Source of the DNA: Acidobacteriota bacterium
Lineage (GTDB): Bacteria; Acidobacteriota; Terriglobia; 20CM-2-55-15
Assembly: GCA_022821145.1 (NCBI GenBank)
Contig: JAJEEE010000064.1
Coordinates: 62,001-126,000, forward strand
Direction of reading: 5' to 3'
DNA length: 64,000 nt
The position numbers were made by a program, and so were the translations under genes. Positions within the stretch are counted from its first letter, which is position 1; every line of letters starts with the position of its first letter. Positions 1-64,000 of the stretch are shown piece by piece. Below the pieces are notes generated by a model. That model had not been told where the DNA came from. It made no database searches and worked only from the letters and a program-made list of their open reading frames with translations.

Positions 1-1
1 C

Positions 2-1789
2 AACGTCGGCGCGCTGGAACTGGCGTGGAACTACGGGACCGCGCCGGCCGGCGGCGGCCGCGGCGGCCGCGGAACGCCGACGCCCGTCGAACCGGACGCA
101 CCGTTGTCGGTTTCCCGCCAGAACACGCCGATCGTCGTCGACGGCGCGATGTACCTGACGGCCGGAGCGCACGTCGTGGCGCTCGACGCCGACACGGGCG
201 GCGAAGTCTGGCGGCGCGCGGTCGCCGACGGCAGCCCGTCCCCGCGCGGCGTGGCCTACTGGCCCGGGGACGGCGAAAACCCGCCACGCCTGATCTTCAC
301 CGTCGGAAACCGCCTGATGGTGCTCGACGCGGGAACGGGACGGCCGGAGACGAGTTTCGGGACCGGCGGGACGGCCGACATGGTCGTGCCCTACGACGGG
401 GTCCCGACAATCTTCAGGAACGTCGTCCTGGTGGGCGCCGCCAACGGCGAGATGTCGCAGGGCGGGCAACCCGGGGACACCCGCGCCTACGACGCCGTGT
501 CCGGCGACCTGCTCTGGAGCTTCGCCACGATTGTCCGACCCGGAGATCCCAACTTCGAGGGCGCCTGGCTCGACGACGGATGGGACGGAGGGCGGGCCGG
601 CGTGAATCACTGGGGCTGGTACATGACCGTCGACGAAGACCGCGAGATCGTCTACATGACGCTCGGTTCGCCGGCGGGCAACTACTGGGGCGGCGACCGG
701 CCGGGGACGAACCTGTACGCCAACTCCGTCGTCGCCGTCGACGCCGCGACGGGCCGTTATCTCTGGCACTTCCAGACCGTCCATCACGACCTCTGGGACG
801 CCGACCAGCCCAGCGCCCCCAGCCTGATCGACATTCGCCGGAACGGCGAGACGATCCCGGCGCTGGCGCTGATCGGAAAGACCGCCTACATGTTCATTCT
901 GAACCGGGTGACCGGCGAGCCCGTCTTCGGCGTCGAGGAACGTCCCGTGCCGCAGGGCGGCGCGCCCGGAGAGTGGTACTCGCCCACGCAGCCGTTCCCC
1001 ATCGCGCCGCCGCCGCTGGCCCGCGTGGCGTTCGGACCGGATGACCTGGTGACCGGCGACGACACGACCGAGGAACACGCCGCGGCGTGCCGCGACCTCT
1101 GGGAGCGCGCGGGCGGATTCGCCAACGAGGGTCCGTTCACGCCGTTCCTGTTCCAGGAAGCCGACGCGCCCCCGCGATCCAGCATCCAGTTTCCAGGCAA
1201 CGGCGGGACGAACTGGGGCGGGCCGGCGGCCGACCCCGAGCGGGGTTACGTGTTCGCCTTCACGCAGGACGCCGCGTTCACGGGTTGGATCGAGTTGAAG
1301 CGGGAGGGCGGCGACTACGGCAGCGGCAACGGCTCGCCGCAGCCCTACGACCGGGGCAGCATCAGCGGTCCCGGACCCTATTCCGGTTTTAGCGTGATGG
1401 GCATGCCGTGCCAGAAGCCGCCCTGGGGCCGCCTGACGGCCGTGGACGCCGCCACCGGGCAATTCGCGTGGCAGGTAACGCTGGGCGTGACCGACAGCCT
1501 GCCCGAAGACCGGCAACAGACGGGCCGGGGAGGCGCGGCCGGGCCGATCGTCACCGCGGGAGGGCTGGTGTTCATCGCCGCGACGAGCGACGCCCGTTTC
1601 CGCGCGCTCGACTCCGGAACCGGCGAGGAACTCTGGGTCGCGCGGCTTCCGGCGAACGGGACGGCGAACCCGATGACCTACCGGGGGGCCGGCGGACGGC
1701 AGTTCGTCGCCGTCGCCGCGGGTGGACAGGTGCACGCGTTCGCTCTGCCCGCGGGAGGCGCGAGCGCCGACACGCCGGGCACGAACTAG
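2..1789 (+). CDS. PQQ-dependent dehydrogenase (beta-propeller), 5'-truncated by window
   Basis: The reading frame is open from base 2 to the TAG at 1787-1789 (595 residues visible), so the N-terminus lies outside the window. The chain has the repeated propeller strands of quinoprotein dehydrogenases, for example VVALDADTGGEVWRR, VDAATGRYLWHFQTVHHDLWD and FRALDSGTGEELWVARLP. The TVHHDLWD stretch resembles membrane-bound glucose/quinate-type PQQ dehydrogenases rather than methanol dehydrogenases. By family it would oxidise an alcohol or sugar in the periplasm and pass electrons to quinone or cytochrome. At the motif that in the second PQQ enzyme (4596-6359) reads ALDPDDG, this one reads VDAATG, so the second Asp is absent. 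A Gly/Arg-rich linker lies near visible residues 15-25. The substrate cannot be assigned. Confidence 0.9.
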   Translation, partial: NVGALELAWNYGTAPAGGGRGGRGTPTPVEPDAPLSVSRQNTPIVVDGAMYLTAGAHVVALDADTGGEVWRRAVADGSPSPRGVAYWPGDGENPPRLIFTVGNRLMVLDAGTGRPETSFGTGGTADMVVPYDGVPTIFRNVVLVGAANGEMSQGGQPGDTRAYDAVSGDLLWSFATIVRPGDPNFEGAWLDDGWDGGRAGVNHWGWYMTVDEDREIVYMTLGSPAGNYWGGDRPGTNLYANSVVAVDAATGRYLWHFQTVHHDLWDADQPSAPSLIDIRRNGETIPALALIGKTAYMFILNRVTGEPVFGVEERPVPQGGAPGEWYSPTQPFPIAPPPLARVAFGPDDLVTGDDTTEEHAAACRDLWERAGGFANEGPFTPFLFQEADAPPRSSIQFPGNGGTNWGGPAADPERGYVFAFTQDAAFTGWIELKREGGDYGSGNGSPQPYDRGSISGPGPYSGFSVMGMPCQKPPWGRLTAVDAATGQFAWQVTLGVTDSLPEDRQQTGRGGAAGPIVTAGGLVFIAATSDARFRALDSGTGEELWVARLPANGTANPMTYRGAGGRQFVAVAAGGQVHAFALPAGGASADTPGTN

Positions 1790-1813
1790 AACAGCGCGCC
1801 CCTCCGTCCGTCT

Positions 1814-1907
1814 TCACCTGTAGCGCCGATCGATCTCGGTGGGATCGTTGCGCGTGACGCGCGACTGGTCGTTGATCCGGATGCCGTTCGGCCTTGTCGG
1901 TCGCCGC
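1814..1907 (-). pseudogene. possible C-terminal gene remnant
   Basis: Between the PQQ gene and brnA the minus strand has an open frame ending at TGA 1814-1816. It translates to a polar tail ending in DPTEIDRRYR. It has no start codon or upstream body of its own in this frame and runs into brnA in a different frame. The composition looks protein-like, so it may be the tail of a lost gene, but no family was recognised and it may be chance. Confidence 0.2.
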
Positions 1908-2174
1908 TCAAGTCTTGGCCCGATCCCGATGGGCTTCGTAGTACGCCCGCAGGATGGCGTTAATCCTGCTGGGGTAGCCCTTGCCCTGGTCCTGCAGCCA
2001 CGCCAGCACGTCCGCGTCCAGACGCACTGTCAACTGCTTTTTCCCGGGCGGGACCACCACCCGCGCATCCCGAAAGAAGGCCGCATCGAGTTCCGGAATA
2101 TCGGAGTAATCGATATTCGCGTCGCTCATCGCATCAAGGCGTTTCAAGTCGCTCTTGGTACGCTTTTTCTTCAC
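1908..2174 (-). CDS. brnA: BrnA-family antitoxin (orphan)
   Basis: An 88-residue protein. The N-terminus KKKRTKSDLKRLD followed by YSDIPELDAAFF is characteristic of BrnA antitoxins, and the C-terminal part KKQLTVRLDADVLAWL is a ribbon-helix-helix DNA-binding domain. Known BrnA proteins neutralise the RNase BrnT and repress the brnTA promoter. The GTG start at 2174 is chosen because GGAGAAAGG lies about 9 nt upstream and the typical N-terminus begins here. BrnT (about 90 residues) normally precedes brnA. Here only 89 bp separate it from the upstream molybdenum-enzyme gene and no BrnT-like frame is present on either side. The gene is either a solitary regulator or the remainder of a decayed toxin-antitoxin module. 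Confidence 0.85.
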   Translation of the reverse strand: MKKKRTKSDLKRLDAMSDANIDYSDIPELDAAFFRDARVVVPPGKKQLTVRLDADVLAWLQDQGKGYPSRINAILRAYYEAHRDRAKT

Positions 2175-2263
2175 GGCGAATGCCCTTTCTCCATGAAGGG
2201 CCGCTGCTGGATCGCCGCATGCCGCGGTACCGGACCGCCGGGCCGGACGCGCGCGTTCCCGAA

Positions 2264-4543
2264 TCAGGCCAGGCCGTACCGCGACAACGGGAGTTCCCGC
2301 ACGCGCGTTCCGGTGGCCGAGTAGATCGCGTTGGCGAACGCCGCGATCACCGGCGGCACGCCCGGCTCGCCCACGCCGGTGGGCAGCTCCGTGCTGTCGA
2401 CGAGATGGACGAGCGTCTCGACGGGGGCGTCCGCCATCCGCGCCACCTGGAAGTCCGTGAAGTTGCTCTGCTGGATGCGGCCGTTGGCAGCCGTGATCGC
2501 GCCGGTCCGCACCAACCCGACGGCCATGACCGACGCGCCCTCGAACTGGGCCCGGACGCGGTCGGGCGACACGATGACGCCGGCGTCGACCACCTGGTGC
2601 ACGCGCGGCACGTGGACCTGGTTGCCGTCGACTTCCACCTCGACCACCGACGCGACGTACGTATTGAAGCTGCGGTGCGCGGCGATTCCGACGCCCCAGC
2701 CGTTGCCCGGCTGCCGCGAGCCCCACTCGGCGCGCTCGCCGGCGATCTCGAGCACGTTCCGGAGCCGGCGCGTATCGACGGGATACCGATCCAGCGGCGC
2801 GCCGTAATTCTCGTACGCCACGCCCTGGGACGGCAGGTCGACGATCTGGCCCGGACCGATCATGTCGAGCAGAAATTCCAGCGGGTCACGGCCGGCCGCA
2901 TGCGCCATCTCGTCGGCGAAGCTCGACGCGGCGAACACGTGGAAGTTGTTCGTCACGGCCCGGAACCACCCGATGCGGACATGCGCCGGGGCCGGGCCGT
3001 TCTCCGCGCGGATGTTCGGGATGTCGTAGGGCAGGTCGTTCAACCCGAAGTCGTGCTCGAACGTCATCCCGTACTGCTCGTCGGGGATGAACGTCGCGGC
3101 GATGGGCGGGAACACCGACCGCGACAACCAGGCCGTCGGGCGGCCGGCGGCGTCCACCCGCGCCCGCTGGTAGACGGCGGACACGGTGTGATAGTAGTCG
3201 AAGCGGACGTCGTCCTCGCGGCTCCAGACCACCTTGACGGGACGGCCCAGTTCCCGGGCGAGCAGCGCGGCCTCGGCGCAGTAGTCGGGCTTGGACTTGC
3301 GCCCGAACCCGCCTCCGAGCAGCGTGACGTTGCAGACCACGTCGGCCGCGTCGATGCCCAGCGCGGCGGCCACGGTGTCCTGAACCGCCTGCGGGTTCTG
3401 CGTGGGGGCCCAGACGTAGGCCCGCCCGCCGCGGATGTCGGCCACGGCCGCCGGCGGCTCCATCGGCGCGTGCGCGTGGTGCGGCATGTAGTACATGGCC
3501 TCCAGGATCGTGCCGCCCCGGTCGAACTCCTGATCGACGTCGCCGTGGTCCCGAACGACGCGTCCGGTCTGCCGCGCCGTGTCCATCAACTGCTGCCTGA
3601 ACCGGTCGGAATCGTAGCCGGCGTTGGGACCGTCGTCCCAGTCGATGTTCAGGCGGCCGCGGCCCTGGAACGCCGCCCAGGTATTGTCGGCGATGACGGC
3701 CACGCCGCCGAGGGGCTGAAAGCCGTAGGGGGGCGTGAAGGGCGGCAGCGGGACGGTCCGCTGGACGCCGGGCACCTCGAGGGCTTCCGAATCGTCGAGC
3801 GAACGGACGGTTCCGCCCAGCACGGGCGGGTGCTCGATCGACGCGTACACCATATCGTCGAGCTCGGCGTCCATCCCGAAGACGGCCGTCCCGGTCACGA
3901 TGCCCGGGAGGTCGTAGATGCTGTGGTCCCGGCCGACGTAGCGCCATTCCGCCGCCGGCTTGAACTCGAGCGTCGAGGGGTCCGGCACGTCCAGCCGCCC
4001 GGCCGCCTCGGCCAGCGCGCCGTATCCGGCGCGGCGTCCACTGGATGAGTGGACGATCTCGTGGAGCTCGGCCCGGCATTCCGGCGCGGGAACGTTCCAT
4101 TCCGCGGCCGCGGCGCGGATCAGCATCTCGCGCGCCGACGCCCCCGCCACGCGGAACGCCTGGTAGAAGTCCCGGATCGATCGCGACCCGTCCGTGTTCT
4201 GGTCGCCGTAGGCCGGATCGCCGATTCCCTGCTCGATCCGGACCCGGTCCCAGTCGGCGTCGAGCTCGTCGGCGGCCACCGCCGGCAGCGCCGTCCGGAT
4301 GCCCGTCCCCATTTCCGACCGGTGGGTGACGATGAACACCGTCCCGTCGGTCTCGACGCCGAGGTATATGCTGGGACTCAACGCCGAGCCCACGGCGCGC
4401 GTCGCGGAGGCGTCGGCCAACTGCGCCCAGGCGGACGCGGGCAGGACGCGCGCCGCGATCACCAACGCGCCGGCCGAGAACATGCCGTTCATGAAGTCGC
4501 GTCGACTGATGTTCTCGATGGGGTTCCTGCTCGTCTCTTTCAT
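2264..4543 (-). CDS. xanthine dehydrogenase-family molybdopterin-binding subunit (isoquinoline 1-oxidoreductase beta-like)
   Basis: A 759-residue protein with a twin-arginine leader (SRRDFMNGMFSAGALVIAA), implying export folded with its cofactor. Family hallmarks are GGGFGRKSKPDYCAEAALLA in the middle and VGEPGVPPVIAAFANAI near the C-terminus, where the Glu matches the conserved catalytic Glu of molybdenum hydroxylases. The length suits the single-chain IorB-type large subunit, which hydroxylates heteroaromatics or oxidises aldehydes. The start ATG at 4543 has GGGAGG upstream. IorB normally pairs with a small 2Fe-2S subunit (IorA), and none lies next to it. It follows the PQQ alcohol dehydrogenase in the same direction with about 50 bp between them, so the two may act in sequence, alcohol to aldehyde to acid. 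That pathway is inference. Confidence 0.93.
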   Translation of the reverse strand: MKETSRNPIENISRRDFMNGMFSAGALVIAARVLPASAWAQLADASATRAVGSALSPSIYLGVETDGTVFIVTHRSEMGTGIRTALPAVAADELDADWDRVRIEQGIGDPAYGDQNTDGSRSIRDFYQAFRVAGASAREMLIRAAAAEWNVPAPECRAELHEIVHSSSGRRAGYGALAEAAGRLDVPDPSTLEFKPAAEWRYVGRDHSIYDLPGIVTGTAVFGMDAELDDMVYASIEHPPVLGGTVRSLDDSEALEVPGVQRTVPLPPFTPPYGFQPLGGVAVIADNTWAAFQGRGRLNIDWDDGPNAGYDSDRFRQQLMDTARQTGRVVRDHGDVDQEFDRGGTILEAMYYMPHHAHAPMEPPAAVADIRGGRAYVWAPTQNPQAVQDTVAAALGIDAADVVCNVTLLGGGFGRKSKPDYCAEAALLARELGRPVKVVWSREDDVRFDYYHTVSAVYQRARVDAAGRPTAWLSRSVFPPIAATFIPDEQYGMTFEHDFGLNDLPYDIPNIRAENGPAPAHVRIGWFRAVTNNFHVFAASSFADEMAHAAGRDPLEFLLDMIGPGQIVDLPSQGVAYENYGAPLDRYPVDTRRLRNVLEIAGERAEWGSRQPGNGWGVGIAAHRSFNTYVASVVEVEVDGNQVHVPRVHQVVDAGVIVSPDRVRAQFEGASVMAVGLVRTGAITAANGRIQQSNFTDFQVARMADAPVETLVHLVDSTELPTGVGEPGVPPVIAAFANAIYSATGTRVRELPLSRYGLA

Positions 4544-4595
4544 GACGTTGCCTCCCGAGCGCTGCGCGGCGTGAACCGCTTCGGATGTCAGGGCG

Positions 4596-6359
4596 TCAGT
4601 ACAACCGGAACGCCACGATGCGCGCCGGCCGCGCCGGCTGGCCGCCGGGGCCGCGGCCGCCCCGGCCCCCGCCGGCGGCGGTCACCTCAACGGCGATGTA
4701 CTGGCGGCCGTCCAGCTCGTAGGTCACCGGCGTCGCCATGTTCCCGCCGCCGACGTCGGCCGACCACAGGATGTCCCCGTTGGCCGGGTCGTGCGCGTAC
4801 AGCACGCCGGCGCCGCCGCGGAACAGCAGATGGCCGCCCGTCGACAGCGTGCCGCTCGATCCCTGCCGTTCGACGCGCCAGACTTCCGCGTTGGCCACCG
4901 GGTCCCACCCCAGGAGCACGCTGCCGCCGTTCAACGGCGGCCGCGCCGTTCGCGGCTCGCCGCCGCGGCTCGTGGTGACGCCCTCGTTGTACTGACCCGG
5001 AGTGTAAACGAACTCGCGGATGTTGCGGACGTCGTTGTACCAGTACTGCGAGCTGGACGCCTGGAAGTACACCAGGCCGGTCTCCGGGTTGTACGACATC
5101 GGCTGCCAGTTATGCGCGCCGCCCGGGCCGGGCGACACCCAGGTCCCCCGTCCGGTGCGCTCGTAGCGCGCTTCCGGGTTCTCGATCGGCCGTCCCGTTT
5201 CCGGATCGACGCCCGACGCCCAGGTGATGTCGTCGGAGAACGGTTGCGCGGAAATGAACGCGCCGGTCACGCGGTCCAGCACGTAGAAGAAACCGTTCTT
5301 GGGGGCTTGAACGATGACCTTGCGCTCGCGGCCGTCGATCTCCAGGTCCAGGAGCATCATGGGCTGCGTCGCCGTGTAGTCCCAACTGTCGCCGGGCACC
5401 TGCTGGTAGTGCCAGACCAGCTCGCCGTCGTCGGGATCCAGCGCCACGATGGACGCCAGGTACAGGTTGTCGCCGCCCCCCGGGCTTCGCAGCGCCTGGT
5501 TCCACGGGGAGCCGTTGCCCACGCCGACGTACAGAAGGTCTTCCTCCGGGTCGTAGGCCAAGCCGTCCCATACGGTTCCGCCGCCGCCCATGAACCACCA
5601 CTCGCCGGTCCATGTCTCGGCGGCCGCGCGCATGGCCTCGTTCTCGAAGCCGTCGGCGGGATTCCCCGGCACGGTATGGAATCGCCACTGTTCGTCGCCG
5701 GTTTCGGCGTCGTAGGCGGTGACGTAGCCGCGGACGCCGAACTCGGCGCCGGCGTTGCCGATGATCACGTTGCCCTTCACGACGCGCGGCGCGCCGGTGA
5801 TGGCGTAGTCGGCGCCCCGCGGCGTGGTCTGCACGGACCACTCGACGTGCCCGTTGTCCTTGTCGAGCGCGACCAGCCGCCCGTCGAGCAACCCGACGAA
5901 AACCCGGTCGCCGTACAAGGCGACGCCGCGATTGACCGGGCCGCAGCACATGCTCGGCCCGCCGCGGTCCCGGCTTCGAACGATCGCCGGATCCCAGCGC
6001 CACCGGAGCTCGCCGGTCGCGGCGTCCAGGGCGAACACGTGACTCCACGACCCGGTGGCGTAGATCACGCCGCCGGAAACCAGCGGCGTGGCCTCCAGGT
6101 TCCCGGCGTTGCCGATGATCTCCCACTCCCAGGCCAGCCCGAGCCGTTCCAGCGTGGAGGGGTCGATCTGATCGAGGGGGCTGTAGTGCGTCTCGGCGTA
6201 GTTCCCGCCGTAGGTCAGCCACTCCCGGTTCGGCGAATCGAGAAGGGCCCGATCGTCGACGGTCTGGCTGGCGGCGCGCGCCGCGGCCGGCGGCGCGCCG
6301 GCCGCCAACGCAAGTCCGAGACACGCCGCGAGGATCGGCGGCGGCAAACGCGCGTTCAT
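4596..6359 (-). CDS. PQQ-dependent alcohol dehydrogenase
   Basis: A 587-residue quinoprotein of the methanol/ethanol dehydrogenase family without a fused cytochrome domain. A Sec signal peptide occupies about residues 1-29. The N-terminal signature [16 protein letters not shown], the adjacent Cys pair in [10 protein letters not shown] (expected redox disulphide near PQQ), [20 protein letters not shown] and [17 protein letters not shown] are all present. The segment [12 protein letters not shown] carries an Asp-x-Asp arrangement. In this superfamily an extra Asp two residues after the catalytic Asp is associated with lanthanide use, so a rare-earth cofactor is possible but needs structural alignment. 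The protein ends with a Gly/Arg-rich insertion before the last strand. The NIPSNAP gene stops 19 bp upstream, so the two are probably cotranscribed. The ATG lacks a clear ribosome-binding site. Confidence 0.93.
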
Positions 6360-6378
6360 GACCGAAACCGGCGCGAAG

Positions 6379-6888
6379 CTACTTGAGCGGGGAGTAGTCC
6401 GCCGCGCTCATCATGAACGTGTTGGCCGAGAGGGGCACCATGTATTTCTGCATCAGCTCTCGCCATTCCGGATCGTCGCCGAACGCTTCCCAGACTTCGT
6501 CGCGATGATCGCGGTCGCTGTACGCCAGCATCCAGACCAGCGTGTCGGGATTCTCCAGGTGCTGCCAGACGGCGACGATCTCGGCGCCGTGCTTCTCGAA
6601 CAGCTCGACTTCCTTCTCGCGGAACCGTTGGTGCAGCTCGTCGATGCCGCCCTCGAAATTGCCCTGGCCGACGCGGGACTGGTCGACCGTGTACATGCGA
6701 ATCTCGAAGCAGCGCGAGTCCTCGGCCACATTGTTGCTGAACTCCGGCGGGAGATCCGCCTTCGGGCCGCAAGGCGCGGGCGGTCCCTGGTTGCCGCGGC
6801 CGCGCTGCGCCGCGTCCGTCTCTCCGATACCGGCCAGGGCCGCGAGCAACCCCCCGGCCAGCGCCATTGCCGCAAATCGCTTGGTCAT
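6379..6888 (-). CDS. NIPSNAP-family exported protein
   Basis: A 169-residue protein starting at ATG 6888, which has GGAGG upstream; a longer frame to 6909 has no such site. A signal peptide spans about residues 1-25 and is followed by a Gly/Pro-rich linker. The NIPSNAP domain shows [26 protein letters not shown] and [20 protein letters not shown], the usual ferredoxin-like dimeric alpha-beta barrel pattern. Its biochemical role is unknown for the family. Position immediately before the PQQ alcohol dehydrogenase suggests an accessory role in the same periplasmic pathway. Confidence 0.85.
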
Positions 6889-6946
6889 GTTTGCCTCCGT
6901 GGTTCGCAATCCTACATCACGGGACCGGGCGGTCCAAAGTTCCGGA

Positions 6947-7849
6947 TCAGTCGTAGTACGCCGGCGACATGTCGAGCATCGCGTTCAGCGCCATGTCGTG
7001 CTGGATCCAGAGCTCCGCGCCGGTTTCTACCAGGAAGTCCTCGATCTCGCGGCGGGACGCGCGCGTCATCTCCTGATCGAAGTCGAAACCGGGCACGCGG
7101 TCCAGCGTTCGCTCCTCGACGTAGTGGTAGAGGTCGCCCGAAAGCAGGAGCGGGCCCCGGTTGGCTAGGTCGAGGAACAGCGCCTGGTGGCCCGGCGTGT
7201 GGCCCGGCGTGAACTTGATCACGACCGAACCGTCGCCGAAGACGTCATGGTCCGTGTTCTCCACGACGATCGTCTCGGAATTCTCCAACTGGTCGTAGTT
7301 GTCGCGATCGGACAACCCGGCCGCCTGCTCGGCGAACATCGCGTCGCGCTCGGCGCGCTGGACGATCCAGGTGGCGCCGGCGAACGTGTTCGCGTTCGCG
7401 GAGTGATCGGTATGGTAGTGCGACATGGCGAAGAAGGTGATGTCGGCGGGAGCGTAACCCACCTCGGCCAACTGCGGCAGGAGCGGTGCGTCCGCCATGA
7501 AGACGCCGGCCGACGCCGTGGAACCGTCCTCGGGAAAATCGGCGTCGGGAATCTGGCCGAGGTCCCACAACAGCGTGCCGTCGGGATGCTCCACCAGGTA
7601 ACACGGCGTGAAGAAGTCCGTCGTCCCCGCGATCTCTTCGGCGCGCAGTCCGAAATTCTCCGGGTCCATGTCCGTTATGATCCCGCAATCGATCACATAC
7701 AGGCGCGGAGACGTCAAAGCGGCTTCCGCGACGGGTTCCGACTCCTCGTTGGTGTCGGTGGCGCCGGGCGAACAGGCCGCCAGACTTCCGGTGACGGCCA
7801 ACGATCCGATTCCGTAAACGCACCGCTTCATGGGTTTCAAGTTCCACAT
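6947..7849 (-). CDS. MBL-fold lipoprotein, N-acyl homoserine lactonase-like
   Basis: A 300-residue metallo-beta-lactamase-fold hydrolase. The metal motif SHYHTDH is at residues 143-149, with the second His in FTPGHTPGHQ and the bridging Asp in LLSGDLYHY. The overall pattern (YVIDCG near the fold start, TPCYLVEHPDGTLLWDLG) is closest to the AHL-lactonase group of the superfamily. A lipobox LAAC places the lipidated Cys at residue 26, so it should be membrane-anchored in the periplasm. The start at 7849 has GGAGG six bases upstream. It heads the minus-strand run that continues into the NIPSNAP and PQQ genes. The true substrate could be a lactone or another ester. Confidence 0.87.
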   Translation of the reverse strand: MWNLKPMKRCVYGIGSLAVTGSLAACSPGATDTNEESEPVAEAALTSPRLYVIDCGIITDMDPENFGLRAEEIAGTTDFFTPCYLVEHPDGTLLWDLGQIPDADFPEDGSTASAGVFMADAPLLPQLAEVGYAPADITFFAMSHYHTDHSANANTFAGATWIVQRAERDAMFAEQAAGLSDRDNYDQLENSETIVVENTDHDVFGDGSVVIKFTPGHTPGHQALFLDLANRGPLLLSGDLYHYVEERTLDRVPGFDFDQEMTRASRREIEDFLVETGAELWIQHDMALNAMLDMSPAYYD

Positions 7850-7899
7850 TGCGAGCCTCCCGCCGGCGTTTCGGTGAAAGTGCTATCGTTCCAACGGCC

Positions 7900-8949
7900 A
7901 TGGGTAGCATTGACGAACTCGGCGCGCTTTTCAAGCGCCGCTTCGACACACCTCCCGAACGGGTCGACGCGGTGGCCGGCGGGCTGGGAGCGTCCGGACG
8001 CGGCATCTTCCGCCTGACGGCCGGACCCGTCAGCGCGATCGGCATCCGCCACGACGTTCGCCAGGAGAACGTCGCGTTCCTGGAGTTCTCCAGGCACTTC
8101 CGCGAACGAAACCTGCCGGTCCCGGAGATCTACGCGGAAGATCTGGACCGCGGGGTCTACCTCGAGGAGGACCTCGGCGACACGACGCTCTACGAGTTCC
8201 TCGAAGCGAACCGGAACGGAGACCTCGTCGCGGACGCCGTCATCGACGCCTACCTGCTGGCCGTTGCGGTGCTGCCCCGCTTCCAGGTGGAGGCGGGCCG
8301 GGATCTGGACTACAGCGTCTGCCATCCCAGGGACAGCTTCGACGGACAGTCGATCGCGTGGGACCTGAGCTATTTCAAGTACTACTTCCTGAAGCTGGCG
8401 AACGTCGCCTTCGATGAACAGGGATTGGAGGACGACTTCGGGCGGTTGACCGCATTCCTGCTCGAAGCGGACCGCGGCTATTTCCTGTATCGCGACTTCC
8501 AGTCGCGCAACATCATGCTGCGGGACGGCGGCGTCTTCTTCATCGACTACCAGGGCGGACGGCGCGGCGCGCTGCAGTACGATATCGCGTCCCTGCTTTT
8601 CGACGCCAAGGCCGACCTGCCGCACGCGCTTCGCCGCCGACTGCTCGAAGCGTACCTGGACCACCTGTCGCGCCTGATCGATCTGGACCGCGGCGCCTTC
8701 ATGCGGTACTACGACGCGTACGTCTACATTCGGATCATGCAGGCCATGGGCGCGTACGGCTTCCGCGGGTTCTTCGAGCGCAGGCCGCTGTTCCTCGCCA
8801 GCGTGCCGTACGCGCTCAAGAACCTGGAGTGGCTGCTCCGCAACGCGCCGCTTCCCCTGGAGCTGCCGACGCTGGAACGCGCGTTCCGAGAGATGCTGGT
8901 TTCCGACCCCCTGCGGAACATCGCGGTACCCCGCGCCGATTCCGCATGA
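7900..8949 (+). CDS. amgK: sugar kinase of the aminoglycoside phosphotransferase fold, AmgK-like
   Basis: A 349-residue kinase. AmgK phosphorylates the anomeric hydroxyl of N-acetylmuramate/N-acetylglucosamine during peptidoglycan recycling. The catalytic loop is YRDFQSRN (197-204), with Asp199 as general base and Asn204 as metal ligand. The usual leading His of Brenner's motif is Tyr here. The metal-binding Asp216 lies in FIDYQGG and is followed by YDIASLL. The start ATG at 7900 is favoured because upstream codons overlap the divergent gene and the protein start aligns with the family. No Shine-Dalgarno is visible. Its stop overlaps the murU start (ATGA at 8946-8949), a typical translational coupling, and this pairing is the main evidence for the specific function. 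Confidence 0.85.
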   Translation: MGSIDELGALFKRRFDTPPERVDAVAGGLGASGRGIFRLTAGPVSAIGIRHDVRQENVAFLEFSRHFRERNLPVPEIYAEDLDRGVYLEEDLGDTTLYEFLEANRNGDLVADAVIDAYLLAVAVLPRFQVEAGRDLDYSVCHPRDSFDGQSIAWDLSYFKYYFLKLANVAFDEQGLEDDFGRLTAFLLEADRGYFLYRDFQSRNIMLRDGGVFFIDYQGGRRGALQYDIASLLFDAKADLPHALRRRLLEAYLDHLSRLIDLDRGAFMRYYDAYVYIRIMQAMGAYGFRGFFERRPLFLASVPYALKNLEWLLRNAPLPLELPTLERAFREMLVSDPLRNIAVPRADSA

Positions 8950-9680
8950 AGGCGATGGTCCTGGCCGCCGGCCTGGGTACGCGGCTGCGGCCCATCACCG
9001 ACGCGCGGCCGAAAGCGCTGGTCGAGATCGCCGGCCGGACGCTCCTGGAAATCACTCTGGAACGGCTCAAGGCGCAGGGAGTCCGGCAGGTCATCGTCAA
9101 CGCCCATCACTTCGCCGATGAGGTCGGCGCCTTCCTCCCGTCGCTCGGCCGTCTCGGCATGAGGATCGAGCTGTCGCGCGAAGACGACCTGCTCGACACG
9201 GGGGGCGGATTGAAACAAGCGGAATGGTTCTTCCTGGACGACGCCGACACCCTGGACGAACCGTTCGTCCTGCACAACGTCGACGTGCTCAGCACGATCG
9301 ATATCCAACGGATGGTCCGGTTTCACAAGGGGGTCGGCGCATTGGCCACCCTGGCCGTCCTGAATCGGCCGATGGCGCGCCGTTTCCTGTTCGACGCGGG
9401 CGGCGAGCTCTGCGGATGGCGTTCGGAAGCCCGCGGCGAAACACGGCTCGCACGGGAAGTCAACGCGCCGATCGCACGGGCTTTCACGGGCATTCACGTG
9501 CTCTCGCCGGCGCTGCTCCGTCTCCTTCCCGGCGGCGCGTTCTCGATCGTCGACGCCTACCTGGAACTCGCGGCCCAGGGGCGCCGGATCGCCGCCTTCG
9601 CCGCGGACGCGTACGCCTGGCGGGACGTCGGCAACCCGGACGATCTCCGGCGCGCCCGGCAGGAGTTCGGCGGAGTATGA
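8946..9680 (+). CDS. murU: MurU-like N-acetylmuramate-1-phosphate uridylyltransferase
   Basis: A 244-residue nucleotidyltransferase. The N-terminal nucleotide-binding signature LAAGLGTRLRP is followed by DARPKALVEIAG, and VHNVDVL-type residues (LHNVDVLST) supply the metal Asp. LLDTGGGLKQA, AFTGIHVLSP and FSIVDAYLELA are characteristic of the MurU subgroup, and the C-terminal WRDVGNPDDL is the usual lid. It would convert MurNAc-1-phosphate and UTP to UDP-MurNAc, the second step after AmgK. The ATG overlaps the amgK stop by four bases. Length is normal for MurU. The product is cytoplasmic with no signal peptide. Confidence 0.88.
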   Translation: MKAMVLAAGLGTRLRPITDARPKALVEIAGRTLLEITLERLKAQGVRQVIVNAHHFADEVGAFLPSLGRLGMRIELSREDDLLDTGGGLKQAEWFFLDDADTLDEPFVLHNVDVLSTIDIQRMVRFHKGVGALATLAVLNRPMARRFLFDAGGELCGWRSEARGETRLAREVNAPIARAFTGIHVLSPALLRLLPGGAFSIVDAYLELAAQGRRIAAFAADAYAWRDVGNPDDLRRARQEFGGV

Positions 9681-9707
9681 TGTCCCTCACGCAAGGAGGT
9701 AGGGAAC

Positions 9708-10874
9708 ATGTACCGCTGGCTCTTTCCGATGGCCGCGGCCGTCGCGTACGCTTCGGTCAACCCGGGCGCCGCCGCGCAGGATCTGACGATCGCCAACGCC
9801 CGCATCATCGTGGGCAACGGCGATGTGATCGAGGCGGGTTCCCTCGTCGTTCGCGGCGGACGCATCGAGTCGGTCGGCCCCGGCGACGCCTCCGGCGCCC
9901 AGACCATCGACCTGGATGGGATGACGCTCGTCCCCGGATACATCGACGCGCACCGGCACTTCCCGACTGGCGGAGACGACATTCAGGGACGCATGCGCGA
10001 GTTCCTCGAGGCCGGTTATACGACCCTGCTGCACGGCGGCGGCCAGTTGCCCGGCATCATGGACCTCAAGCGGCGGACCGAGAGCGGCGAGATCGTCGCT
10101 CCCCGCATTCTGACGTCCGCCCGGGCCAACGCCACCGGCACGCCCGAGGAAGGCCGCGCCCAGGTCCGGACGGCCGCCGAGGCCGGCGTCGATTTCATCA
10201 AGAGCAACATGGCGAACGAACCGGGCGCCTCGGACCGGGAGGCCATGGCCGCCATCGTCGACGAAGCCGAGCAGCACGGAATCGACGTGATGGTGCACGC
10301 CGTGAGCCCGGCGGCCATGCTGGCGTCGGTTGACGCGGGAGTGCACAAGCTCGTCCACACGCCGCATTTCGGATGGCTGACCGAGGACGACGCCCGCAGA
10401 GTGGCCGAGGCGGGAATCGAGAACCTGTCGACGGTCGGCTTCGGCGTTCCGGTCTTCGGCGTCTACAACGACGACAACGTCCCGACGTTCCGCGACGGCA
10501 GCGCCTGGCCCGACGCGATCATCGCCGGCGAAGGCCGGGGCCGCGAGGCCGGCTACAAGGCCGTCAACGCCCGGACGCTGTGGGACGCCGGCGTCGTCTA
10601 CGGGTACGGGACCGACACCGGGTACCTGCCGTGGGAGGGACTCAAGCACGAGCTGCGGACGCTGAACCTGATGTTCTCGCCCCGGGACATCATCGAGCTC
10701 ATGGGCCCCAACACCGCCGCGTTCATCAACATGAACGACGATCTCGGGACGCTCGAAGCCGGCAAGCTGGCCGATATCGTCGTGCTGGACGGGGATCCGC
10801 TCGACGGCTACTGGAACCTGCTGAACGTCGTCATGACGATCAAGGAAGGCGAGATCCTCGTCGACCAGCGGTGA
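9708..10874 (+). CDS. exported amidohydrolase-family protein
   Basis: A 388-residue protein with a signal peptide (about residues 1-23, ending AAAQ). The metal-dependent amidohydrolase fold is indicated by LVPGYIDAHRHF with His82 and His84 as the first metal ligands, HAVSPAAML and TPHFGW as later His positions, YGTDTGYLPW with the catalytic Asp, and the closing LEAGKLADIVVLDGDPL. Such proteins hydrolyse cyclic amides or dipeptides, or act as imidazolonepropionase-like enzymes; the substrate is not evident. AAGGAGG lies seven bases before the ATG. It follows murU by 27 bp and may share its transcript. It ends eight bases from the convergent ankyrin gene. Confidence 0.9.
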   Translation: MYRWLFPMAAAVAYASVNPGAAAQDLTIANARIIVGNGDVIEAGSLVVRGGRIESVGPGDASGAQTIDLDGMTLVPGYIDAHRHFPTGGDDIQGRMREFLEAGYTTLLHGGGQLPGIMDLKRRTESGEIVAPRILTSARANATGTPEEGRAQVRTAAEAGVDFIKSNMANEPGASDREAMAAIVDEAEQHGIDVMVHAVSPAAMLASVDAGVHKLVHTPHFGWLTEDDARRVAEAGIENLSTVGFGVPVFGVYNDDNVPTFRDGSAWPDAIIAGEGRGREAGYKAVNARTLWDAGVVYGYGTDTGYLPWEGLKHELRTLNLMFSPRDIIELMGPNTAAFINMNDDLGTLEAGKLADIVVLDGDPLDGYWNLLNVVMTIKEGEILVDQR

Positions 10875-10881
10875 AGGGCCG

Positions 10882-12201
10882 CTAGTCCTGGCCGGACCGG
10901 GCGCCGCGCGCTACAAGGAATTCGATCACGGACTCCATGCCCCGCGCGGCGTCCAGGGCCGTGCGGCCATCGGTCGACGCGACGTTCACGTCGACGCCGG
11001 CTTCGACGAACAGCCGGACGGCTTCCAGACGCGCCGCCTCGCGCCGCTCCGGATCGCGATCGGCCCGGACCCAGGCGCGGCCGCCGCCCATTCCCAGGGC
11101 CGCCATCAGGGGCGTGGTCCGGTGCCGCCGCTCGTTGAGCCATTCCTCGGCGACGCTCGTGGAATAGTACCGGCCCTCGTGCACGAACGCCGGATCGGCG
11201 CCGGCGTCGAGAAGCAGGCGCATCACGCCGGGCGTGCCGAAGCGCGCGGCCAGCCACAGGGGCGATGCCCCGACCAGCTCCGGAGCGTAGTTGCGGTCCG
11301 CGGATGAACGACGGGTCGGCGTCCACGTCGTCAGCGGCGCGTGGACGTCGGCTCCGTGCGCGACGAGGTCGCGCACCATCGCTTCGTCCTGGTTCATGAT
11401 CGCGTTGTGCAACGCCGTGAACCCGGGACCCGGCCGTTCGGGATCGGCCCCGGCCTCGAGGAGCAATCGGACGATCTCGGTGAAACCGGAATGCGCGGCG
11501 AGCGACGTCGCGCTGACGCCCCAGGCATCCGCGGCGTCGACGTCGGCGCCCGCGGCCACGAGCAACCGGGCCGAGGCCGCGTCGCCGACCCGCGCCGCGA
11601 ACATCAGGGCCGTGTCGCCGCCGTGCGGGATGTCGCGGTTGTATGCGTCGACGCTGTGCGGCGGCACGGCCATGACCTGGCTCCACACCGCCGAGCGCGC
11701 ATGGATGTCCGCGCCGTTCTCGATCAGGACCCGGACGACGCCGGGATGCCCCTGGGCCGCCGCCCACATCAACGCGGTCTGGTCCCGGGCGGCTCGGGCG
11801 TCGAGATCCGCGCCGGCCTCGGCCAGTCGTTCGACGACGGCGGGAAACCCGGAACGGGCCGCCACCATGACGGGCGTCTCGCCCAGCCGGAGCGCCTGGT
11901 TCGGATCGGCGCCGGCTTCCAGCAGCAGATTCACGATGGACTCGCTGCCGTTCTGGCTGGCCGCCCAAAGGGCCGTCGCGCCGAGATCGTTGGCCGCGTT
12001 CACGTTCGCGCCGGCCTCGATGAGGCGCCGGGCCGTCTCCAGGCTGTCCATGTGGCTGGCCCGGATCAGCGCGGTCGTTCCATCGGCATCCGCGGTATCG
12101 TTTGTCGGGACCGCGTCGATCGGGGCCGTCTGGGGCGCCGCGTTCAGCGCCAGGCACAGAGCCGGCAGCAGGATGGGGACCGATGCGGCGACGGTTCGCA
12201 T
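10882..12201 (-). CDS. exported ankyrin-repeat protein
   Basis: A 439-residue protein with a Sec signal peptide (about 1-22) followed by about ten ankyrin repeats, visible as recurring units such as GTTALIRASHMDSLETARRL, LGATALWAASQNGSESIV and WGVSATSLAAHSGFTEIVRL. Repeats form a protein-interaction solenoid. Two are interrupted by longer inserts (around SQVMAVPPHSVDAYNRD and TWTPTRRSSADRNYAPE). The gene begins five bases after the DUF1552 stop, so the three genes from 16031 down to 10882 look like one operon. A scaffold role for the cytochrome-like partners in the periplasm is inference. Confidence 0.9.
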   Translation of the reverse strand: MRTVAASVPILLPALCLALNAAPQTAPIDAVPTNDTADADGTTALIRASHMDSLETARRLIEAGANVNAANDLGATALWAASQNGSESIVNLLLEAGADPNQALRLGETPVMVAARSGFPAVVERLAEAGADLDARAARDQTALMWAAAQGHPGVVRVLIENGADIHARSAVWSQVMAVPPHSVDAYNRDIPHGGDTALMFAARVGDAASARLLVAAGADVDAADAWGVSATSLAAHSGFTEIVRLLLEAGADPERPGPGFTALHNAIMNQDEAMVRDLVAHGADVHAPLTTWTPTRRSSADRNYAPELVGASPLWLAARFGTPGVMRLLLDAGADPAFVHEGRYYSTSVAEEWLNERRHRTTPLMAALGMGGGRAWVRADRDPERREAARLEAVRLFVEAGVDVNVASTDGRTALDAARGMESVIEFLVARGARSGQD

Positions 12202-12206
12202 TCGAT

Positions 12207-13526
12207 CTAGACGTCGAGCGGGAGAATCCCGTCGCTGCCGCCCACGCGGTCCACCGGCACGCCCATCTTGTCCATTACGGCCATGAGCAGGTTGGCGATG
12301 GTCGGTTCGTTCCCGAACTTGAGGTGGCGGCCGCCTTGGAGTTGCCCGGACCCGCCGCCCACCAGGAGCAGCGGCAGGTTGTCGCCCGAGTGCCGCGTGC
12401 TGTTGGAGATTCCCGAGCCGTAGAGCACGATCGTGTGATCGAGCAACGACCCGTCGCCGTCGGGCGTCGCCCGCAGCCGGTCGAGATGGCCCGCGAACAG
12501 CTCGGCATGGTACCGGTTGATCCGCGCCATCTTCCCGACGACGTCCGGAACGTCGTTGTGGTGCGACAGCGGGTGATGCGCCTCGGGCACGCCGATCTGC
12601 GGATACGGCCGCGCGCTCTGCTCCTTGCCGATCATGAACGAGATCACGCGCGTCAGGTCGGCCCGGAACGCCAGGCGCTGCAGCTCCAGCATCAACTCCA
12701 GGTGATCCTCGAACACCGCGGGCGCGCCCTGCGGCTGGTCGATGACGGGCAGCTCGACTTCGGCCTGCTGCTCGGCTCTTCCAATACGCCGCTCCACGTC
12801 ACGGACCGCTTCGGCGTACTCGTCGACCTTGACGCGATCCCCGGCGCCCAGTTCGTTTCGAAGGCTGGAAAGCTTGTCGTTCACCGAGTCCAGAACGCTC
12901 TTCTGCTGGGCGAGCCGGGCCGCGCGAGCGTCCGGGTCCGTGCTGCCGCTGTCGCCGAACAGGCGCTCGAACACGGCGCGCGGATTCCATTCCATCGGCA
13001 GCGGCTGCGTCGGGCTGCGCCACGACAGCGTGTGGGTGTACACGCAGCTCAGGATCCCCGTGCACGCGCCGGCGTTGGCCGGAACGTCCATGGACATTTC
13101 GAGCGACCCCAACTGGGTCTCGCCGGCGAAACGCCGCGCCAGCATCTGGTCGATCGAGGTGTCGGCGACGATCTCGATCTCGTTGCGCCCGCCGCTGGCC
13201 GTTCCCGTCAGGAACGACCCCGACGCGCCGGCGTGGATGTAGTTCCAGTTGGCGTTGATCCCGGTCAACACCAGCATCCGGTCGCGGAACGGCGCCAGCG
13301 GCTCCAGGATGGGCGACAGCGTGAAGTCGCGCCCCTCGCCCTCGGGAGTCCAGAACTGCATCGCCATTCCGTTGGGGACGTAGAAGGCCAGGAAGCGGCG
13401 GACGGGCGCCGCGGCCTGGGCCCCGAACGCCGCCGGCGCCATGGCTTCCAGGAACGGCAGGCCGATGGCCGCGCCGATGCCGCGCAAAACGGTTCGCCGC
13501 GGCAGGACCATGTTCGAGACAAACAT
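12207..13526 (-). CDS. DUF1552-family exported protein
   Basis: A 439-residue protein with a twin-arginine type leader (LPRRTVLRGIGAAIGLPFLEAM). DUF1552 features include FLAFYVPNGMAMQFWTP, LTGINANWNY, SSCVYTHTLSW-like residues (ILSCVYTHTLSWRSP) and the C-terminal LPLLLVGGGSGQLQGGRHL. The ATG at 13526 is preferred over the in-frame GTG at 13533-13535 because GAGGTG lies six bases upstream of the ATG. Function is unknown; members are nearly always adjacent to DUF1592 cytochrome-like proteins in Planctomycetes and Acidobacteria, as here (30 bp away). The twin-arginine leader suggests folding, possibly with a cofactor, before export. Confidence 0.9.
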   Translation of the reverse strand: MFVSNMVLPRRTVLRGIGAAIGLPFLEAMAPAAFGAQAAAPVRRFLAFYVPNGMAMQFWTPEGEGRDFTLSPILEPLAPFRDRMLVLTGINANWNYIHAGASGSFLTGTASGGRNEIEIVADTSIDQMLARRFAGETQLGSLEMSMDVPANAGACTGILSCVYTHTLSWRSPTQPLPMEWNPRAVFERLFGDSGSTDPDARAARLAQQKSVLDSVNDKLSSLRNELGAGDRVKVDEYAEAVRDVERRIGRAEQQAEVELPVIDQPQGAPAVFEDHLELMLELQRLAFRADLTRVISFMIGKEQSARPYPQIGVPEAHHPLSHHNDVPDVVGKMARINRYHAELFAGHLDRLRATPDGDGSLLDHTIVLYGSGISNSTRHSGDNLPLLLVGGGSGQLQGGRHLKFGNEPTIANLLMAVMDKMGVPVDRVGGSDGILPLDV

Positions 13527-13556
13527 CGGATTCACCTCAACGAGCGAATTGTACCG

Positions 13557-16031
13557 TCATTCCGCCGCGGACGCTTCCGCCGCCGACCGCATCTGGAACG
13601 GCGGGCTCCGAACGATTCCCAGGATCAACGACGACCAACTGTAGTCGTCCGACGCCGCGTCGCGGACGATCCGTCTCACGGCCGGCTTGTCGTAGTACTC
13701 CACCCTCCGGCCCAGGGCGTAGGCCAGGAGCTTCTCTACGACCGTGCGTGGAAAGGCCTCCGGATCGTCCAGGAGCAGGGCGCGCAGCCCCGTCAGGCCC
13801 TCAACCGGCGCGCCGCCGACGGTCGTCCCGGCAGCGTCGACGGGCCGCCCGGCCTCGTCGATACCCCGCCAACCGCCGATCACGTCGAAGTTCTCCAGTG
13901 CGAAACCCAACGGATCGATGACGGCGTGGCAACTGTTGCACGCTGGATTGGCCCGGTGAACCTCCAGCCGTTCGCGCATCGTCGGCGGCGCCGGCCCCGC
14001 CGCCTCGGCCAGGTCCGTGTCCACGCCCGCCGGCGGCGGCGGCGTCGGCAGGCCCAGGATGTTGTCCATCAGCCATTTTCCGCGAAGGACCGGCGACGTG
14101 CGGTCCGGATACGACGTCGTCGCCAACAAGGCCCCATGTGCCAGCAGTCCGCCGCGCTGCTCGCGGGCGCGCAGGTTCACGCGGCGGAAATGGCTGCCGT
14201 AGATGCCGGGGATGCCGTATTGGCGCGCCAACCGCTCGTTCACGAACGTGTAGTCGGCGTCGATCAGTTCCCTCACGCTCCGGTCTTCCACGATCGTGCT
14301 GGCGACGAAGAGCTCGGTCTCGGTCCGGAACCCTTCCAGAAGGCTCAGGTCGTAGTGGGGATAGACGCCCGGGTCGACGACGACCTCCGGAACCCGCCGC
14401 AGGTTGAGCCACTGCGATGCGAAGTCGCCGACCAGCGCCCGAACGGCGCGCGGATCGGCCAGCATCCGCCGCACCTCCGCATCGAGGACGCCGGCCTCGG
14501 ACAGCCGGCCCTCGGCCGCCAGCGTGAGCAGGCGCTCGTCGGGAATCGTGCTCCACAGGAAGAAGGACAGGCGCGACGCCAGCTCGAGGTCGCTCAACCG
14601 GTACCGTCCGTCGGCCGCGGCCGCCGGGTCCCGATAGACCCGCAGCAGGAAATCGGGATCGACCAGCATCCGCTCCAGCGCGAACTGGATGCCCGAGTCG
14701 AAGCTGCCGCCTTCGATCCGGCCGGCGTCGAAGAACTCCATCAGCGTCCGGACGTCGCCCTCCTGGACCGGGCGGCGATACGCCTGCCGCGCCATGCGTT
14801 CCAGGATCGCCGCGGCGCATGCCCGCTCGTCGGACAATGCCGCGGGCTCGCAAACGAAGACGGCCTCGCGGCTCGGCGTATTCGCGACGGCGCCGGCTAT
14901 GGCGAACGGCCCCGCGATCTCGACCGAGCCCACGTTGGCGTAATCCATGTACACCTGGTCGTTGCCGATGACCCGGCCCCGCTGCAGCGGCTGCGGCAAC
15001 CCCTCCGGCTCCCACAGTTCCCGGACGAACGAGACCCCGACGACGTGAGGCCCCGCGTCGACGGAAAGCCGGACCTCGAGGCCGGCGTCGCCCGTCACCT
15101 GCATGTATTCTTCCCACTCCGGATCGCCGGCGAAGCCGACCTCGCCGGCCCCGGCGAAGCTCGCCGCCGCCGGACGCCCCTCGGCCTGTCCGCCAACGAC
15201 GAAGCGTTCGAGCAACGCGCCGTCCAGCCGGACGTCCAGTTGCTGCGGCCAGCCCATGCCCTTCAGGTAGGCCTGGTACTGGCGCTGAAGCCGCACCCTG
15301 ATGACGTAGTCCCCGTCGACCGGAAAGTGGTACCGGACGGCCATGCCGCCCCGCGAGCCGATGGGCAGATCCTCGCTCTGCCGGTCGTTCTGCAACACGT
15401 GCAACGGGATCTCGAACGTGTCGACGGCCGGCGAGGCCGGGGGCAGCCCCGTGGCCAGGCGCGTCACCTGGCGCGCGACCGACAGGTACCGTTCCAGGTG
15501 GGCGGTCGAGATCGTGAGGCTGTCGGCGAAGTTGTCGAAACTGCCGTCCGCGGTCTCGTCCCCGGGCAACAGCGCCGTGACGTCGAGGTCGACGGCGAAC
15601 AGGTCGCGAATCGCGTTGTTGTACTCGACGCGGTTGAGCCGGTGCACGGCGCCGATGCGCCCCGGGTCGGGGTTCGCCGCCCACGCCGTGTCCAGACCCC
15701 CTTCCAGCGCCGCCGCGGCCGACGAATAGGAGGCGTCGTCCGGGCGCGGGTTTCCGACGGGCGGCATCGAGCCGGCATGCAGCCGGACGACGACTTTTTC
15801 CCAGACCTCCGCGTCCGCGGCGGGATTCGACGGGTCGAGCGTCTCCAGGTCCAGGTCCGCCGTGCGGATCCGCGCGTTGTGGCACCCGAGGCAGTACTGG
15901 TCGATAAGCGCTTCGGGGGACAGCGGCGCTGGACCGCCGGCCGGCGCCTGCGCGGACCCGGCCGATGGCGTGGCCCCCGCCGCCAGCACGACGGCGGCCG
16001 CAATCATGCAGTGAAATGGCGCGCGCGACAC
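13557..16031 (-). CDS. DUF1592/DUF1588-type exported multihaem-like protein
   Basis: An 824-residue secreted protein with a signal peptide ending near residue 28. A haem-type motif CLGCH is at 47-51 in a DUF1587/cytochrome-like domain. It is followed by the DUF1595, DUF1592, DUF1588 and DUF1585 order typical of the family (HRLNRVEYNNAIRDLF, RLSFFLWSTIPDERLL, RAREQRGGLLAHGALLA). A second motif CNSCH lies at 698-702 before AVIDPLGFALENFD. Two c-type haems are therefore plausible. The substrate is unknown, but the family is discussed as extracellular or periplasmic oxidoreductases. GTG 16031 is used as start; ATG 16007 is possible, and neither has a convincing Shine-Dalgarno. It is the first gene of the three-gene minus-strand cluster. 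Confidence 0.92.
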   Translation of the reverse strand: MSRAPFHCMIAAAVVLAAGATPSAGSAQAPAGGPAPLSPEALIDQYCLGCHNARIRTADLDLETLDPSNPAADAEVWEKVVVRLHAGSMPPVGNPRPDDASYSSAAAALEGGLDTAWAANPDPGRIGAVHRLNRVEYNNAIRDLFAVDLDVTALLPGDETADGSFDNFADSLTISTAHLERYLSVARQVTRLATGLPPASPAVDTFEIPLHVLQNDRQSEDLPIGSRGGMAVRYHFPVDGDYVIRVRLQRQYQAYLKGMGWPQQLDVRLDGALLERFVVGGQAEGRPAAASFAGAGEVGFAGDPEWEEYMQVTGDAGLEVRLSVDAGPHVVGVSFVRELWEPEGLPQPLQRGRVIGNDQVYMDYANVGSVEIAGPFAIAGAVANTPSREAVFVCEPAALSDERACAAAILERMARQAYRRPVQEGDVRTLMEFFDAGRIEGGSFDSGIQFALERMLVDPDFLLRVYRDPAAAADGRYRLSDLELASRLSFFLWSTIPDERLLTLAAEGRLSEAGVLDAEVRRMLADPRAVRALVGDFASQWLNLRRVPEVVVDPGVYPHYDLSLLEGFRTETELFVASTIVEDRSVRELIDADYTFVNERLARQYGIPGIYGSHFRRVNLRAREQRGGLLAHGALLATTSYPDRTSPVLRGKWLMDNILGLPTPPPPAGVDTDLAEAAGPAPPTMRERLEVHRANPACNSCHAVIDPLGFALENFDVIGGWRGIDEAGRPVDAAGTTVGGAPVEGLTGLRALLLDDPEAFPRTVVEKLLAYALGRRVEYYDKPAVRRIVRDAASDDYSWSSLILGIVRSPPFQMRSAAEASAAE

Positions 16032-16152
16032 GTAAAGGTTCCCGTACCGGGTTCTGGAGAGATTCTCCCCGATGCCCCCGCGATTGGCAACGGATACTTC
16101 CCCGCGCCGCCTCGCCCGCGTCGCGCCCGGCGCGGAGCCCCGCCCGTTACGC

Positions 16153-16158
16153 TATAAT
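16153..16158 (+). promoter_or_regulatory. -10 promoter element (TATAAT)
   Basis: A perfect TATAAT sits 28 bp before the VOC gene start in GC-rich sequence. A recognisable TTGACA-like -35 is not present at 17 bp spacing. It would drive the plus-strand run starting at 16187. Confidence 0.6.
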
Positions 16159-16186
16159 CCGCGCCGAGGACCCCTCGGAGACACGC

Positions 16187-17044
16187 ATGAAGAACCGGTC
16201 CCTTATCCTCGGCCTGTTCCTTGCAACGCCGTGCGCAATGGCGGCGGCGCCGGCGCAACTCGCCTCGCCCAACGACGCGGGCGTGGCCATGGGCCACCTC
16301 CACTACGCGGTTCGCGACATGGCCGCCAACCGGGACCTGTGGCTCGCCCTGGGCGGAGAGCTCGCCGGACGGCTGGGGCCGGCCGAGGTGATCCGGTTCC
16401 CCGACACCCTGGTCGTCCTCGATCCGACGGAATCTCCGGTCCCGGCCGGCCGTTCGCTCGTCGATCACGTCGCGTTCCGCGTGAGATCCCTGGAGGCCGT
16501 GGAAGCCGCCGGTCTGGCGATCGAGCGCCTCGAGGGGTTCGTGGGCATCGCGTCGGTGTACACCCCCGAGGGCGAACGGGTCGAGCTGTTCGACGAGACG
16601 GCCACCAACGTGGGCTTCACCGTCGACGACGGCGGCTCCAACCCCGTCGCGGAGCGGCACAACCGGCCCATCGCGGGGCCCATCGTGTCCCACCATATCC
16701 ACTTGTACGTCCCGGCAGGCGCCGAGCCGGAAGCCAAGCAATGGTACGCCCGCCTGTTCGGCGGCACGCCGGGCGTCCGATGGCGTTACGACGCCGTGGA
16801 CCTGCCGGGCATCAACATCAACTTCTCGGGCGCGACCGAACGACGGACGCCGACGCGCGGACACGTGCTGGACCACATCGGTTTCGAGGTGGACGATCTC
16901 CAGGTCTTCTGCGAACGGCTCGAAGCGGACGGCGTGGAGTTCGACGAACCGTGCGCGCCGGATCCGTCCGGCGTGGCCAGCGCGATCTTGACCGACCCCT
17001 GGGGCACGCGGATCGAGCTCACCGAGGGTCTGGACAGCCGTTGA
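16187..17044 (+). CDS. exported VOC-family (glyoxalase/dioxygenase fold) protein
   Basis: A 285-residue protein with a signal peptide (about 1-23). Two vicinal-oxygen-chelate modules are visible: [21 protein letters not shown] with LVDHVAFRV, and [12 protein letters not shown] with [11 protein letters not shown] and [13 protein letters not shown]. Metal-ligand candidates are the His residues of HLHYAV/HHIHLY and the Glu of RIELTEG. The fold covers glyoxalases, extradiol dioxygenases and methylmalonyl-CoA epimerases, and the specific reaction cannot be read from sequence. The ATG at 16187 has GGAG upstream and a TATAAT box. It is the first gene of a plus-strand run and is followed by frc 40 bp later. 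Confidence 0.85.
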
Positions 17045-17084
17045 GCGCTTCGGGCGAGCACCCGGGAACAGCACGAGGACAAAC

Positions 17085-18332
17085 ATGGGCAAGGCTCTCG
17101 AAGGCATACGGATACTGGACATGACGCACGTCCAGTCCGGCCCGACCTGCACGCAGATTCTGGCGTGGTTCGGGGCCGACGTCATCAAGGTCGAACGACC
17201 GGGCGTCGGCGACGCCACCCGCGGGCAGCTTCGGGACATTCCGGATGTCGACAGTCTCTACTTCACCATGCTGAACGGCAGCAAGCGGAGCGTGACGCTG
17301 AACCCCAAGACCGAAACGGGTAACAGGATCTTCGCCCGGTTGATCGCGGAATGCGATGTCATGGTGGAGAACTTCGCTCCGGGCGCGATCGACCGCATGG
17401 GATTCTCCTGGGAGAAGATCCAGGAGATCAATCCGCGCATGATCTACGCATCGGTGAAGGGCTTCGGCCCGGGGCCGTTCGAAGACTGCAAGGTTTACGA
17501 GAACGTCGCGCAGTGCACGGGCGGCGCGGCCTCGACGACGGGCGAGATCGACCGCGTGCCCCTGGTGACCGGAGCGCAGATCGGGGATTCCGGGACGGGG
17601 ATCCACCTGGTCGCGGGCATCCTGGCCGCACTGCTCCATCGTGAGAAGTCCGGCCGCGGGCAGAGGGTCACCTGCGCGATGCAGGACGCCGTCCTGAACC
17701 TCTGCCGCGTCAAGATGCGCGACCAGCAGCGGCTCGCGCACGGCCCGCTGAAAGAGTATCCGCAGTACCCCAACGGCCGGTTCGGCAAGGCGGTCCCCCG
17801 GGCGGGCAATGCCTCCGGCGGCGGACACCCCGGATGGATCGTCAAGTGCAAGGGTTGGGAAACCGATCCGGACGCCTACATCTACGTGATCACCCAGGCG
17901 CAGGCCTTCCCCGCGCTGGCCCGGGTGATCGGCCGCGAGGACTGGCTGGACGATCCCGACTACAACACTCCCGAGGCGCGGCTGCCCCGGCTGGAACACG
18001 TGTTCTCCGAAATCGAGAAGTGGACCATGACCAAGGACAAGATGGAGGTTATGGCCACGCTGAACCCTCAGAACGTGCCCTGCGGTCCCATCCTCTCGAT
18101 GAAGGAACTGGCCGAGGAACCGACGCTGCGCGCCACCGGCACGGTCGTCGAGGTCGACCACCCCGAGCGCGGCTCCTATTTGACCGTCGGCAACCCCATC
18201 AAGCTCTCGGATTCTCCCGCCGACGTGGGGCGCGCCCCGTTGCTGGGCGAACACACGGACGAGATCCTGAAGACGGTCGTCGGCCTGGACGACGACGAGA
18301 TCGCCGCGGCGCGCGCCGAGGGCGCCATCTGA
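17085..18332 (+). CDS. frc: formyl-CoA transferase (CaiB/BaiF family III CoA-transferase)
   Basis: A 415-residue protein highly similar in layout to formyl-CoA:oxalate CoA-transferase: [93 protein letters not shown] and [10 protein letters not shown]. The catalytic Asp is expected at 168 in AQIGDSGTG, equal in position to the known Asp of Frc. The glycine loop reads ASGGGHP. It transfers CoA from formyl-CoA to oxalate in the cytoplasm, feeding oxalyl-CoA decarboxylase, but no oxc gene is in the window. GAGGA precedes the ATG. The next gene follows 15 bp later, so cotranscription with the ketopantoate-reductase-like gene is likely. Another carboxylate acceptor remains possible. Confidence 0.93.
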
Positions 18333-18347
18333 CCCTCCGGAGGCGAC

Positions 18348-19415
18348 GTGAGCTACGACGTCCTGATCCTGGGCGCATCCTACGGATCGCTGTTCGCAAC
18401 CAAGCTGCTGATGGCCGGCCACAACGCCCGGCTGGTCTCCACGGCGCCCACGGCCGAGTTGATCAACCGCGAGGGGACCGTCGTGCGTTTTCCGATCCGA
18501 GGCCGCGACTCCCTGGTCGAGGTGCCGTCCACCGCGCTACCGGGAACGCTGACGGCCAGCGCGCCCGCCGGGGTCGAACCCGCACGGTACGACCTGGTCG
18601 TCCTGGGGATGCAGGAAGCCCAGTACGGCGCCCCCGGAGTCAAGGAGCTGATGGGCCGCGTCGCGGCCTCGCGCGTCCCGTCGCTGGCCATCATGAACAT
18701 GCCGCCGCTTCCGTACCTGGAGCGCATTCCCGGCCTTTCGACGGAGACGCTCGCCCCCTGCTACGCCGACCCCGCGGTCTGGGAGGGTTTCGAACCCGGC
18801 CGGACTTCTCTGGCGAGCCCGGACCCCCAGGCGTACCGCCCCCCGAACGAACCCAAGAACATCCTGCAGGTCGGCCTGCCGACCAACTTCAAGGCGGCGC
18901 GCTTCGAAGAGGACGCGCCGACCGGCATCCTCCGCGACCTGGAACGGGACATCGCCGGCGCGCGCTTCGACGCGGGCGGGGGCGAGATCCAGATCCCGGT
19001 GAAGCTGCGCGTGCACGACTCGATATTCGTCCCGCTGGCCAAGTGGCCCATGCTGATGGCCGGCAATTACCGGTGCATCGGCGCCGAAGACATGATCCCG
19101 ATCCGTGACGCGGTCCACGGGGACGTCGATCGGTCGCGCGAAGTCTACGACTGGGTGTGGAAGCTCTGTATGGGATTGGGCGCCGCCGACGCCGACCTCG
19201 TGCCGTTCGAGAAGTACGCGGCGGCCGCCGCGGGTCTGGCCAACCCGTCGTCGGCGGCCCGGGCCCTGTTCGGCGGGGCCGCTCACATCGAACGCGTGGA
19301 CTGCCTGATCCGCCGGATCGCGGCCGCGCAGGGGCTCGCGTCCGCGACTGTAGACGAAATCGTCGAGTTGGTCGACGGGCGGCTCGAGAAGAACCGGACA
19401 GCCCTGTCCGGTTAA
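18348..19415 (+). CDS. ketopantoate reductase (ApbA/PanE)-like Rossmann oxidoreductase
   Basis: A 355-residue cytoplasmic protein. The N-terminus YDVLILGASYGSLFATKLLM is a dinucleotide-binding Rossmann motif of the ApbA/PanE type, and TAELINREGTVVRFPIRG matches the following region of ketopantoate reductases. A helical C-terminal part follows. It is larger than typical PanE (about 300), with an extra middle segment, so a different 2-oxoacid or opine-type substrate is likely. The GTG start at 18348 has CCGGAGG seven bases upstream. Between frc and an Nramp-fold transporter it may act in carboxylate metabolism; that link is by context only. Confidence 0.7.
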   Translation: MSYDVLILGASYGSLFATKLLMAGHNARLVSTAPTAELINREGTVVRFPIRGRDSLVEVPSTALPGTLTASAPAGVEPARYDLVVLGMQEAQYGAPGVKELMGRVAASRVPSLAIMNMPPLPYLERIPGLSTETLAPCYADPAVWEGFEPGRTSLASPDPQAYRPPNEPKNILQVGLPTNFKAARFEEDAPTGILRDLERDIAGARFDAGGGEIQIPVKLRVHDSIFVPLAKWPMLMAGNYRCIGAEDMIPIRDAVHGDVDRSREVYDWVWKLCMGLGAADADLVPFEKYAAAAAGLANPSSAARALFGGAAHIERVDCLIRRIAAAQGLASATVDEIVELVDGRLEKNRTALSG

Positions 19416-19448
19416 CCCGCCACCGTATACAATCCCCCCACGGGCTGC

Positions 19449-19454
19449 TAGACT
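19449..19454 (+). promoter_or_regulatory. -10-like box (TAGACT) close to the transporter start
   Basis: TAGACT ends eight bases before ATG 19463 and there is no Shine-Dalgarno in between, consistent with a leaderless transcript. A second AT-rich stretch (TATACAAT) lies about 15 bp upstream and is an alternative -10. Confidence 0.4.
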
Positions 19455-19462
19455 CCCGCCGG

Positions 19463-20938
19463 ATGTCCGCCCACAAGACGCTCGACGACCTGCCGTTGCC
19501 GGAAACGTCCCTGCTCGGGCTGGCGCGACACTTCGGTCCCGGCATGATCCTGATGATGACCGGCATCGGGACCAGCCACCTGGTCACGGCGCCGGCCGCC
19601 GGGGGCCGTTTCGAGTATGCCCTGCTCTGGGCGATTCCGGTCGCCTACATCTTCAAGTACTACGGTTTCGAGATGGCGTTCCGGTTCACGCACGCCACGG
19701 GCCGCAGCATGCTGGACGCCTACTCGACCGCGGCCGGGAAGTGGCCGGTATGGTACGTCCTGGTCACGACGCTGATCCAGTGCGTCGTCGGCCAGGCGGG
19801 GCGCCTGGCGGCGGCGGCGGCGGTCGTGTACTACTTCGTCCTCGAATACCTGGGCGTGGATCTCCCGATCGCCGTCCTCGCGTTCGGACTCGGCCTGATA
19901 GCTGTCGTGATCCTGCTCTTCCAGCGTTACAAGGCCCTCGAGATCACGTCCAAGATCTTCGCGGGCATGCTGGCGCTATCGAGCGCCGTCGCCTACTTCG
20001 CCGCGCCCGCGCCGCTGTCTTCCCTCGCCAACTTCGTGCAGGTCCAGATACCGGGCGGCTCCTGGCTGATCCTGGCTTCGTTTCTCGGCCTCCTGCCCAC
20101 CGGCATCGACGTGTCGCTCCAGGCGTCGGAATGGGGCAAGGCCAAGAAGGTCGGCATGGGCCGGATCCGGCCCGAGCTGGAGGCGGCGGGCGTGGTCCGC
20201 CGTTTCGATCCCTTCGCGTCCGGGAAGGCGGACCTGGCCGTCGACACGCGGCAGTTGTCGGATCACGCTCGGGAGTACTGCCGACGCTGGTTCCGAATCG
20301 GGCTCTGGGACTTCCGCACCGGACACGTCGTGTCGTTCCTGCTCGCGTGCGTCTTCCTGCTGCTCGCAGCCGTCTGGCTGTATCCCAGCGAGGTGGCCGG
20401 CAACGCGGTCATCGGCGAGATCGGGCAGGTGTTCTCGCAGAGCCTCGGCCCGGGGATGATGATCGTGTTCCTGGCCGGCGCGTTCGCCGCCACGTTCTCT
20501 ACGGCGTTCAACTACTTCGACGGGTGGCCGCGCGTCGTGGGCGCCTGCTGCCGGAACCTGTTCCGCCCGACCGCGGGACTCCAGGGCATCGCGGCCGGCG
20601 ATCTCGGACCGGAACATCGAAGCCGCTGGTATTCCGAGTTCAACATCTACCGCGCGACGATGCTCTTCTCGCTGGTGGCGGCGACCGCCGTCGTCGCCGG
20701 ACTGCCGCGGCCCGTGTTCCTGGTTCTCGTCGCTTCGGCTCTGGCGTACTTCATCGCGCCCGTCATCTTCTTCCTGAACCTCTACTACTGCTTCGCGGTG
20801 ATTCCCAAGACGGACCGGCTGTTCTACCCGTCGCGGTTCGCCACCGGATTCGGCTGGATCAGCATGGCCGCCTTCACCGGCATGACCGTGATCCTGATCA
20901 TGGACCGCGTCTTCGGAATCGCGTTCTTCGGCGCGTGA
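19463..20938 (+). CDS. Nramp-fold transporter lacking canonical metal ligands
   Basis: A 491-residue membrane protein with about eleven hydrophobic segments. The N-terminus HFGPGMILMMTGIGTSHLV and the following AGGRFEYALLW align with the Nramp start (GPG, then TM1 and AG-x-GY-x-LLW). Canonical Nramps bind metal with DPGN in TM1 and MPH in TM6. Here the equivalent positions read GTSH (36-39) and LPTGID (211-216). The metal site as known is therefore missing, and divalent-metal transport is doubtful. ATG 19463 starts at the family N-terminus. The stop overlaps the GTG of the gamma-glutamyltransferase gene (GTGA), implying coupling. Context beside frc suggests a small organic or carboxylate substrate, which is inference. 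Confidence 0.85.
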   Translation: MSAHKTLDDLPLPETSLLGLARHFGPGMILMMTGIGTSHLVTAPAAGGRFEYALLWAIPVAYIFKYYGFEMAFRFTHATGRSMLDAYSTAAGKWPVWYVLVTTLIQCVVGQAGRLAAAAAVVYYFVLEYLGVDLPIAVLAFGLGLIAVVILLFQRYKALEITSKIFAGMLALSSAVAYFAAPAPLSSLANFVQVQIPGGSWLILASFLGLLPTGIDVSLQASEWGKAKKVGMGRIRPELEAAGVVRRFDPFASGKADLAVDTRQLSDHAREYCRRWFRIGLWDFRTGHVVSFLLACVFLLLAAVWLYPSEVAGNAVIGEIGQVFSQSLGPGMMIVFLAGAFAATFSTAFNYFDGWPRVVGACCRNLFRPTAGLQGIAAGDLGPEHRSRWYSEFNIYRATMLFSLVAATAVVAGLPRPVFLVLVASALAYFIAPVIFFLNLYYCFAVIPKTDRLFYPSRFATGFGWISMAAFTGMTVILIMDRVFGIAFFGA

Positions 20939-22527
20939 ACGCGCCCTCCGGCCACGGCGACCGGCCCGCCGGCCGAGCCGGCGGCGCCCGGTCTCCGGTC
21001 CTCGCGTCCAACGGCATGGTGGCGACGAGCCAGCCGCTGGCCTCGGCCGCCGCGTTGCGCGTCCTGGAGGACGGCGGCAACGCGGCCGACGCGGCGATTA
21101 CGGCGGCCGCGGTCCTCAACGTCGTCGAACCCACCATGACCGGGATCGGCGGCGACATGTTCGCCCTGGTGTCGATCGACGGCCATGGCCGGCCCGTCGG
21201 ACTGAACGGCAGCGGCTGGGCCGGTTCGCGGGCGTCGCTGGACGCCGTCGGTTTCCGCAGCGTGCTCTCCCGTGTCCAGACGGTTACCGTTCCGGGCGCG
21301 GTCAGCGGCTGGTTCCAGCTCCACGCGCGCTTCGGCACGCTGCCGTTCGCACGCCTGCTCGAGCCCGCTATCCACTATGCCGACGACGGCTTCCCCGTCT
21401 CCGAGATCGTGGCCGGACAATGGCGGGACGCCGAGGAGCACTTGCGGAACGATGGCAACGCCGCGGCGACCTTCCTGCCGGAGGGGCGCGCCCCCGGCCA
21501 CGGGGAGGTGTTCCGCAACCCGGACCTGGCCAGCTCGTTCCGGCAGCTCGCCGAAGGCGGCGCCGACGCGTTCTACCGGGGCCCGATCGCCGAGGCCATC
21601 GTCACCGCGGGCGGTTTCCTGACCGCGGCCGACCTCGCCGAGTTCGAGGCCGAATGGGTCGAACCCGTTTCGACCACGTACCGCGGACACGAGGTCTTCG
21701 AGATGCCGCCCAACACCCAGGGCGTCACCGCGCTTCAGATATTGAACCTCATCGAGGGCTACGACCTCGCGGCGATGGGCCACAACTCGGTCGAATACGT
21801 ACACACGCTGGTCGAAGCAACCAAGTTGGCGTTCGCCGACCGCGCGGCCTACATCGCGGATCCCGGCCATGCGCGCGTGCCCACCGGCCGCCTGATATCC
21901 AAGGACTACGCTCGGACCCGGCGCGGCGCGATCGATCCGGACCGCGCGGCCGGCACTCGGTCCCCGGGCCATCTCGCCGCCGGAGACACGGTCTACTTCA
22001 CGATCGTCGATGCGAAACGCAACGCCGTGTCGTTCATCAACAGCCTCTTCGGATCGTTCGGCGCCGGCGTCGTCGCTCCCGGGACCGGCATCTGTCTGCA
22101 CAACCGCGGCGACGGTTTCTCGCTGGACCCGCACCACCCCAACCACATGGCGCCGCGCAAGCGGCCAGCGCATACGCTGATCCCAGCGATGGCGCTCCAC
22201 GACGGGAGACCCTGGCTGTCGTTCGGGGTCATGGGCGGGGACATGCAGTCCCAGGGCCACGCGCAGGTGCTGGCCAACCTGATCGACTTCGGCATGAACG
22301 CGCAGGCGGCCGGCGAAGCGCCCCGCTTCAGGCACGATCCCGGGACGCTGGCGCTGGAGTCCGCGTTCCCCGCCGAGGTCCGCCGGGGACTGGCCGCGAA
22401 GGGACACCGTCTCGTCGACGTGTCGCAAGGTTTCGGCGGCTACCAGGGAATCGTCATCGACCGCGGCCGCGGCGTGCTCATCGGCGGATCGGATCCCCGG
22501 AAGGACGGTTGCGCGCTGGGATACTGA
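20935..22527 (+). CDS. gamma-glutamyltransferase family protein
   Basis: A 530-residue Ntn-hydrolase proenzyme. Family marks are MVATSQPLASAAALRVLEDG, GNAADAAITAAAVLNVVEP, MTGIGGDMFALV and PPNTQGVTALQILN. The predicted self-cleavage and nucleophile Thr is residue 352 in GDTVYFTIVD. The C-terminal GGYQGIVID and IGGSDPRKDG complete the small subunit. It would cleave gamma-glutamyl bonds or an analogous amide. Unlike many homologues it has no signal peptide after the GTG start at 20935, so it appears cytoplasmic. The start is supported by the four-base overlap with the transporter stop. The subgroup (VYFTIVD instead of THLSVVD) includes enzymes of unproven substrate. Confidence 0.88.
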   Translation: MNAPSGHGDRPAGRAGGARSPVLASNGMVATSQPLASAAALRVLEDGGNAADAAITAAAVLNVVEPTMTGIGGDMFALVSIDGHGRPVGLNGSGWAGSRASLDAVGFRSVLSRVQTVTVPGAVSGWFQLHARFGTLPFARLLEPAIHYADDGFPVSEIVAGQWRDAEEHLRNDGNAAATFLPEGRAPGHGEVFRNPDLASSFRQLAEGGADAFYRGPIAEAIVTAGGFLTAADLAEFEAEWVEPVSTTYRGHEVFEMPPNTQGVTALQILNLIEGYDLAAMGHNSVEYVHTLVEATKLAFADRAAYIADPGHARVPTGRLISKDYARTRRGAIDPDRAAGTRSPGHLAAGDTVYFTIVDAKRNAVSFINSLFGSFGAGVVAPGTGICLHNRGDGFSLDPHHPNHMAPRKRPAHTLIPAMALHDGRPWLSFGVMGGDMQSQGHAQVLANLIDFGMNAQAAGEAPRFRHDPGTLALESAFPAEVRRGLAAKGHRLVDVSQGFGGYQGIVIDRGRGVLIGGSDPRKDGCALGY

Positions 22528-22538
22528 CGCACGCGGAA

Positions 22539-22544
22539 TATAAT
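22539..22544 (+). promoter_or_regulatory. -10 promoter element (TATAAT)
   Basis: A perfect TATAAT ends eight bases before ATG 22553, which places the expected transcript start within two bases of that codon. This is one of the clearest leaderless-type arrangements in the window. Confidence 0.6.
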
Positions 22545-22552
22545 CGCGCGGA

Positions 22553-23410
22553 ATGGGGGTCCCGATGAAACATCGTATCGCTCTGGTTCTGTCGCTGGGT
22601 GTCGCCACGTCATCCGGGTGGGCGCAGGATGCCGAGGAACCTGCCTATCTGGCGCTTCGCGACGTACCGCGAGGCGCGGTCGAAACCGTCGGCTACGCGT
22701 CCGCCTCGCTGGGAACCGACCGTGAGCTCGTCGTCTACACGCCGCCGGGCTACGAGGACTCCACGGACCGCTACCCGGTCCTGTACCTCCTGCACGGGGC
22801 CGGCGGGGACCCGGCAAGCTGGACCGAACGCGGCCGGGCGCACATCATACTGGACAACCTGATCGCCGACGGCGAGCTGGAACCGCTGGTGGTCGTCATG
22901 CCGTTCGGTTTCGCGTTCCGGCGGGAACCGGGAACGGGAAGGGGCGACGCCGACGAAAACCGCCGGCAGCGCGAGGGGTTCGCGCGCGACTTGCTCGAAG
23001 ACGTCATTCCGCTGATCGAGGCGACATACCGCGTCCACGCCGACCGGGAACACCGGGCGATCGCCGGATTGTCGCTGGGCGGCGCGCAGTCCCTGGCCAT
23101 CGGGCTGACACACCCGGAGCTCTTCAGCCGGGTGGCGGGCTTCAGCTCGGCGATGGGGGCCGCGAACAACCCGGATACGGGCGGCGTGAACTTCGATGAA
23201 GTCCTTCGGGACTCGGCGCGCCTGAACCGCGAGTTGGCGCTCCTCTGGGTGGGTTGCGGCTTCGAAGACACGCTGTTCCAGTCGAACCAGGCGTTTTCGG
23301 ACCTTCTGACCGAACACGGAGTCGAACACGTCTTCCGCGTGACCGAAGGCGGGCACGCCTACCCGGTGTGGCAACGCTACCTTCGCGAGGTCTTGCCGCA
23401 GCTTTTCTAG
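22553..23410 (+). CDS. exported esterase (esterase D / enterochelin esterase-like)
   Basis: A 285-residue alpha/beta hydrolase with a signal peptide ending SGWAQ near residue 25. The pattern LVVYTPPGYEDSTDRYPVLYLLHG, with nucleophile Ser174 in AGLSLGGAQS and the C-terminal His in EGGHAYPVW, fits the PF00756 esterase group (feruloyl esterases, acetylxylan esterases, enterochelin esterases). It would hydrolyse an ester in the periplasm or outside the cell. Start 22553 is chosen from the TATAAT spacing; an in-frame ATG at 22565 preceded by GGGGGT is equally possible and gives the same mature protein. It is the last gene of the 16-23 kb plus-strand run and meets a convergent gene 13 bp on. Confidence 0.88.
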   Translation: MGVPMKHRIALVLSLGVATSSGWAQDAEEPAYLALRDVPRGAVETVGYASASLGTDRELVVYTPPGYEDSTDRYPVLYLLHGAGGDPASWTERGRAHIILDNLIADGELEPLVVVMPFGFAFRREPGTGRGDADENRRQREGFARDLLEDVIPLIEATYRVHADREHRAIAGLSLGGAQSLAIGLTHPELFSRVAGFSSAMGAANNPDTGGVNFDEVLRDSARLNRELALLWVGCGFEDTLFQSNQAFSDLLTEHGVEHVFRVTEGGHAYPVWQRYLREVLPQLF

Positions 23411-23423
23411 GTTCCGGGCGGCC

Positions 23424-24527
23424 CTACCCGCCGGCGGCGATCTCGTCCATCCGCTCGTACGCGCGGATCGTGACCCGAGGATCGATTCCCGGCGACGTGA
23501 TGTTCGGATAGTTGTCCTGATGGCTCGTCAGGTCGATCCGCTCGGCCGCTTCCTCGGCGCTCAACCCCTGCTCGCGGAGATCGCCGATCTGCGACCAGAG
23601 GTCCCCGAGGTACGCCTGCAGGGCGTCGATGCGCGCGCGGTCCGTGAACGGCGGGCCGTGACCCGGCAGGACCGTTTCGAAGTCGATCTCCCGCAGACTC
23701 TCCAGGGAATCGGGCCACTCGTCCAGGTAGGCGTCCCCCATGTAGGGAGTGCCCGGCAGGAAGAAGTCGCCCGTGGCGATGATGCGTTCCTCGGGCAGAA
23801 AGACCATGACGTCGCCGCCGGTATGGCCGCGGCCGGGATGGATCAGACGGATCTCGCGGTCTCCGGCGAAGACCGTCAGCGTGTCGGTGAAGCTCAGGGT
23901 CGGCGGCGTCGGGTTCGTGGCGTCGAGCGCCAGCATGTACTGCTCCTGCACCTGGAGCCGCGCCTCGAGCGCGGCGCGCTCCTCGGCGTCCTCCGCGCTC
24001 TCGACCTGCGCCCGCAGGTTCTCCACCTGGCCGGGGACGCCGCCGGTAAAACCGGCGTAGGTGCGCGACTCGAAGATCCCCTGCGGGTCCGAGAGCATGG
24101 CGTGCGTGAACTCGTGGCCGATGATCTCGACTTCGGGACCGAAAATCTGGTTGCCGTGGGCGTGGTCGAAGTGGAAATGCGTGTCGACGACGTATCGTAT
24201 GGGCTTGTCGGTGATCTCCAGCAACTCCTCGCTCAGCACGTAGGCGGCCGCCGGCGTGATGTGCGAGTCTACGATCATGACGTCGTCTTCGTTGATGATG
24301 ATGACCGAGTTGCTGCCGACCGACAGCGTTCCCGTGCCGGTGGCGTGGTAGATGTCGTCGGTGATCGCGTTGAACTCGAACGCCGGGCCGCTGCGAAGCG
24401 TTCCGGGCGGGGGACCGTCCGCCTCCGGCGCCTCGACTTCGGCGTCCGGCGCGGGTCCCGTGCAGTAGGCGGCCATCGCCGCGGCGATAAAACAGACCGC
24501 TATCGTCTGGAAGCGTCGCATCGTCAT
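23424..24527 (-). CDS. exported MBL-fold metallo-hydrolase
   Basis: A 367-residue protein. The start at 24527 has AGGAGA upstream; a longer frame to 24566 does not. A signal peptide spans about 1-20, ending near MAAYC, which is not a standard lipobox. The zinc motif THFHFDH is at 116-122, with further ligands in LIHPGRGHTGGD, ATGDFFLPG and VLPGHGPPF, the general order of class B-like hydrolases. A Glu/Ala-rich helical insert (about 165-200) and a C-terminal helical tail follow. The substrate is unknown. It is divergent from the TonB receptor at 24600, with 72 bp between starts that must hold both promoters. Confidence 0.88.
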   Translation of the reverse strand: MTMRRFQTIAVCFIAAAMAAYCTGPAPDAEVEAPEADGPPPGTLRSGPAFEFNAITDDIYHATGTGTLSVGSNSVIIINEDDVMIVDSHITPAAAYVLSEELLEITDKPIRYVVDTHFHFDHAHGNQIFGPEVEIIGHEFTHAMLSDPQGIFESRTYAGFTGGVPGQVENLRAQVESAEDAEERAALEARLQVQEQYMLALDATNPTPPTLSFTDTLTVFAGDREIRLIHPGRGHTGGDVMVFLPEERIIATGDFFLPGTPYMGDAYLDEWPDSLESLREIDFETVLPGHGPPFTDRARIDALQAYLGDLWSQIGDLREQGLSAEEAAERIDLTSHQDNYPNITSPGIDPRVTIRAYERMDEIAAGG

Positions 24528-24587
24528 TTCTCCTGGAGAGATGGACCGATTCTCGTTGGCGGGCACGGCGCTGTCAAGCGTCGATGC

Positions 24588-24593
24588 TAGGAT
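24588..24593 (+). promoter_or_regulatory. -10-like box (TAGGAT) of TonB receptor gene
   Basis: TAGGAT ends six bases before ATG 24600 and no Shine-Dalgarno is present, so transcription would begin at the start codon. No good -35 was found at standard spacing. Confidence 0.45.
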
Positions 24594-24599
24594 GACCGG

Positions 24600-27320
24600 A
24601 TGTTCCGACGTCCCATGATGTCACCGATGGCCGTGGTCCTCCTGGCGGCTCTGCACCTTGTCTGCGCGGTGACGCCGGCCGCCGCCCAAACCGCGGAGAT
24701 CGCCGGCGCGGTCGTCGATGCGACCGGCGCGGTCGTGCCGGAAGCCGGCGTCACGCTGACGGACGGACCCGGGGGACAGCGAGAGTCGCAGACGGACGCC
24801 GGCGGCCGGTTCTCCTTTCCCGGGCTGGCGCCCGGCGCCTATTCGGTGACCGTTTCCCGAAGCGGCTTCGGCCCGGCCAGGGTGGACGGCATCACGGTCG
24901 GGACCGGCCGCGTGGAGCTTCCCCCGATCACCCTGCGGATTGCCGTCTTCGGGGAGGCGGTGGTGGTCACGGCCGGCCGAAGCGAGGAGCTGTTGCAACA
25001 GGCGCCCATGAGCATCGCGGCCGTGACCGGCGCCGACATCGAACGGCGGGCCATCGACAACCTGACCGAGCTGGCGCGGTGGACGCCCGGCCTGACCGTG
25101 GTGGATCAGGGCGCGCGCGGCAGCAACGTGATCATCGCTCGCGGTCTGCACACGGATGCCTTGAACGGATCCGAGCAGGCCGGCAACAACTACAACAACG
25201 GCGTGGCCACCTACCTGGGCGACATCCCGCTGTCGGTCGACCTCCGGCTGCACGACATCGAGCGGGTGGAGGTGCTGCTCGGCCCGCAGGGCACGTTGTA
25301 CGGCGCCGGAACGCTCGCCGGGGCCGTCCGCTACCTGCCCCGGCGGCCGGACGCGGAGCGGCCGATGTTGGAGGTCCGCGGCGACCTGTTCGCCCTGGCG
25401 CACAGCGGCGCCGCGGGGACCGACGCCGGCGTCACGTTCAACCTGCCGCTGGCGAGGCGGCGGCTGGCATTGCGCGGGTCCATCGACCGTTACGACAACC
25501 CAGGCTTCATCGACTACGACTACCTGCTGAGAACGCCGGGCGTCTCGGAACCGGAGCCCGATCTCGACGATCGGGCGGCGGTCGAGGCCAATCTCCGCCG
25601 CGAGCCGGACGCCAACACGGAAGACACGGTCTCGGCGCGCCTCTCGCTGTCGTGGGAAGCCACACCGGACCTGTCGGCCCTCTTCGCCTACCACGTTCAG
25701 GACCAGCGCGTGGGCGCCCGCCAGATCAACCACGCCCGCGCGTTCGACACGGAGCGCTACGTCGCCGCGCACCGCTACCTGGAGCCGAACGACCGCCGGA
25801 ACCAGCTCTGGAGCATGGAGCTCGGGTGGTCGCCGTCCGGCGTGGAGCTGACCACGGCGATCGGCTACTCGCGCTACAGGGCGGCGGGTCAGCGCGACCA
25901 GACCGACCTGCTGATCCAGGCATTCGGCATCGCGGGTCTGCTGCCGGGCGCGTTCCCGGCGCTGGAGCGCGCCCGGGCCATGGACCCGGACGTGACGGCG
26001 GCCGACCTGACCGCGCGCTTCCGCTCCTTTTCGGCCTATACCCGCGAGGACGCTCGGGAGCGGCGCTTCAATTGGGAAACGCGCCTGGTATCGACCGGCG
26101 CCGGGCCGTGGCGCTGGATCGGCGGCGTGTTCCTCAACGACTACGACAGCCGGGGGACCAGTTTCGAGTTCGCGCCCGGGTTGACCGAGTTTTCCGGGGT
26201 GACTCCCGTCCTCGGAGGGCTTCCGGCAACGGAACCCGTCGAGTATTACAGCCTCGGGAGCCAGTCCGTCGAGGAGCGGGCGCTGTTCGGCGAGATCTCG
26301 CGCGAGTTGGGCGCGGGCTGGCGCGTCACCGTCGGCGGCCGCTTGTTCGGCTACCGTATCGGGACGGGCAGCCTGACGGAATTCCCATACACGCCGGCGT
26401 ACAACTCGCCGTTCACCGAATTCGAGTCCGACGACCGCGGCGCGCTGTTCAAGGCGAGCGTCGGCTACCGCATCGACCCGGTGACGACGGCCTACTTCAC
26501 GCGCTCGGAAGGGTACCGCATCGGCGGCGGCAACAATTTCCGGATCTGCACGGACGAGGAGATCGCGCTGCTCACGGATCAGGATCCCGGCAACGACCCG
26601 CCGCAGTCCGGCTGCATCTACGAAGACCAGGCGCTGGTCCGGCCCGATGCGACGACCAACCACGAGCTCGGCGTGCGCCGTTCCTGGCGGGACGGACGGT
26701 TCCACGCGAGCGGCACGCTGTTTAGCGTCGACTGGAAGGACATCCAGGTCGCGGGGCTGACACCGTTCAGCGCACAGCCGATCACGCTGAACGGCGCCGG
26801 CGCCCGGAGCCGGGGAGTCGAGTTCACCGGGGCCGCCGACATCACCGGCGCGTTGCGCCTTCGCGGATCGTGGTCCTACACCGCCGCGAAGCTCAGCCAG
26901 GATTCCCCCGGCCTGCTCGAGGGCGGCGCCGATGCGTTCGATGGCGACCGGTTGTCGGGCGCGCCGCGTCAGCAGGGCAGCCTGCTGGCGTCCTACAACA
27001 CGCTCGTGGGCGGCCGCACCGCGCTGGAACTGCTGTACGGCTACACCTACGTCGGCGACGTGTTCACGCGGATCGGGCTGCGCGCGGGCGGCGAGACGCT
27101 GCCGGCCTACGACCTGCACAACGTGTCGGCGGCCATATCGCGCGACGACTGGACGCTGACCTTCTACGCGGACAACCTGCTCGACGCGTACGCCGTGACC
27201 GGCGTCCGGCAGACGCCCGGCCACATCGGCGTCACGCGGGACGGTTTCCGGGCGCGGCGGTATTTTTCCAACGTCCTCGCCCCGCGGCGTATCGGAGCGC
27301 GCATCCGGTACACCTTCTGA
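24600..27320 (+). CDS. TonB-dependent receptor with carboxypeptidase regulatory-like domain
   Basis: A 906-residue outer-membrane receptor. A signal peptide (about 1-29) is followed by a carboxypeptidase-regulatory-like Ig domain (EIAGAVVDATGAVVPEAGVT). The plug domain contains VVVTAGRSEELLQQAPMSI and DIERVEVLLGPQGTLYGAGT, followed by the beta-barrel, which ends in the aromatic C-terminus RIRYTF. It is shorter than the Oar-like receptors and more like classical siderophore or cobalamin-type receptors (QGTLYGAGTLAGAVRYLPRR). The ligand is unknown. It is divergent from an MBL hydrolase and followed by a CMD-family lipoprotein. The barrel segment SGCIYEDQALVR contains one of two Cys residues possibly forming an extracellular disulphide. 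Confidence 0.93.
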   Translation: MFRRPMMSPMAVVLLAALHLVCAVTPAAAQTAEIAGAVVDATGAVVPEAGVTLTDGPGGQRESQTDAGGRFSFPGLAPGAYSVTVSRSGFGPARVDGITVGTGRVELPPITLRIAVFGEAVVVTAGRSEELLQQAPMSIAAVTGADIERRAIDNLTELARWTPGLTVVDQGARGSNVIIARGLHTDALNGSEQAGNNYNNGVATYLGDIPLSVDLRLHDIERVEVLLGPQGTLYGAGTLAGAVRYLPRRPDAERPMLEVRGDLFALAHSGAAGTDAGVTFNLPLARRRLALRGSIDRYDNPGFIDYDYLLRTPGVSEPEPDLDDRAAVEANLRREPDANTEDTVSARLSLSWEATPDLSALFAYHVQDQRVGARQINHARAFDTERYVAAHRYLEPNDRRNQLWSMELGWSPSGVELTTAIGYSRYRAAGQRDQTDLLIQAFGIAGLLPGAFPALERARAMDPDVTAADLTARFRSFSAYTREDARERRFNWETRLVSTGAGPWRWIGGVFLNDYDSRGTSFEFAPGLTEFSGVTPVLGGLPATEPVEYYSLGSQSVEERALFGEISRELGAGWRVTVGGRLFGYRIGTGSLTEFPYTPAYNSPFTEFESDDRGALFKASVGYRIDPVTTAYFTRSEGYRIGGGNNFRICTDEEIALLTDQDPGNDPPQSGCIYEDQALVRPDATTNHELGVRRSWRDGRFHASGTLFSVDWKDIQVAGLTPFSAQPITLNGAGARSRGVEFTGAADITGALRLRGSWSYTAAKLSQDSPGLLEGGADAFDGDRLSGAPRQQGSLLASYNTLVGGRTALELLYGYTYVGDVFTRIGLRAGGETLPAYDLHNVSAAISRDDWTLTFYADNLLDAYAVTGVRQTPGHIGVTRDGFRARRYFSNVLAPRRIGARIRYTF

Positions 27321-27403
27321 ACCGTCCATGCGTCCTGGATCGGGGCGACCGCCCGGTGTACCATCGCCGCGAACGAAATCTTGGCCCGAAGGAGAAGGTC
27401 CCC

Positions 27404-28093
27404 ATGACGCGCGCTCTCGTGCTTGCCACCGTATTCGCTCTTGCCTCGACGGCTTGCGCTCCGGCGCCGGAGGCGCTCGAACCCGAGACGACGGAATCGA
27501 CGATCATGCAAGAACCGGAAAACCTCAACCTGGTCGGCAACCGGTTTCGCCCGCTCGCGTGGGACGAAATGACCGACGCCCAGAAGACCATGGTCACGAA
27601 CATCCTCGACGGCCCCCGCAACGCGCTGGGCGGACCGTTCAACGTCCTGCTGCGCAGCCCCGAGATGGGCGACGCGGCTCAGGAGCTGGGCGCCCTCGCG
27701 CGGTTCAACGCCACGCTGCCGGGCAAGCTGAGAGAGCTGGCGATCATCATGACCGCGCGCTTCTGGATGTCCCACTTCGAGTGGTACGCGCACAAGAACG
27801 CGGCGCTCTCGGAGGGCCTCGACCCGGCCGTCGTCGACGCGATCGCGGCCGGGGAGCGCCCGGCGTCCATGGATGCGGACGAAACGGCGGTCTACGACCT
27901 CGTCAACGAGCTGCTCAACGACAAGCGGGTCAGCGACGCGGCGTTCGGTGCGGCCGTCGAGGCGTTCGGCGAACGCGGCGTCGTCGACATCGTCGGCACG
28001 GTGGGTTACTACGGGTTGGTGTCGCTGGTCCTGAACACCGACGAGTATCCGTTGCCCGAGGGCGTCGAAGAGGAATTGCAGCCGCTACCGTAG
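27404..28093 (+). CDS. carboxymuconolactone decarboxylase-family lipoprotein
   Basis: A 229-residue protein starting at ATG 27404 after AAGGAG. The leader ends ALASTAC, a probable lipobox with Cys18. The CMD/AhpD-like helical domain shows LARFNATLPGKLRELAIIM, ARFWMSHFEWYAHKNAALSEGL and a C-terminal VGYYGLVSLVLNT. The redox CxxC of AhpD is missing, so it is not a peroxidase partner. The conserved Glu/His of FEWYAH instead match gamma-carboxymuconolactone decarboxylase. Secreted forms of this family are of unknown function. Its last nine bases overlap the end of the convergent alpha/beta hydrolase. Confidence 0.87.
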   Translation: MTRALVLATVFALASTACAPAPEALEPETTESTIMQEPENLNLVGNRFRPLAWDEMTDAQKTMVTNILDGPRNALGGPFNVLLRSPEMGDAAQELGALARFNATLPGKLRELAIIMTARFWMSHFEWYAHKNAALSEGLDPAVVDAIAAGERPASMDADETAVYDLVNELLNDKRVSDAAFGAAVEAFGERGVVDIVGTVGYYGLVSLVLNTDEYPLPEGVEEELQPLP

Positions 28094-28990
28094 GCGTCCC
28101 AGGAAAGCGTCGACGATCTCCAGGAAACCCTCGGTATCCTCCTGGCTGGGATAGTGGCCCAGTCCCGGCATGGTGACGATCTGGACCTCGGGCAGGACCC
28201 GGCGCAGCTCGGCCTGCGTTTCGACGGGAACGATCGTGCTGTTGCCACCCAGGACATAGATGATCGGCGCGCGTATGCGCCGAATATGGGGCCAGTGCTG
28301 CAACGGCACGAAGTCGCCGCCGATCGCGGGGTCCCGCTTCCACACGATCCGGCCGTCGGCGCGCGCCCGCGTGCCGAAGCGCGCGTACGCGCGGATCACG
28401 TCCGGCTCCGTGCGCGGGTTCTGCGCCAGGAGTTGTTCGGTCAACGCGTCGACGGAGGCCCAACCCTCGGCGTCTTCCCGTTCGATCTGGACGGCCAACC
28501 GGTTGGCGATGCTCCGGGGGCGTTCCGGCCCCACGTCCTCGACGATCACGGCCGCCACGCGATCCGGCTCGAGACCCGCGAACATCTGGGCCACGCGGCC
28601 GCCGGTCGAGTTGCCCCAGATCACGATGCCTCGGAGGTCCATGGCGTCGGCCATGGCCACGATGTCACCGGTATAGTCGCCGACGCTGTACGCTCCGTCC
28701 GGGGCCCAGCCGGAGTCGCCGTGCCCGCGCATGTCGACGGCCATCACGTGGTAGTCGCCTGCGAAACCGGGCGCGATGTGAGCGAACGTGTGGGCGATCC
28801 GGCCGATGCCGTGCAGCATGATGAGCGGCGGGTTCGACGGATCGCCCCACTCGAGATAACGGATGTCGATGCCGTTGACGCGGACCACGCCCTCGGCCGG
28901 CTGCGCGCCGGCGGCCGTTGCCGCGATCAACCACGGCGCCAGGGCCGCGAGAGCGCCCCATCGGACGCGGCGGTCGGGTTTCCTTGTCAC
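28085..28990 (-). CDS. exported alpha/beta-fold hydrolase
   Basis: A 301-residue protein with a signal peptide to about residue 29 (AAGAQ). Fold marks are PPLIMLHGIGR (oxyanion region), VDMRGHGDS, nucleophile Ser128 in WGNSTGGR, Asp near APIIYVLGGN and His in GLGHYPS. It resembles epoxide hydrolase, haloperoxidase and C-C hydrolase types; the substrate cannot be set. The GTG start at 28990 has GAGGG five bases upstream. The gene ends within the CMD-family gene (nine-base convergent overlap), so both mRNAs share complementary 3' ends. Confidence 0.88.
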   Translation of the reverse strand: MTRKPDRRVRWGALAALAPWLIAATAAGAQPAEGVVRVNGIDIRYLEWGDPSNPPLIMLHGIGRIAHTFAHIAPGFAGDYHVMAVDMRGHGDSGWAPDGAYSVGDYTGDIVAMADAMDLRGIVIWGNSTGGRVAQMFAGLEPDRVAAVIVEDVGPERPRSIANRLAVQIEREDAEGWASVDALTEQLLAQNPRTEPDVIRAYARFGTRARADGRIVWKRDPAIGGDFVPLQHWPHIRRIRAPIIYVLGGNSTIVPVETQAELRRVLPEVQIVTMPGLGHYPSQEDTEGFLEIVDAFLGRLR

Positions 28991-29139
28991 GTATGCCCTC
29001 GTTGCGAATCGGCAGAGGACAGAGTAGCCGCCGTCCCACCGCGGGTCAAAGGAATCCCGCGCCCGGGGGCGCGCGCGATTCTGTGATATCGTCTCGGCCC
29101 GAACACCTCGCCTCGAACTCCCTGAATCAAGGAGTGACC

Positions 29140-29838
29140 ATGCGGTTCTTCGTCTGTGTGTTCTCGATGCTGGCCGGCCACGTGCTGGCCGGATGCGCGG
29201 CCGATCCCGGCGCGGACGCCGTCCCGGCGAGCCCCGTTCCGGCCAGCGAGCAGGATCGAACGCTGTATGCGCTCGGACAACTGATCGGGCAGCCCGTCGC
29301 CAACGCCGCGCTCACCGAAGAGGAACTGCGGATGGTCGCGGCCGGCCTGGACGACATGGCCCTGGGACGCGAATCGGCGGTCGACATGGAACGGTACGCG
29401 CCGCTTGCGCGGACGTTCATGCAGGCCCGGATCCAGGCCGAGGCCGAGGCCGAGCTCGTGGAGGCCCGGGCGTTCCTGGAACGGGAAGCGGGCGTCGACG
29501 GCGCCGTCCGGACGGATTCGGGAATCGTCATTCGGGAAATCGCCCCGGGCGAAGGGGCCAGCCCGGGAGCCGCCGACACCGTCCGCGTCCACTATCACGG
29601 CACGCTGCGCACGGGCGATGTCTTCGACAGCTCCGTGGACCGCGGCGAACCCGCAACGTTCCCGCTCAACGGCGTGATCGCGTGCTGGACGGAAGGCCTG
29701 CAGACCATGCGCGTCGGCGGCACGAGCCGCCTGGTCTGCCCGCCCGAGCTGGCCTACGGGGCCTCCGGCCCGCCCGGCATTCCCGGCAATGCCGCGCTGG
29801 TCTTCGAGGTGGAGCTGCTGGAAATCGTCGGAAACTAA
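29140..29838 (+). CDS. FKBP-type peptidyl-prolyl isomerase lipoprotein
   Basis: A 232-residue protein. Lipobox LAGC gives lipidated Cys19. The N-terminal helical FKBP_N domain (LYALGQLIGQPVANAALTEE to about residue 115) mediates dimerisation in FkpA/Mip proteins. The C-terminal FKBP domain has DTVRVHYHGTLRTGDVFDSS, ACWTEGLQTMRVGG, LAYGASGPPGIPGNA and a VFEVELLEI end. It catalyses proline isomerisation for periplasmic folding. AAGGAG lies seven bases before the ATG. A decayed copy of its last 40 bases is found at 31348-31387 beyond the PepSY gene. Confidence 0.92.
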   Translation: MRFFVCVFSMLAGHVLAGCAADPGADAVPASPVPASEQDRTLYALGQLIGQPVANAALTEEELRMVAAGLDDMALGRESAVDMERYAPLARTFMQARIQAEAEAELVEARAFLEREAGVDGAVRTDSGIVIREIAPGEGASPGAADTVRVHYHGTLRTGDVFDSSVDRGEPATFPLNGVIACWTEGLQTMRVGGTSRLVCPPELAYGASGPPGIPGNAALVFEVELLEIVGN

Positions 29839-29942
29839 CGGAGTCGGCGCGAGCACGCCGTCCTATCCGCCGCAAGCGGACCCATCCCCGGAAACCCGGG
29901 CCTCCCCGTCACGAACCGGACAAAAGCGGTGTTCGCAACGTC

Positions 29943-29958
29943 GCGGTTCAAGAACCGC
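29943..29958. repeat. inverted repeat between convergent genes
   Basis: GCGGTTC and GAACCGC form seven-base arms around two bases, midway between the FKBP and PepSY gene ends. There is no T-run, so it may be a weak bidirectional terminator or chance. The rest of 29839-30000 shows nothing else. Confidence 0.35.
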
Positions 29959-30000
29959 CAACCGTACACCGCACCGATCGATCCGGAGCCCGATGACGCA

Positions 30001-31143
30001 CTATGCGCTGCGCCGGCGCGCCCTCCAGGCCGTGAAGCGCCGGACGACCAGCGCGAAGCCCGTATAGACCAGGAAGACGCCCACAAGCGACGCGATGCCG
30101 GCGATCGTCTGCCCGACGAACCCGTAGTACTCGCCCGTATGCACGTAGCGGAGCCACGAGCGAGCGCGTTGCCCCCTGGACTGGTCCGCGAATGCGCCGC
30201 GGCTGGCGACCTGGCCGGAAAGCCGGTCAAAGACCAGTGTCGTGCGCGCTTGCGGCTGCCCGCCAATACTGGTGTCGATCGCGAACGTGACCGTGTCCAT
30301 TCCATGGCTGGGCAACGTCACGTTCATGGAACGCCAGTCCGGAACTACCTCGCCCGCCTGCAACAGCATCCCGTCCACACCGCTCAAGTCCATCGGGGGT
30401 GTTTCGAGGCTGGAGTCCGACCCTCCGGCCGACCGGGCTCCACCGCCCCGGCGGCCCCCGGCCGGCGCTTCCGATCCCGACAGCACATAAACGAGATTGC
30501 TGGCCCACGGATACGAAATGACCACCCCGGACGCAACGACCAGGACCAATGGGATCGCGGACCAGAACCCGAACACGTTGTGCCAGTTGAAGTCGCGGGC
30601 CTTGCCCCGGAGGCCCCCCTTGAACCACGTGACCGATCGCAGCGACGAGAGGCTCCAGTTGCGAGGCCACCACAGGTACATGCCGCTGAAAACGATGAAC
30701 AGAAACGCAAGATTGGACGCGCCGGTGAGCGCCCTGCCCCACGAACGCGTGTCGTCGGCCAGCCAGCGGTGCCAGTCGGTCATCACTCGGAAGAATCCAC
30801 GAATCGACTCTGCCCTGTCGCCGCTTGTCTCTCCTGTATACCGGTTGACGAACACGGTTCCGCCGCTGGTCGAGACACTCGCTGGCGCCTCCGGATCGGA
30901 ATAGAATCGAACGGCCGACGGAGAAGCTGCCGGATAGTCCTCGAGGACGCGCGCTACCAGCGCCTCAACGGGTAGCGGATGTTCACCCGCCGTCGGTTGG
31001 CCCGGCCAATAGGCCCGATCGGCCCACTCCGTCATCTGTTTCTGATATGTGAGAGCGACACCGGTGACCGACATGATCAATACGACGGCGGCCGTCACGA
31101 CGCCCGTTGTCAGATGAACCCAGAACAGCACCTTCCGAAACAC
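30001..31143 (-). CDS. PepSY-associated TM helix protein (PiuB/iron-uptake reductase-like)
   Basis: A 380-residue inner-membrane protein. The first helix FWVHLTTGVVTAAVVLIMSV, the PepSY region following, WHRWLADDTRSWGRALTG, FIVFSGMYLWWPRNW, AIPLVLVVASGVVIS and the final YVHTGEYYGFVGQTIAGI plus VFLVYTGFALVVRRF give four transmembrane segments. Conserved His in FWVH, TDWHRW and RYVHTGEYYG could bind haem. Such proteins often accompany ferric-siderophore uptake and are proposed reductases. The GTG start at 31143 has AGGAGG seven bases upstream. A sigma-70 promoter and a Fur-box-like site precede it, supporting iron control. Local base composition is less GC-rich than its neighbours, a possible sign of transfer. 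Confidence 0.9.
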   Translation of the reverse strand: MFRKVLFWVHLTTGVVTAAVVLIMSVTGVALTYQKQMTEWADRAYWPGQPTAGEHPLPVEALVARVLEDYPAASPSAVRFYSDPEAPASVSTSGGTVFVNRYTGETSGDRAESIRGFFRVMTDWHRWLADDTRSWGRALTGASNLAFLFIVFSGMYLWWPRNWSLSSLRSVTWFKGGLRGKARDFNWHNVFGFWSAIPLVLVVASGVVISYPWASNLVYVLSGSEAPAGGRRGGGARSAGGSDSSLETPPMDLSGVDGMLLQAGEVVPDWRSMNVTLPSHGMDTVTFAIDTSIGGQPQARTTLVFDRLSGQVASRGAFADQSRGQRARSWLRYVHTGEYYGFVGQTIAGIASLVGVFLVYTGFALVVRRFTAWRARRRSA

Positions 31144-31199
31144 TCACGCCTCCTGTGCCGAGAATGCGGTCACACGCCGCGCGATCGGCGCCTCGTCAG

Positions 31200-31228
31200 A
31201 ATATCCAGCCTTGGATCACGCTTGTCAA
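31200..31228 (-). promoter_or_regulatory. sigma-70 promoter of PepSY gene
   Basis: On the minus strand TTGACA (31223-31228) is separated by 17 bp from GATATT (31200-31205), and the gene starts 56 bp downstream of the -10. The perfect -35 makes this one of the best promoters in the window. Confidence 0.65.
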
Positions 31229-31235
31229 TATCAAC

Positions 31236-31254
31236 AATGAAAATCATTCTCATT
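31236..31254. promoter_or_regulatory. Fur-box-like operator
   Basis: AATGAAAATCATTCTCATT matches most of the Fur consensus core (ATGATAATCATT has one mismatch here). It lies seven bases upstream of the -35 of the PepSY promoter in AT-rich sequence. Repression by iron-loaded Fur, or another Fur-family regulator, is likely. Confidence 0.65.
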
Positions 31255-31326
31255 TAGTTTCGTGGAACGTGTGCGCGCACCGAACCAGTCGGCGGCGCCA
31301 ACCGCCCGAGCGGATCCAGGGCGCCC

Positions 31327-31389
31327 GGGGCCGGGACTCCCCGAAACGCCACGTTGGTCTTCAAGGTGAAGCTGCTGGAAATCGTCGCG
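31327..31389 (+). pseudogene. decayed FKBP C-terminal fragment
   Basis: The plus frame reads GAGTPRNATLVFKVKLLEIVA, the terminal strand of an FKBP domain with no body upstream. Bases 31348-31387 match 29791-29830 of the intact FKBP gene at 36 of 40 positions. All four differences are changes to A or T in this copy. No stop follows at the expected place, so it is not a gene. It marks a duplication or insertion boundary. Confidence 0.6.
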
Positions 31390-31414
31390 CAGGATGTCCG
31401 GCGTTGGCAGCGCG

Positions 31415-31657
31415 CTAGGCGGCGGCCGCGTCGGGTTGTTTCAGCCGCGTCTCGATCTCCTTGCGCACGGCCGCTTCGTCGACTTCGGTGAACCGCACCA
31501 GCCACGCCAGCGTCGACACGCCGACGACGACGCATCCGAGAATCAGGAACGCCGTAGGCCAGGACAGACTCGAACTGCGAAAGAGGAACCCGGCCGCCAC
31601 GGCGCCGGCGTTGCCTCCGGCGCCATTGACGACGAACCGACACGGCCGTGACGGCAC
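31415..31657 (-). pseudogene. C-terminal remnant of a NarK-type MFS transporter
   Basis: The visible 80 codons encode NGAGGNAGAVAAGFLFRSSS, one membrane helix (TAFLILGCVVVGVSTLAWLV) and a charged tail. This is the end of major-facilitator nitrate/nitrite antiporters, which have about twelve helices. The homology begins near residue 10, and the upstream sequence (31630-31715) has no transporter coding potential. The gene is therefore truncated and probably inactive. It borders the FKBP fragment, so 31.3-31.7 kb is a decay zone. Confidence 0.65.
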
Positions 31658-31715
31658 GGCGGTTCCAGTTTTGTCGTCAGGATCGTCGCGGGTCGACAGG
31701 AATGTGACCCGGGCG

Positions 31716-33275
31716 TCAGCGCGAAAAGCGCGAGCAGTCGATTCCGTATTTTCGAACCTTGTAGTTGAGTATCCGGGGAGTCGTATCCAACAGCCGCGCC
31801 GCCTTGGCGCGGTTGCCGTTCGTCGTTTTCAGAGTGTCGAGCAGAATATCGCGCTCGAAGGCGGCGACGGCTTCGGACAGGGATTGCCCGATCGCCGTTC
31901 CCGAAGCCTGCGCCGTCTGAAGCGTCGGCGGGAGATGACGGCCGTGGATGACGCCGGACCCGTCGCAGACCAGCACGGCGCGTTCGATGACGTTCTCCAA
32001 CTCCCGGACGTTCCCGGGCCAGTGGTAGCTCATCATCATGTCGATCGCGCCCGTCGCGATTCGGCGGATCACCTTCTTGTAGTCCTTCGCGAACTTCTGA
32101 ACGAAGTGGTCGGCCAGCAACAGCAGATCGGATTTGCGGTCTCGCAACGGGGGCACGTTGATCGAGAACACGTTCAGGCGATAGTACAGATCGTCCCGGA
32201 ATGTCCCGGCCGCCATCCCCTGCTCGAGGTCGCGGTTGGTCGCCGCGATGACACGCACGTTGGCGCGGATCGTCTCGGTGCCGCCGAGGCGTTCGAATTC
32301 CCGTTCCTGCAACACGCGCAGAAGCTTGACCTGCGTGGTCGGATCGATGTCTCCGACCTCGTCCAGGAAGATCGTTCCGCCCTCGGCAAGCTCGAACCGC
32401 CCTTTCTTCCGCGCGGACGCGCCCGTGAAGGCCCCTTTCTCGTAACCGAACAACTCCGATTCGATCAGCGTCTCCGGGAGCGCGGCGCAGTTGACCTTGA
32501 TGAACGGCTTGTCGGCCCTCGGCGAGTTGTAGTGGATCGCGTGGGCGATCATTTCCTTTCCGGTGCCGGACTCGCCCCGGATCACGACGGTCGTCTTCGT
32601 GTGCGCGACCTGCGCCACCTGCTCGTAGACCTCGCGCATCGACATCGTGGTGCCGATGATCGCCGAGAAGTCGTATTTCTCCTTTAACTCGCCCAGCAGA
32701 TGCGTGTTCTCCTCCAGCAGACGGCGCCGTTCCTCGTCGACCAGATGGTCCGCCTTGATGGCTTGAGCCATCATCGCGGCGGCCACCTGCATGCAGCGGA
32801 GATCGGCGTCGTAGTCCCGATCCTCGACGTAATGCAAGTCAGCGCCGAGGGCCCCCACGGCGCGGCCATTGACGAAAACGGGGACACAGAAATAGGTGAT
32901 CTCCTGCTTGTGCAGGTCACGGCGTTCTCCGGCCCGGTTCAGGAACATCGGCTCGAGGCTGACCTGAGGCACCACGATGGGTCTGCCCGTCTCCACGACG
33001 CGCCCCATGATGCCCTCGCCGAGACGGTAACGCGCCGCCCGGCCGGCCGTGCTGAGCCCGCTGGACGCCACGATGCGTATTTCCCCGGACCGGCTGTCCA
33101 GCAAGGTCACGGCGCCGCGGATCACCCCTCGCCGGCGTTCCATCACAGCCAACACGCCCTGGAAGGCCGTCGCGGGCGACAGCGCCGCCGACAGCGCATG
33201 CCCGACATCGACCAGCGCCTCGAGTTGACCGCCCCCCGATCCCTGCTCGGTTGTCTTCATCAGATTCGTAATCAA
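31716..33275 (-). CDS. sigma-54-dependent activator, NifA-type (GAF-AAA+-Fis)
   Basis: A protein of about 519 residues. An N-terminal GAF domain (LEALVDVGHALSAAL through FCVPVFVNGRAVGALGADLH) is followed by the AAA+ domain with Walker A GESGTGKE, the sigma-54 contact loop GAFTGA, Walker B GGTIFLDEVGD and an Arg-finger region FRDDLYYRLNVFSINVPPLR. The Fis-type helix-turn-helix ends the protein (NGNRAKAARLLDTTPRILNY). It opens sigma-54 promoters in response to a GAF ligand. TTG 33275 is taken as start because GGGAG lies six bases upstream; ATG 33260 has no such site. No nif genes are present. It sits downstream of the RND operon on the same strand, but its targets are unknown. Confidence 0.9.
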   Translation of the reverse strand: MITNLMKTTEQGSGGGQLEALVDVGHALSAALSPATAFQGVLAVMERRRGVIRGAVTLLDSRSGEIRIVASSGLSTAGRAARYRLGEGIMGRVVETGRPIVVPQVSLEPMFLNRAGERRDLHKQEITYFCVPVFVNGRAVGALGADLHYVEDRDYDADLRCMQVAAAMMAQAIKADHLVDEERRRLLEENTHLLGELKEKYDFSAIIGTTMSMREVYEQVAQVAHTKTTVVIRGESGTGKEMIAHAIHYNSPRADKPFIKVNCAALPETLIESELFGYEKGAFTGASARKKGRFELAEGGTIFLDEVGDIDPTTQVKLLRVLQEREFERLGGTETIRANVRVIAATNRDLEQGMAAGTFRDDLYYRLNVFSINVPPLRDRKSDLLLLADHFVQKFAKDYKKVIRRIATGAIDMMMSYHWPGNVRELENVIERAVLVCDGSGVIHGRHLPPTLQTAQASGTAIGQSLSEAVAAFERDILLDTLKTTNGNRAKAARLLDTTPRILNYKVRKYGIDCSRFSR

Positions 33276-33379
33276 CGCGAACTCCCGCCCCCCGGATGAG
33301 CAAAAAAAAACGCCCATGCACGCAGTCACGCGCGTGCGTTGGACGCCTCTGTCCGAATGAGCCGGCAACGATGCCGATG

Positions 33380-33402
33380 GGCGCAACCACTATCGTTGCG
33401 CC
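33380..33402. repeat. 8-bp inverted repeat in the RND/activator intergenic region
   Basis: GGCGCAAC and GTTGCGCC flank seven bases. The repeat lies 89 bp past the RND permease stop and about 105 bp before the activator start. No T-run follows, so it could be a rho-type attenuating hairpin or an operator for the activator. The remaining 33276-33491 sequence holds a nine-A run at 33302-33310 and no gene. Confidence 0.4.
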
Positions 33403-33491
33403 AAGCCACTCTACTGTGTTTCCCGATTATCCGGCGGCCGGCGCGCCGTGTCAATCCGTCCGAAACGCGGCCCCGTGCGTTCCTTGGCGGT

Positions 33492-36400
33492 TTACCCTCC
33501 TGCCGGCGGCCCGTCCGTGTCGCCTTCCTCGACCGCGGTGGGCGGCCTCCCGTATCGGAGATAGATCGCCGGTATGACCACCATGTTCAGAAACGTGGAT
33601 GTCAGCATACCGCCCATGATCACGGCGGCCATGGGTTGCTGGATCTCCTTGCCCGGCGTCCCGACCCCGAGCGCCATGGGGATCAGGCCGACACCGGTCA
33701 CCAGCGCCGTCATCAGGATGGGGCTCAGGCGCTCCATCGACCCCTGGACGATCGCGTCCCGGAAATCGGTTCCCTGACGCATCAGGTGTCCGTAGTGGGT
33801 GACCAGCATGACGCCATTGCGCGTGGCGATTCCGAACAGCGTGATGAACCCGATGAGCGACGCCACCGACAGCGTCCCGCCGGACAGGAACACGACCACC
33901 ACGCCGCCAATCAGCGCGAGCGGCAGGTTCACCATCACGAGCAGTGACGTTCGCGCCGACCCCGTCGCCATGTACAACAGAAGAAATATCCCACCGATGG
34001 CGGCCGCGCTCAGACCGACGATGCGCGTCATCGCGGCCTCCTGCGCCTCGAACTGCCCGCCGAATTCGACGAAGTAGCCCTCGGGCAATGCGACCTGCCG
34101 CTCGATGGCCGCCCGCACGTCGGCGATGACGCCCCCCAGGTCCCGGCCCGACACGTTCGATTGGACGATGATGCGGCGTTGTCCGTTCTCCCGGTTGATC
34201 GTGTTCGGACCCCGGTCGACCCGCACCTCGGCCACCTGCGCGATCGGGATCTTGGTTCCTCCGGGCGAGGTGATCAGCGTATTGCCGATGGAATCCGCCG
34301 AGCCGCGGGCGGAGTCTTCCAGGCGCACGATGATGTCGTAGCTGCGCTGCCGTTCCAGGACCTGTCCGACGACGACGCCGTTGAAGGCGTTCTCGACGGC
34401 GCGGGTCAAGTCCGCCGCGGCGATGCCGAGAGCGGCGGCGTTGGCGCGGTCGACGCGCACCTGCACCTGAGGCATGCCCACCTGCGGCTCGAGGAGCAGG
34501 TCCACGACGCCCGGGACACCTTCGATCGCCGCGCGAATCTCTTCCCCCTTGTTCCGAAGCGTCGGAAGATCCGGACCGAACAGCTTGATCGCGATCTGGG
34601 CCTGCGTGCCCGACAACAGATGGTCGATGCGATGCGCGATCGGTTGACCGACCTCGACGCCGGCGCCCGGTATCCGCGCCAGTATTTCGCGAGCCTCGTC
34701 CATGATCTCGAACTGCGTCCGCGCGCCGCCGGCCGTGACGACTTCCAGTTCGCTCGCGTTGACGCCGGAGGCGTGTTCATCCCGTTCGGCGCGACCGGTT
34801 CGCCGGGTGGTGGACACGACCTCGGGAATCTCGCGCAGGGCTTCCTCGACACGAGCCCCGATCCGGTTGGACTCTCGCATCGACGTGCCGGGAGGCAGCG
34901 TCACGTTGATGTTCATGGCGGCCTCGTTGAACGGCGGCAGGAACTCGCGGCCCATCAGCGGCGCCAGCGACAGCGAGACGACCAGCAGCAGCAGCGAGAC
35001 GACGATGACCTCGTGAGGATGCCGGAGCGTCGCCGCGAGCACGCGGGCGTAGACCGCCTTCAAGAAACGGACCAGAACCGCGTCGCCGGGCCGTTCGATG
35101 AGCCTGGACCGGGCCAGGAACCAATAGCACAGCACCGGCGTGAGCGTGAGCGCCACCACCAGCGAGGCCGCGATCGAAACGATGTAGGCGAACGCCAGCG
35201 GCGCGAACATGCGGCCTTCGATCCCGGCCAGCGAGAACAGCGGCAGGAACACCAGGATGATGATCAGGGTGGCGTAGAAGATCGAGTTCCGGATCTCGCT
35301 CGACGCCCGGTAGACCACCGTCAGCACGGGTTCGGGGCGCGGCGACGCCGCGTTCTGCTTCAGGCGCCGGAACACGTTCTCGACGTCGACGATGGCGTCG
35401 TCCACCAACTCGCCGACGGCGATGGCCAGTCCTCCCAGCGTCATCGTGTTGATGCCGATGCCGAAATAGCTCATCGTGACGACCGCGGCCAGCAGCGACA
35501 GCGGGATCGCCGTCAGGCTGATCAACGCGGTCCGGACGTTCCAGAGAAAGAGGAACAGGACCACGGCGACCATCAATCCGCCTTCGATCAGGGCCTGGCG
35601 GACGTTGCCGACGGCAAGCTCGATGAAATCCGCCTGCTGGAACGCCTCGGTATCGATGACCACGTCGCCGGGAAGCGACCGGCCCAGGTCCGCGAGAGTC
35701 GCTTCGACGTCGGCCGTCAACTCCAGCGTGTTCGCGTCGGGCTGCTTCTGGATCGTGAGAACGGTCGCCGGTTGCGCGTTGAAACCACCGTCGCCGCGCT
35801 TGATCGCCGCGCCGAGCCGCACTTCCGCCACGTTGCCGACCAGCACGGGGCGTCCGTCGCGCACGGTGACGACGGATTCGGCCAGGTCCTCCAGATCGGA
35901 AACGCGCCCGCGCCCCCGGATCAGGAACTCCTCGTTCGGCCGTTCCATGATGCCGCCGGCGCCCACGGCATTGGCCGCTCGAACGGCCGCGGTCACTTCT
36001 TCGAGCGATAGACCGTAGTCGACGAGCCGGGCCGGGTCGACCAGCACCTGGTACTGCTTGAGATCCCCGCCGATCACCGTCACCTGCGACACCCCCGGCA
36101 GCGCCAGCAGCCGAGGCCGGACGACCCAGTCTGCGATCGAACGGACATCCATGGCGGTGCTGGCGCCGGTGGAGCGCATCGAGATCAACATGATCTCGCC
36201 CATCGTCGAGGAAATCGGCCCCAGGACGGGCGAGTCCACACCCTCGGGCAGGCGCACCTGCTGCAGCTTCTCCGTTACGGTCTGGCGGGCGCGATAGATG
36301 TCCGTGTCGAGCTCGAACTCGGCGAAGACCAGCGACAGGCCGGCCACCGAGTTCGATCGCACGCGGAACACGCCCGTGGCGCCGTTCAGCGCGGCTTCCA

Positions 36401-36605
36401 GCGGCACGCTGATCAGGGCCTCGACCTCTTCCGGCGCCAGACCCGGCGCTCCGGTCAAGACCGTGACCGTGGGCGCGGTCAGGTCGGGAAACACGTCGAT
36501 CGGCGCACGCGACGTGACGATGCCGCCGTAGACGAGCAGGACGGCGGCTCCCGTTATGACGGTCAACCGGTTGCGCAGGGACCAGTGAATGATGCGGTCG
36601 AGCAT
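33492..36605 (-). CDS. heavy-metal efflux RND permease (CusA/CzcA family)
   Basis: A 1037-residue inner-membrane proton-driven pump of normal length, with twelve helices and two large periplasmic loops. The N-terminus IIHWSLRNRLTVITG, PIDVFPDLTAPTVTVLT, the TM4 proton-relay segment GELVDDAIVDVENVFRRL and the C-terminal half (TLFGIATRNGVMLVTHYGHL) are characteristic of HME-RND pumps. The TM4 motif lacks the DFG-x-IVDGA form of Czc/Ncc zinc-cobalt pumps and is nearer to copper/silver-type or uncharacterised HME classes, so the metal is uncertain. It is the last gene of the operon running from 40051. The adaptor stop lies 21 bp upstream and the Shine-Dalgarno is weak. Confidence 0.93.
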   Translation of the reverse strand: MLDRIIHWSLRNRLTVITGAAVLLVYGGIVTSRAPIDVFPDLTAPTVTVLTGAPGLAPEEVEALISVPLEAALNGATGVFRVRSNSVAGLSLVFAEFELDTDIYRARQTVTEKLQQVRLPEGVDSPVLGPISSTMGEIMLISMRSTGASTAMDVRSIADWVVRPRLLALPGVSQVTVIGGDLKQYQVLVDPARLVDYGLSLEEVTAAVRAANAVGAGGIMERPNEEFLIRGRGRVSDLEDLAESVVTVRDGRPVLVGNVAEVRLGAAIKRGDGGFNAQPATVLTIQKQPDANTLELTADVEATLADLGRSLPGDVVIDTEAFQQADFIELAVGNVRQALIEGGLMVAVVLFLFLWNVRTALISLTAIPLSLLAAVVTMSYFGIGINTMTLGGLAIAVGELVDDAIVDVENVFRRLKQNAASPRPEPVLTVVYRASSEIRNSIFYATLIIILVFLPLFSLAGIEGRMFAPLAFAYIVSIAASLVVALTLTPVLCYWFLARSRLIERPGDAVLVRFLKAVYARVLAATLRHPHEVIVVSLLLLVVSLSLAPLMGREFLPPFNEAAMNINVTLPPGTSMRESNRIGARVEEALREIPEVVSTTRRTGRAERDEHASGVNASELEVVTAGGARTQFEIMDEAREILARIPGAGVEVGQPIAHRIDHLLSGTQAQIAIKLFGPDLPTLRNKGEEIRAAIEGVPGVVDLLLEPQVGMPQVQVRVDRANAAALGIAAADLTRAVENAFNGVVVGQVLERQRSYDIIVRLEDSARGSADSIGNTLITSPGGTKIPIAQVAEVRVDRGPNTINRENGQRRIIVQSNVSGRDLGGVIADVRAAIERQVALPEGYFVEFGGQFEAQEAAMTRIVGLSAAAIGGIFLLLYMATGSARTSLLVMVNLPLALIGGVVVVFLSGGTLSVASLIGFITLFGIATRNGVMLVTHYGHLMRQGTDFRDAIVQGSMERLSPILMTALVTGVGLIPMALGVGTPGKEIQQPMAAVIMGGMLTSTFLNMVVIPAIYLRYGRPPTAVEEGDTDGPPAGG

Positions 36606-36626
36606 GAGTGTCCGGGACCGCCGCGT

Positions 36627-37871
36627 CTAGTGGATGTGCGCGCCCGGATCGGACGGCTGCAATTCCTGGAGCTTCAGTTGATAGGCTCCCTGCGTCACGA
36701 CGCGTTCACCCGCCTCCAGCCCCGACAGGACGGCGACCATGTCGCCGTACTCGTCGCCGAGAATCACGTCCCGGCGCTGGAACTCCTCTCCCGTCAACAG
36801 GGCGTACACGATGTCGCTCCCCTCGTTGTCCAGGACGGCCTCCCTCGGAATCAGCAGCGCATCGATCTCTTCGTTCGCGTCGAGACGCAGGTTGGCCTGC
36901 ATCCCGATTCGAAGCGCGCGGTCGGTATTGGACAACTCGAAGACGAACATGGCCGTGCGCGTCTCCTCGTCGATGACGGCGCCGCCGTCCACGACCGCGC
37001 CCGTGGCGAATTCCCGGCCCGGGAACGTCGGCGTCGTGAACCGCGCCCGCGGGTTTTCGCGCAACCGGCCGAGATCCCGCTCGAAGATCGGCGCTTCGAT
37101 CCACACCGTCTCCATGTTGACGATCTCGACGATCGCCTCGCCTGCCTGAACCTGCTCGCCGAACCGCTTGGTCACGCCGACAACCGTGCCGGTGATCGGC
37201 GCCCGAACTTCGTGGGTCGCCGGCGCCGAGGGAGCGGCCAGTGCCTCCAGGCGCGCCTCCACGGCCGCCAGACCGGCCTCGGCGACGGCGAGAGCCGTAC
37301 GGGCCTGCTCGAGCTGACGCTGGGAGTACGCCCCCGCTTCGAACAGGCGTTCGGCGCGCCCCGCCTCGGAGCGGGACAGTTCCACCTGCGCCGTCGCTTC
37401 CATCCGCGCCTCGGCCAGGCCCCGCCGCTCCGATTCGACGCGCGCTCGTTCGACGGCGATCTGCGCCGATTCGGCGGCCGTGGGTGTCTGGGTCAGGACG
37501 GCGATCATCTCCCCGCTCCGGACTGTCTGGCCCAGGCTCGGCAGCCCCGCGCCCCCGATGACGCCGCCGACGGCCGGAGCGACGAACGCATGATTCGGCA
37601 GTGCCGGGACGACATAACCGGTCGCCGTGATTTGCGGCGCCAGCCGCGATTCGGTCACCTGCGCCAGCTTCATGCGGATGAGCCACTGCTGCTCCATCAG
37701 GAACGACACGGTCCCCGTTGTCTCGCTTTCCACGGTTTCCGGCGATTCTTCGACGTCGACGCCGGGCCGGCGGGGCCAGGCGACGACGACGGCCGCGACG
37801 ATCACGGCCAGGGTTATCAGCAGGGTCAGGCTCCGCGCCGAACCCTTCGACGGTGTGTGAACGGTGTCCAT
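36627..37871 (-). CDS. RND efflux periplasmic adaptor (membrane fusion protein)
   Basis: A 414-residue adaptor. Start ATG 37871 has GGAG in GGAGTGATGCC upstream; it follows the TolC stop by four bases. An N-terminal anchor helix (SLTLLITLAVIVAAVVVAW) leads to the barrel-sandwich hybrid halves (VGGVIGGAGLPSLGQTVRSG and VRAPITGTVVGVTKRFGEQV) around an alpha-hairpin coiled coil rich in Ala, Glu and Arg (about residues 130-215). A beta-barrel (METVWIEAPIFERDLGRLRE) and a membrane-proximal domain follow. It ends in GAHIH, a possible metal-binding tail. It joins the RND pump to the TolC channel. It lacks the long N-terminal metal-chaperone domain of CusB, which may be supplied by the separate lipoprotein at 39132. 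Confidence 0.92.
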   Translation of the reverse strand: MDTVHTPSKGSARSLTLLITLAVIVAAVVVAWPRRPGVDVEESPETVESETTGTVSFLMEQQWLIRMKLAQVTESRLAPQITATGYVVPALPNHAFVAPAVGGVIGGAGLPSLGQTVRSGEMIAVLTQTPTAAESAQIAVERARVESERRGLAEARMEATAQVELSRSEAGRAERLFEAGAYSQRQLEQARTALAVAEAGLAAVEARLEALAAPSAPATHEVRAPITGTVVGVTKRFGEQVQAGEAIVEIVNMETVWIEAPIFERDLGRLRENPRARFTTPTFPGREFATGAVVDGGAVIDEETRTAMFVFELSNTDRALRIGMQANLRLDANEEIDALLIPREAVLDNEGSDIVYALLTGEEFQRRDVILGDEYGDMVAVLSGLEAGERVVTQGAYQLKLQELQPSDPGAHIH

Positions 37872-37875
37872 GGCA

Positions 37876-39132
37876 TCACTCCAAATCCGTTCCCGACGCC
37901 AGTTCCAGGTCGACAACGCTCATGCGGTAATCGAACAGCGCCTGGAGAAACTGCTCCTCGACCCACGCCCGCGTCCGCTGCGCCTCGAGCAGCGGCAGCA
38001 ATTCGGTCGCGCCTTCGCGGTAGGCCACGGACGCGATCGTGTAGGATCGCCCGGCCCCGTCGAGCAGTTGGTCCTGAAACGTTCCGAGCTGGTCGCGCGA
38101 AGCCTCCCAGGCCCGGTAGGCGGACTCCACCTCGGCCATGGCGCGATTCCGCACCGCCCGCAACCGGGAACGCGACGCCTGCTCGACGGCCACCGCGCGG
38201 GCAACGCCCGCCTGGTTTCGGTCCCGAAACGGCAGCGGGATCGATACGCCGAACGACACGGTGTCGAAGGGGCCGAGGCGCTTGTATCCGAACGAAGAGC
38301 GAATGTCGGGCACTGCCTCGGCCCGTTCCAGAAGCAGCCGGTCCGCCGCCTGGGCCGCCTCGAGCGCCGCGGTGCGAACGTCGGGGCGTACCTCGAGCGC
38401 CGACCGCGTCAGCGCGTCCAGATCGTGACGGACAGGTTCGAACCGGAACTCGCCGACAACCCGGCGCCCGCGGTACCCGCCGTCACCGAGGTGTTGGACG
38501 AGCCGGATGACCGCCTGGTCGCGAACGCGCTCGGCCTGCCGCAGCGCGCGATCGAACTGAACGCGCTCCAACCCCACCTTCAGGAGATCCGCCTCGGCGA
38601 TCGCGCCCTCGCTGAAACGCGCCTGGTTGTAGCGAACCAGCTCGTCGAACGCATCGCGGTTTCCCTCGGCGATCCGGACCTGCCCGTTCGCCAGGACCGC
38701 CCGGTAGAACAACCGTTCGACCTCGGCCACGCCGCGGTGCAGCGTATCGGCCAGCCGCGCCTCGGCGATGGCGACGCCCGCATCGGCCACGGCCGTTCGC
38801 AACGCGCGTTGGCCGCCCAGCTCGAACGTTTCCGTGTAGGAGACGGCCAACTCGTACAGGTTGCCGAACGGGGCGTCCCCGGCGAACTTGAAGTTCTCGG
38901 CGGTGACCTCCAATTCCGGATTGGGCCGCAGCCCGGCGGCGATCCGATCCGCGCGGACGCGGTCGACCTCGAACCGGGCCGCCTCGATCTCGAGGCTGCG
39001 TTCGAGATAGATGTCGACGGCGCGTTCGATGGTCAGCTCCAGGTCTCCGGATTGAGCGATCCCGCCGGAGGATGCCGCCAGAACAAGCGAAACGACAAGC
39101 AGCAGACGCGCGCACGTTGTTTCCATTCCCAT
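37876..39132 (-). CDS. TolC-family outer membrane efflux protein
   Basis: A 418-residue protein with a signal peptide ending GGIAQ. Two repeated coiled-coil units are visible (LTIERAVDIYLERSLEIEAARFE in the first half and VRPDVRTAALEAAQAADRLL in the second), with GLRPNPELEVTAENF and the CzcC-like FGVSIPLPFRDRNQAGVARA. It forms the outer-membrane exit duct of the tripartite pump. The ATG at 39132 shares TGATG with the lipoprotein stop and has GAGGTG upstream, so it is translationally coupled; GTG 39135 is an alternative. Confidence 0.92.
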   Translation of the reverse strand: MGMETTCARLLLVVSLVLAASSGGIAQSGDLELTIERAVDIYLERSLEIEAARFEVDRVRADRIAAGLRPNPELEVTAENFKFAGDAPFGNLYELAVSYTETFELGGQRALRTAVADAGVAIAEARLADTLHRGVAEVERLFYRAVLANGQVRIAEGNRDAFDELVRYNQARFSEGAIAEADLLKVGLERVQFDRALRQAERVRDQAVIRLVQHLGDGGYRGRRVVGEFRFEPVRHDLDALTRSALEVRPDVRTAALEAAQAADRLLLERAEAVPDIRSSFGYKRLGPFDTVSFGVSIPLPFRDRNQAGVARAVAVEQASRSRLRAVRNRAMAEVESAYRAWEASRDQLGTFQDQLLDGAGRSYTIASVAYREGATELLPLLEAQRTRAWVEEQFLQALFDYRMSVVDLELASGTDLE

Positions 39133-39569
39133 CACCGCACCTCGAACCCGTCGAGCGCCATCGTCTCGCTCAAACGGGAATTTTCGATTTGGAACTCGAT
39201 CGCATAGCGCCCCGGGTCTGGAATCGCCAGCGCCGCCACGTAGATGCCGCCCACGCGGCCGGCCGCGGCCCGCGCGCGGAGGATCTCGCGTCCCAGGGAC
39301 GAGCGGACGGTCAGGTCGACGCGGGCCTCGATGACGGGAGAGCCGTCACCCAGATCCGTCAGGTGAATCAGGAACTCGCTGGATTCGCCCGCCCGCAGCG
39401 GGTCGTACTCGAAGAAGTTCTCGACCCGCTCGGTAAACTCGGTCCGTGAAAGCGCCTCGGCGGTTTCCGCCAACGATTCGTCGGGAGCGTCGGGCGGCGC
39501 CGAGGCGCACGCCGCGATCAGGACGGGCACGGCCAGGAACGACCTCGCGCGAACAGCGCGTTCCAACAT
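39132..39569 (-). CDS. small lipoprotein with Ig-like domain of metal-efflux adaptors
   Basis: A 145-residue protein. Lipobox IAAC gives Cys21. The mature part FTERVENFFEYDPLRAGESSEFLIHLTDLGDG, followed by [20 protein letters not shown], looks like the beta-sandwich domain found at the N-terminus of some longer HlyD/CusB-type adaptors in Bacteroidetes. Here it stands alone. It may bind metal or dock to the adaptor. GAGG lies five bases before the ATG. It overlaps the TolC start in TGATG. The domain assignment is from recalled pattern similarity and is tentative; the reality of the gene is well supported by operon position and leader. Confidence 0.75.
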   Translation of the reverse strand: MLERAVRARSFLAVPVLIAACASAPPDAPDESLAETAEALSRTEFTERVENFFEYDPLRAGESSEFLIHLTDLGDGSPVIEARVDLTVRSSLGREILRARAAAGRVGGIYVAALAIPDPGRYAIEFQIENSRLSETMALDGFEVR

Positions 39570-39646
39570 ACGAACCTCGCGTCAACGATCGGAACGAATC
39601 GGATCCGGCTCGGACCGGCGGTGATCAACAGCGCCGGAACGCCCGG

Positions 39647-40051
39647 TCAATCGAAAGGCGGGACCTGCAAGGGAGGAGCGCGGGAAGAAACGGCGTCGAT
39701 GGGCGGATCGTGCGTGCGGTCGAAGCGAACGGGGCCCGAAGCCCCGCCGGCCTCGGGTGACGGCGCTCCGACCCATTCACGCTCCGCGCCCGCCACGGCG
39801 GCGAGCGCCCGGCCTTCGGACGACACGAACAGGTCCAGACCGCGTCCGTCATGTCGCGGCGCATGGAACTCGGGTTCCTCGGATGGGCGATGGGAAGCCG
39901 CCGACGGAAAGTGACTGTGCACGACGACGCTCGACGACGGGCCATGCGCCGTATCCGAAACGCCGTGCACGTGGACGAACGGGCCTCCGGCCAGCGCCGC
40001 CGACACGGCGGCGAGCGTCAGTCCACCGACGATGCCGCGCGCGGGGTTCAC
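39647..40051 (-). CDS. His-rich exported small protein, first gene of RND operon
   Basis: A 134-residue protein with a hydrophobic N-terminal signal or anchor (GIVGGLTLAAVSAALAGG) directly followed by FVHVHG, TAHG, VHSHF and FHAPRH. It contains about nine His, most within residues 25-65, and no Cys. Such a cluster suggests periplasmic metal binding, fitting its place at the head of a heavy-metal efflux operon. GTG 40051 is chosen because a TTGACA-N17-CATAAT promoter ends seven bases before it, which implies a leaderless message; there is no ATG in the frame. No family was recognised. The C-terminal third is Pro/Ala/Ser-rich. A 77-bp gap separates it from the lipoprotein gene. Confidence 0.6.
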   Translation of the reverse strand: MNPARGIVGGLTLAAVSAALAGGPFVHVHGVSDTAHGPSSSVVVHSHFPSAASHRPSEEPEFHAPRHDGRGLDLFVSSEGRALAAVAGAEREWVGAPSPEAGGASGPVRFDRTHDPPIDAVSSRAPPLQVPPFD

Positions 40052-40058
40052 GATGCGG

Positions 40059-40087
40059 ATTATGTTCGAGGCCCGAACACCTGTCAA
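40059..40087 (-). promoter_or_regulatory. sigma-70 promoter of metal-efflux operon
   Basis: TTGACA (40082-40087) is spaced 17 bp from CATAAT (40059-40064) on the minus strand. The predicted transcript start coincides with GTG 40051. The upstream 40088-40270 region is intergenic and holds no further gene. No MerR-type 19-bp spacer is seen. Confidence 0.7.
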
Positions 40088-40270
40088 TCATCGGAGACCG
40101 GCCGACGAGTCTCATTGTGGCGCGGTTACGGAGGATCCAGGGGTTCGAGTTCGAGGCCCGTGGTGAAACGCCGGCCGCTCGGGGCGCAATGGATGAACCA
40201 TGGATCGGATCACGCCCGGATGTCGCGGTCGGCCCGATCGGACCCGCGGCGCACGGTCACCCGTTAACCC

Positions 40271-40299
40271 TTGTCCTTCCCTGCCGAACCCGATAGATT
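40271..40299 (+). promoter_or_regulatory. promoter of the selenoprotein gene
   Basis: TTGTCC (40271-40276) is spaced 17 bp from TAGATT (40294-40299), which ends seven bases before ATG 40307. This again predicts a nearly leaderless transcript. Match to consensus is moderate. Confidence 0.5.
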
Positions 40300-40306
40300 G
40301 GCCGGC

Positions 40307-41428
40307 ATGTCCATGACACCTGGGTTCGTTCCGTCCCTGGCCCTGATCGCCGCCCTGGGCGCGCCGGCCGCCGCGCGGCCCCAGGTCGAGCGCATCGACC
40401 TGTCCGAACGCGGTCCGAGCATCGGGGAACGCGTTCCGGATTTCAACCTGAACGACCAGAACGGCGATCGGTGGACACGGGATTCGATACTGGGCGCGAA
40501 CGGGGCGATGCTGGTCTTCGTCCGGTCCGCCGACTGGTGACCGTACTGCAAGACGCAGCTCGTGGAGCTGCAGCGGATGGCGGACGATCTCGAGCGGCGC
40601 GGCCTGGGGCTCGCCGCGATCAGCTACGACGGCCCGGAGGTGCTCAGAGGGTTTGCCGAACAGTACGGCGTTACCTATCCGATGCTGGCGGACCCCGGCT
40701 CCGAGGTCATCGAGCGGTTCGGCCTGCGAAATCCGGTGCCGGAATGGGCGTTCGGCGACAACGTCGGCGATCCCGAGGTTCAGGAAGCCGTGCGGACGTA
40801 CGTCTCGGCCTTCGGTCCGAACGAACGCATGATCGGGATGGCCTTCCCCGGAACACTGGTCCTGGACGCGAACGGCGTCGTCGTGGAGCGTCACTTCGAG
40901 GACGTGTACTCCGAACGCAACACGATATCCAGCGTCCTGCTGCGCGGGGGCGACGACTCGGATCCCGTTCAGGCCGTGGAGGTGTCGACGCTCCAACTCG
41001 AGTTGACGACGTATGCGAGCGACGCGGAGTTGGCGCCCGGCAACCGGTTCGCATTGGTGCTGGACATCGTCCCGAACGCGGGAATGCACATTTACGCGCC
41101 GGGAGCGTCCGACGTGTACACGGCCATCCACCTTGAGGTCGAGGACCGGCCGTATCTGCGCACCCTTCCGATGGAGTTTCCGGAATCGACGGAATACTAC
41201 TTCGAGCCGTTCGACGACACGCAGCCGGTCTACGAGGAGCCGTTCCGCCTGGTTCAGGAAGCGTACCTGGACGTCGGCCCGGACGGGCGCGACAGCGTCA
41301 CGATCAACGGCGTCCTCCACTACCAGGCCTGCGACGAGAACGTCTGTTACCTGCCGTCGACGATTCCGCTGACCTGGACGGTGGGGGTGACGCCCCTGGT
41401 TGTCGCGCCCGTGACGCGCATCCCTTGA
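40307..41428 (+). CDS. exported selenocysteine-containing redoxin fused to DsbD-alpha-like domain
   Basis: Read with the in-frame TGA at 40538-40540 as selenocysteine, this is one 373-residue protein. A signal peptide (about 1-24) leads to an AhpC/TSA-like redoxin domain (about 28-190): ERVPDFNLNDQNGDRW, MLVFVRSADW, then Sec78-Pro-Tyr-Cys81 and KTQLVELQRMADDL. Homologues usually carry CPxC at this site, so Sec replaces the nucleophilic Cys. The C-terminal domain (about 205-365) ends with LHYQACDENVCYLPSTIPL, with Cys342 and Cys347 matching the DsbD N-terminal (alpha) domain. It probably performs thiol-disulphide or peroxide reduction in the periplasm, with electrons passed between the two domains. 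Translation as two genes is unlikely because the second half lacks a ribosome-binding site and the frame is intact across the TGA. A SECIS hairpin follows the TGA. Confidence 0.85.
40555..40571 (+). promoter_or_regulatory. bacterial SECIS hairpin
   Basis: GCAGCTC, loop GTG, GAGCTGC forms a perfect seven-base-pair stem with a three-base loop. The loop starts 21 bases after the last base of the UGA codon (40540) and begins with G. These match the known bacterial SECIS rules: loop about 16-37 nt downstream and a G among its first two bases. It would bind SelB-GTP-Sec-tRNA. Confidence 0.8.
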
Positions 41429-41460
41429 CGCAGGCTGCGTTTTCCGGACGCTGGGCGTCG

Positions 41461-41466
41461 TATACT
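41461..41466 (+). promoter_or_regulatory. -10-like box (TATACT) before DUF4159 gene
   Basis: TATACT ends ten bases before GTG 41477. Just upstream GACGC-TGG-GCGTC (41448-41460) can form a small hairpin that may end the selenoprotein transcript; no T-run follows. Confidence 0.4.
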
Positions 41467-41476
41467 GGTCCTTGAC

Positions 41477-42232
41477 GTGAAGAAGCGACTCCTATTCCCC
41501 ATCCTGATCGCCGCCGCCGCGGCGCCGGCCGTCCCCTTCGACGACATCGGAGAATCGGCCGAATTCGTCTTCGCGCGGGTTCGATTCAACCAGACGTTGG
41601 AAGCGATCTTCCTGAACGAGGCGCCTTGGCACCACGACCACCCGTACGCGGAGGACCTGTACCTGAACCTGGTCCGCGACTTTACCAGCGTGAGGACATC
41701 GCCCGACGCCTACGAGATCCTCGACCTGGACGACGAGGCGATCTTCGGGCGCCCGTTCCTGTATTTCTCCGAACCCGGTTTCATGGCGCTCACGCCCGAT
41801 GAGGAAGACCGGCTGCGCGATTATTTCAACCGGGGTGGATTCGCCATGTTCGACGACTTCCGGGGGGCGGACCTGGCTCATCTCGCCGCCCAGCTCAAGA
41901 GGCTGTTCCCGGATCGCGAGATGTTCCGGCTCGATGTCCGCCATCCGATCTTCAATTCCTTCTACCAGATCGACGACCTCGACATGATTCCCCTCTACGG
42001 CGTCGATGTCGGTCCGGGCGGTCAGACCGTCATCACGGACCCGCGCTTCACGGGCGGCCCCGAGTTCTGGGGGATGGACGACGAGCACGGCCGCCTGATC
42101 CTGATCGCGAACCAGAACAACGATCTGGGCGAGTACTGGGAGGGGCTCGACCTGGCGACGGTGCCCTTCGAGGACGCCGCCGACTCGGTCCGCCTGGGAA
42201 CCAACTACCTGATCTACGCGATGACGCACTGA
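41477..42232 (+). CDS. DUF4159 exported protein
   Basis: A 251-residue protein with a short signal peptide (MKKRLLFPILIAAAAAPAV). DUF4159 features are AEFVFARVRFNQ, WHHDHPYAEDLYLNLVRDF, LYFSEPGFMALTPDEEDRLR, NRGGFAMFDDFRG and GVNYLIYAMTH-like end (GTNYLIYAMTH). The fold resembles a glutamine-amidotransferase-like/ThuA-type flavodoxin domain, but function is unknown. GTG 41477 is the start that gives the leader. It follows the selenoprotein gene by 48 bp and converges with the ferritin-like gene. Confidence 0.88.
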   Translation: MKKRLLFPILIAAAAAPAVPFDDIGESAEFVFARVRFNQTLEAIFLNEAPWHHDHPYAEDLYLNLVRDFTSVRTSPDAYEILDLDDEAIFGRPFLYFSEPGFMALTPDEEDRLRDYFNRGGFAMFDDFRGADLAHLAAQLKRLFPDREMFRLDVRHPIFNSFYQIDDLDMIPLYGVDVGPGGQTVITDPRFTGGPEFWGMDDEHGRLILIANQNNDLGEYWEGLDLATVPFEDAADSVRLGTNYLIYAMTH

Positions 42233-42279
42233 TCGCCGCGCGGAACCTCGCGCGGCGGCGCCGGTTCGGCGGCGCGTCC

Positions 42280-42735
42280 TCAGCCGGCAAACCGTTCGAT
42301 GTCGCCCGGCTTTCGCAACATCTTGTCGACTTCGCCAATGTGCTGGACCTCGAGCGCGATGTGCTGCCGTGCGTACTCCTCCAGCATCACGTCCTCGCCC
42401 TGGACCAGTTGAAGCAGCCGCTCGTAGTGCTCCAGGGTCGCCCGTTCATGGCCCAGCGACTCACGGAGGATGTCGCCGACGTCGTGCTGGTGCGTCTCCA
42501 GCAACGGCCCGATCCCCAACGACGGGTGCGCGCCGAGTTGGGTGACCATCTCGCCGGCCGCGCGGGCGTGCGCGATCGACTCGTTCGCCTGCCCTTCGAG
42601 CCAACCGACGATGGGGATGCGGTTGTATCCGTAGACCATGAACGAATAGTGCGTGTAGTGGACGGCGCCGGCCAGCTCCATCTCCAGGATCTGGTTCAGC
42701 GTGTCGATGACCTGCGACTTGAGTTCTGCGTTCAT
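42280..42735 (-). CDS. bacterioferritin-like ferritin-fold protein
   Basis: A 151-residue four-helix protein. Metal-ligand pattern: EMELAGAVHYTHYSFMV (helix A Glu), EGQANESIAHARAAGEM (helix B Glu-x2-His), LGHERATLEHYERLL and LEEYARQHIALEVQHIGEVD (helices C and D). This is the diiron ferroxidase arrangement of bacterioferritins and related DPS-like ferritins. It stores iron or detoxifies iron and peroxide. A haem-ligand Met is not evident at the usual place. It starts four bases after the exonuclease stop. A TAAGAT box overlaps that stop and ends six bases before the ATG, so it may have its own leaderless transcript. Confidence 0.88.
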   Translation of the reverse strand: MNAELKSQVIDTLNQILEMELAGAVHYTHYSFMVYGYNRIPIVGWLEGQANESIAHARAAGEMVTQLGAHPSLGIGPLLETHQHDVGDILRESLGHERATLEHYERLLQLVQGEDVMLEEYARQHIALEVQHIGEVDKMLRKPGDIERFAG

Positions 42736-42739
42736 GTCA

Positions 42740-43615
42740 CTATCTTACCCCGTGGGCCGCGACGGCGCGCGCCGACAATCCCGCGGCGTTCATCGACTCG
42801 CAAAGCGGCCGGAACTCGGGACGCGGCCCATCCCAACGCAACGCGTCCACGGAACGGAACGGCGCATCGTCGGTGCGCAGCGTGGCGAGGTCGCGAAACA
42901 ACAGGGCGTCGTCGTACCCCTCGGCCAGGGCCGCGGCCAGCCTGGCGGCCCCGCGGACGGTCAGATCCCAGGCATCGGCGTCGCGGGGAACGTTCTCGAG
43001 ATGCGCGTACCGGGCCAGTACGGTCGATGCCGACTTCGCCCCCCATCCGGGCAACCCCGGAAACCCGTCCGCGGCGTCGCCCACGAGGGCCAGCCAATCG
43101 GGAATCGACGCCGGCCCCACGCCGAACTTCTCCCGGACGCCGCCCTCGTTCCGCGCCTGACCCGTGCGGCGGTCGAGCTGCACCACGCGGTCCCCGGCGA
43201 CGCATTGGGCCAGGTCCTTGTCCGGCGAGCAGATCCAGACGCGCTCGACGCGAGCATCCTCGGCCGCCCGGGACGCCGCGGCCGCCAGGCCGTCGTCGGC
43301 CTCCAGCTCGATCATGGGCCAAACCGCGACCCCGAGCGCGACGAGCGCTTCTTCGAGCGGCTCGAACTGCGCGGCGAGGTCCGGCTCGATGCCGTCGCCC
43401 GTCTTGTAGCCCGCGTACATGTCGTTGCGGAAGGAGCGGATGACGTGGTCGGTGGCCACCCCGATGTGCGTCGCCCCGGACTCGATCATTCCGACGACGG
43501 CGCCCACGACGCCGCGCACGGCGCCGATCTCGCGGCCGAAGGCGTCCGTGGACGCGGGGACCGCGAAGTAGTGCCGGAACAGCTCGTAGGTTCCGTCGAT
43601 CAAGTGAACGTGCAT
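42740..43615 (-). CDS. 5'-3' exonuclease / flap-endonuclease-like protein
   Basis: A 291-residue protein. MHVHLIDGTYELFRHYFA is the PIN-like nuclease start, with the metal Asp at residue 7. SFRNDMYAGYKTGD matches the helical arch, ELEADDGLAAAASRAAED and WICSPDKDLAQCV carry acidic metal ligands, and VGDAADGFPGLPGWGAKSAS is the H3TH DNA-binding turn. It corresponds to the stand-alone 5'-nuclease domain of DNA polymerase I, smaller than full Pol I and like Xni/ExoIX. It cleaves flaps or 5' ends in repair. ATG 43615 has no Shine-Dalgarno; TATTAT lies 11 bp upstream. Confidence 0.87.
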   Translation of the reverse strand: MHVHLIDGTYELFRHYFAVPASTDAFGREIGAVRGVVGAVVGMIESGATHIGVATDHVIRSFRNDMYAGYKTGDGIEPDLAAQFEPLEEALVALGVAVWPMIELEADDGLAAAASRAAEDARVERVWICSPDKDLAQCVAGDRVVQLDRRTGQARNEGGVREKFGVGPASIPDWLALVGDAADGFPGLPGWGAKSASTVLARYAHLENVPRDADAWDLTVRGAARLAAALAEGYDDALLFRDLATLRTDDAPFRSVDALRWDGPRPEFRPLCESMNAAGLSARAVAAHGVR

Positions 43616-43625
43616 GATCCCGGCT

Positions 43626-43632
43626 GATAATA
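43626..43632. promoter_or_regulatory. overlapping divergent -10 elements
   Basis: GATAATA reads as GATAAT (43626-43631) toward proC and TATTAT (43627-43632) toward the exonuclease gene, so the two -10 boxes share five bases. Only 42 bp separate the start codons, so RNA polymerase should occupy one promoter at a time. Confidence 0.5.
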
Positions 43633-43657
43633 TAGGCCCCGGGAGGATCGGATACAG

Positions 43658-44470
43658 ATGCAACTCGCCGTGATCGGCCCGGGAACGATGGGATTGATGT
43701 CGGCGGCGCGCCTGGTCGAAACGGGCATGTGCGGGCCCGGCGACGTTCGTTTGAGCCGCGTGCGGCCGGAACGGCGGGCTCGGATCGAGTCGGTCCTGAC
43801 CGGCGCCCGGGCCATGGACGACAACGCGGCGGCCGTGGACGGCGCGGACCTGGTCATCGTGGCCGTCAAGCCCGGGCAATTCGCCGACGCATCGGCCAAC
43901 CTGGCCGAACGCCTGCGGCGTGACGCGCTCGTGGTTTCGGTCATGACCGCCGTCCGACTGGAGGTCATGACACGGAACCTCGGCGCGTCCAACCTCGTAC
44001 GCGCAAGCACCAACATCGGAATCGAATCCGGCGTCGCCACGACGTTCTGGATCGCTTCGCCCTCAACGAGCCGCGAGGGACGGAACCTCGCCCAGGCGGT
44101 CTTCGACGCCTGGGGAGACCGCTTCGAATGCGGCGACGAGGCGCTTCTGGACGCCGCGATGGTCGGCGTGGGTTCGGGTCCCGCACTGGTCCTCGAGTTC
44201 GCGCGCGCGATGAGCCGCGCCATGGAGACCCACGGGATGCCGCCCGCGCTGGCCGAACGGGGAATCCTCTCCTTGCTTCGCGGCACGGCCGAGCTGGTCG
44301 GCGGAAGCGACCGGCCGCCCGCGGACTTCCAGAAGTCGGTCGTCACGCCGGGAGGAATCACGGCCGAAGCCCTCCGTTCGATGTCCAACGACGGGTTTTC
44401 CGAAATCGTCGTCAACGCTTTCGGCAAGGCGATGGAAAGGACGGCCCGCCTGGCCGCGCCGCGCGCGTGA
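43658..44470 (+). CDS. proC: pyrroline-5-carboxylate reductase
   Basis: A 270-residue cytoplasmic enzyme for the last step of proline synthesis (pyrroline-5-carboxylate plus NAD(P)H to proline). The N-terminal Rossmann motif AVIGPGTMGLMSAARL, LVIVAVKPGQFADA, VRASTNIGIESGVATTFW and the signature KSVVTPGGITAEALRSM are present. Length is normal. The usual MPN-T near the middle reads STNIG, so it is a divergent branch. GGGAGG lies 11 bases before the ATG. It converges with oadB, 21 bp between stops. Confidence 0.9.
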   Translation: MQLAVIGPGTMGLMSAARLVETGMCGPGDVRLSRVRPERRARIESVLTGARAMDDNAAAVDGADLVIVAVKPGQFADASANLAERLRRDALVVSVMTAVRLEVMTRNLGASNLVRASTNIGIESGVATTFWIASPSTSREGRNLAQAVFDAWGDRFECGDEALLDAAMVGVGSGPALVLEFARAMSRAMETHGMPPALAERGILSLLRGTAELVGGSDRPPADFQKSVVTPGGITAEALRSMSNDGFSEIVVNAFGKAMERTARLAAPRA

Positions 44471-44491
44471 CGCCCGTCCCGCCCATCGGCG

Positions 44492-45634
44492 CTATCCCAG
44501 CAGCGACAGCAGGAAACCGGCCGCCACCGCGGAGCCGATGACGCCGGCCACGTTCGGCCCCATCGCGTGCATCAGCAGGTAGTTGTTCGGGTTGGACTCC
44601 AGGCCCACCTTGTTGACGACCCGGGCCGACATCGGAACGGCCGAAACGCCGGCGGCGCCGATGAGGGGATTGACCTGTCCCCCGCTCAACCGGTGCATGG
44701 CCTTCCCCATCAGCACGCCGGCCGCTGTGCCCACGGCGAACGCCACGAGCCCGATCGACAGGATGCCGATCGTCTCGGCGGTCAGGAAGCTCTCGGCCGC
44801 CAGCCTCGAGCCGACCGCCAGACCGAGCATGATCGTCACGATATTGATCAACTCGTTCTGGGCCGTCCGTGAAAGCCGTTCGACCACGCCCGCCTCTCGC
44901 AGCAGATTGCCGAACATCAGCATCCCGACCAGCGGCGACGCGGCGGGCAACAGCAGAACCACGAGGAAAAGCACTGTGAACGGGAACAGGATCCGTTCGG
45001 TCGTCGACACGGGACGCAGCTCTTCCATGGCGACCGCGCGTTCCTCGGCCGTCGTGAGCGCTCTCATGATCGGCGGTTGAATGATCGGAACCAGCGCCAT
45101 GTAGGAATACGCCGCAACCGCAATCGCGCCCAGGAGATCCGGACTCAACCGCGACGCCAGGAATATCGCCGTCGGGCCGTCGGCGCCCCCGATGATCCCG
45201 ATCGCGGCGGCGTCCCGAAGCGAGAACTCGATGGCCGGGACGAACGCGCTCATGGCCAGCGAACCGAGCAACGTCGAGAAGATCCCGAACTGCGCCGCCG
45301 CGCCGAGCACCAGCGTCTTCGGGTTGGCGATCAGTGCGCCGAAGTCGGTCAGCGCCCCGACCCCGAGGAAGATCAACAACGGAAACACGCCGCTCGTCAC
45401 GCCCACCGAATAGAAGTAGCCGAGAATCCCGTCGGCGCCGCCGATGTCGGCCACCGGGATGTTGCTCAGGATGGCGCCGAACCCGATCGGGATCAGCAGC
45501 AGCGGCTCGAACTGTTTGACGATGGCCAGGTAGATCAGCAAGCCCCCGATCAGCATCATGACGATCGGGCCGATCCCGTCGAAATTGGCCAGGCCCGTGG
45601 TTTCCCAGAGCCTCAGGAGTAGATCGGGCTGCAT
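44492..45634 (-). CDS. oadB: sodium-translocating decarboxylase beta subunit
   Basis: A 380-residue integral membrane protein with about nine helices. Hallmarks of OadB/GcdB/Mmd[41 protein letters not shown] (sodium-site Asp), [20 protein letters not shown] and [18 protein letters not shown]. It decarboxylates carboxybiotin and couples this to Na+ export. It starts 26 bp after the oadA stop on the same strand, with no good Shine-Dalgarno. The substrate is set by the alpha subunit. Confidence 0.94.
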
Positions 45635-45660
45635 GCGGTGCGGTCTGCGGGTCGAGGAGT

Positions 45661-47442
45661 CTACGCGATGTAAAGCAGAGGTTGACCCTTGCGAACCTGA
45701 CTCTGTTCCTCGACGGCGACGGAAACGATGCGGCCGGCGCGGGGAGCGCTGACGTTGGTTTCCATCTTCATCGCCTCCAGCACGAGAACGACGTCCCCGA
45801 CGGACACGACCTGTCCTGGGCGCGCCTCGACGCGGCGCACCGTCCCGGAGAGCGGCGACTCCAGCGGCTCGCCGGAACCGTTGGGCGCGGTCGGAGCCGC
45901 GGGGGCCGGCCGCACGGAGTCGACGGCCCCCTCGGGGTTGACCTCGACGTCGTACGAGGTTCCGTTCACGTGGACCCGATACCGTGCCGGCCCCGACTCG
46001 GCGACGGTGGGAGCGGCCGGAACGGGCCGCGCCGTGTCCGTGTCCGCCGCGTCGTCCCAGGGCGGCGGCTCGAACGCCGCCGCGTTGTGCCGGTTCATCA
46101 GGAACTTGCGACCGACCTCGGGAAACAACGCGTAGGTCAACACGTCCTCGGTCGGATCGTCGGAACGCGGGAACCCTTCCTCCCGCTCCAGCCGGTCGAC
46201 GTCCGCCGTCAGCTTCCCCATCTCCGGCCCGATCAGGTCGGCCGGCCGGCACGTCACGGGATCGTCCCCGTTCAGCGCCTGCTTCCGCAGGTCGGCGTTG
46301 ACCGGCGCGGGCGTGGCGCCGTACTCGCCGCGAAGCACCCCGGCCGTCTCCTTGGTGATCGTCTTGTAACGCTGACCGCTGAGCACGTTGACGATCGACT
46401 GCGTCCCGACGATCTGGGACGTGGGCGTGACCAGCGGAATGAAACCGAGATCCTCGCGCACGCCGGGCATTTCATGGAGGACTTCGTCGAACCGGTCCAC
46501 GGCGTCCTGTTCCCGAAGCTGGTTCTCCATGTTGGTCAGCATGCCGCCGGGAACCTGGGCCGACAGGATCCTGGAGTCGACGCCGCGCAGCGACCCTTCG
46601 AACTTGGCGTACTTCTTGCGCACGCGGCGGAAGTAGGCCGCGATCTCCTCGAGCAGGCCGAGGTCCAGGCCCGTTTCCGTCTCCCGGCCCTCGAGGATCG
46701 CCACCACCGACTCGGTCGCCGAGTGGCCGTAGGTGTGGCTCATCGACGAGATCGCCCCGTCGGCCATGTCCAGGCCGGCCTCGACGGCCTTCACGGTGGC
46801 GGCCGTGCTCATGCCCGTGGTCGCGTGGGAGTGCAGCGCGATCGGCGTCGACAGGGTCTCCTTGAGCCGCGACACCATCTCCTCGGCCACGTAGGGCTTG
46901 AGCAGCCCCGCCATGTCCTTGACGCACACCGATTGACACCCCATGTCTTCCAGACGCTTCCCGAAATCGATCCAGGTGTCCATCGTATGAACGGGACTCA
47001 TCGTGTAGGAAATGGCGCCCTGGGCGTGCTTTCCGACCTTGAGCGTGGCCCGCACGGCCGCCTCGACGTTCCGCGCATCGTTCATCGCGTCGAAGATCCG
47101 GAACACGTCCATGCCGTTCTCGGCGGCCTTCTCCACGAACGCGTCCACCACGTCGTCCGCATAGTGCCGGTATCCGAGCAGGTTCTGTCCACGCAACAGC
47201 ATCTGCGTCTGCGTGTTCGGCAAGGCCCGCCGGAACTGCCGCAGCCGCTCCCAGGGATCCTCTCCGAGGAAACGGATACACGCGTCGAACGTCGCGCCGC
47301 CCCAGACTTCCACCGACCAGTACCCGACCTTGTCGATCTTCTCGCAAATCGGAAGCATGTCCTCCATGCGGAATCGCGTTGCGAGCAAAGACTGGTGGGA
47401 ATCGCGAAGAACCAGCTCGGTCATGGCGAGGCGTTTCTTCAT
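45661..47442 (-). CDS. oadA: oxaloacetate decarboxylase alpha subunit / pyruvate carboxylase subunit B
   Basis: A 593-residue protein. The carboxyltransferase domain has [51 protein letters not shown] and SHATTGMS with metal His/Asp residues. A Pro/Ala-rich linker (about 480-520) leads to the biotinyl domain with Lys559 in EAMKMET. It transfers the carboxyl of oxaloacetate to biotin, which OadB decarboxylates with Na+ export. The ATG overlaps the oadG stop (ATGA), showing coupling. Gene order G-A-B and the presence of OadB favour a sodium pump over pyruvate carboxylase. Confidence 0.94.
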
Positions 47443-47684
47443 GGTCGTTGACGAACGCCCTTGCGGTAGGCGGTGACGGCGGCGGTGACGGCGGCCACGA
47501 GCTCGGTATCGGCGCCGTCGACACCGGCCGGTCCGGGCGCGCTCGCGGCCAACGGGGGGCCGCCGACCGCATGCGCCAAACGCGACATGCCCTGAACCGC
47601 CAGGACCAGGAGCGCGAGTAGCGCGAACACCACGCCCATTCCCGTCACCATCAGACCGAAACCCTCGCCGAATACTCCGCCCAA
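47439..47684 (-). CDS. oadG: sodium-translocating decarboxylase gamma subunit (OadG-like)
   Basis: An 81-residue single-helix protein: [20 protein letters not shown] is the conserved OadG membrane segment, followed by a Pro/Ala linker and a C-terminal helix ([15 protein letters not shown]). It stabilises the alpha-beta complex. TTG 47684 is chosen because GGGAGG lies nine bases upstream and it begins at the helix; longer frames reach non-homologous sequence. The stop overlaps the oadA ATG. Confidence 0.82.
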
Positions 47685-47728
47685 GGCGGCACGCCTCCCT
47701 CGATGCCAGCGTTCATGGCCCGAAATTC

Positions 47729-47741
47729 GTGATTTTATCAC
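47729..47741. promoter_or_regulatory. palindrome with -10 element upstream of oadGAB
   Basis: GTGAT-TTT-ATCAC is a perfect dyad. On the minus strand it contains TAAAAT (47732-47737), about 48 bp before the oadG start. A dyad over the -10 suggests an operator; no -35 was recognised. Confidence 0.5.
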
Positions 47742-47777
47742 ACGCCATGGGCCGGATCGGCCCACGCGCCGACGCCG

Positions 47778-50693
47778 TCAGAACGTCAAGCGCACGCCGA
47801 GTTGCGCCTGAAAAGGCGCCAGCACCGCGCGCCCGAACCCGAACGTGGACGACCGGCCGTTGCCGTTGAAGTTGACGACGTTGGCCGTGTTGAACAGGTT
47901 GAACATCTCCCAGAGCACCTCGACGTTCCGCGTCTCGCCGATGACGAACCGCTTGCTCAGACGGAGGTCCGTGTTGAAGTACGACGCGCCCCGCATGGAA
48001 TGGACGCCCACGCCCGGTTCCCGGTCGTTGCGGACGCCGTCGCCGTTGGCGTCGGTGCCCGTCGTGGGGTCGAACGGCGGCGCGCTGTTGGCTGTCACGA
48101 TCGCCGCCGCGTTCACGCCGTACCCCAGCGTGTAGACGACGTTGGCCGTGAACCGGTGACGCACGTCGTTCTCGGTGGGGCCGTAGTGGACCTTTCCGAA
48201 TATGTCGTACGGGTCGGCCGGCGCCACGCCGATGATGATCGGGAACCCGCCCCGGTTGTATTCCTTGGCCGAGCCGACCGTGTATCCCAACAGGAAGCTG
48301 AAGTTGCCGGAGAACCGGCGGGTGAGGCGGAGCGTGAGCGCGTCGACGTTGATCCGGTTGCTGTGGTCGTTGGACAGGATCATCCGGAAACAGGCCGGGA
48401 ACCCTGCGGCTGCGAGATCGCCGGCGAACGGGCAGGCGCCGTCGGGAAACGGCGCGTTCACGTTGCGCCGCATCAGGAAGTGGCGCCCCATGATGCGCGT
48501 GTAGTCGGCAGTGAAGGACAGTTCCCGACCAAGCTCCTGGTCGAAGGCCAGGTTCACCTGCTGCGTGTACGGGGTGTTCGCATGCGGGCTGGGAACCGTG
48601 GAGCTGCCGATCGCGTCAGGCGGAAAGGCGCTCGCGTCCGGCACCTCCGGAAAGAAATCGGGGTTTCGAACCTCGATGGTCTGAATGTTCAGACCGTTAT
48701 AGCTGTTCACAGCTCCCCGCATGACCAGAGTCGGAACGCGATCGTGGTAGATGCCGTAACCGGCCCTCAGCGCCGACGTGCCGTTGCCGGCGATATCCCA
48801 GGCGAAACCGATGCGCGGCGACAGGTCGAGCGTATCGGTGGGAACGGGACGCCACGGCTGGACGCCCAGACGGCCGGCCGACCCCAGCGCGACGTTCAAC
48901 CAGACATCCTCGGGCCGGTCCCGCGAAAAGCCCGGCTGCTCGAACGCGTCCGGGCCGTCGAAGTCGCCTTCCAGGACACGGAGGTCGTAACGCAACCCCA
49001 GGTTGATCGTGAAGTTCGGACGGATCCTCCACGCGTCGTTGAGGAACAACGCGTACATGTCCATGTCCCGCCGGACCCGCGTGAAAACGGGATCCAGGCT
49101 CTCCCCTCGCTGGAACTGCAGGTTGACGCCGGCGGTGTATTCGACGGGAGCGAACGGCGCCACGTCGGTCTCGAATATGTACTGACCGTTGAAATCCTCG
49201 TTCGTGTCGTTTCCAGCGACGATGTCGTTCATCTCGCCGCCCCAGACCAGACTGTGCCGGCTGAACTCGTGGCTCATGGAGTTGGAGACGATCCAGCTCT
49301 TCTGGCCCCGGCTTTGAGGCGCCGCGCTGCCGTCGGTTCCGATGCTGACCGAGGGGAAGATCAACCCGGGCAGAAAGGACTCGCCGTGACGCAGACTGCG
49401 CACGATGCGCTGGTTGGACCGGTTGACGCGAAACTCGTTGACGGTCCGGGAACCGATCGTGCTGGTCAGGCTCGCGGTGGCGAAGTAGGAATTGTTGAGG
49501 TCGTCGAATCCGCGGTCGGCGGCGTCGGAGCCGCCGATGTCCTTGTTCAGGTCGTTGTCGTCATCGTACATGTAGGTGACGTCCAACGTGTTCCGCCCGT
49601 CCAGAGCGAAGGTGAACTTGCCGATCGCGTTGACCTGCTCGCGCGTGGTCGGCACACTCGAGCGTGTGTCGTAGCCCATGCCGAGGCCGTCGACGAACGC
49701 CTTGACCGACGCGGGAATCGTCACCTCGGAGCTCGCCTCGCGCGTCCGGCGCTCCACCGAAACGAAGTAGAACGCGCGGTCTGTCGAGAACGGCCCTCCC
49801 AACGTGGCGCCGTACTGTTGGGACTTGAACGGGGTCACGCTCGACGATTGGACCGGCTCCCCTCTCATCATCCGGAAGTTGGGTTTGTCGAACGAATCGT
49901 CCCGCAGAAAGTAGAACGCGCTGCCGTGCACCTCGTTCCCGCCCGACTTGAGAACGACGTTGACGGCGCCGGCGCCGCTGCGGCCGAACTCGGCGGAATA
50001 GCCCGACGTCAGCACCTGGAACTCCTGAATCGCCTCCTGCCCGACCGGCGTCCGCGTGCTGCGCGATATGTTGGTGCCCCCGCCGATGACCTCGTCGTTG
50101 AAGTCCACGCCCTCCAGCCAGATGGCTTTGTGCGATTCGTCCATTCCGAAGAAGCTGATCGAATCCGTCCCCACCGAGTTGCGCGCCGAGCTCTGGTCGA
50201 GAACGACGCCCGGCGCCAGAAGCGCAAGATCCATGAAGTCGCGCTTCTTCAGGGGAAGGTCCTGGACGAGCCGGTTCCCGACGAGCGTTTCCATCACGTT
50301 ACGCGTCGTCTGAACCAGCGGCGGGGCGGCGTCGACCGTGACGGACTGGGCGGCGGCTCCGACCGGCAGCTCGAAGTCGATCTTCACTTCCCCCTGGATG
50401 GGCAGCACGATCCCCGGACGGTCGACGGCGCTGAAGCCGTCCATCTCCACCCGGGCGTCGTAAGTCGCGGGGACGAGTCCGGCGATCCTGTAGCCACCGG
50501 CGGCCCCGGTCACGGTCTCGCGCACGAAGCCCGTGCTCACGTTGGTCACGGTGACCGTCGCTCCCGGAACGACGGCTCCGGTCGGATCGGTGACCACGCC
50601 GAGCATGGACCCCGTCGTGGTCTGAGCTGAAACTGCGGCAACGCCGATCGCGATCGCGCCCGCGACGCTCGCGCATCTGAAAAGAGAACGCAT
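47778..50693 (-). CDS. Oar-like TonB-dependent receptor with carboxypeptidase regulatory-like domain
   Basis: A 971-residue outer-membrane protein. A signal peptide (about 1-23) leads to the regulatory-like domain (SMLGVVTDPTGAVVPGATVT), the plug (VQDLPLKKRDFMDLALLAPG, AIQEFQVLTSGYSAEFGRSG, GAVNVVLKSGGNEVHGSAFY) and a long barrel ending LGVRLTF. This architecture, with the AEFGRSGAGAVNVV motif, is the expanded acidobacterial receptor group. Ligands for the group are unknown. GGGAG lies five bases before the ATG. A Cys pair in GACPFAGDLAAAGFPAC may form an extracellular disulphide. Confidence 0.94.
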   Translation of the reverse strand: MRSLFRCASVAGAIAIGVAAVSAQTTTGSMLGVVTDPTGAVVPGATVTVTNVSTGFVRETVTGAAGGYRIAGLVPATYDARVEMDGFSAVDRPGIVLPIQGEVKIDFELPVGAAAQSVTVDAAPPLVQTTRNVMETLVGNRLVQDLPLKKRDFMDLALLAPGVVLDQSSARNSVGTDSISFFGMDESHKAIWLEGVDFNDEVIGGGTNISRSTRTPVGQEAIQEFQVLTSGYSAEFGRSGAGAVNVVLKSGGNEVHGSAFYFLRDDSFDKPNFRMMRGEPVQSSSVTPFKSQQYGATLGGPFSTDRAFYFVSVERRTREASSEVTIPASVKAFVDGLGMGYDTRSSVPTTREQVNAIGKFTFALDGRNTLDVTYMYDDDNDLNKDIGGSDAADRGFDDLNNSYFATASLTSTIGSRTVNEFRVNRSNQRIVRSLRHGESFLPGLIFPSVSIGTDGSAAPQSRGQKSWIVSNSMSHEFSRHSLVWGGEMNDIVAGNDTNEDFNGQYIFETDVAPFAPVEYTAGVNLQFQRGESLDPVFTRVRRDMDMYALFLNDAWRIRPNFTINLGLRYDLRVLEGDFDGPDAFEQPGFSRDRPEDVWLNVALGSAGRLGVQPWRPVPTDTLDLSPRIGFAWDIAGNGTSALRAGYGIYHDRVPTLVMRGAVNSYNGLNIQTIEVRNPDFFPEVPDASAFPPDAIGSSTVPSPHANTPYTQQVNLAFDQELGRELSFTADYTRIMGRHFLMRRNVNAPFPDGACPFAGDLAAAGFPACFRMILSNDHSNRINVDALTLRLTRRFSGNFSFLLGYTVGSAKEYNRGGFPIIIGVAPADPYDIFGKVHYGPTENDVRHRFTANVVYTLGYGVNAAAIVTANSAPPFDPTTGTDANGDGVRNDREPGVGVHSMRGASYFNTDLRLSKRFVIGETRNVEVLWEMFNLFNTANVVNFNGNGRSSTFGFGRAVLAPFQAQLGVRLTF

Positions 50694-50805
50694 TGCGACT
50701 CCCTACTGATCAAGATTTCCGATTCGCGCCAAGACAAGAGAAGGTTAGTGGGAGCGGGGTCCGCGGGTCAACCGGCCGAGCGGCGGCCGTGAACCGCCGC
50801 GCCGG

Positions 50806-53178
50806 TCAGAGACTCACTCGCAACGACACTCTGGCCGAGCGTGGAATGGCGGCGTGAAAGTGGATGTCCTCGACGCCCTCGGCGGGTTCGCCCGGAAGGC
50901 GCGACACGAAGTAGTAGTCGATGTCGGAAACCTCGGCGTTCAACAGGTTGAAGCCTTCCAGGACGAGCCGGAAGCGGTCGGAGAACTTGAAGCCGACCTC
51001 ACCGTTGACGATGGAGGTCGATCGGGACCGCACGCTGTTGTCCTCCACGAGCGGCCGGGGCCCGAAGTGCCGCAGCCGGAGACTGCCGAACGGTCCGGAA
51101 GGAACTTCCTCCGGAGGCTCCACGGCGAACCCGGCCGACACCACCCGGTTGAGAGCGCCGGGGACGCGGTCCTCGCCTCTCCCCACGCCGGCGAAACGCG
51201 CCCGAGACAGAGCGAGATCCAGGTCGATGGTGCTCCAGGCATTCGCGCGAAAGTAGTTCGTGATCTCCAGCCCGACCCGCCGGCTCGCCGGCCCGGCCTC
51301 GGTGCTCCCGGAGTCGCCGACGTAGATCAGCTCCGAGTCGAACCCGAGGTACCAGAGCGTCGCGGTGGTCTGCAGGCCCCGGACGGCGACGGTTCGCACG
51401 CCGAACTCGGCGCCTTGCGCGCGCGCGAACGCCGGCGAGGGCGCCGCCGGTTCGCCGGTGAACGGGTCCACGCTCAGCACGACGCCCAGTCCCGCGTTGG
51501 AATGGAAGCCCAGCCCCCAGTTCGCGTAGAGCTCGGTGCCGCCCCACGGGCCGAAGACCGCCGACACTTTCGGGCTCAGGATGCCGTCGGTGGCCGTTCC
51601 GGAATTGAGCGGGTCGTCGGACCGCACGTTCCAGTGATGCACGTCGCCGCGCAGGCCGAACGTCGTCCGGAAGACCCGGCTCCATTGCACTTCGGTTTCC
51701 CCGAAGATCCCCACGGAGAACTGGTCCACGTCGTCCGCGCGGGCCGTGGCCAGACGCTCGGTTTCCCGCGTCAGGTACAGCCCGAGCGGACCGCCGATGG
51801 CGTCGTTCCGGAAGTCCACGCCGACCACGGACTCGGCGTCGAACTCGGCCACGCGTCCCAGCCGGCGGTGCGTGAGCTTCGCGCCGGTCGCCCATCGCTT
51901 CTCGAACTGTTCGAACTGGTCGCCGTTGACCGGGTCGTTCAGAAAGTAGGTGAAGTTGTGAAAGAGCTGCACGCCGTAGCGCAGCCCATACACGGTCAGG
52001 CGGGTGGAGTCGCGCACGCCCGACCGCTGCCAGTCCGCGGCCAGGCTGTACCGAAACGTCTCGCCGCCGTCGGACTCCTCGATGAAACCGAACCGGCTGA
52101 TGAGACCCCGGTCGACGGCGCGCTGCGGCACCTGGTCGGTCGAGTGCCAGTGGTTCGAGAACCCCATGAACGTGACCGAGAACCCGTTGCGCGCGTCACC
52201 CTGGCTGTAGCGCAGGACCCCATTGTACTTGTCGTGCTCGTTCGGACTCTCCCAGGGGCCGTCGTCGCGCGCCCATTCGAACGCCGCCAGCAGGTGGCCC
52301 GCGCCGACGCGCGGCGACGCGGCGCCGAGGAAGCGGAAGAAGTTGAACGACCCGACCGTTCCGCTGACGATGGGACGCTCCAGCCGGTTGAAGTAGTTGA
52401 CGTTCGCCGACCCCGCGGTCGAGAAGTCGCCGTTCTCGGCGTAATAGGGCCCCTTGCGGAACTGCACGCCGCTGACCAGCTCGGGAATCAGGAAGTTGGC
52501 GTCCGCGTAGCCCTGGGCGTGCGCATGGGTCGCCATGTTGACGGGAACGCCGGCGATGGTCTGGCTGAAGTCGAAGCCGTGGTCGAGGTTGAAGCCGCGC
52601 AGGTAGTACTGGTTGGCCTTGCCCTCGCCGCTGTGCTGGCTGATGACCATGCCCGGAACGGTCTCCAGCACCTCGGTCGGCCGGTAGAACGCGCGGGTCC
52701 GCAACTGGGCCGCCGTGATGGCGCCTTCGCTGCCCGCGCTGGCGACGCCGACGAGGTTCTCGGCCGGGTTGTCCAGCTCGGCCAGGTTGCGGAACGTCGC
52801 GGGCGCCGTGATCGTGATGTCGGCATTCGTCGACACGATCAGCACCGTGTCGGCGGCCGCGTTGTCGCCCGCTCCGACGATGAGCTCGCGCCGGACCGTG
52901 CTGAAGTTGATCAACCGGAACGTCAGCTCGGCCGTCCCCGCCGTCACCGCGTCGAAACGGTACACGCCGTCGCCGTCGGTCAGCATCTCGACCGGTTCCT
53001 CCGCGCCGGCCCCCAGCAATTCTACCGTCACGCCGGGGATCCGGGCGCCGGACTGGTCCAGGACGCGTCCGGACACGGCGCCGCTCTGAGCGCAGGCGAG
53101 GCTTCCCGCAAGGAAACCGACGATCGCGGCGAATCGTACGGCGAACGTGCGCGCGGCGGTTCTCATGCGTTCGAACAT
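50806..53178 (-). CDS. TonB-dependent receptor with carboxypeptidase regulatory-like domain
   Basis: A 790-residue receptor. The leader (RTFAVRFAAIVGFLAGSLAC) is followed by the regulatory-like domain (AVSGRVLDQSGARIPGVTVE), a plug with VLETVPGMVISQHSGEGKAN, QYYLRGFNLDHGFDFSQTI and GVPVNMATHAHAQGYADANF, and a barrel ending ARVSLRVSL. The HAHAQG plug loop and FHAAIP near the C-terminus are His-containing, but metal transport is not shown. ATG 53178 is used; ATG 53166 is equally possible and no Shine-Dalgarno decides. It is divergent from the lipoprotein at 53243. Confidence 0.92.
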   Translation of the reverse strand: MFERMRTAARTFAVRFAAIVGFLAGSLACAQSGAVSGRVLDQSGARIPGVTVELLGAGAEEPVEMLTDGDGVYRFDAVTAGTAELTFRLINFSTVRRELIVGAGDNAAADTVLIVSTNADITITAPATFRNLAELDNPAENLVGVASAGSEGAITAAQLRTRAFYRPTEVLETVPGMVISQHSGEGKANQYYLRGFNLDHGFDFSQTIAGVPVNMATHAHAQGYADANFLIPELVSGVQFRKGPYYAENGDFSTAGSANVNYFNRLERPIVSGTVGSFNFFRFLGAASPRVGAGHLLAAFEWARDDGPWESPNEHDKYNGVLRYSQGDARNGFSVTFMGFSNHWHSTDQVPQRAVDRGLISRFGFIEESDGGETFRYSLAADWQRSGVRDSTRLTVYGLRYGVQLFHNFTYFLNDPVNGDQFEQFEKRWATGAKLTHRRLGRVAEFDAESVVGVDFRNDAIGGPLGLYLTRETERLATARADDVDQFSVGIFGETEVQWSRVFRTTFGLRGDVHHWNVRSDDPLNSGTATDGILSPKVSAVFGPWGGTELYANWGLGFHSNAGLGVVLSVDPFTGEPAAPSPAFARAQGAEFGVRTVAVRGLQTTATLWYLGFDSELIYVGDSGSTEAGPASRRVGLEITNYFRANAWSTIDLDLALSRARFAGVGRGEDRVPGALNRVVSAGFAVEPPEEVPSGPFGSLRLRHFGPRPLVEDNSVRSRSTSIVNGEVGFKFSDRFRLVLEGFNLLNAEVSDIDYYFVSRLPGEPAEGVEDIHFHAAIPRSARVSLRVSL

Positions 53179-53242
53179 ACCGGTTCGCGGTACGATCGAT
53201 CCTGAAGACTCCCTGAATTTTCGGTCAGGAGCGGAGGCTGAG

Positions 53243-54001
53243 ATGAACACGTCCGGAACATGCCGCGTCTTGACGGCGGCCATGGCGGCGGCCTGGATCG
53301 CCGCCTGCTCGAACGCCCCGACGGCGGGACCGCCCGAACAACCCGATGCGCCGACGACGGCGCGTTCCCAGCCCGGAACCGGGATGGGCGTCTACGCGCC
53401 GGAGCAGCACGACCTGTACGACGGCCGCTTCATGATCTCCGGAAGCCGGATCTACCAGGTCGGCGCGCTCCGGGACGCGAGCCCCTGGGATCACATGGGC
53501 GACGATGCCTCCAACCTCCGTCCGGTGGACGGCGCGATCGATCTCGACGTCGACGAGATCGGCAACACGGGGACGTTCCGCGCCGAGCTGGAGTTGCCCG
53601 AGGGAACCTATGTCGTCAACCTCGACGAGGTCGTGGAGTTCGATCCTTGCCAGGACGGCGGCATCGCCGCATTCCTCTACGAGCACGGCGACGCCGGATG
53701 CGGAGACATGAACTGGCCCAAGAGCCTGTTGTACGTGGCCGGCTGGGGCCTCGGCTCGGCCACGCTCAACGGCGAGCCACTGTACGAGGACTACCAGCTC
53801 CACTTCATGGTCACGCAGGGAATGCGGGACCGGGAGACGCTCCAAGTATCGCCCGGGGCGACCTCATCGGCCGCCGGCGCCGTCAATCCCGCGGCGCAGC
53901 AACTGGACTTCTACATTCGGAGTCCGGCCACCAACGACGCAAACCACCCGGCGCGCGAGGTCTTCGACCACTTCTTCGCGATGGAAGTCACCTGGAAATA
54001 G
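53243..54001 (+). CDS. lipoprotein of unknown function
   Basis: A 252-residue protein. Lipobox IAAC gives a lipidated Cys near residue 22. A Pro/Thr-rich linker follows, then a domain with DLYDGRFMISGSRIYQVGAL, DGAIDLDVDEIGNTGTFRAE and LELPEGTYVVNLDEVVEFDP, rich in beta strands and acidic residues. Two Cys (DPCQDGG and DAGCGDMNW) may pair. The family is not recognised. GGAGG precedes the ATG. It is divergent from a TonB receptor and may be its surface or periplasmic partner, an idea from position only. Confidence 0.8.
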   Translation: MNTSGTCRVLTAAMAAAWIAACSNAPTAGPPEQPDAPTTARSQPGTGMGVYAPEQHDLYDGRFMISGSRIYQVGALRDASPWDHMGDDASNLRPVDGAIDLDVDEIGNTGTFRAELELPEGTYVVNLDEVVEFDPCQDGGIAAFLYEHGDAGCGDMNWPKSLLYVAGWGLGSATLNGEPLYEDYQLHFMVTQGMRDRETLQVSPGATSSAAGAVNPAAQQLDFYIRSPATNDANHPAREVFDHFFAMEVTWK

Positions 54002-54013
54002 ACCCGCGGCGTC

Positions 54014-56590
<2,577 letters not shown>

Positions 56591-56688
56591 GACGGCGCGC
56601 CCTCGCGTGCCGCCGGCCGTTCAAGCCGGGAGCCGACTGAACGACCGGCGGGAATCGTCGACCGTTGCCACGAGACGGCTTCGCGGGA

Positions 56689-57126
56689 TCACCCGATGGC
56701 GATCTGCTTGGCCTTCGCTTGCTGCGTCTTGGGAAGAGTCACCGTCAGGACGCCTTCCTTGTAGTCGGCGGAAATCCGGCTCTCGTCCACGGTCGTCGGA
56801 ATCGAGAACGACCGGCTGAACCCGCCGTACGCCCGTTCGATCCTGTGGAAGTTGTCCTCCTGCGTGTCCTTCTCGAAACGCCGCTCGCCCTTGAGGGTCA
56901 GGACGTTGTTCTCCAGGCTCAACTCGATCTGGTCCTTCTCGATACCCGGCACCTCGGCCTGCACGACGATCTCGTTCGCCGTCTCGTGAATGTCGACGGC
57001 CGGATTCCAGGCCGCAGTGGAGCCCTGATCCCCGGGCCGCCCGTAGGCGGACTCGTCGAAGATCCGATTCATGCGATCCCGCAGAGTGCTCAACTCGCGG
57101 AACGGGTCCCATCTGATCACTGCCAT
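56689..57126 (-). CDS. Hsp20 / alpha-crystallin small heat shock protein
   Basis: A 145-residue protein starting at ATG 57126 with AGGGAGG upstream. RWDPFRELSTLRDRMNRIFD is the typical N-terminal arm. The alpha-crystallin domain runs from WNPAVDIHETANEIVVQAEV through GFSRSFSIPTTVDE to ADYKEGVLTVTLPK. The C-terminal IxI-like anchor is KQIAIG. It holds unfolding proteins for refolding by ClpB/DnaK. A strong sigma-70 promoter precedes it; no CIRCE element was found. Confidence 0.94.
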   Translation of the reverse strand: MAVIRWDPFRELSTLRDRMNRIFDESAYGRPGDQGSTAAWNPAVDIHETANEIVVQAEVPGIEKDQIELSLENNVLTLKGERRFEKDTQEDNFHRIERAYGGFSRSFSIPTTVDESRISADYKEGVLTVTLPKTQQAKAKQIAIG

Positions 57127-57159
57127 TGTTGTGGCCTCCCTGTTTCTTAGTGTCAAAAC

Positions 57160-57188
57160 ATAATAAGACTTGAGTATAGTATTGTCAA
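57160..57188 (-). promoter_or_regulatory. strong sigma-70 promoter of hsp20-clpB
   Basis: TTGACA (57183-57188) and TATTAT (57160-57165) are 17 bp apart on the minus strand, only one base off the full consensus. The block is markedly AT-rich against its surroundings. No CIRCE repeat overlaps it. The leader to ATG 57126 is about 30 nt. Confidence 0.75.
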
Positions 57189-57273
57189 TTATTGGCCGGT
57201 CTTTTTTCGCCGCACGGGATTCTTCGGCTTATCTTGCTTGAAATGAGTCATTTGTGAGATACAGGCGGCGAGC

Positions 57274-58350
57274 ATGACGATCGGAAAAACGGTTCCGGAC
57301 GACGAAATCCTTGTGGCCGACTACGATTTCGACCTTCCCGCGGACCGGATCGCCCGCGAACCGGCGCGCCCTCGAGACGCGGCCCGCCTCCTGATCGTGG
57401 AACGCTCCACCCGCCGGAAGACCGATGCATCGTTCCGGCGCTTGGCGGATCACCTGGCGCGCGGCGACCTTCTGGTCGTGAACAACACGCGCGTGCTGGC
57501 CGCCCGCATCCTGGGGACGCTCCAGCGTACGGGACGCCGCGTCGAGGTGCTCTTCGTCCACCCCCTCGCCGAGGGCGCATGGGCCGCGATGCTTCGCCCC
57601 GGCCGGCGCGTTCGAGAAGGCGACCGCGTGGCGATTGCCGTCCCCGGCGCCGCGGACGGTCCCGACGTCCGCATCGGGGGATGGGGCGCGCCCGGCCTGC
57701 GCACGGTGACGCTCGAACCGCCCGCGGACGTGTACGCCATGCTCGACCGGTACGGACACGTGCCCCTGCCCCCGTACATCGACCGCCCCGACCATCCCGC
57801 GGACCGTGACGACTACCAGACCGTCTACGCCCGGATACCGGGGGCCGTGGCCGCGCCGACGGCCGGCCTGCACTTCACGCCCCGGGTCCTCGCGCGGCTT
57901 CGACGCCGAGGCGTGGAGGTCGCGGAGTTGACCTTGCACGTGGGCGCCGGCACGTTCACGCCCGTTCGAGGCCCGAACGCCCGCGATCACAGGCTCCAGG
58001 CCGAACGTTTCGACATCCCGCCGGCCACGGCCGCCGCGCTCAACCGCGCCCGCGACGAAAAACGGCGCATCGTCGCCGTGGGCACCACCACGACCCGGAC
58101 GCTGGAGCATGTCGTCGAACGGCACGGACGGTTCGTCGCGGGAGAAGGCGAAACCGACCTCTACATTCTGCCGGGCCACCGGTTCCGGGCGGTCGGCGGG
58201 TTGCTGACCAACTTCCACCTGCCGCGCTCGACGCTGATGTTGCTGGTGTCGGCGTTCGCCGGGCGGGAACGGGTGCTCGAAGCCTACGCTCACGCGATCG
58301 AACGGGGCTACCGCTTCTACAGTTACGGGGACGCGACGCTGTTCCTCTGA
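57274..58350 (+). CDS. queA: S-adenosylmethionine:tRNA ribosyltransferase-isomerase
   Basis: A 358-residue enzyme of queuosine synthesis, which transfers and isomerises ribose from SAM to 7-aminomethyl-deazaguanine in tRNA. Conserved blocks: DYDFDLPADRIAREPARPRD, LARGDLLVVNNTRVLAARI, YGHVPLPPYIDRPD, DDYQTVYARIPGAVAAPTAG, LHVGAGTFTPVR and LTNFHLPRSTLMLLVSAFAG. Length is normal. No queuosine partner is adjacent. It is divergent from hsp20. Confidence 0.95.
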   Translation: MTIGKTVPDDEILVADYDFDLPADRIAREPARPRDAARLLIVERSTRRKTDASFRRLADHLARGDLLVVNNTRVLAARILGTLQRTGRRVEVLFVHPLAEGAWAAMLRPGRRVREGDRVAIAVPGAADGPDVRIGGWGAPGLRTVTLEPPADVYAMLDRYGHVPLPPYIDRPDHPADRDDYQTVYARIPGAVAAPTAGLHFTPRVLARLRRRGVEVAELTLHVGAGTFTPVRGPNARDHRLQAERFDIPPATAAALNRARDEKRRIVAVGTTTTRTLEHVVERHGRFVAGEGETDLYILPGHRFRAVGGLLTNFHLPRSTLMLLVSAFAGRERVLEAYAHAIERGYRFYSYGDATLFL

Positions 58351-58373
58351 TACCGGCGGCCGTGCGTTTCGGG

Positions 58374-58379
58374 TATAAT
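58374..58379 (+). promoter_or_regulatory. -10 element (TATAAT) of cold-shock gene
   Basis: A perfect TATAAT lies 49 bp before ATG 58429, giving a leader of about 43 nt. No clear -35. The leader contains GTGGAG as ribosome-binding site. Confidence 0.6.
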
Positions 58380-58428
58380 GCCCGCCATCCGGCCGCGCGT
58401 CGCGATTCGAATTCCAGTGGAGATGCAG

Positions 58429-58638
58429 ATGAGCAAGGAAGTCGGCAAGGTCAAGTGGTTCAACAACAAGAAGGGTTTCGGATTCATCGAGCGCGAGGCC
58501 GGCGGTGACGTGTTCGTCCACTACTCCGCGATCCAGACCGAGGGCTACCGTACGCTCAGGGAAGGCGAGGACGTGGAGTTCACGATCACCGAAGGTCCGA
58601 AGGGGTTTCAGGCCGAAAACGTGACCCGCCCCGAATAG
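58429..58638 (+). CDS. CspA-family cold-shock protein
   Basis: A 69-residue single OB-fold protein. RNP1-like KGFGFIERE and RNP2-like VFVHYSAI motifs, with the start [15 protein letters not shown], identify the family. It binds single-stranded RNA/DNA and melts mRNA structure. ATG 58429 has GTGGAG six bases upstream; ATG 58423 is in frame but too close to that site. A terminator follows. Confidence 0.96.
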
Positions 58639-58683
58639 CGCCTCGCCGGCCCACCGTCTCCACTCCGATCCGACGACCCCGCG

Positions 58684-58705
58684 ACGCCCGCCGCGGCGTT
58701 TTTTT
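58684..58705 (+). terminator. intrinsic terminator after cold-shock gene
   Basis: ACGCC-CGCCGC-GGCGT hairpin is followed directly by seven T. It lies 46 bp after the stop and is the clearest rho-independent terminator in the window. Confidence 0.75.
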
Positions 58706-58737
58706 CCATGCCGCCCCGGACCGCGTCCGCCGACCGC

Positions 58738-58779
58738 GTGACGCACGTGCGAACAATCTGCGACGTACGTGTGACGCAC
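58738..58779. promoter_or_regulatory. direct repeats upstream of response regulator
   Basis: GTGACGCAC occurs at 58738-58746 and 58771-58779, a spacing of 33 bp or about three helical turns. Further downstream GTTCAC (58797) and GTTACA (58807) form a 10-bp-phased pair, and CCTGT-GGCAG-ACAGG is a short inverted repeat. The block 58706-58911 has no gene and looks like a regulatory region. Confidence 0.4.
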
Positions 58780-58911
58780 AGCACGGTTTTCCCAGAGTTC
58801 ACAATCGTTACAGACCGCCTGTGGCAGACAGGAAGCCGTGGGGATCGCGTCTCCGGCCGCACGGGTTCGGCCCGGGCCACGATCCCCGTAACGCGCTCCA
58901 GATCCAGAACC

Positions 58912-59607
58912 GTGGCCAAGATCCTGATTGTCGACGACGACCGAGAGTCACTGCGACTCCTCGATGACGGCCTGCAGCGCGACGGTTTCACCGTTTCCTC
59001 GGTCACGGACCCCCGCCTGGCGATGGCCGAACTCCGGCGTTTCCGCCCCGATCTGATCATCCTGGAAGTCGTGCTTCGCGGAATCGACGGGCTCGAGATC
59101 TGCCGGCAGGTGCGCCGCCACCGGGAGTTCGATCCCATCGGCATGATCATCGTGAGCGGACTGACTTCGGAAACCGACCGCGTGGTCGGTCTCGAGATCG
59201 GCGCGGACGACTACATCGCGAAGCCGTTCAGCGTGCGCGAGGTCCTGGCCCGGTCGCGGGCCGTGCTTCGCCGCCGCGACCGCTGGCGAAACGACCCGCC
59301 CACCGTGGAGTGGGATCAACTCACGGTCGACCCGCACAAGCACATGGTTCGGTCCGGCCGACGCAAGATCGAGCTCAGCGCGCTCGAGTTCCGGCTCCTC
59401 CAGTTCCTCGCCAGCCACCGATCGCAGGTCTTTTCGCGCGACCAGCTCCTGGACCGGGTCTGGGGAACCGAGCGCAGCGTGACTCCCCGCAACGTCGACG
59501 TGTGCGTACGCCGGATCCGCGAGAAGATCGAACCGGTTCCGGACAACCCCCGCTACATCCAGACCATCCACGGCGTCGGTTATCGGTTCGGCGGCGCGAC
59601 GGATTGA
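58912..59607 (+). CDS. OmpR/PhoB-type response regulator with Glu at phosphoacceptor site
   Basis: A 231-residue protein. The receiver domain (1-120) has the acidic pocket IVDDD, SGLTSETDR switch region and KPF Lys, but the phosphoacceptor in DLIILEVVLRGIDGLE is Glu52 instead of Asp. The winged-helix DNA-binding domain follows (ELSALEFRLLQFLASHRSQV, RVWGTERSVTPRNVDVCVRR, YIQTIHGVGYRF). A Glu can mimic phospho-Asp, so it may be constitutively active or controlled in another way. GTG 58912 is the start that fits the receiver. No sensor kinase is adjacent. The TonB receptor 111 bp on is the likely target. Confidence 0.92.
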   Translation: MAKILIVDDDRESLRLLDDGLQRDGFTVSSVTDPRLAMAELRRFRPDLIILEVVLRGIDGLEICRQVRRHREFDPIGMIIVSGLTSETDRVVGLEIGADDYIAKPFSVREVLARSRAVLRRRDRWRNDPPTVEWDQLTVDPHKHMVRSGRRKIELSALEFRLLQFLASHRSQVFSRDQLLDRVWGTERSVTPRNVDVCVRRIREKIEPVPDNPRYIQTIHGVGYRFGGATD

Positions 59608-59626
59608 GGGCGGACCCGGCGTCCGC

Positions 59627-59643
59627 GTTCACCTAAAGTTCAC
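59627..59643 (+). promoter_or_regulatory. PHO-box-like 11-bp direct repeat
   Basis: GTTCAC at 59627-59632 is repeated at 59638-59643 (11-bp period). This is the layout of sites bound by OmpR/PhoB-type dimers, 76 bp before the TonB receptor. TTGACG at about 59662 could be a -35 but no good -10 was seen. Confidence 0.45.
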
Positions 59644-59718
59644 ACCCTCTTGATGGCGGCTTGACGCGGCGTTCCTACCCTGGGGTTTCGGTTTCGATTC
59701 GACAGGGGGAATCACGAC

Positions 59719-62499
59719 ATGAACATGCGAGTGACCATGGGAGGGTTCGGCGCAACGCTGATGCTCGCGGCCGCGGCGCCCGCCCAGACGCCCGAGGGCG
59801 TCGTGACCGGCACGGTTTATGACCAGACGACGGGCGAGATCGTCCGCGGCGTCCGGATCGAGATCGTCGACACCGGCCTTTCGAGCGTCACGGACCTGGA
59901 CGGCGGCTTCCGGGTCGTTGTGCCGGTCGGCACGTACGAGATCCGCGCCGCGGCCGAGGGGTATCTGCCCAACCAGTACACGGGCCTGAACGTGTCGTCC
60001 GACACCGACGCCTACGTCGACATCGTCCTGGCGCCGGAAGCGGCGGGGGCCATCGAGGGAACCGAGATCACGGTCGTCGCCGAGACGATCGAGGCGTCCA
60101 CGCAGCAGGCAATGATCCTGGAACGCCGGAGCGCGGCCACCGTCAGCGACCGGATCAGCTCCCAGGAGATTTCCGCCAACGGCGATTCCAACGCGGCGTC
60201 GGCCGTGTCGCGCGCGGTAGGCGTCTCCGTCATGGACGACAAGTACGTGTACGTCCGCGGCCTGGGCGAGCGTTTCTCGACCACGCAGCTCAACGGTTCG
60301 CTGCTCCCCTCGACCGAGGCCGACCGCAAGGTCGTGCCCCTGGACCTGTTCCCGGCCAACCTCGTCGACAACATCTCGCTGGAGAAGACGTTCACCCCGA
60401 ACCAGCCGGGCGAGTTCTCCGGGGGTCTCGTCAACATCGAGACCGTCGAGTTTCCGACCAGCGGCACGCTGAGCTTCTCGATGTCGCAGGGTTTCAACTC
60501 GCAAACGACGTTCGGCGAGTACTTCGGCTACCCCGGCGGCTCCCACGACTGGCTCGGTTTCGGCGACAGCCGCCGGCATCTTCCGGCCGGTTTCCCCGAC
60601 GAGCGCATCGTCCGCCGCGGGCGCTTCAGCACGACAGGCTTCACGCCCGAGGAGATCGAGGCCTTCGGCAAATCGTTCGAAAACGTCTGGGCGCCCCGGA
60701 CGCACCCGTCGGCCCGCCCGAACCAGAGCTACAGCCTGCTGGCCGGGAACACGTTCGGCAATCTCGGCGTCGTCTACGCCATCAGCTACACCAACGCTCT
60801 GCACAACGACAGCATCGCCCAGAACTACTACAAGGTCGGCGCCGGGGACTCGGTCGAGCGCCAGCATTCGTACCGGATGAACCTGACCACGAACTCCGTG
60901 CGCCTGGGCAACACGCTCAACTTCGCCTACAAGCTCGACAACAACCACAAGATCCTGTTCAAGAACTTCTTCTCGAAGGACGTCAGCGACGAAGCCCGGC
61001 AGGTGGGCGGCTACAACGCGGACTTCCAGACCGACATCCGGAACCAGCGCCTGCGCTTCGTCGAAGAGGCCCTGTACGCCCACCAGGTGTCGGGCGAGCA
61101 CTTCCTGGGCGGCCTGAACGGCATGGTGGAGTGGCGGCTGGCGTACAACCGCGGCGACCGCGACGAGCCGGACCTGCGCGAGGTCCTCTACACGCTGAAC
61201 GCCGCATCGGGCCAGTACCGCCTGCGCGAGCAGACGCAGAGCGGTTTCCGGCAATTCATCGGGTCGTCGGACGTGGTCTGGGAGCCGGGCGTCGACCTCA
61301 CCCAGTTCTTCGTGTCGGGCTCGGTGACGGGAAGCATCCAGGGCGGCGTGAGCTGGACGGTTCGCGACCGCGCGTTCCAGGCGCGCCGGTTCCGGTTCAC
61401 ACACCGGAGAACGACGGGCCACGACCTGACGGTCCCGGTCGAATCGCTGTTCACGCCCGAGCTGATCGGGACGACGTTCGAGCTCCGAGAGGACACCCGG
61501 CCGACCGACAGCTATATCGGAGACCAGGACATCCAGGCCGGATACGGCATGGTGGACGTCAACCTGGGATCGGGCTGGCGCGTGATCGGCGGCCTCCGCA
61601 TCGAGCGGTCGCTGCAGACGCTGGACACCGTGGACGTCTTCGCGATCGATTCCCGCACAATCCAGACGCGCCTGGACGACACGGACCTTCTCCCCAGCAT
61701 CAACGTCGTCTACTCCGTGACGCCGCGCATGAACGTTCGGGGCGCATACAGCAAGACGCTCTCCCGGCCGAACTTCCGGGAGCTGGCGCCGTTCGAGTTC
61801 ACCGACGTCACGGGCGGGAACCCCGTCGTCGGCAACCCGAACCTGCAGCGGACGCGGATCTCCAACATCGACGCGCGCTGGGAGTGGTTCACCGGCCCCA
61901 CCGAGCTGTTGTCGGCCAGCTTCTTCTACAAGGACTTCGACAACCCGATCGAGCAGATCTACGAACCCACGGCCCAACTGCGCATCCGGTTCGACAACGT
62001 CGCGCGGGCCCAGAACTGGGGATTCGAGACCGAGTTCCGGCAGGGCCTGGCTCGCCTGGCGCCCGCGATGGGCAACTTCTCGTGGTCGGCCAACTATACC
62101 TGGGTGGACTCCGACGTCGAGATCGGCGACCTGCTGCTCTCGGTCGTGACGTCGACGCGCCGCCCGCTGGCCGCGCAGTCCCGGCACGTGTTCAACTCGA
62201 CCTTCGAATACGCCGACGCGGGGCGCGGCCACACGTCGCGGCTGCTCTACAACATGGTCGGCCGAAGGATCCACAACGTCGGCGCCCTGGGCCTGCCCGA
62301 CATCTACGAAGAGGCCCAGCACGTCCTCGATTTCGTGATGCAGCAACGCATCGGCGGCGAGGACAGCCCGCTGGAGTTCAAGTTCTCGGCGGACAACCTG
62401 CTCGACGACCGGAAGGAGTTGACGCAAGGCGGCGAGCCTTACCGCACCTTCCGGAACGGACGCAGCTTCAGCGTGGGGTTCGGCTACGACTTCTACTAG
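59719..62499 (+). CDS. TonB-dependent receptor with carboxypeptidase regulatory-like domain
   Basis: A 926-residue outer-membrane receptor. A signal peptide (about 1-23, PAQT) leads to the regulatory-like domain (GVVTGTVYDQTTGEIVRGVR), a plug with RSAATVSDRISSQEISANGD, AVGVSVMDDKYVYVRGLGER and LEKTFTPNQPGEFSGGLVNI, and a barrel ending FSVGFGYDFY. The plug motif YVYVRGLGERFSTTQLNG defines a subgroup usually encoded beside a secreted beta-helix protein, as here (62595). GGGGGA lies about 10 bases before the ATG. The ligand is unknown. Confidence 0.93.
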   Translation: MNMRVTMGGFGATLMLAAAAPAQTPEGVVTGTVYDQTTGEIVRGVRIEIVDTGLSSVTDLDGGFRVVVPVGTYEIRAAAEGYLPNQYTGLNVSSDTDAYVDIVLAPEAAGAIEGTEITVVAETIEASTQQAMILERRSAATVSDRISSQEISANGDSNAASAVSRAVGVSVMDDKYVYVRGLGERFSTTQLNGSLLPSTEADRKVVPLDLFPANLVDNISLEKTFTPNQPGEFSGGLVNIETVEFPTSGTLSFSMSQGFNSQTTFGEYFGYPGGSHDWLGFGDSRRHLPAGFPDERIVRRGRFSTTGFTPEEIEAFGKSFENVWAPRTHPSARPNQSYSLLAGNTFGNLGVVYAISYTNALHNDSIAQNYYKVGAGDSVERQHSYRMNLTTNSVRLGNTLNFAYKLDNNHKILFKNFFSKDVSDEARQVGGYNADFQTDIRNQRLRFVEEALYAHQVSGEHFLGGLNGMVEWRLAYNRGDRDEPDLREVLYTLNAASGQYRLREQTQSGFRQFIGSSDVVWEPGVDLTQFFVSGSVTGSIQGGVSWTVRDRAFQARRFRFTHRRTTGHDLTVPVESLFTPELIGTTFELREDTRPTDSYIGDQDIQAGYGMVDVNLGSGWRVIGGLRIERSLQTLDTVDVFAIDSRTIQTRLDDTDLLPSINVVYSVTPRMNVRGAYSKTLSRPNFRELAPFEFTDVTGGNPVVGNPNLQRTRISNIDARWEWFTGPTELLSASFFYKDFDNPIEQIYEPTAQLRIRFDNVARAQNWGFETEFRQGLARLAPAMGNFSWSANYTWVDSDVEIGDLLLSVVTSTRRPLAAQSRHVFNSTFEYADAGRGHTSRLLYNMVGRRIHNVGALGLPDIYEEAQHVLDFVMQQRIGGEDSPLEFKFSADNLLDDRKELTQGGEPYRTFRNGRSFSVGFGYDFY

Positions 62500-62594
62500 G
62501 CGCACGACAGCGGCGCACCCATGCAGTCTCGCCCCGGGCGGACCGGACCGCCGGCGCCCGGCGGCATTCTTCTCAGACACCTTGGAGGACCACG

Positions 62595-64000
62595 ATGACC
62601 CACAACGGAAACCGTTCCGGACGGCGGCTCCCGGCCGTCCTCATCCTGGCGCTGCTCGCCGGGCTGGCCCATCCCCTGGGCGCGCAGACGCCGCCCGACA
62701 ACGACGCGAACGCGCAGGTGCTGCTCACTCCCGGCGAGGTCGTCTACGCGGCGGGCGACGAGTTCACCTTCACCTACGACTCGGCGAACCCGCAATTCGA
62801 CGCGAACACCCAGAACGAACCGACGGCCGAGGAATACACCTGGTTCATCTACGTTCAGCACATGGAAACCGGAGAGCGGCTGTACTACCCGGACTTCACC
62901 ACCGACGCCACCGACATGTGGGGCAACTCCGACAACTTCACGGTGAACCAGATCGTTCCGGTCACGGACTTCCTGATGCTCGGCGACGGCGGCTGGTTGG
63001 GCAACCGCGTCATTCCCAACGCTCTCGGCGGGGGCATCGGTGGCGGCATCGACAAGGTCGGCCGGTACAACCTGGTCATCGAGTTGCGTGACGCCTCGGG
63101 CGCGCGGGTGCGCAAGAGCTCGCGCGCCCATTTCTCACTCGTCCGCTCCGTCGAGGTCCTGACGGGAACCATCTCCAACGACCGGACGCTGACCAACGAC
63201 CGGGCCTACCTGCTCAGCGGTACGGTCTTCGTCGGGAACGGCGCCACGCTGACCATCGAACCCGGCACGCACGTCCTCGGCGAGAGCGCCACCAACGGCA
63301 CGCTCGTGATCTCGCAGGGCGGCAAGATCGAAGCCAACGGCACCCGGGGCCAACCCATCGTCTTCACCAGCGACCAGTCCGTCGGTTCCCGGGCGCGCGC
63401 CGACTGGGGCGGCCTGATCATCAACGGCTACGCCACGATCAACATCCCGGGCGGATCGGGACTCGGCGAAGGCGACACGGGCGCCTACGGCGGCACAAAC
63501 GACGACGACAGCAGCGGCACGCTCCGTTATGTCCGCGTCGAGTACGCCGGCACGGAGTTCACGCCCGACAACGAGCTGAACGGCATCGCGTTCCAGGGCG
63601 TGGGCCGCGGCACGGTCGTCGACCACGTCCAGGTGCACTTCAACCAGGACGACGGCGTCGAGTTCTTCGGCGGCACGGTCGACGTCAAGCACGTGCTGTT
63701 GACCAACATCCGCGACGACAGCATCGACTGGACCGAAGGCTGGCGCGGCCGCGGCCAGTTCCTGGTCGTGCAGCAGAACGGCGCGGAAGCCGATCAGGGC
63801 ATCGAGGCGGACAACAACGCCGAGAACAACAACCTGACGCCGCGCGCGAACCCGACGCTGTACAACCTGACGCTGATCGGCGACCCGGACACGAACGAGG
63901 GCACCGAGAGCGACCACGGGATCCTGGTCCGCGAGGGCACGGCCGGGACGTTCCGGAACTTCATCGTCACGGGCTTCAAGGAGCGCGGCATCGACATCGA
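62595..64000 (+). CDS. secreted right-handed beta-helix protein, 3'-truncated by window
   Basis: 468 residues are visible with no stop before the window end. A signal peptide (RRLPAVLILALLAGLAHPLG) leads to an N-terminal beta domain, then WGGLIINGYATINIPGG, YGGTNDDDSSGTLRYVRVEY, DNELNGIAFQGVGRGTVVDH and QDDGVEFFGGTVDVKHVLLT, repeated strands of a parallel beta-helix. Acidic clusters (NDDDSS, NQDDG, RDDS) may bind calcium. Homologues accompany a TonB receptor of the preceding type and may capture its ligand at the surface. GGAGG lies eight bases before the ATG. The specific function is not known. Confidence 0.88.
   Translation, partial: MTHNGNRSGRRLPAVLILALLAGLAHPLGAQTPPDNDANAQVLLTPGEVVYAAGDEFTFTYDSANPQFDANTQNEPTAEEYTWFIYVQHMETGERLYYPDFTTDATDMWGNSDNFTVNQIVPVTDFLMLGDGGWLGNRVIPNALGGGIGGGIDKVGRYNLVIELRDASGARVRKSSRAHFSLVRSVEVLTGTISNDRTLTNDRAYLLSGTVFVGNGATLTIEPGTHVLGESATNGTLVISQGGKIEANGTRGQPIVFTSDQSVGSRARADWGGLIINGYATINIPGGSGLGEGDTGAYGGTNDDDSSGTLRYVRVEYAGTEFTPDNELNGIAFQGVGRGTVVDHVQVHFNQDDGVEFFGGTVDVKHVLLTNIRDDSIDWTEGWRGRGQFLVVQQNGAEADQGIEADNNAENNNLTPRANPTLYNLTLIGDPDTNEGTESDHGILVREGTAGTFRNFIVTGFKERGIDI

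Follow-up and report, generated by a model that had tools for sequence, protein, structure and literature searches.

The frame at positions 40307–41428 (+) of the window, by which we mean the whole 64-kb stretch of DNA analyzed here, is almost certainly an intact selenoprotein gene, in which SelB and an RNA hairpin would direct the insertion of selenocysteine at residue 78. The product is probably an envelope oxidoreductase, composed of a redoxin (AhpC/TSA) domain and a fused DsbD_N-like domain that probably re-reduces the redoxin site. The first-pass annotation had proposed that two apparent reading frames are a single frame split only by a TGA at 40538–40540, and that automatic annotation would report two truncated genes. 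Translation with TGA readthrough bears out the first point, giving 373 residues including Sec78, with codon 78 as the sole internal TGA and a second TGA (41426–41428) as terminator; ORF calling bears out the second, yielding the two pieces 40271/40307–40540 and 40562–41428. The internal TGA falls at the first position of a UxxC motif (RSADW-U-PYC), three residues before the putative resolving cysteine, Cys81 (40547–40549 (+)). In G+C-rich DNA, an in-frame TGA alone is weak evidence, as 134 TGAs in the window have 60 or more open codons to either side; a search among them for other UGA-interrupted genes found no further recognizable redox motif. What makes this TGA significant is that both halves of the frame form one conserved protein, that SADW-type homologues carry only Cys or TGA at the site, and that a hairpin follows.

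The domain matches place the TGA inside the first of the two domains. Pfam AhpC-TSA (PF00578) matches residues 39–194 (40421–40888 (+)) with 89.6 bits (cut-off 26; E = 1.9e-25), crossing the TGA, and Pfam Redoxin (PF08534) scores 52.5 bits (cut-off 26.6). The AlphaFold2 model (mean pLDDT 93.5, pTM 0.87) agrees with this thioredoxin-fold assignment, and Foldseek matches the redoxin half to AhpE, Bcp, and ResA. Downstream, residues 242–352 (41030–41362 (+)) match DsbD_N (PF11412), an immunoglobulin-type domain, with 29.7 bits (cut-off 25; E = 7e-7). The flanking sequence is thus conserved in frame on both sides of the TGA, as had been claimed; the C-terminal domain itself is not in the first-pass annotation. 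AhpC-TSA was found in all 60 homologues scanned and DsbD_N in 59. Invariant in the 60-member alignment are residue 78 (Sec or Cys), Cys81, Cys342, Cys347, His261, and Tyr263. By analogy to nDsbD, Cys342 and Cys347 (QACDENVCY; 41330–41347 (+)) probably serve the DsbD_N-like domain as its redox pair. At the N terminus, a hydrophobic stretch ending in AAA (MSMTPGFVPSLALIAALGAPAAAR; 40307–40378 (+)), modeled by AlphaFold2 with low confidence, is a probable signal peptide region, and from this signal-like segment the protein is probably exported.

The genome encodes the machinery that such a gene would require. The first-pass annotation had suggested looking elsewhere in the genome for selA, selB, selC, and selD, and in the 4.18-Mb assembly (99% complete, a draft of 89 contigs) all four are present, each over its curated cut-off: selA at 545 bits, selB at 380 bits, selD at 360 bits, and a tRNA-Sec with anticodon UCA at 75.1 bits. 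In this genome (G000), selD lies at C85:100588–101502, and a weaker selD-like match (76.8 bits, below cut-off) is seen at C61:155011–155667. Unusual tRNAs that read UGA as cysteine have been described in some bacteria, and the homologues carry cysteine at this very site, so that UGA might be read here as Cys or Trp rather than as Sec, either under a changed genetic code or by a tRNA-Cys with a UCA anticodon. We consider this very unlikely. The canonical tRNA-Sec is the sole UCA tRNA, no second one appearing among the 44 positions that the general tRNA model listed, all of which were inspected, and tRNA-Cys and tRNA-Trp have the anticodons GCA and CCA, respectively, which argues against both reassignments. 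Moreover, TGA terminates this gene and many of its homologues, and selA, selB, and selD are present. Across the sampled class, selA accompanies the UGA form, being found in 73 of 78 UGA-bearing genomes versus 3 of 11 Cys-only genomes (Fisher p = 2.5e-6); where only a Cys form occurs, selA tends to be missing. The five UGA-bearing genomes with no selA match are G061, G288, G296, and G347, which are 71–81% complete, and G392, which is 94% complete.

Relatives of the gene carry either TGA or a cysteine codon at position 78. Of 399 genomes searched in the class, 98 contain the family, and about 78, the window genome included, have among the listed matches one that spans residue 78 with exactly one TGA. 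In a set of 53 related loci drawn from species genomes, TGA at the same codon is seen in one, from a congener (L009, 76% identity), and the remaining SADW-type homologues have TGC or TGT. The fetched loci with TGA at the SADW-U position comprise 67 Sec loci, 62 of them distinct over the region, and all 46 distinct SADW-type homologues lacking TGA encode Cys at codon 78. The proposal that the TGA sits where homologous redoxins have the first Cys of CPxC therefore holds, and inspection of close relatives for other sense codons or further stops found only TGA or Cys and no additional in-frame stops. Relative to the congener, dN/dS by Nei–Gojobori counts is ∼0.47 over 45 codons upstream of the TGA and ∼0.30 over 149 codons downstream, so both halves are under purifying selection.

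These comparisons bear on two further explanations, each of which we regard as extremely improbable. In the first, the TGA would be a recent nonsense mutation in a pseudogene or a miscalled base, a concern that the draft state of the window genome and the origin of its close relatives, including the nearest named ones, all of which are MAGs, might raise. But the same TGA recurs in the independently assembled congener and in dozens of genomes from several families, which refutes this explanation, and the purifying selection downstream of the TGA and the conserved hairpin stand against it as well. In the second, the locus would hold two separate functional genes, exactly what ORF finders give: one for an N-terminal peptide of 77 residues and one whose translation restarts at GTG 40562. 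But the split would run through the AhpC-TSA active site, a restart at 40562 would omit both active-site residues, and the Cys homologues are single continuous frames.

On a maximum-likelihood tree of 120 members, 12 Sec/Cys changes are needed, 11 of them forced by well-supported branches, and the closest pairs sometimes differ in state, as do L011 (Cys) and L082 (Sec), which are joined with support of 100/99. One genome, G360, contains both a Sec copy and a Cys copy of the protein (L094, L150) and so offers a natural comparison of the two forms. A record labeled Bifidobacterium breve (L015, CALQBJ020000168.1) pairs with the Acidobacteriota MAG L010 at 100/100 inside an Acidobacteriota clade; it is probably a mislabeled or contaminated bin.

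The first-pass annotation had also claimed that a SECIS hairpin follows the TGA, and this claim is sustained by covariation across the family, not by single-sequence folding. The hairpin occupies 40555–40571 (+), with a stem pairing 40555–40560 to 40566–40571 (nucleotides 18–23 with 29–34, counting the U of UGA as 1), an additional C40561–G40565 pair in the window gene, and an apical GUG loop at 40562–40564; nearly all Sec genes have the loop S-GU-N-S, and in all of them the frame 3′ of the UGA is ungapped. Covariation was counted first on 20 sequences hand-picked for diversity and then on the full set of 62 distinct Sec genes. In the latter, 97.6% of cells are paired, versus 43% or fewer when the partner is shifted by 1–3 bases, compensatory changes on both sides occur at three pairs, and the covariation score was reached by none of 500 shuffles. 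The signal is strongest between synonymous codons, in the coupled choice of Gln and Leu codons in the Sec genes: CAG occurs with CTG in 38 and CAA with TTG in 21, the G–U combination CAG–TTG occurs in 2, and CAA–CTG never occurs (Fisher p = 2e-14). The 46 Cys homologues have no such coupling, and none keeps the whole stem. Against synonymous-codon randomization, Sec genes form 6.4 of 7 pairs versus 4.7 expected (p = 8e-12), whereas Cys genes form 4.07 versus 3.93 (p = 0.46, not significant); these SECIS statistics treat related sequences as independent, but the stem signal is unlikely to reflect one inherited change because it spans many lineages on the tree.

Other properties of the hairpin can be set beside those of known elements. 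Its apical loop begins 20 nucleotides after the UGA, within the 16–37-nucleotide range of bacterial SECIS elements (PMC10778597), and it has the loop guanosine found in such elements (PMC1088965). The family hairpin motif matches once in the window, where 0.01 matches are expected. Folding of single sequences from the window and the congener gave z scores of −1.54, 0.43, and 0.16 (in the window, −1.5 for a 53-nucleotide segment and +0.4 for a 63-nucleotide segment), and a scan of the UGA region against Rfam at a lax E-value matched no SECIS model. Taken with the sel genes and the TGA/Cys relatives, the covariation supports the original suggestion that the UGA is decoded as selenocysteine, which is almost certainly the case.

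The immediate surroundings offer less guidance to function. The neighbors are kept in the congener only, and no functional partner emerged from the neighborhood. The selenoprotein gene adjoins a divergent set of efflux-like genes of RND, membrane-fusion, and outer-membrane types (33492–39569 (−)), named by eye from their translations, and a gene identified by Pfam as ferritin-like lies nearby (42280–42735 (−)); this arrangement, too, is kept only in the congener. Between them, 39647–40087 (−) is predicted to encode a small protein in which one segment is rich in His (HVHGVSDTAHGPSSSVVVHSH); the protein has no Pfam match and 47% identity in the congener.

How does the protein relate to known selenoproteins? 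Descriptions of Prx-like UxxC selenoproteins go back to 2005 (PMC1088965; PMC1794560), and the current selenoprotein inventory lists a "redoxin family protein" that also has UxxC (PMC13188914; PMC9312934). Compared by their descriptions, the Prx-like thiol:disulfide oxidoreductases and Prx-like UxxC selenoproteins (PF00578; PMC1088965, PMC1794560, PMC9312934, PMC13188914) share with the window protein the AhpC-TSA fold, Sec as the first residue of UxxC, and common Cys homologues; the window protein adds the C-terminal DsbD_N-like domain with its two invariant cysteines. The redoxin family protein/Prx-like 3 group (PF08534; Refs. 61 and 62 of PMC13188914; PMC2398784) likewise combines a redoxin fold with UxxC; published members of this group are HEU0032618.1 and MBA3499694.1 (PMC13188914; PMC9312934). 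Its Prx-like 3 examples come from marine metagenomes, and a 2008 ocean survey describes, in the accessible part of its text, their fusion to a domain with conserved cysteines that is left unnamed there and may or may not be the DsbD_N-like one (PMC2398784). The domain architecture may thus have been seen before, or it may not. The best NCBIfam match, to SelL-related redox proteins (NF040769), reaches 45.8 bits in the window protein against a curated cut-off of 120, and it recurs as a weak match over the redoxin domain in all 60 homologues. SelL itself has the motif UxxU, in contrast to the UxxC of the window protein. The models for ResA-like WAxxUGC and TUGYCR selenoproteins (NF041054 and NF053656) give 26.2 of 300 and 13 of 100 bits, respectively, and among NCBIfam models, we found none dedicated to the two-domain subfamily and none scoring above cut-off on the window protein. 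A literature search found no paper on an Acidobacteria redoxin selenoprotein. Because the literature on UxxC redoxin/Prx-like selenoproteins dates back to 2005–2008, the protein adds a well-supported member to a known group but no new mechanism; the insertion of Sec here would be the textbook one.

In that mechanism, SelB carrying Sec-tRNA(Sec) would bind the hairpin, which starts 14 nucleotides past the UGA, and Sec would be inserted at residue 78 in place of termination. The product is probably a thiol/selenol oxidoreductase of the envelope, its redoxin (AhpC/TSA) fold holding the U78-x-x-C81 active site. A thioredoxin-like UxxC site on such a fold favors a thiol peroxidase or disulfide reductase, and candidate substrates would be a peroxide, or a disulfide or selenenyl-sulfide in envelope proteins. 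The DsbD_N-like domain, with its two invariant cysteines, makes an internal electron relay plausible. In Escherichia coli, nDsbD passes electrons to thioredoxin-fold partners via C103/C109 (PMC7347389). The window domain resembles it in being a DsbD_N (PF11412) with a redox Cys pair, but has C-x4-C in place of C-x5-C and shares one chain with the thioredoxin-fold domain presumed to be its partner. This analogy, together with the one DsbD_TM/CcdA-type protein in the window genome, leads us to infer a path in which electrons drawn from that type of membrane transporter would pass to C342/C347, then to U78–C81, and finally to substrate, with C342/C347 probably re-reducing the Se–S bond of the redoxin domain. 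The relay role is plausible from domain identity and conserved cysteines.

A wider possibility, to which we give somewhat less than even credence, is that these proteins constitute an Acidobacteriota-wide subfamily of envelope selenoenzymes with their own reductase, in which a Sec redoxin is recharged in-chain by a DsbD_N-type domain and Sec and Cys are swapped repeatedly along with the presence of the Sec machinery. Several consequences follow from the family as described here. First, standard gene calling cuts such genes at the active site, so that annotation would show only truncated pieces of a redox protein that is common among uncultured Acidobacteriota. Second, with at least 11 Sec/Cys swaps on the tree, the family is a clean natural series of such exchanges in one protein. 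Third, because its SECIS element lies in coding sequence, synonymous codon covariation is directly measurable. Finally, the family suggests a testable, self-contained redoxin/DsbD_N relay.
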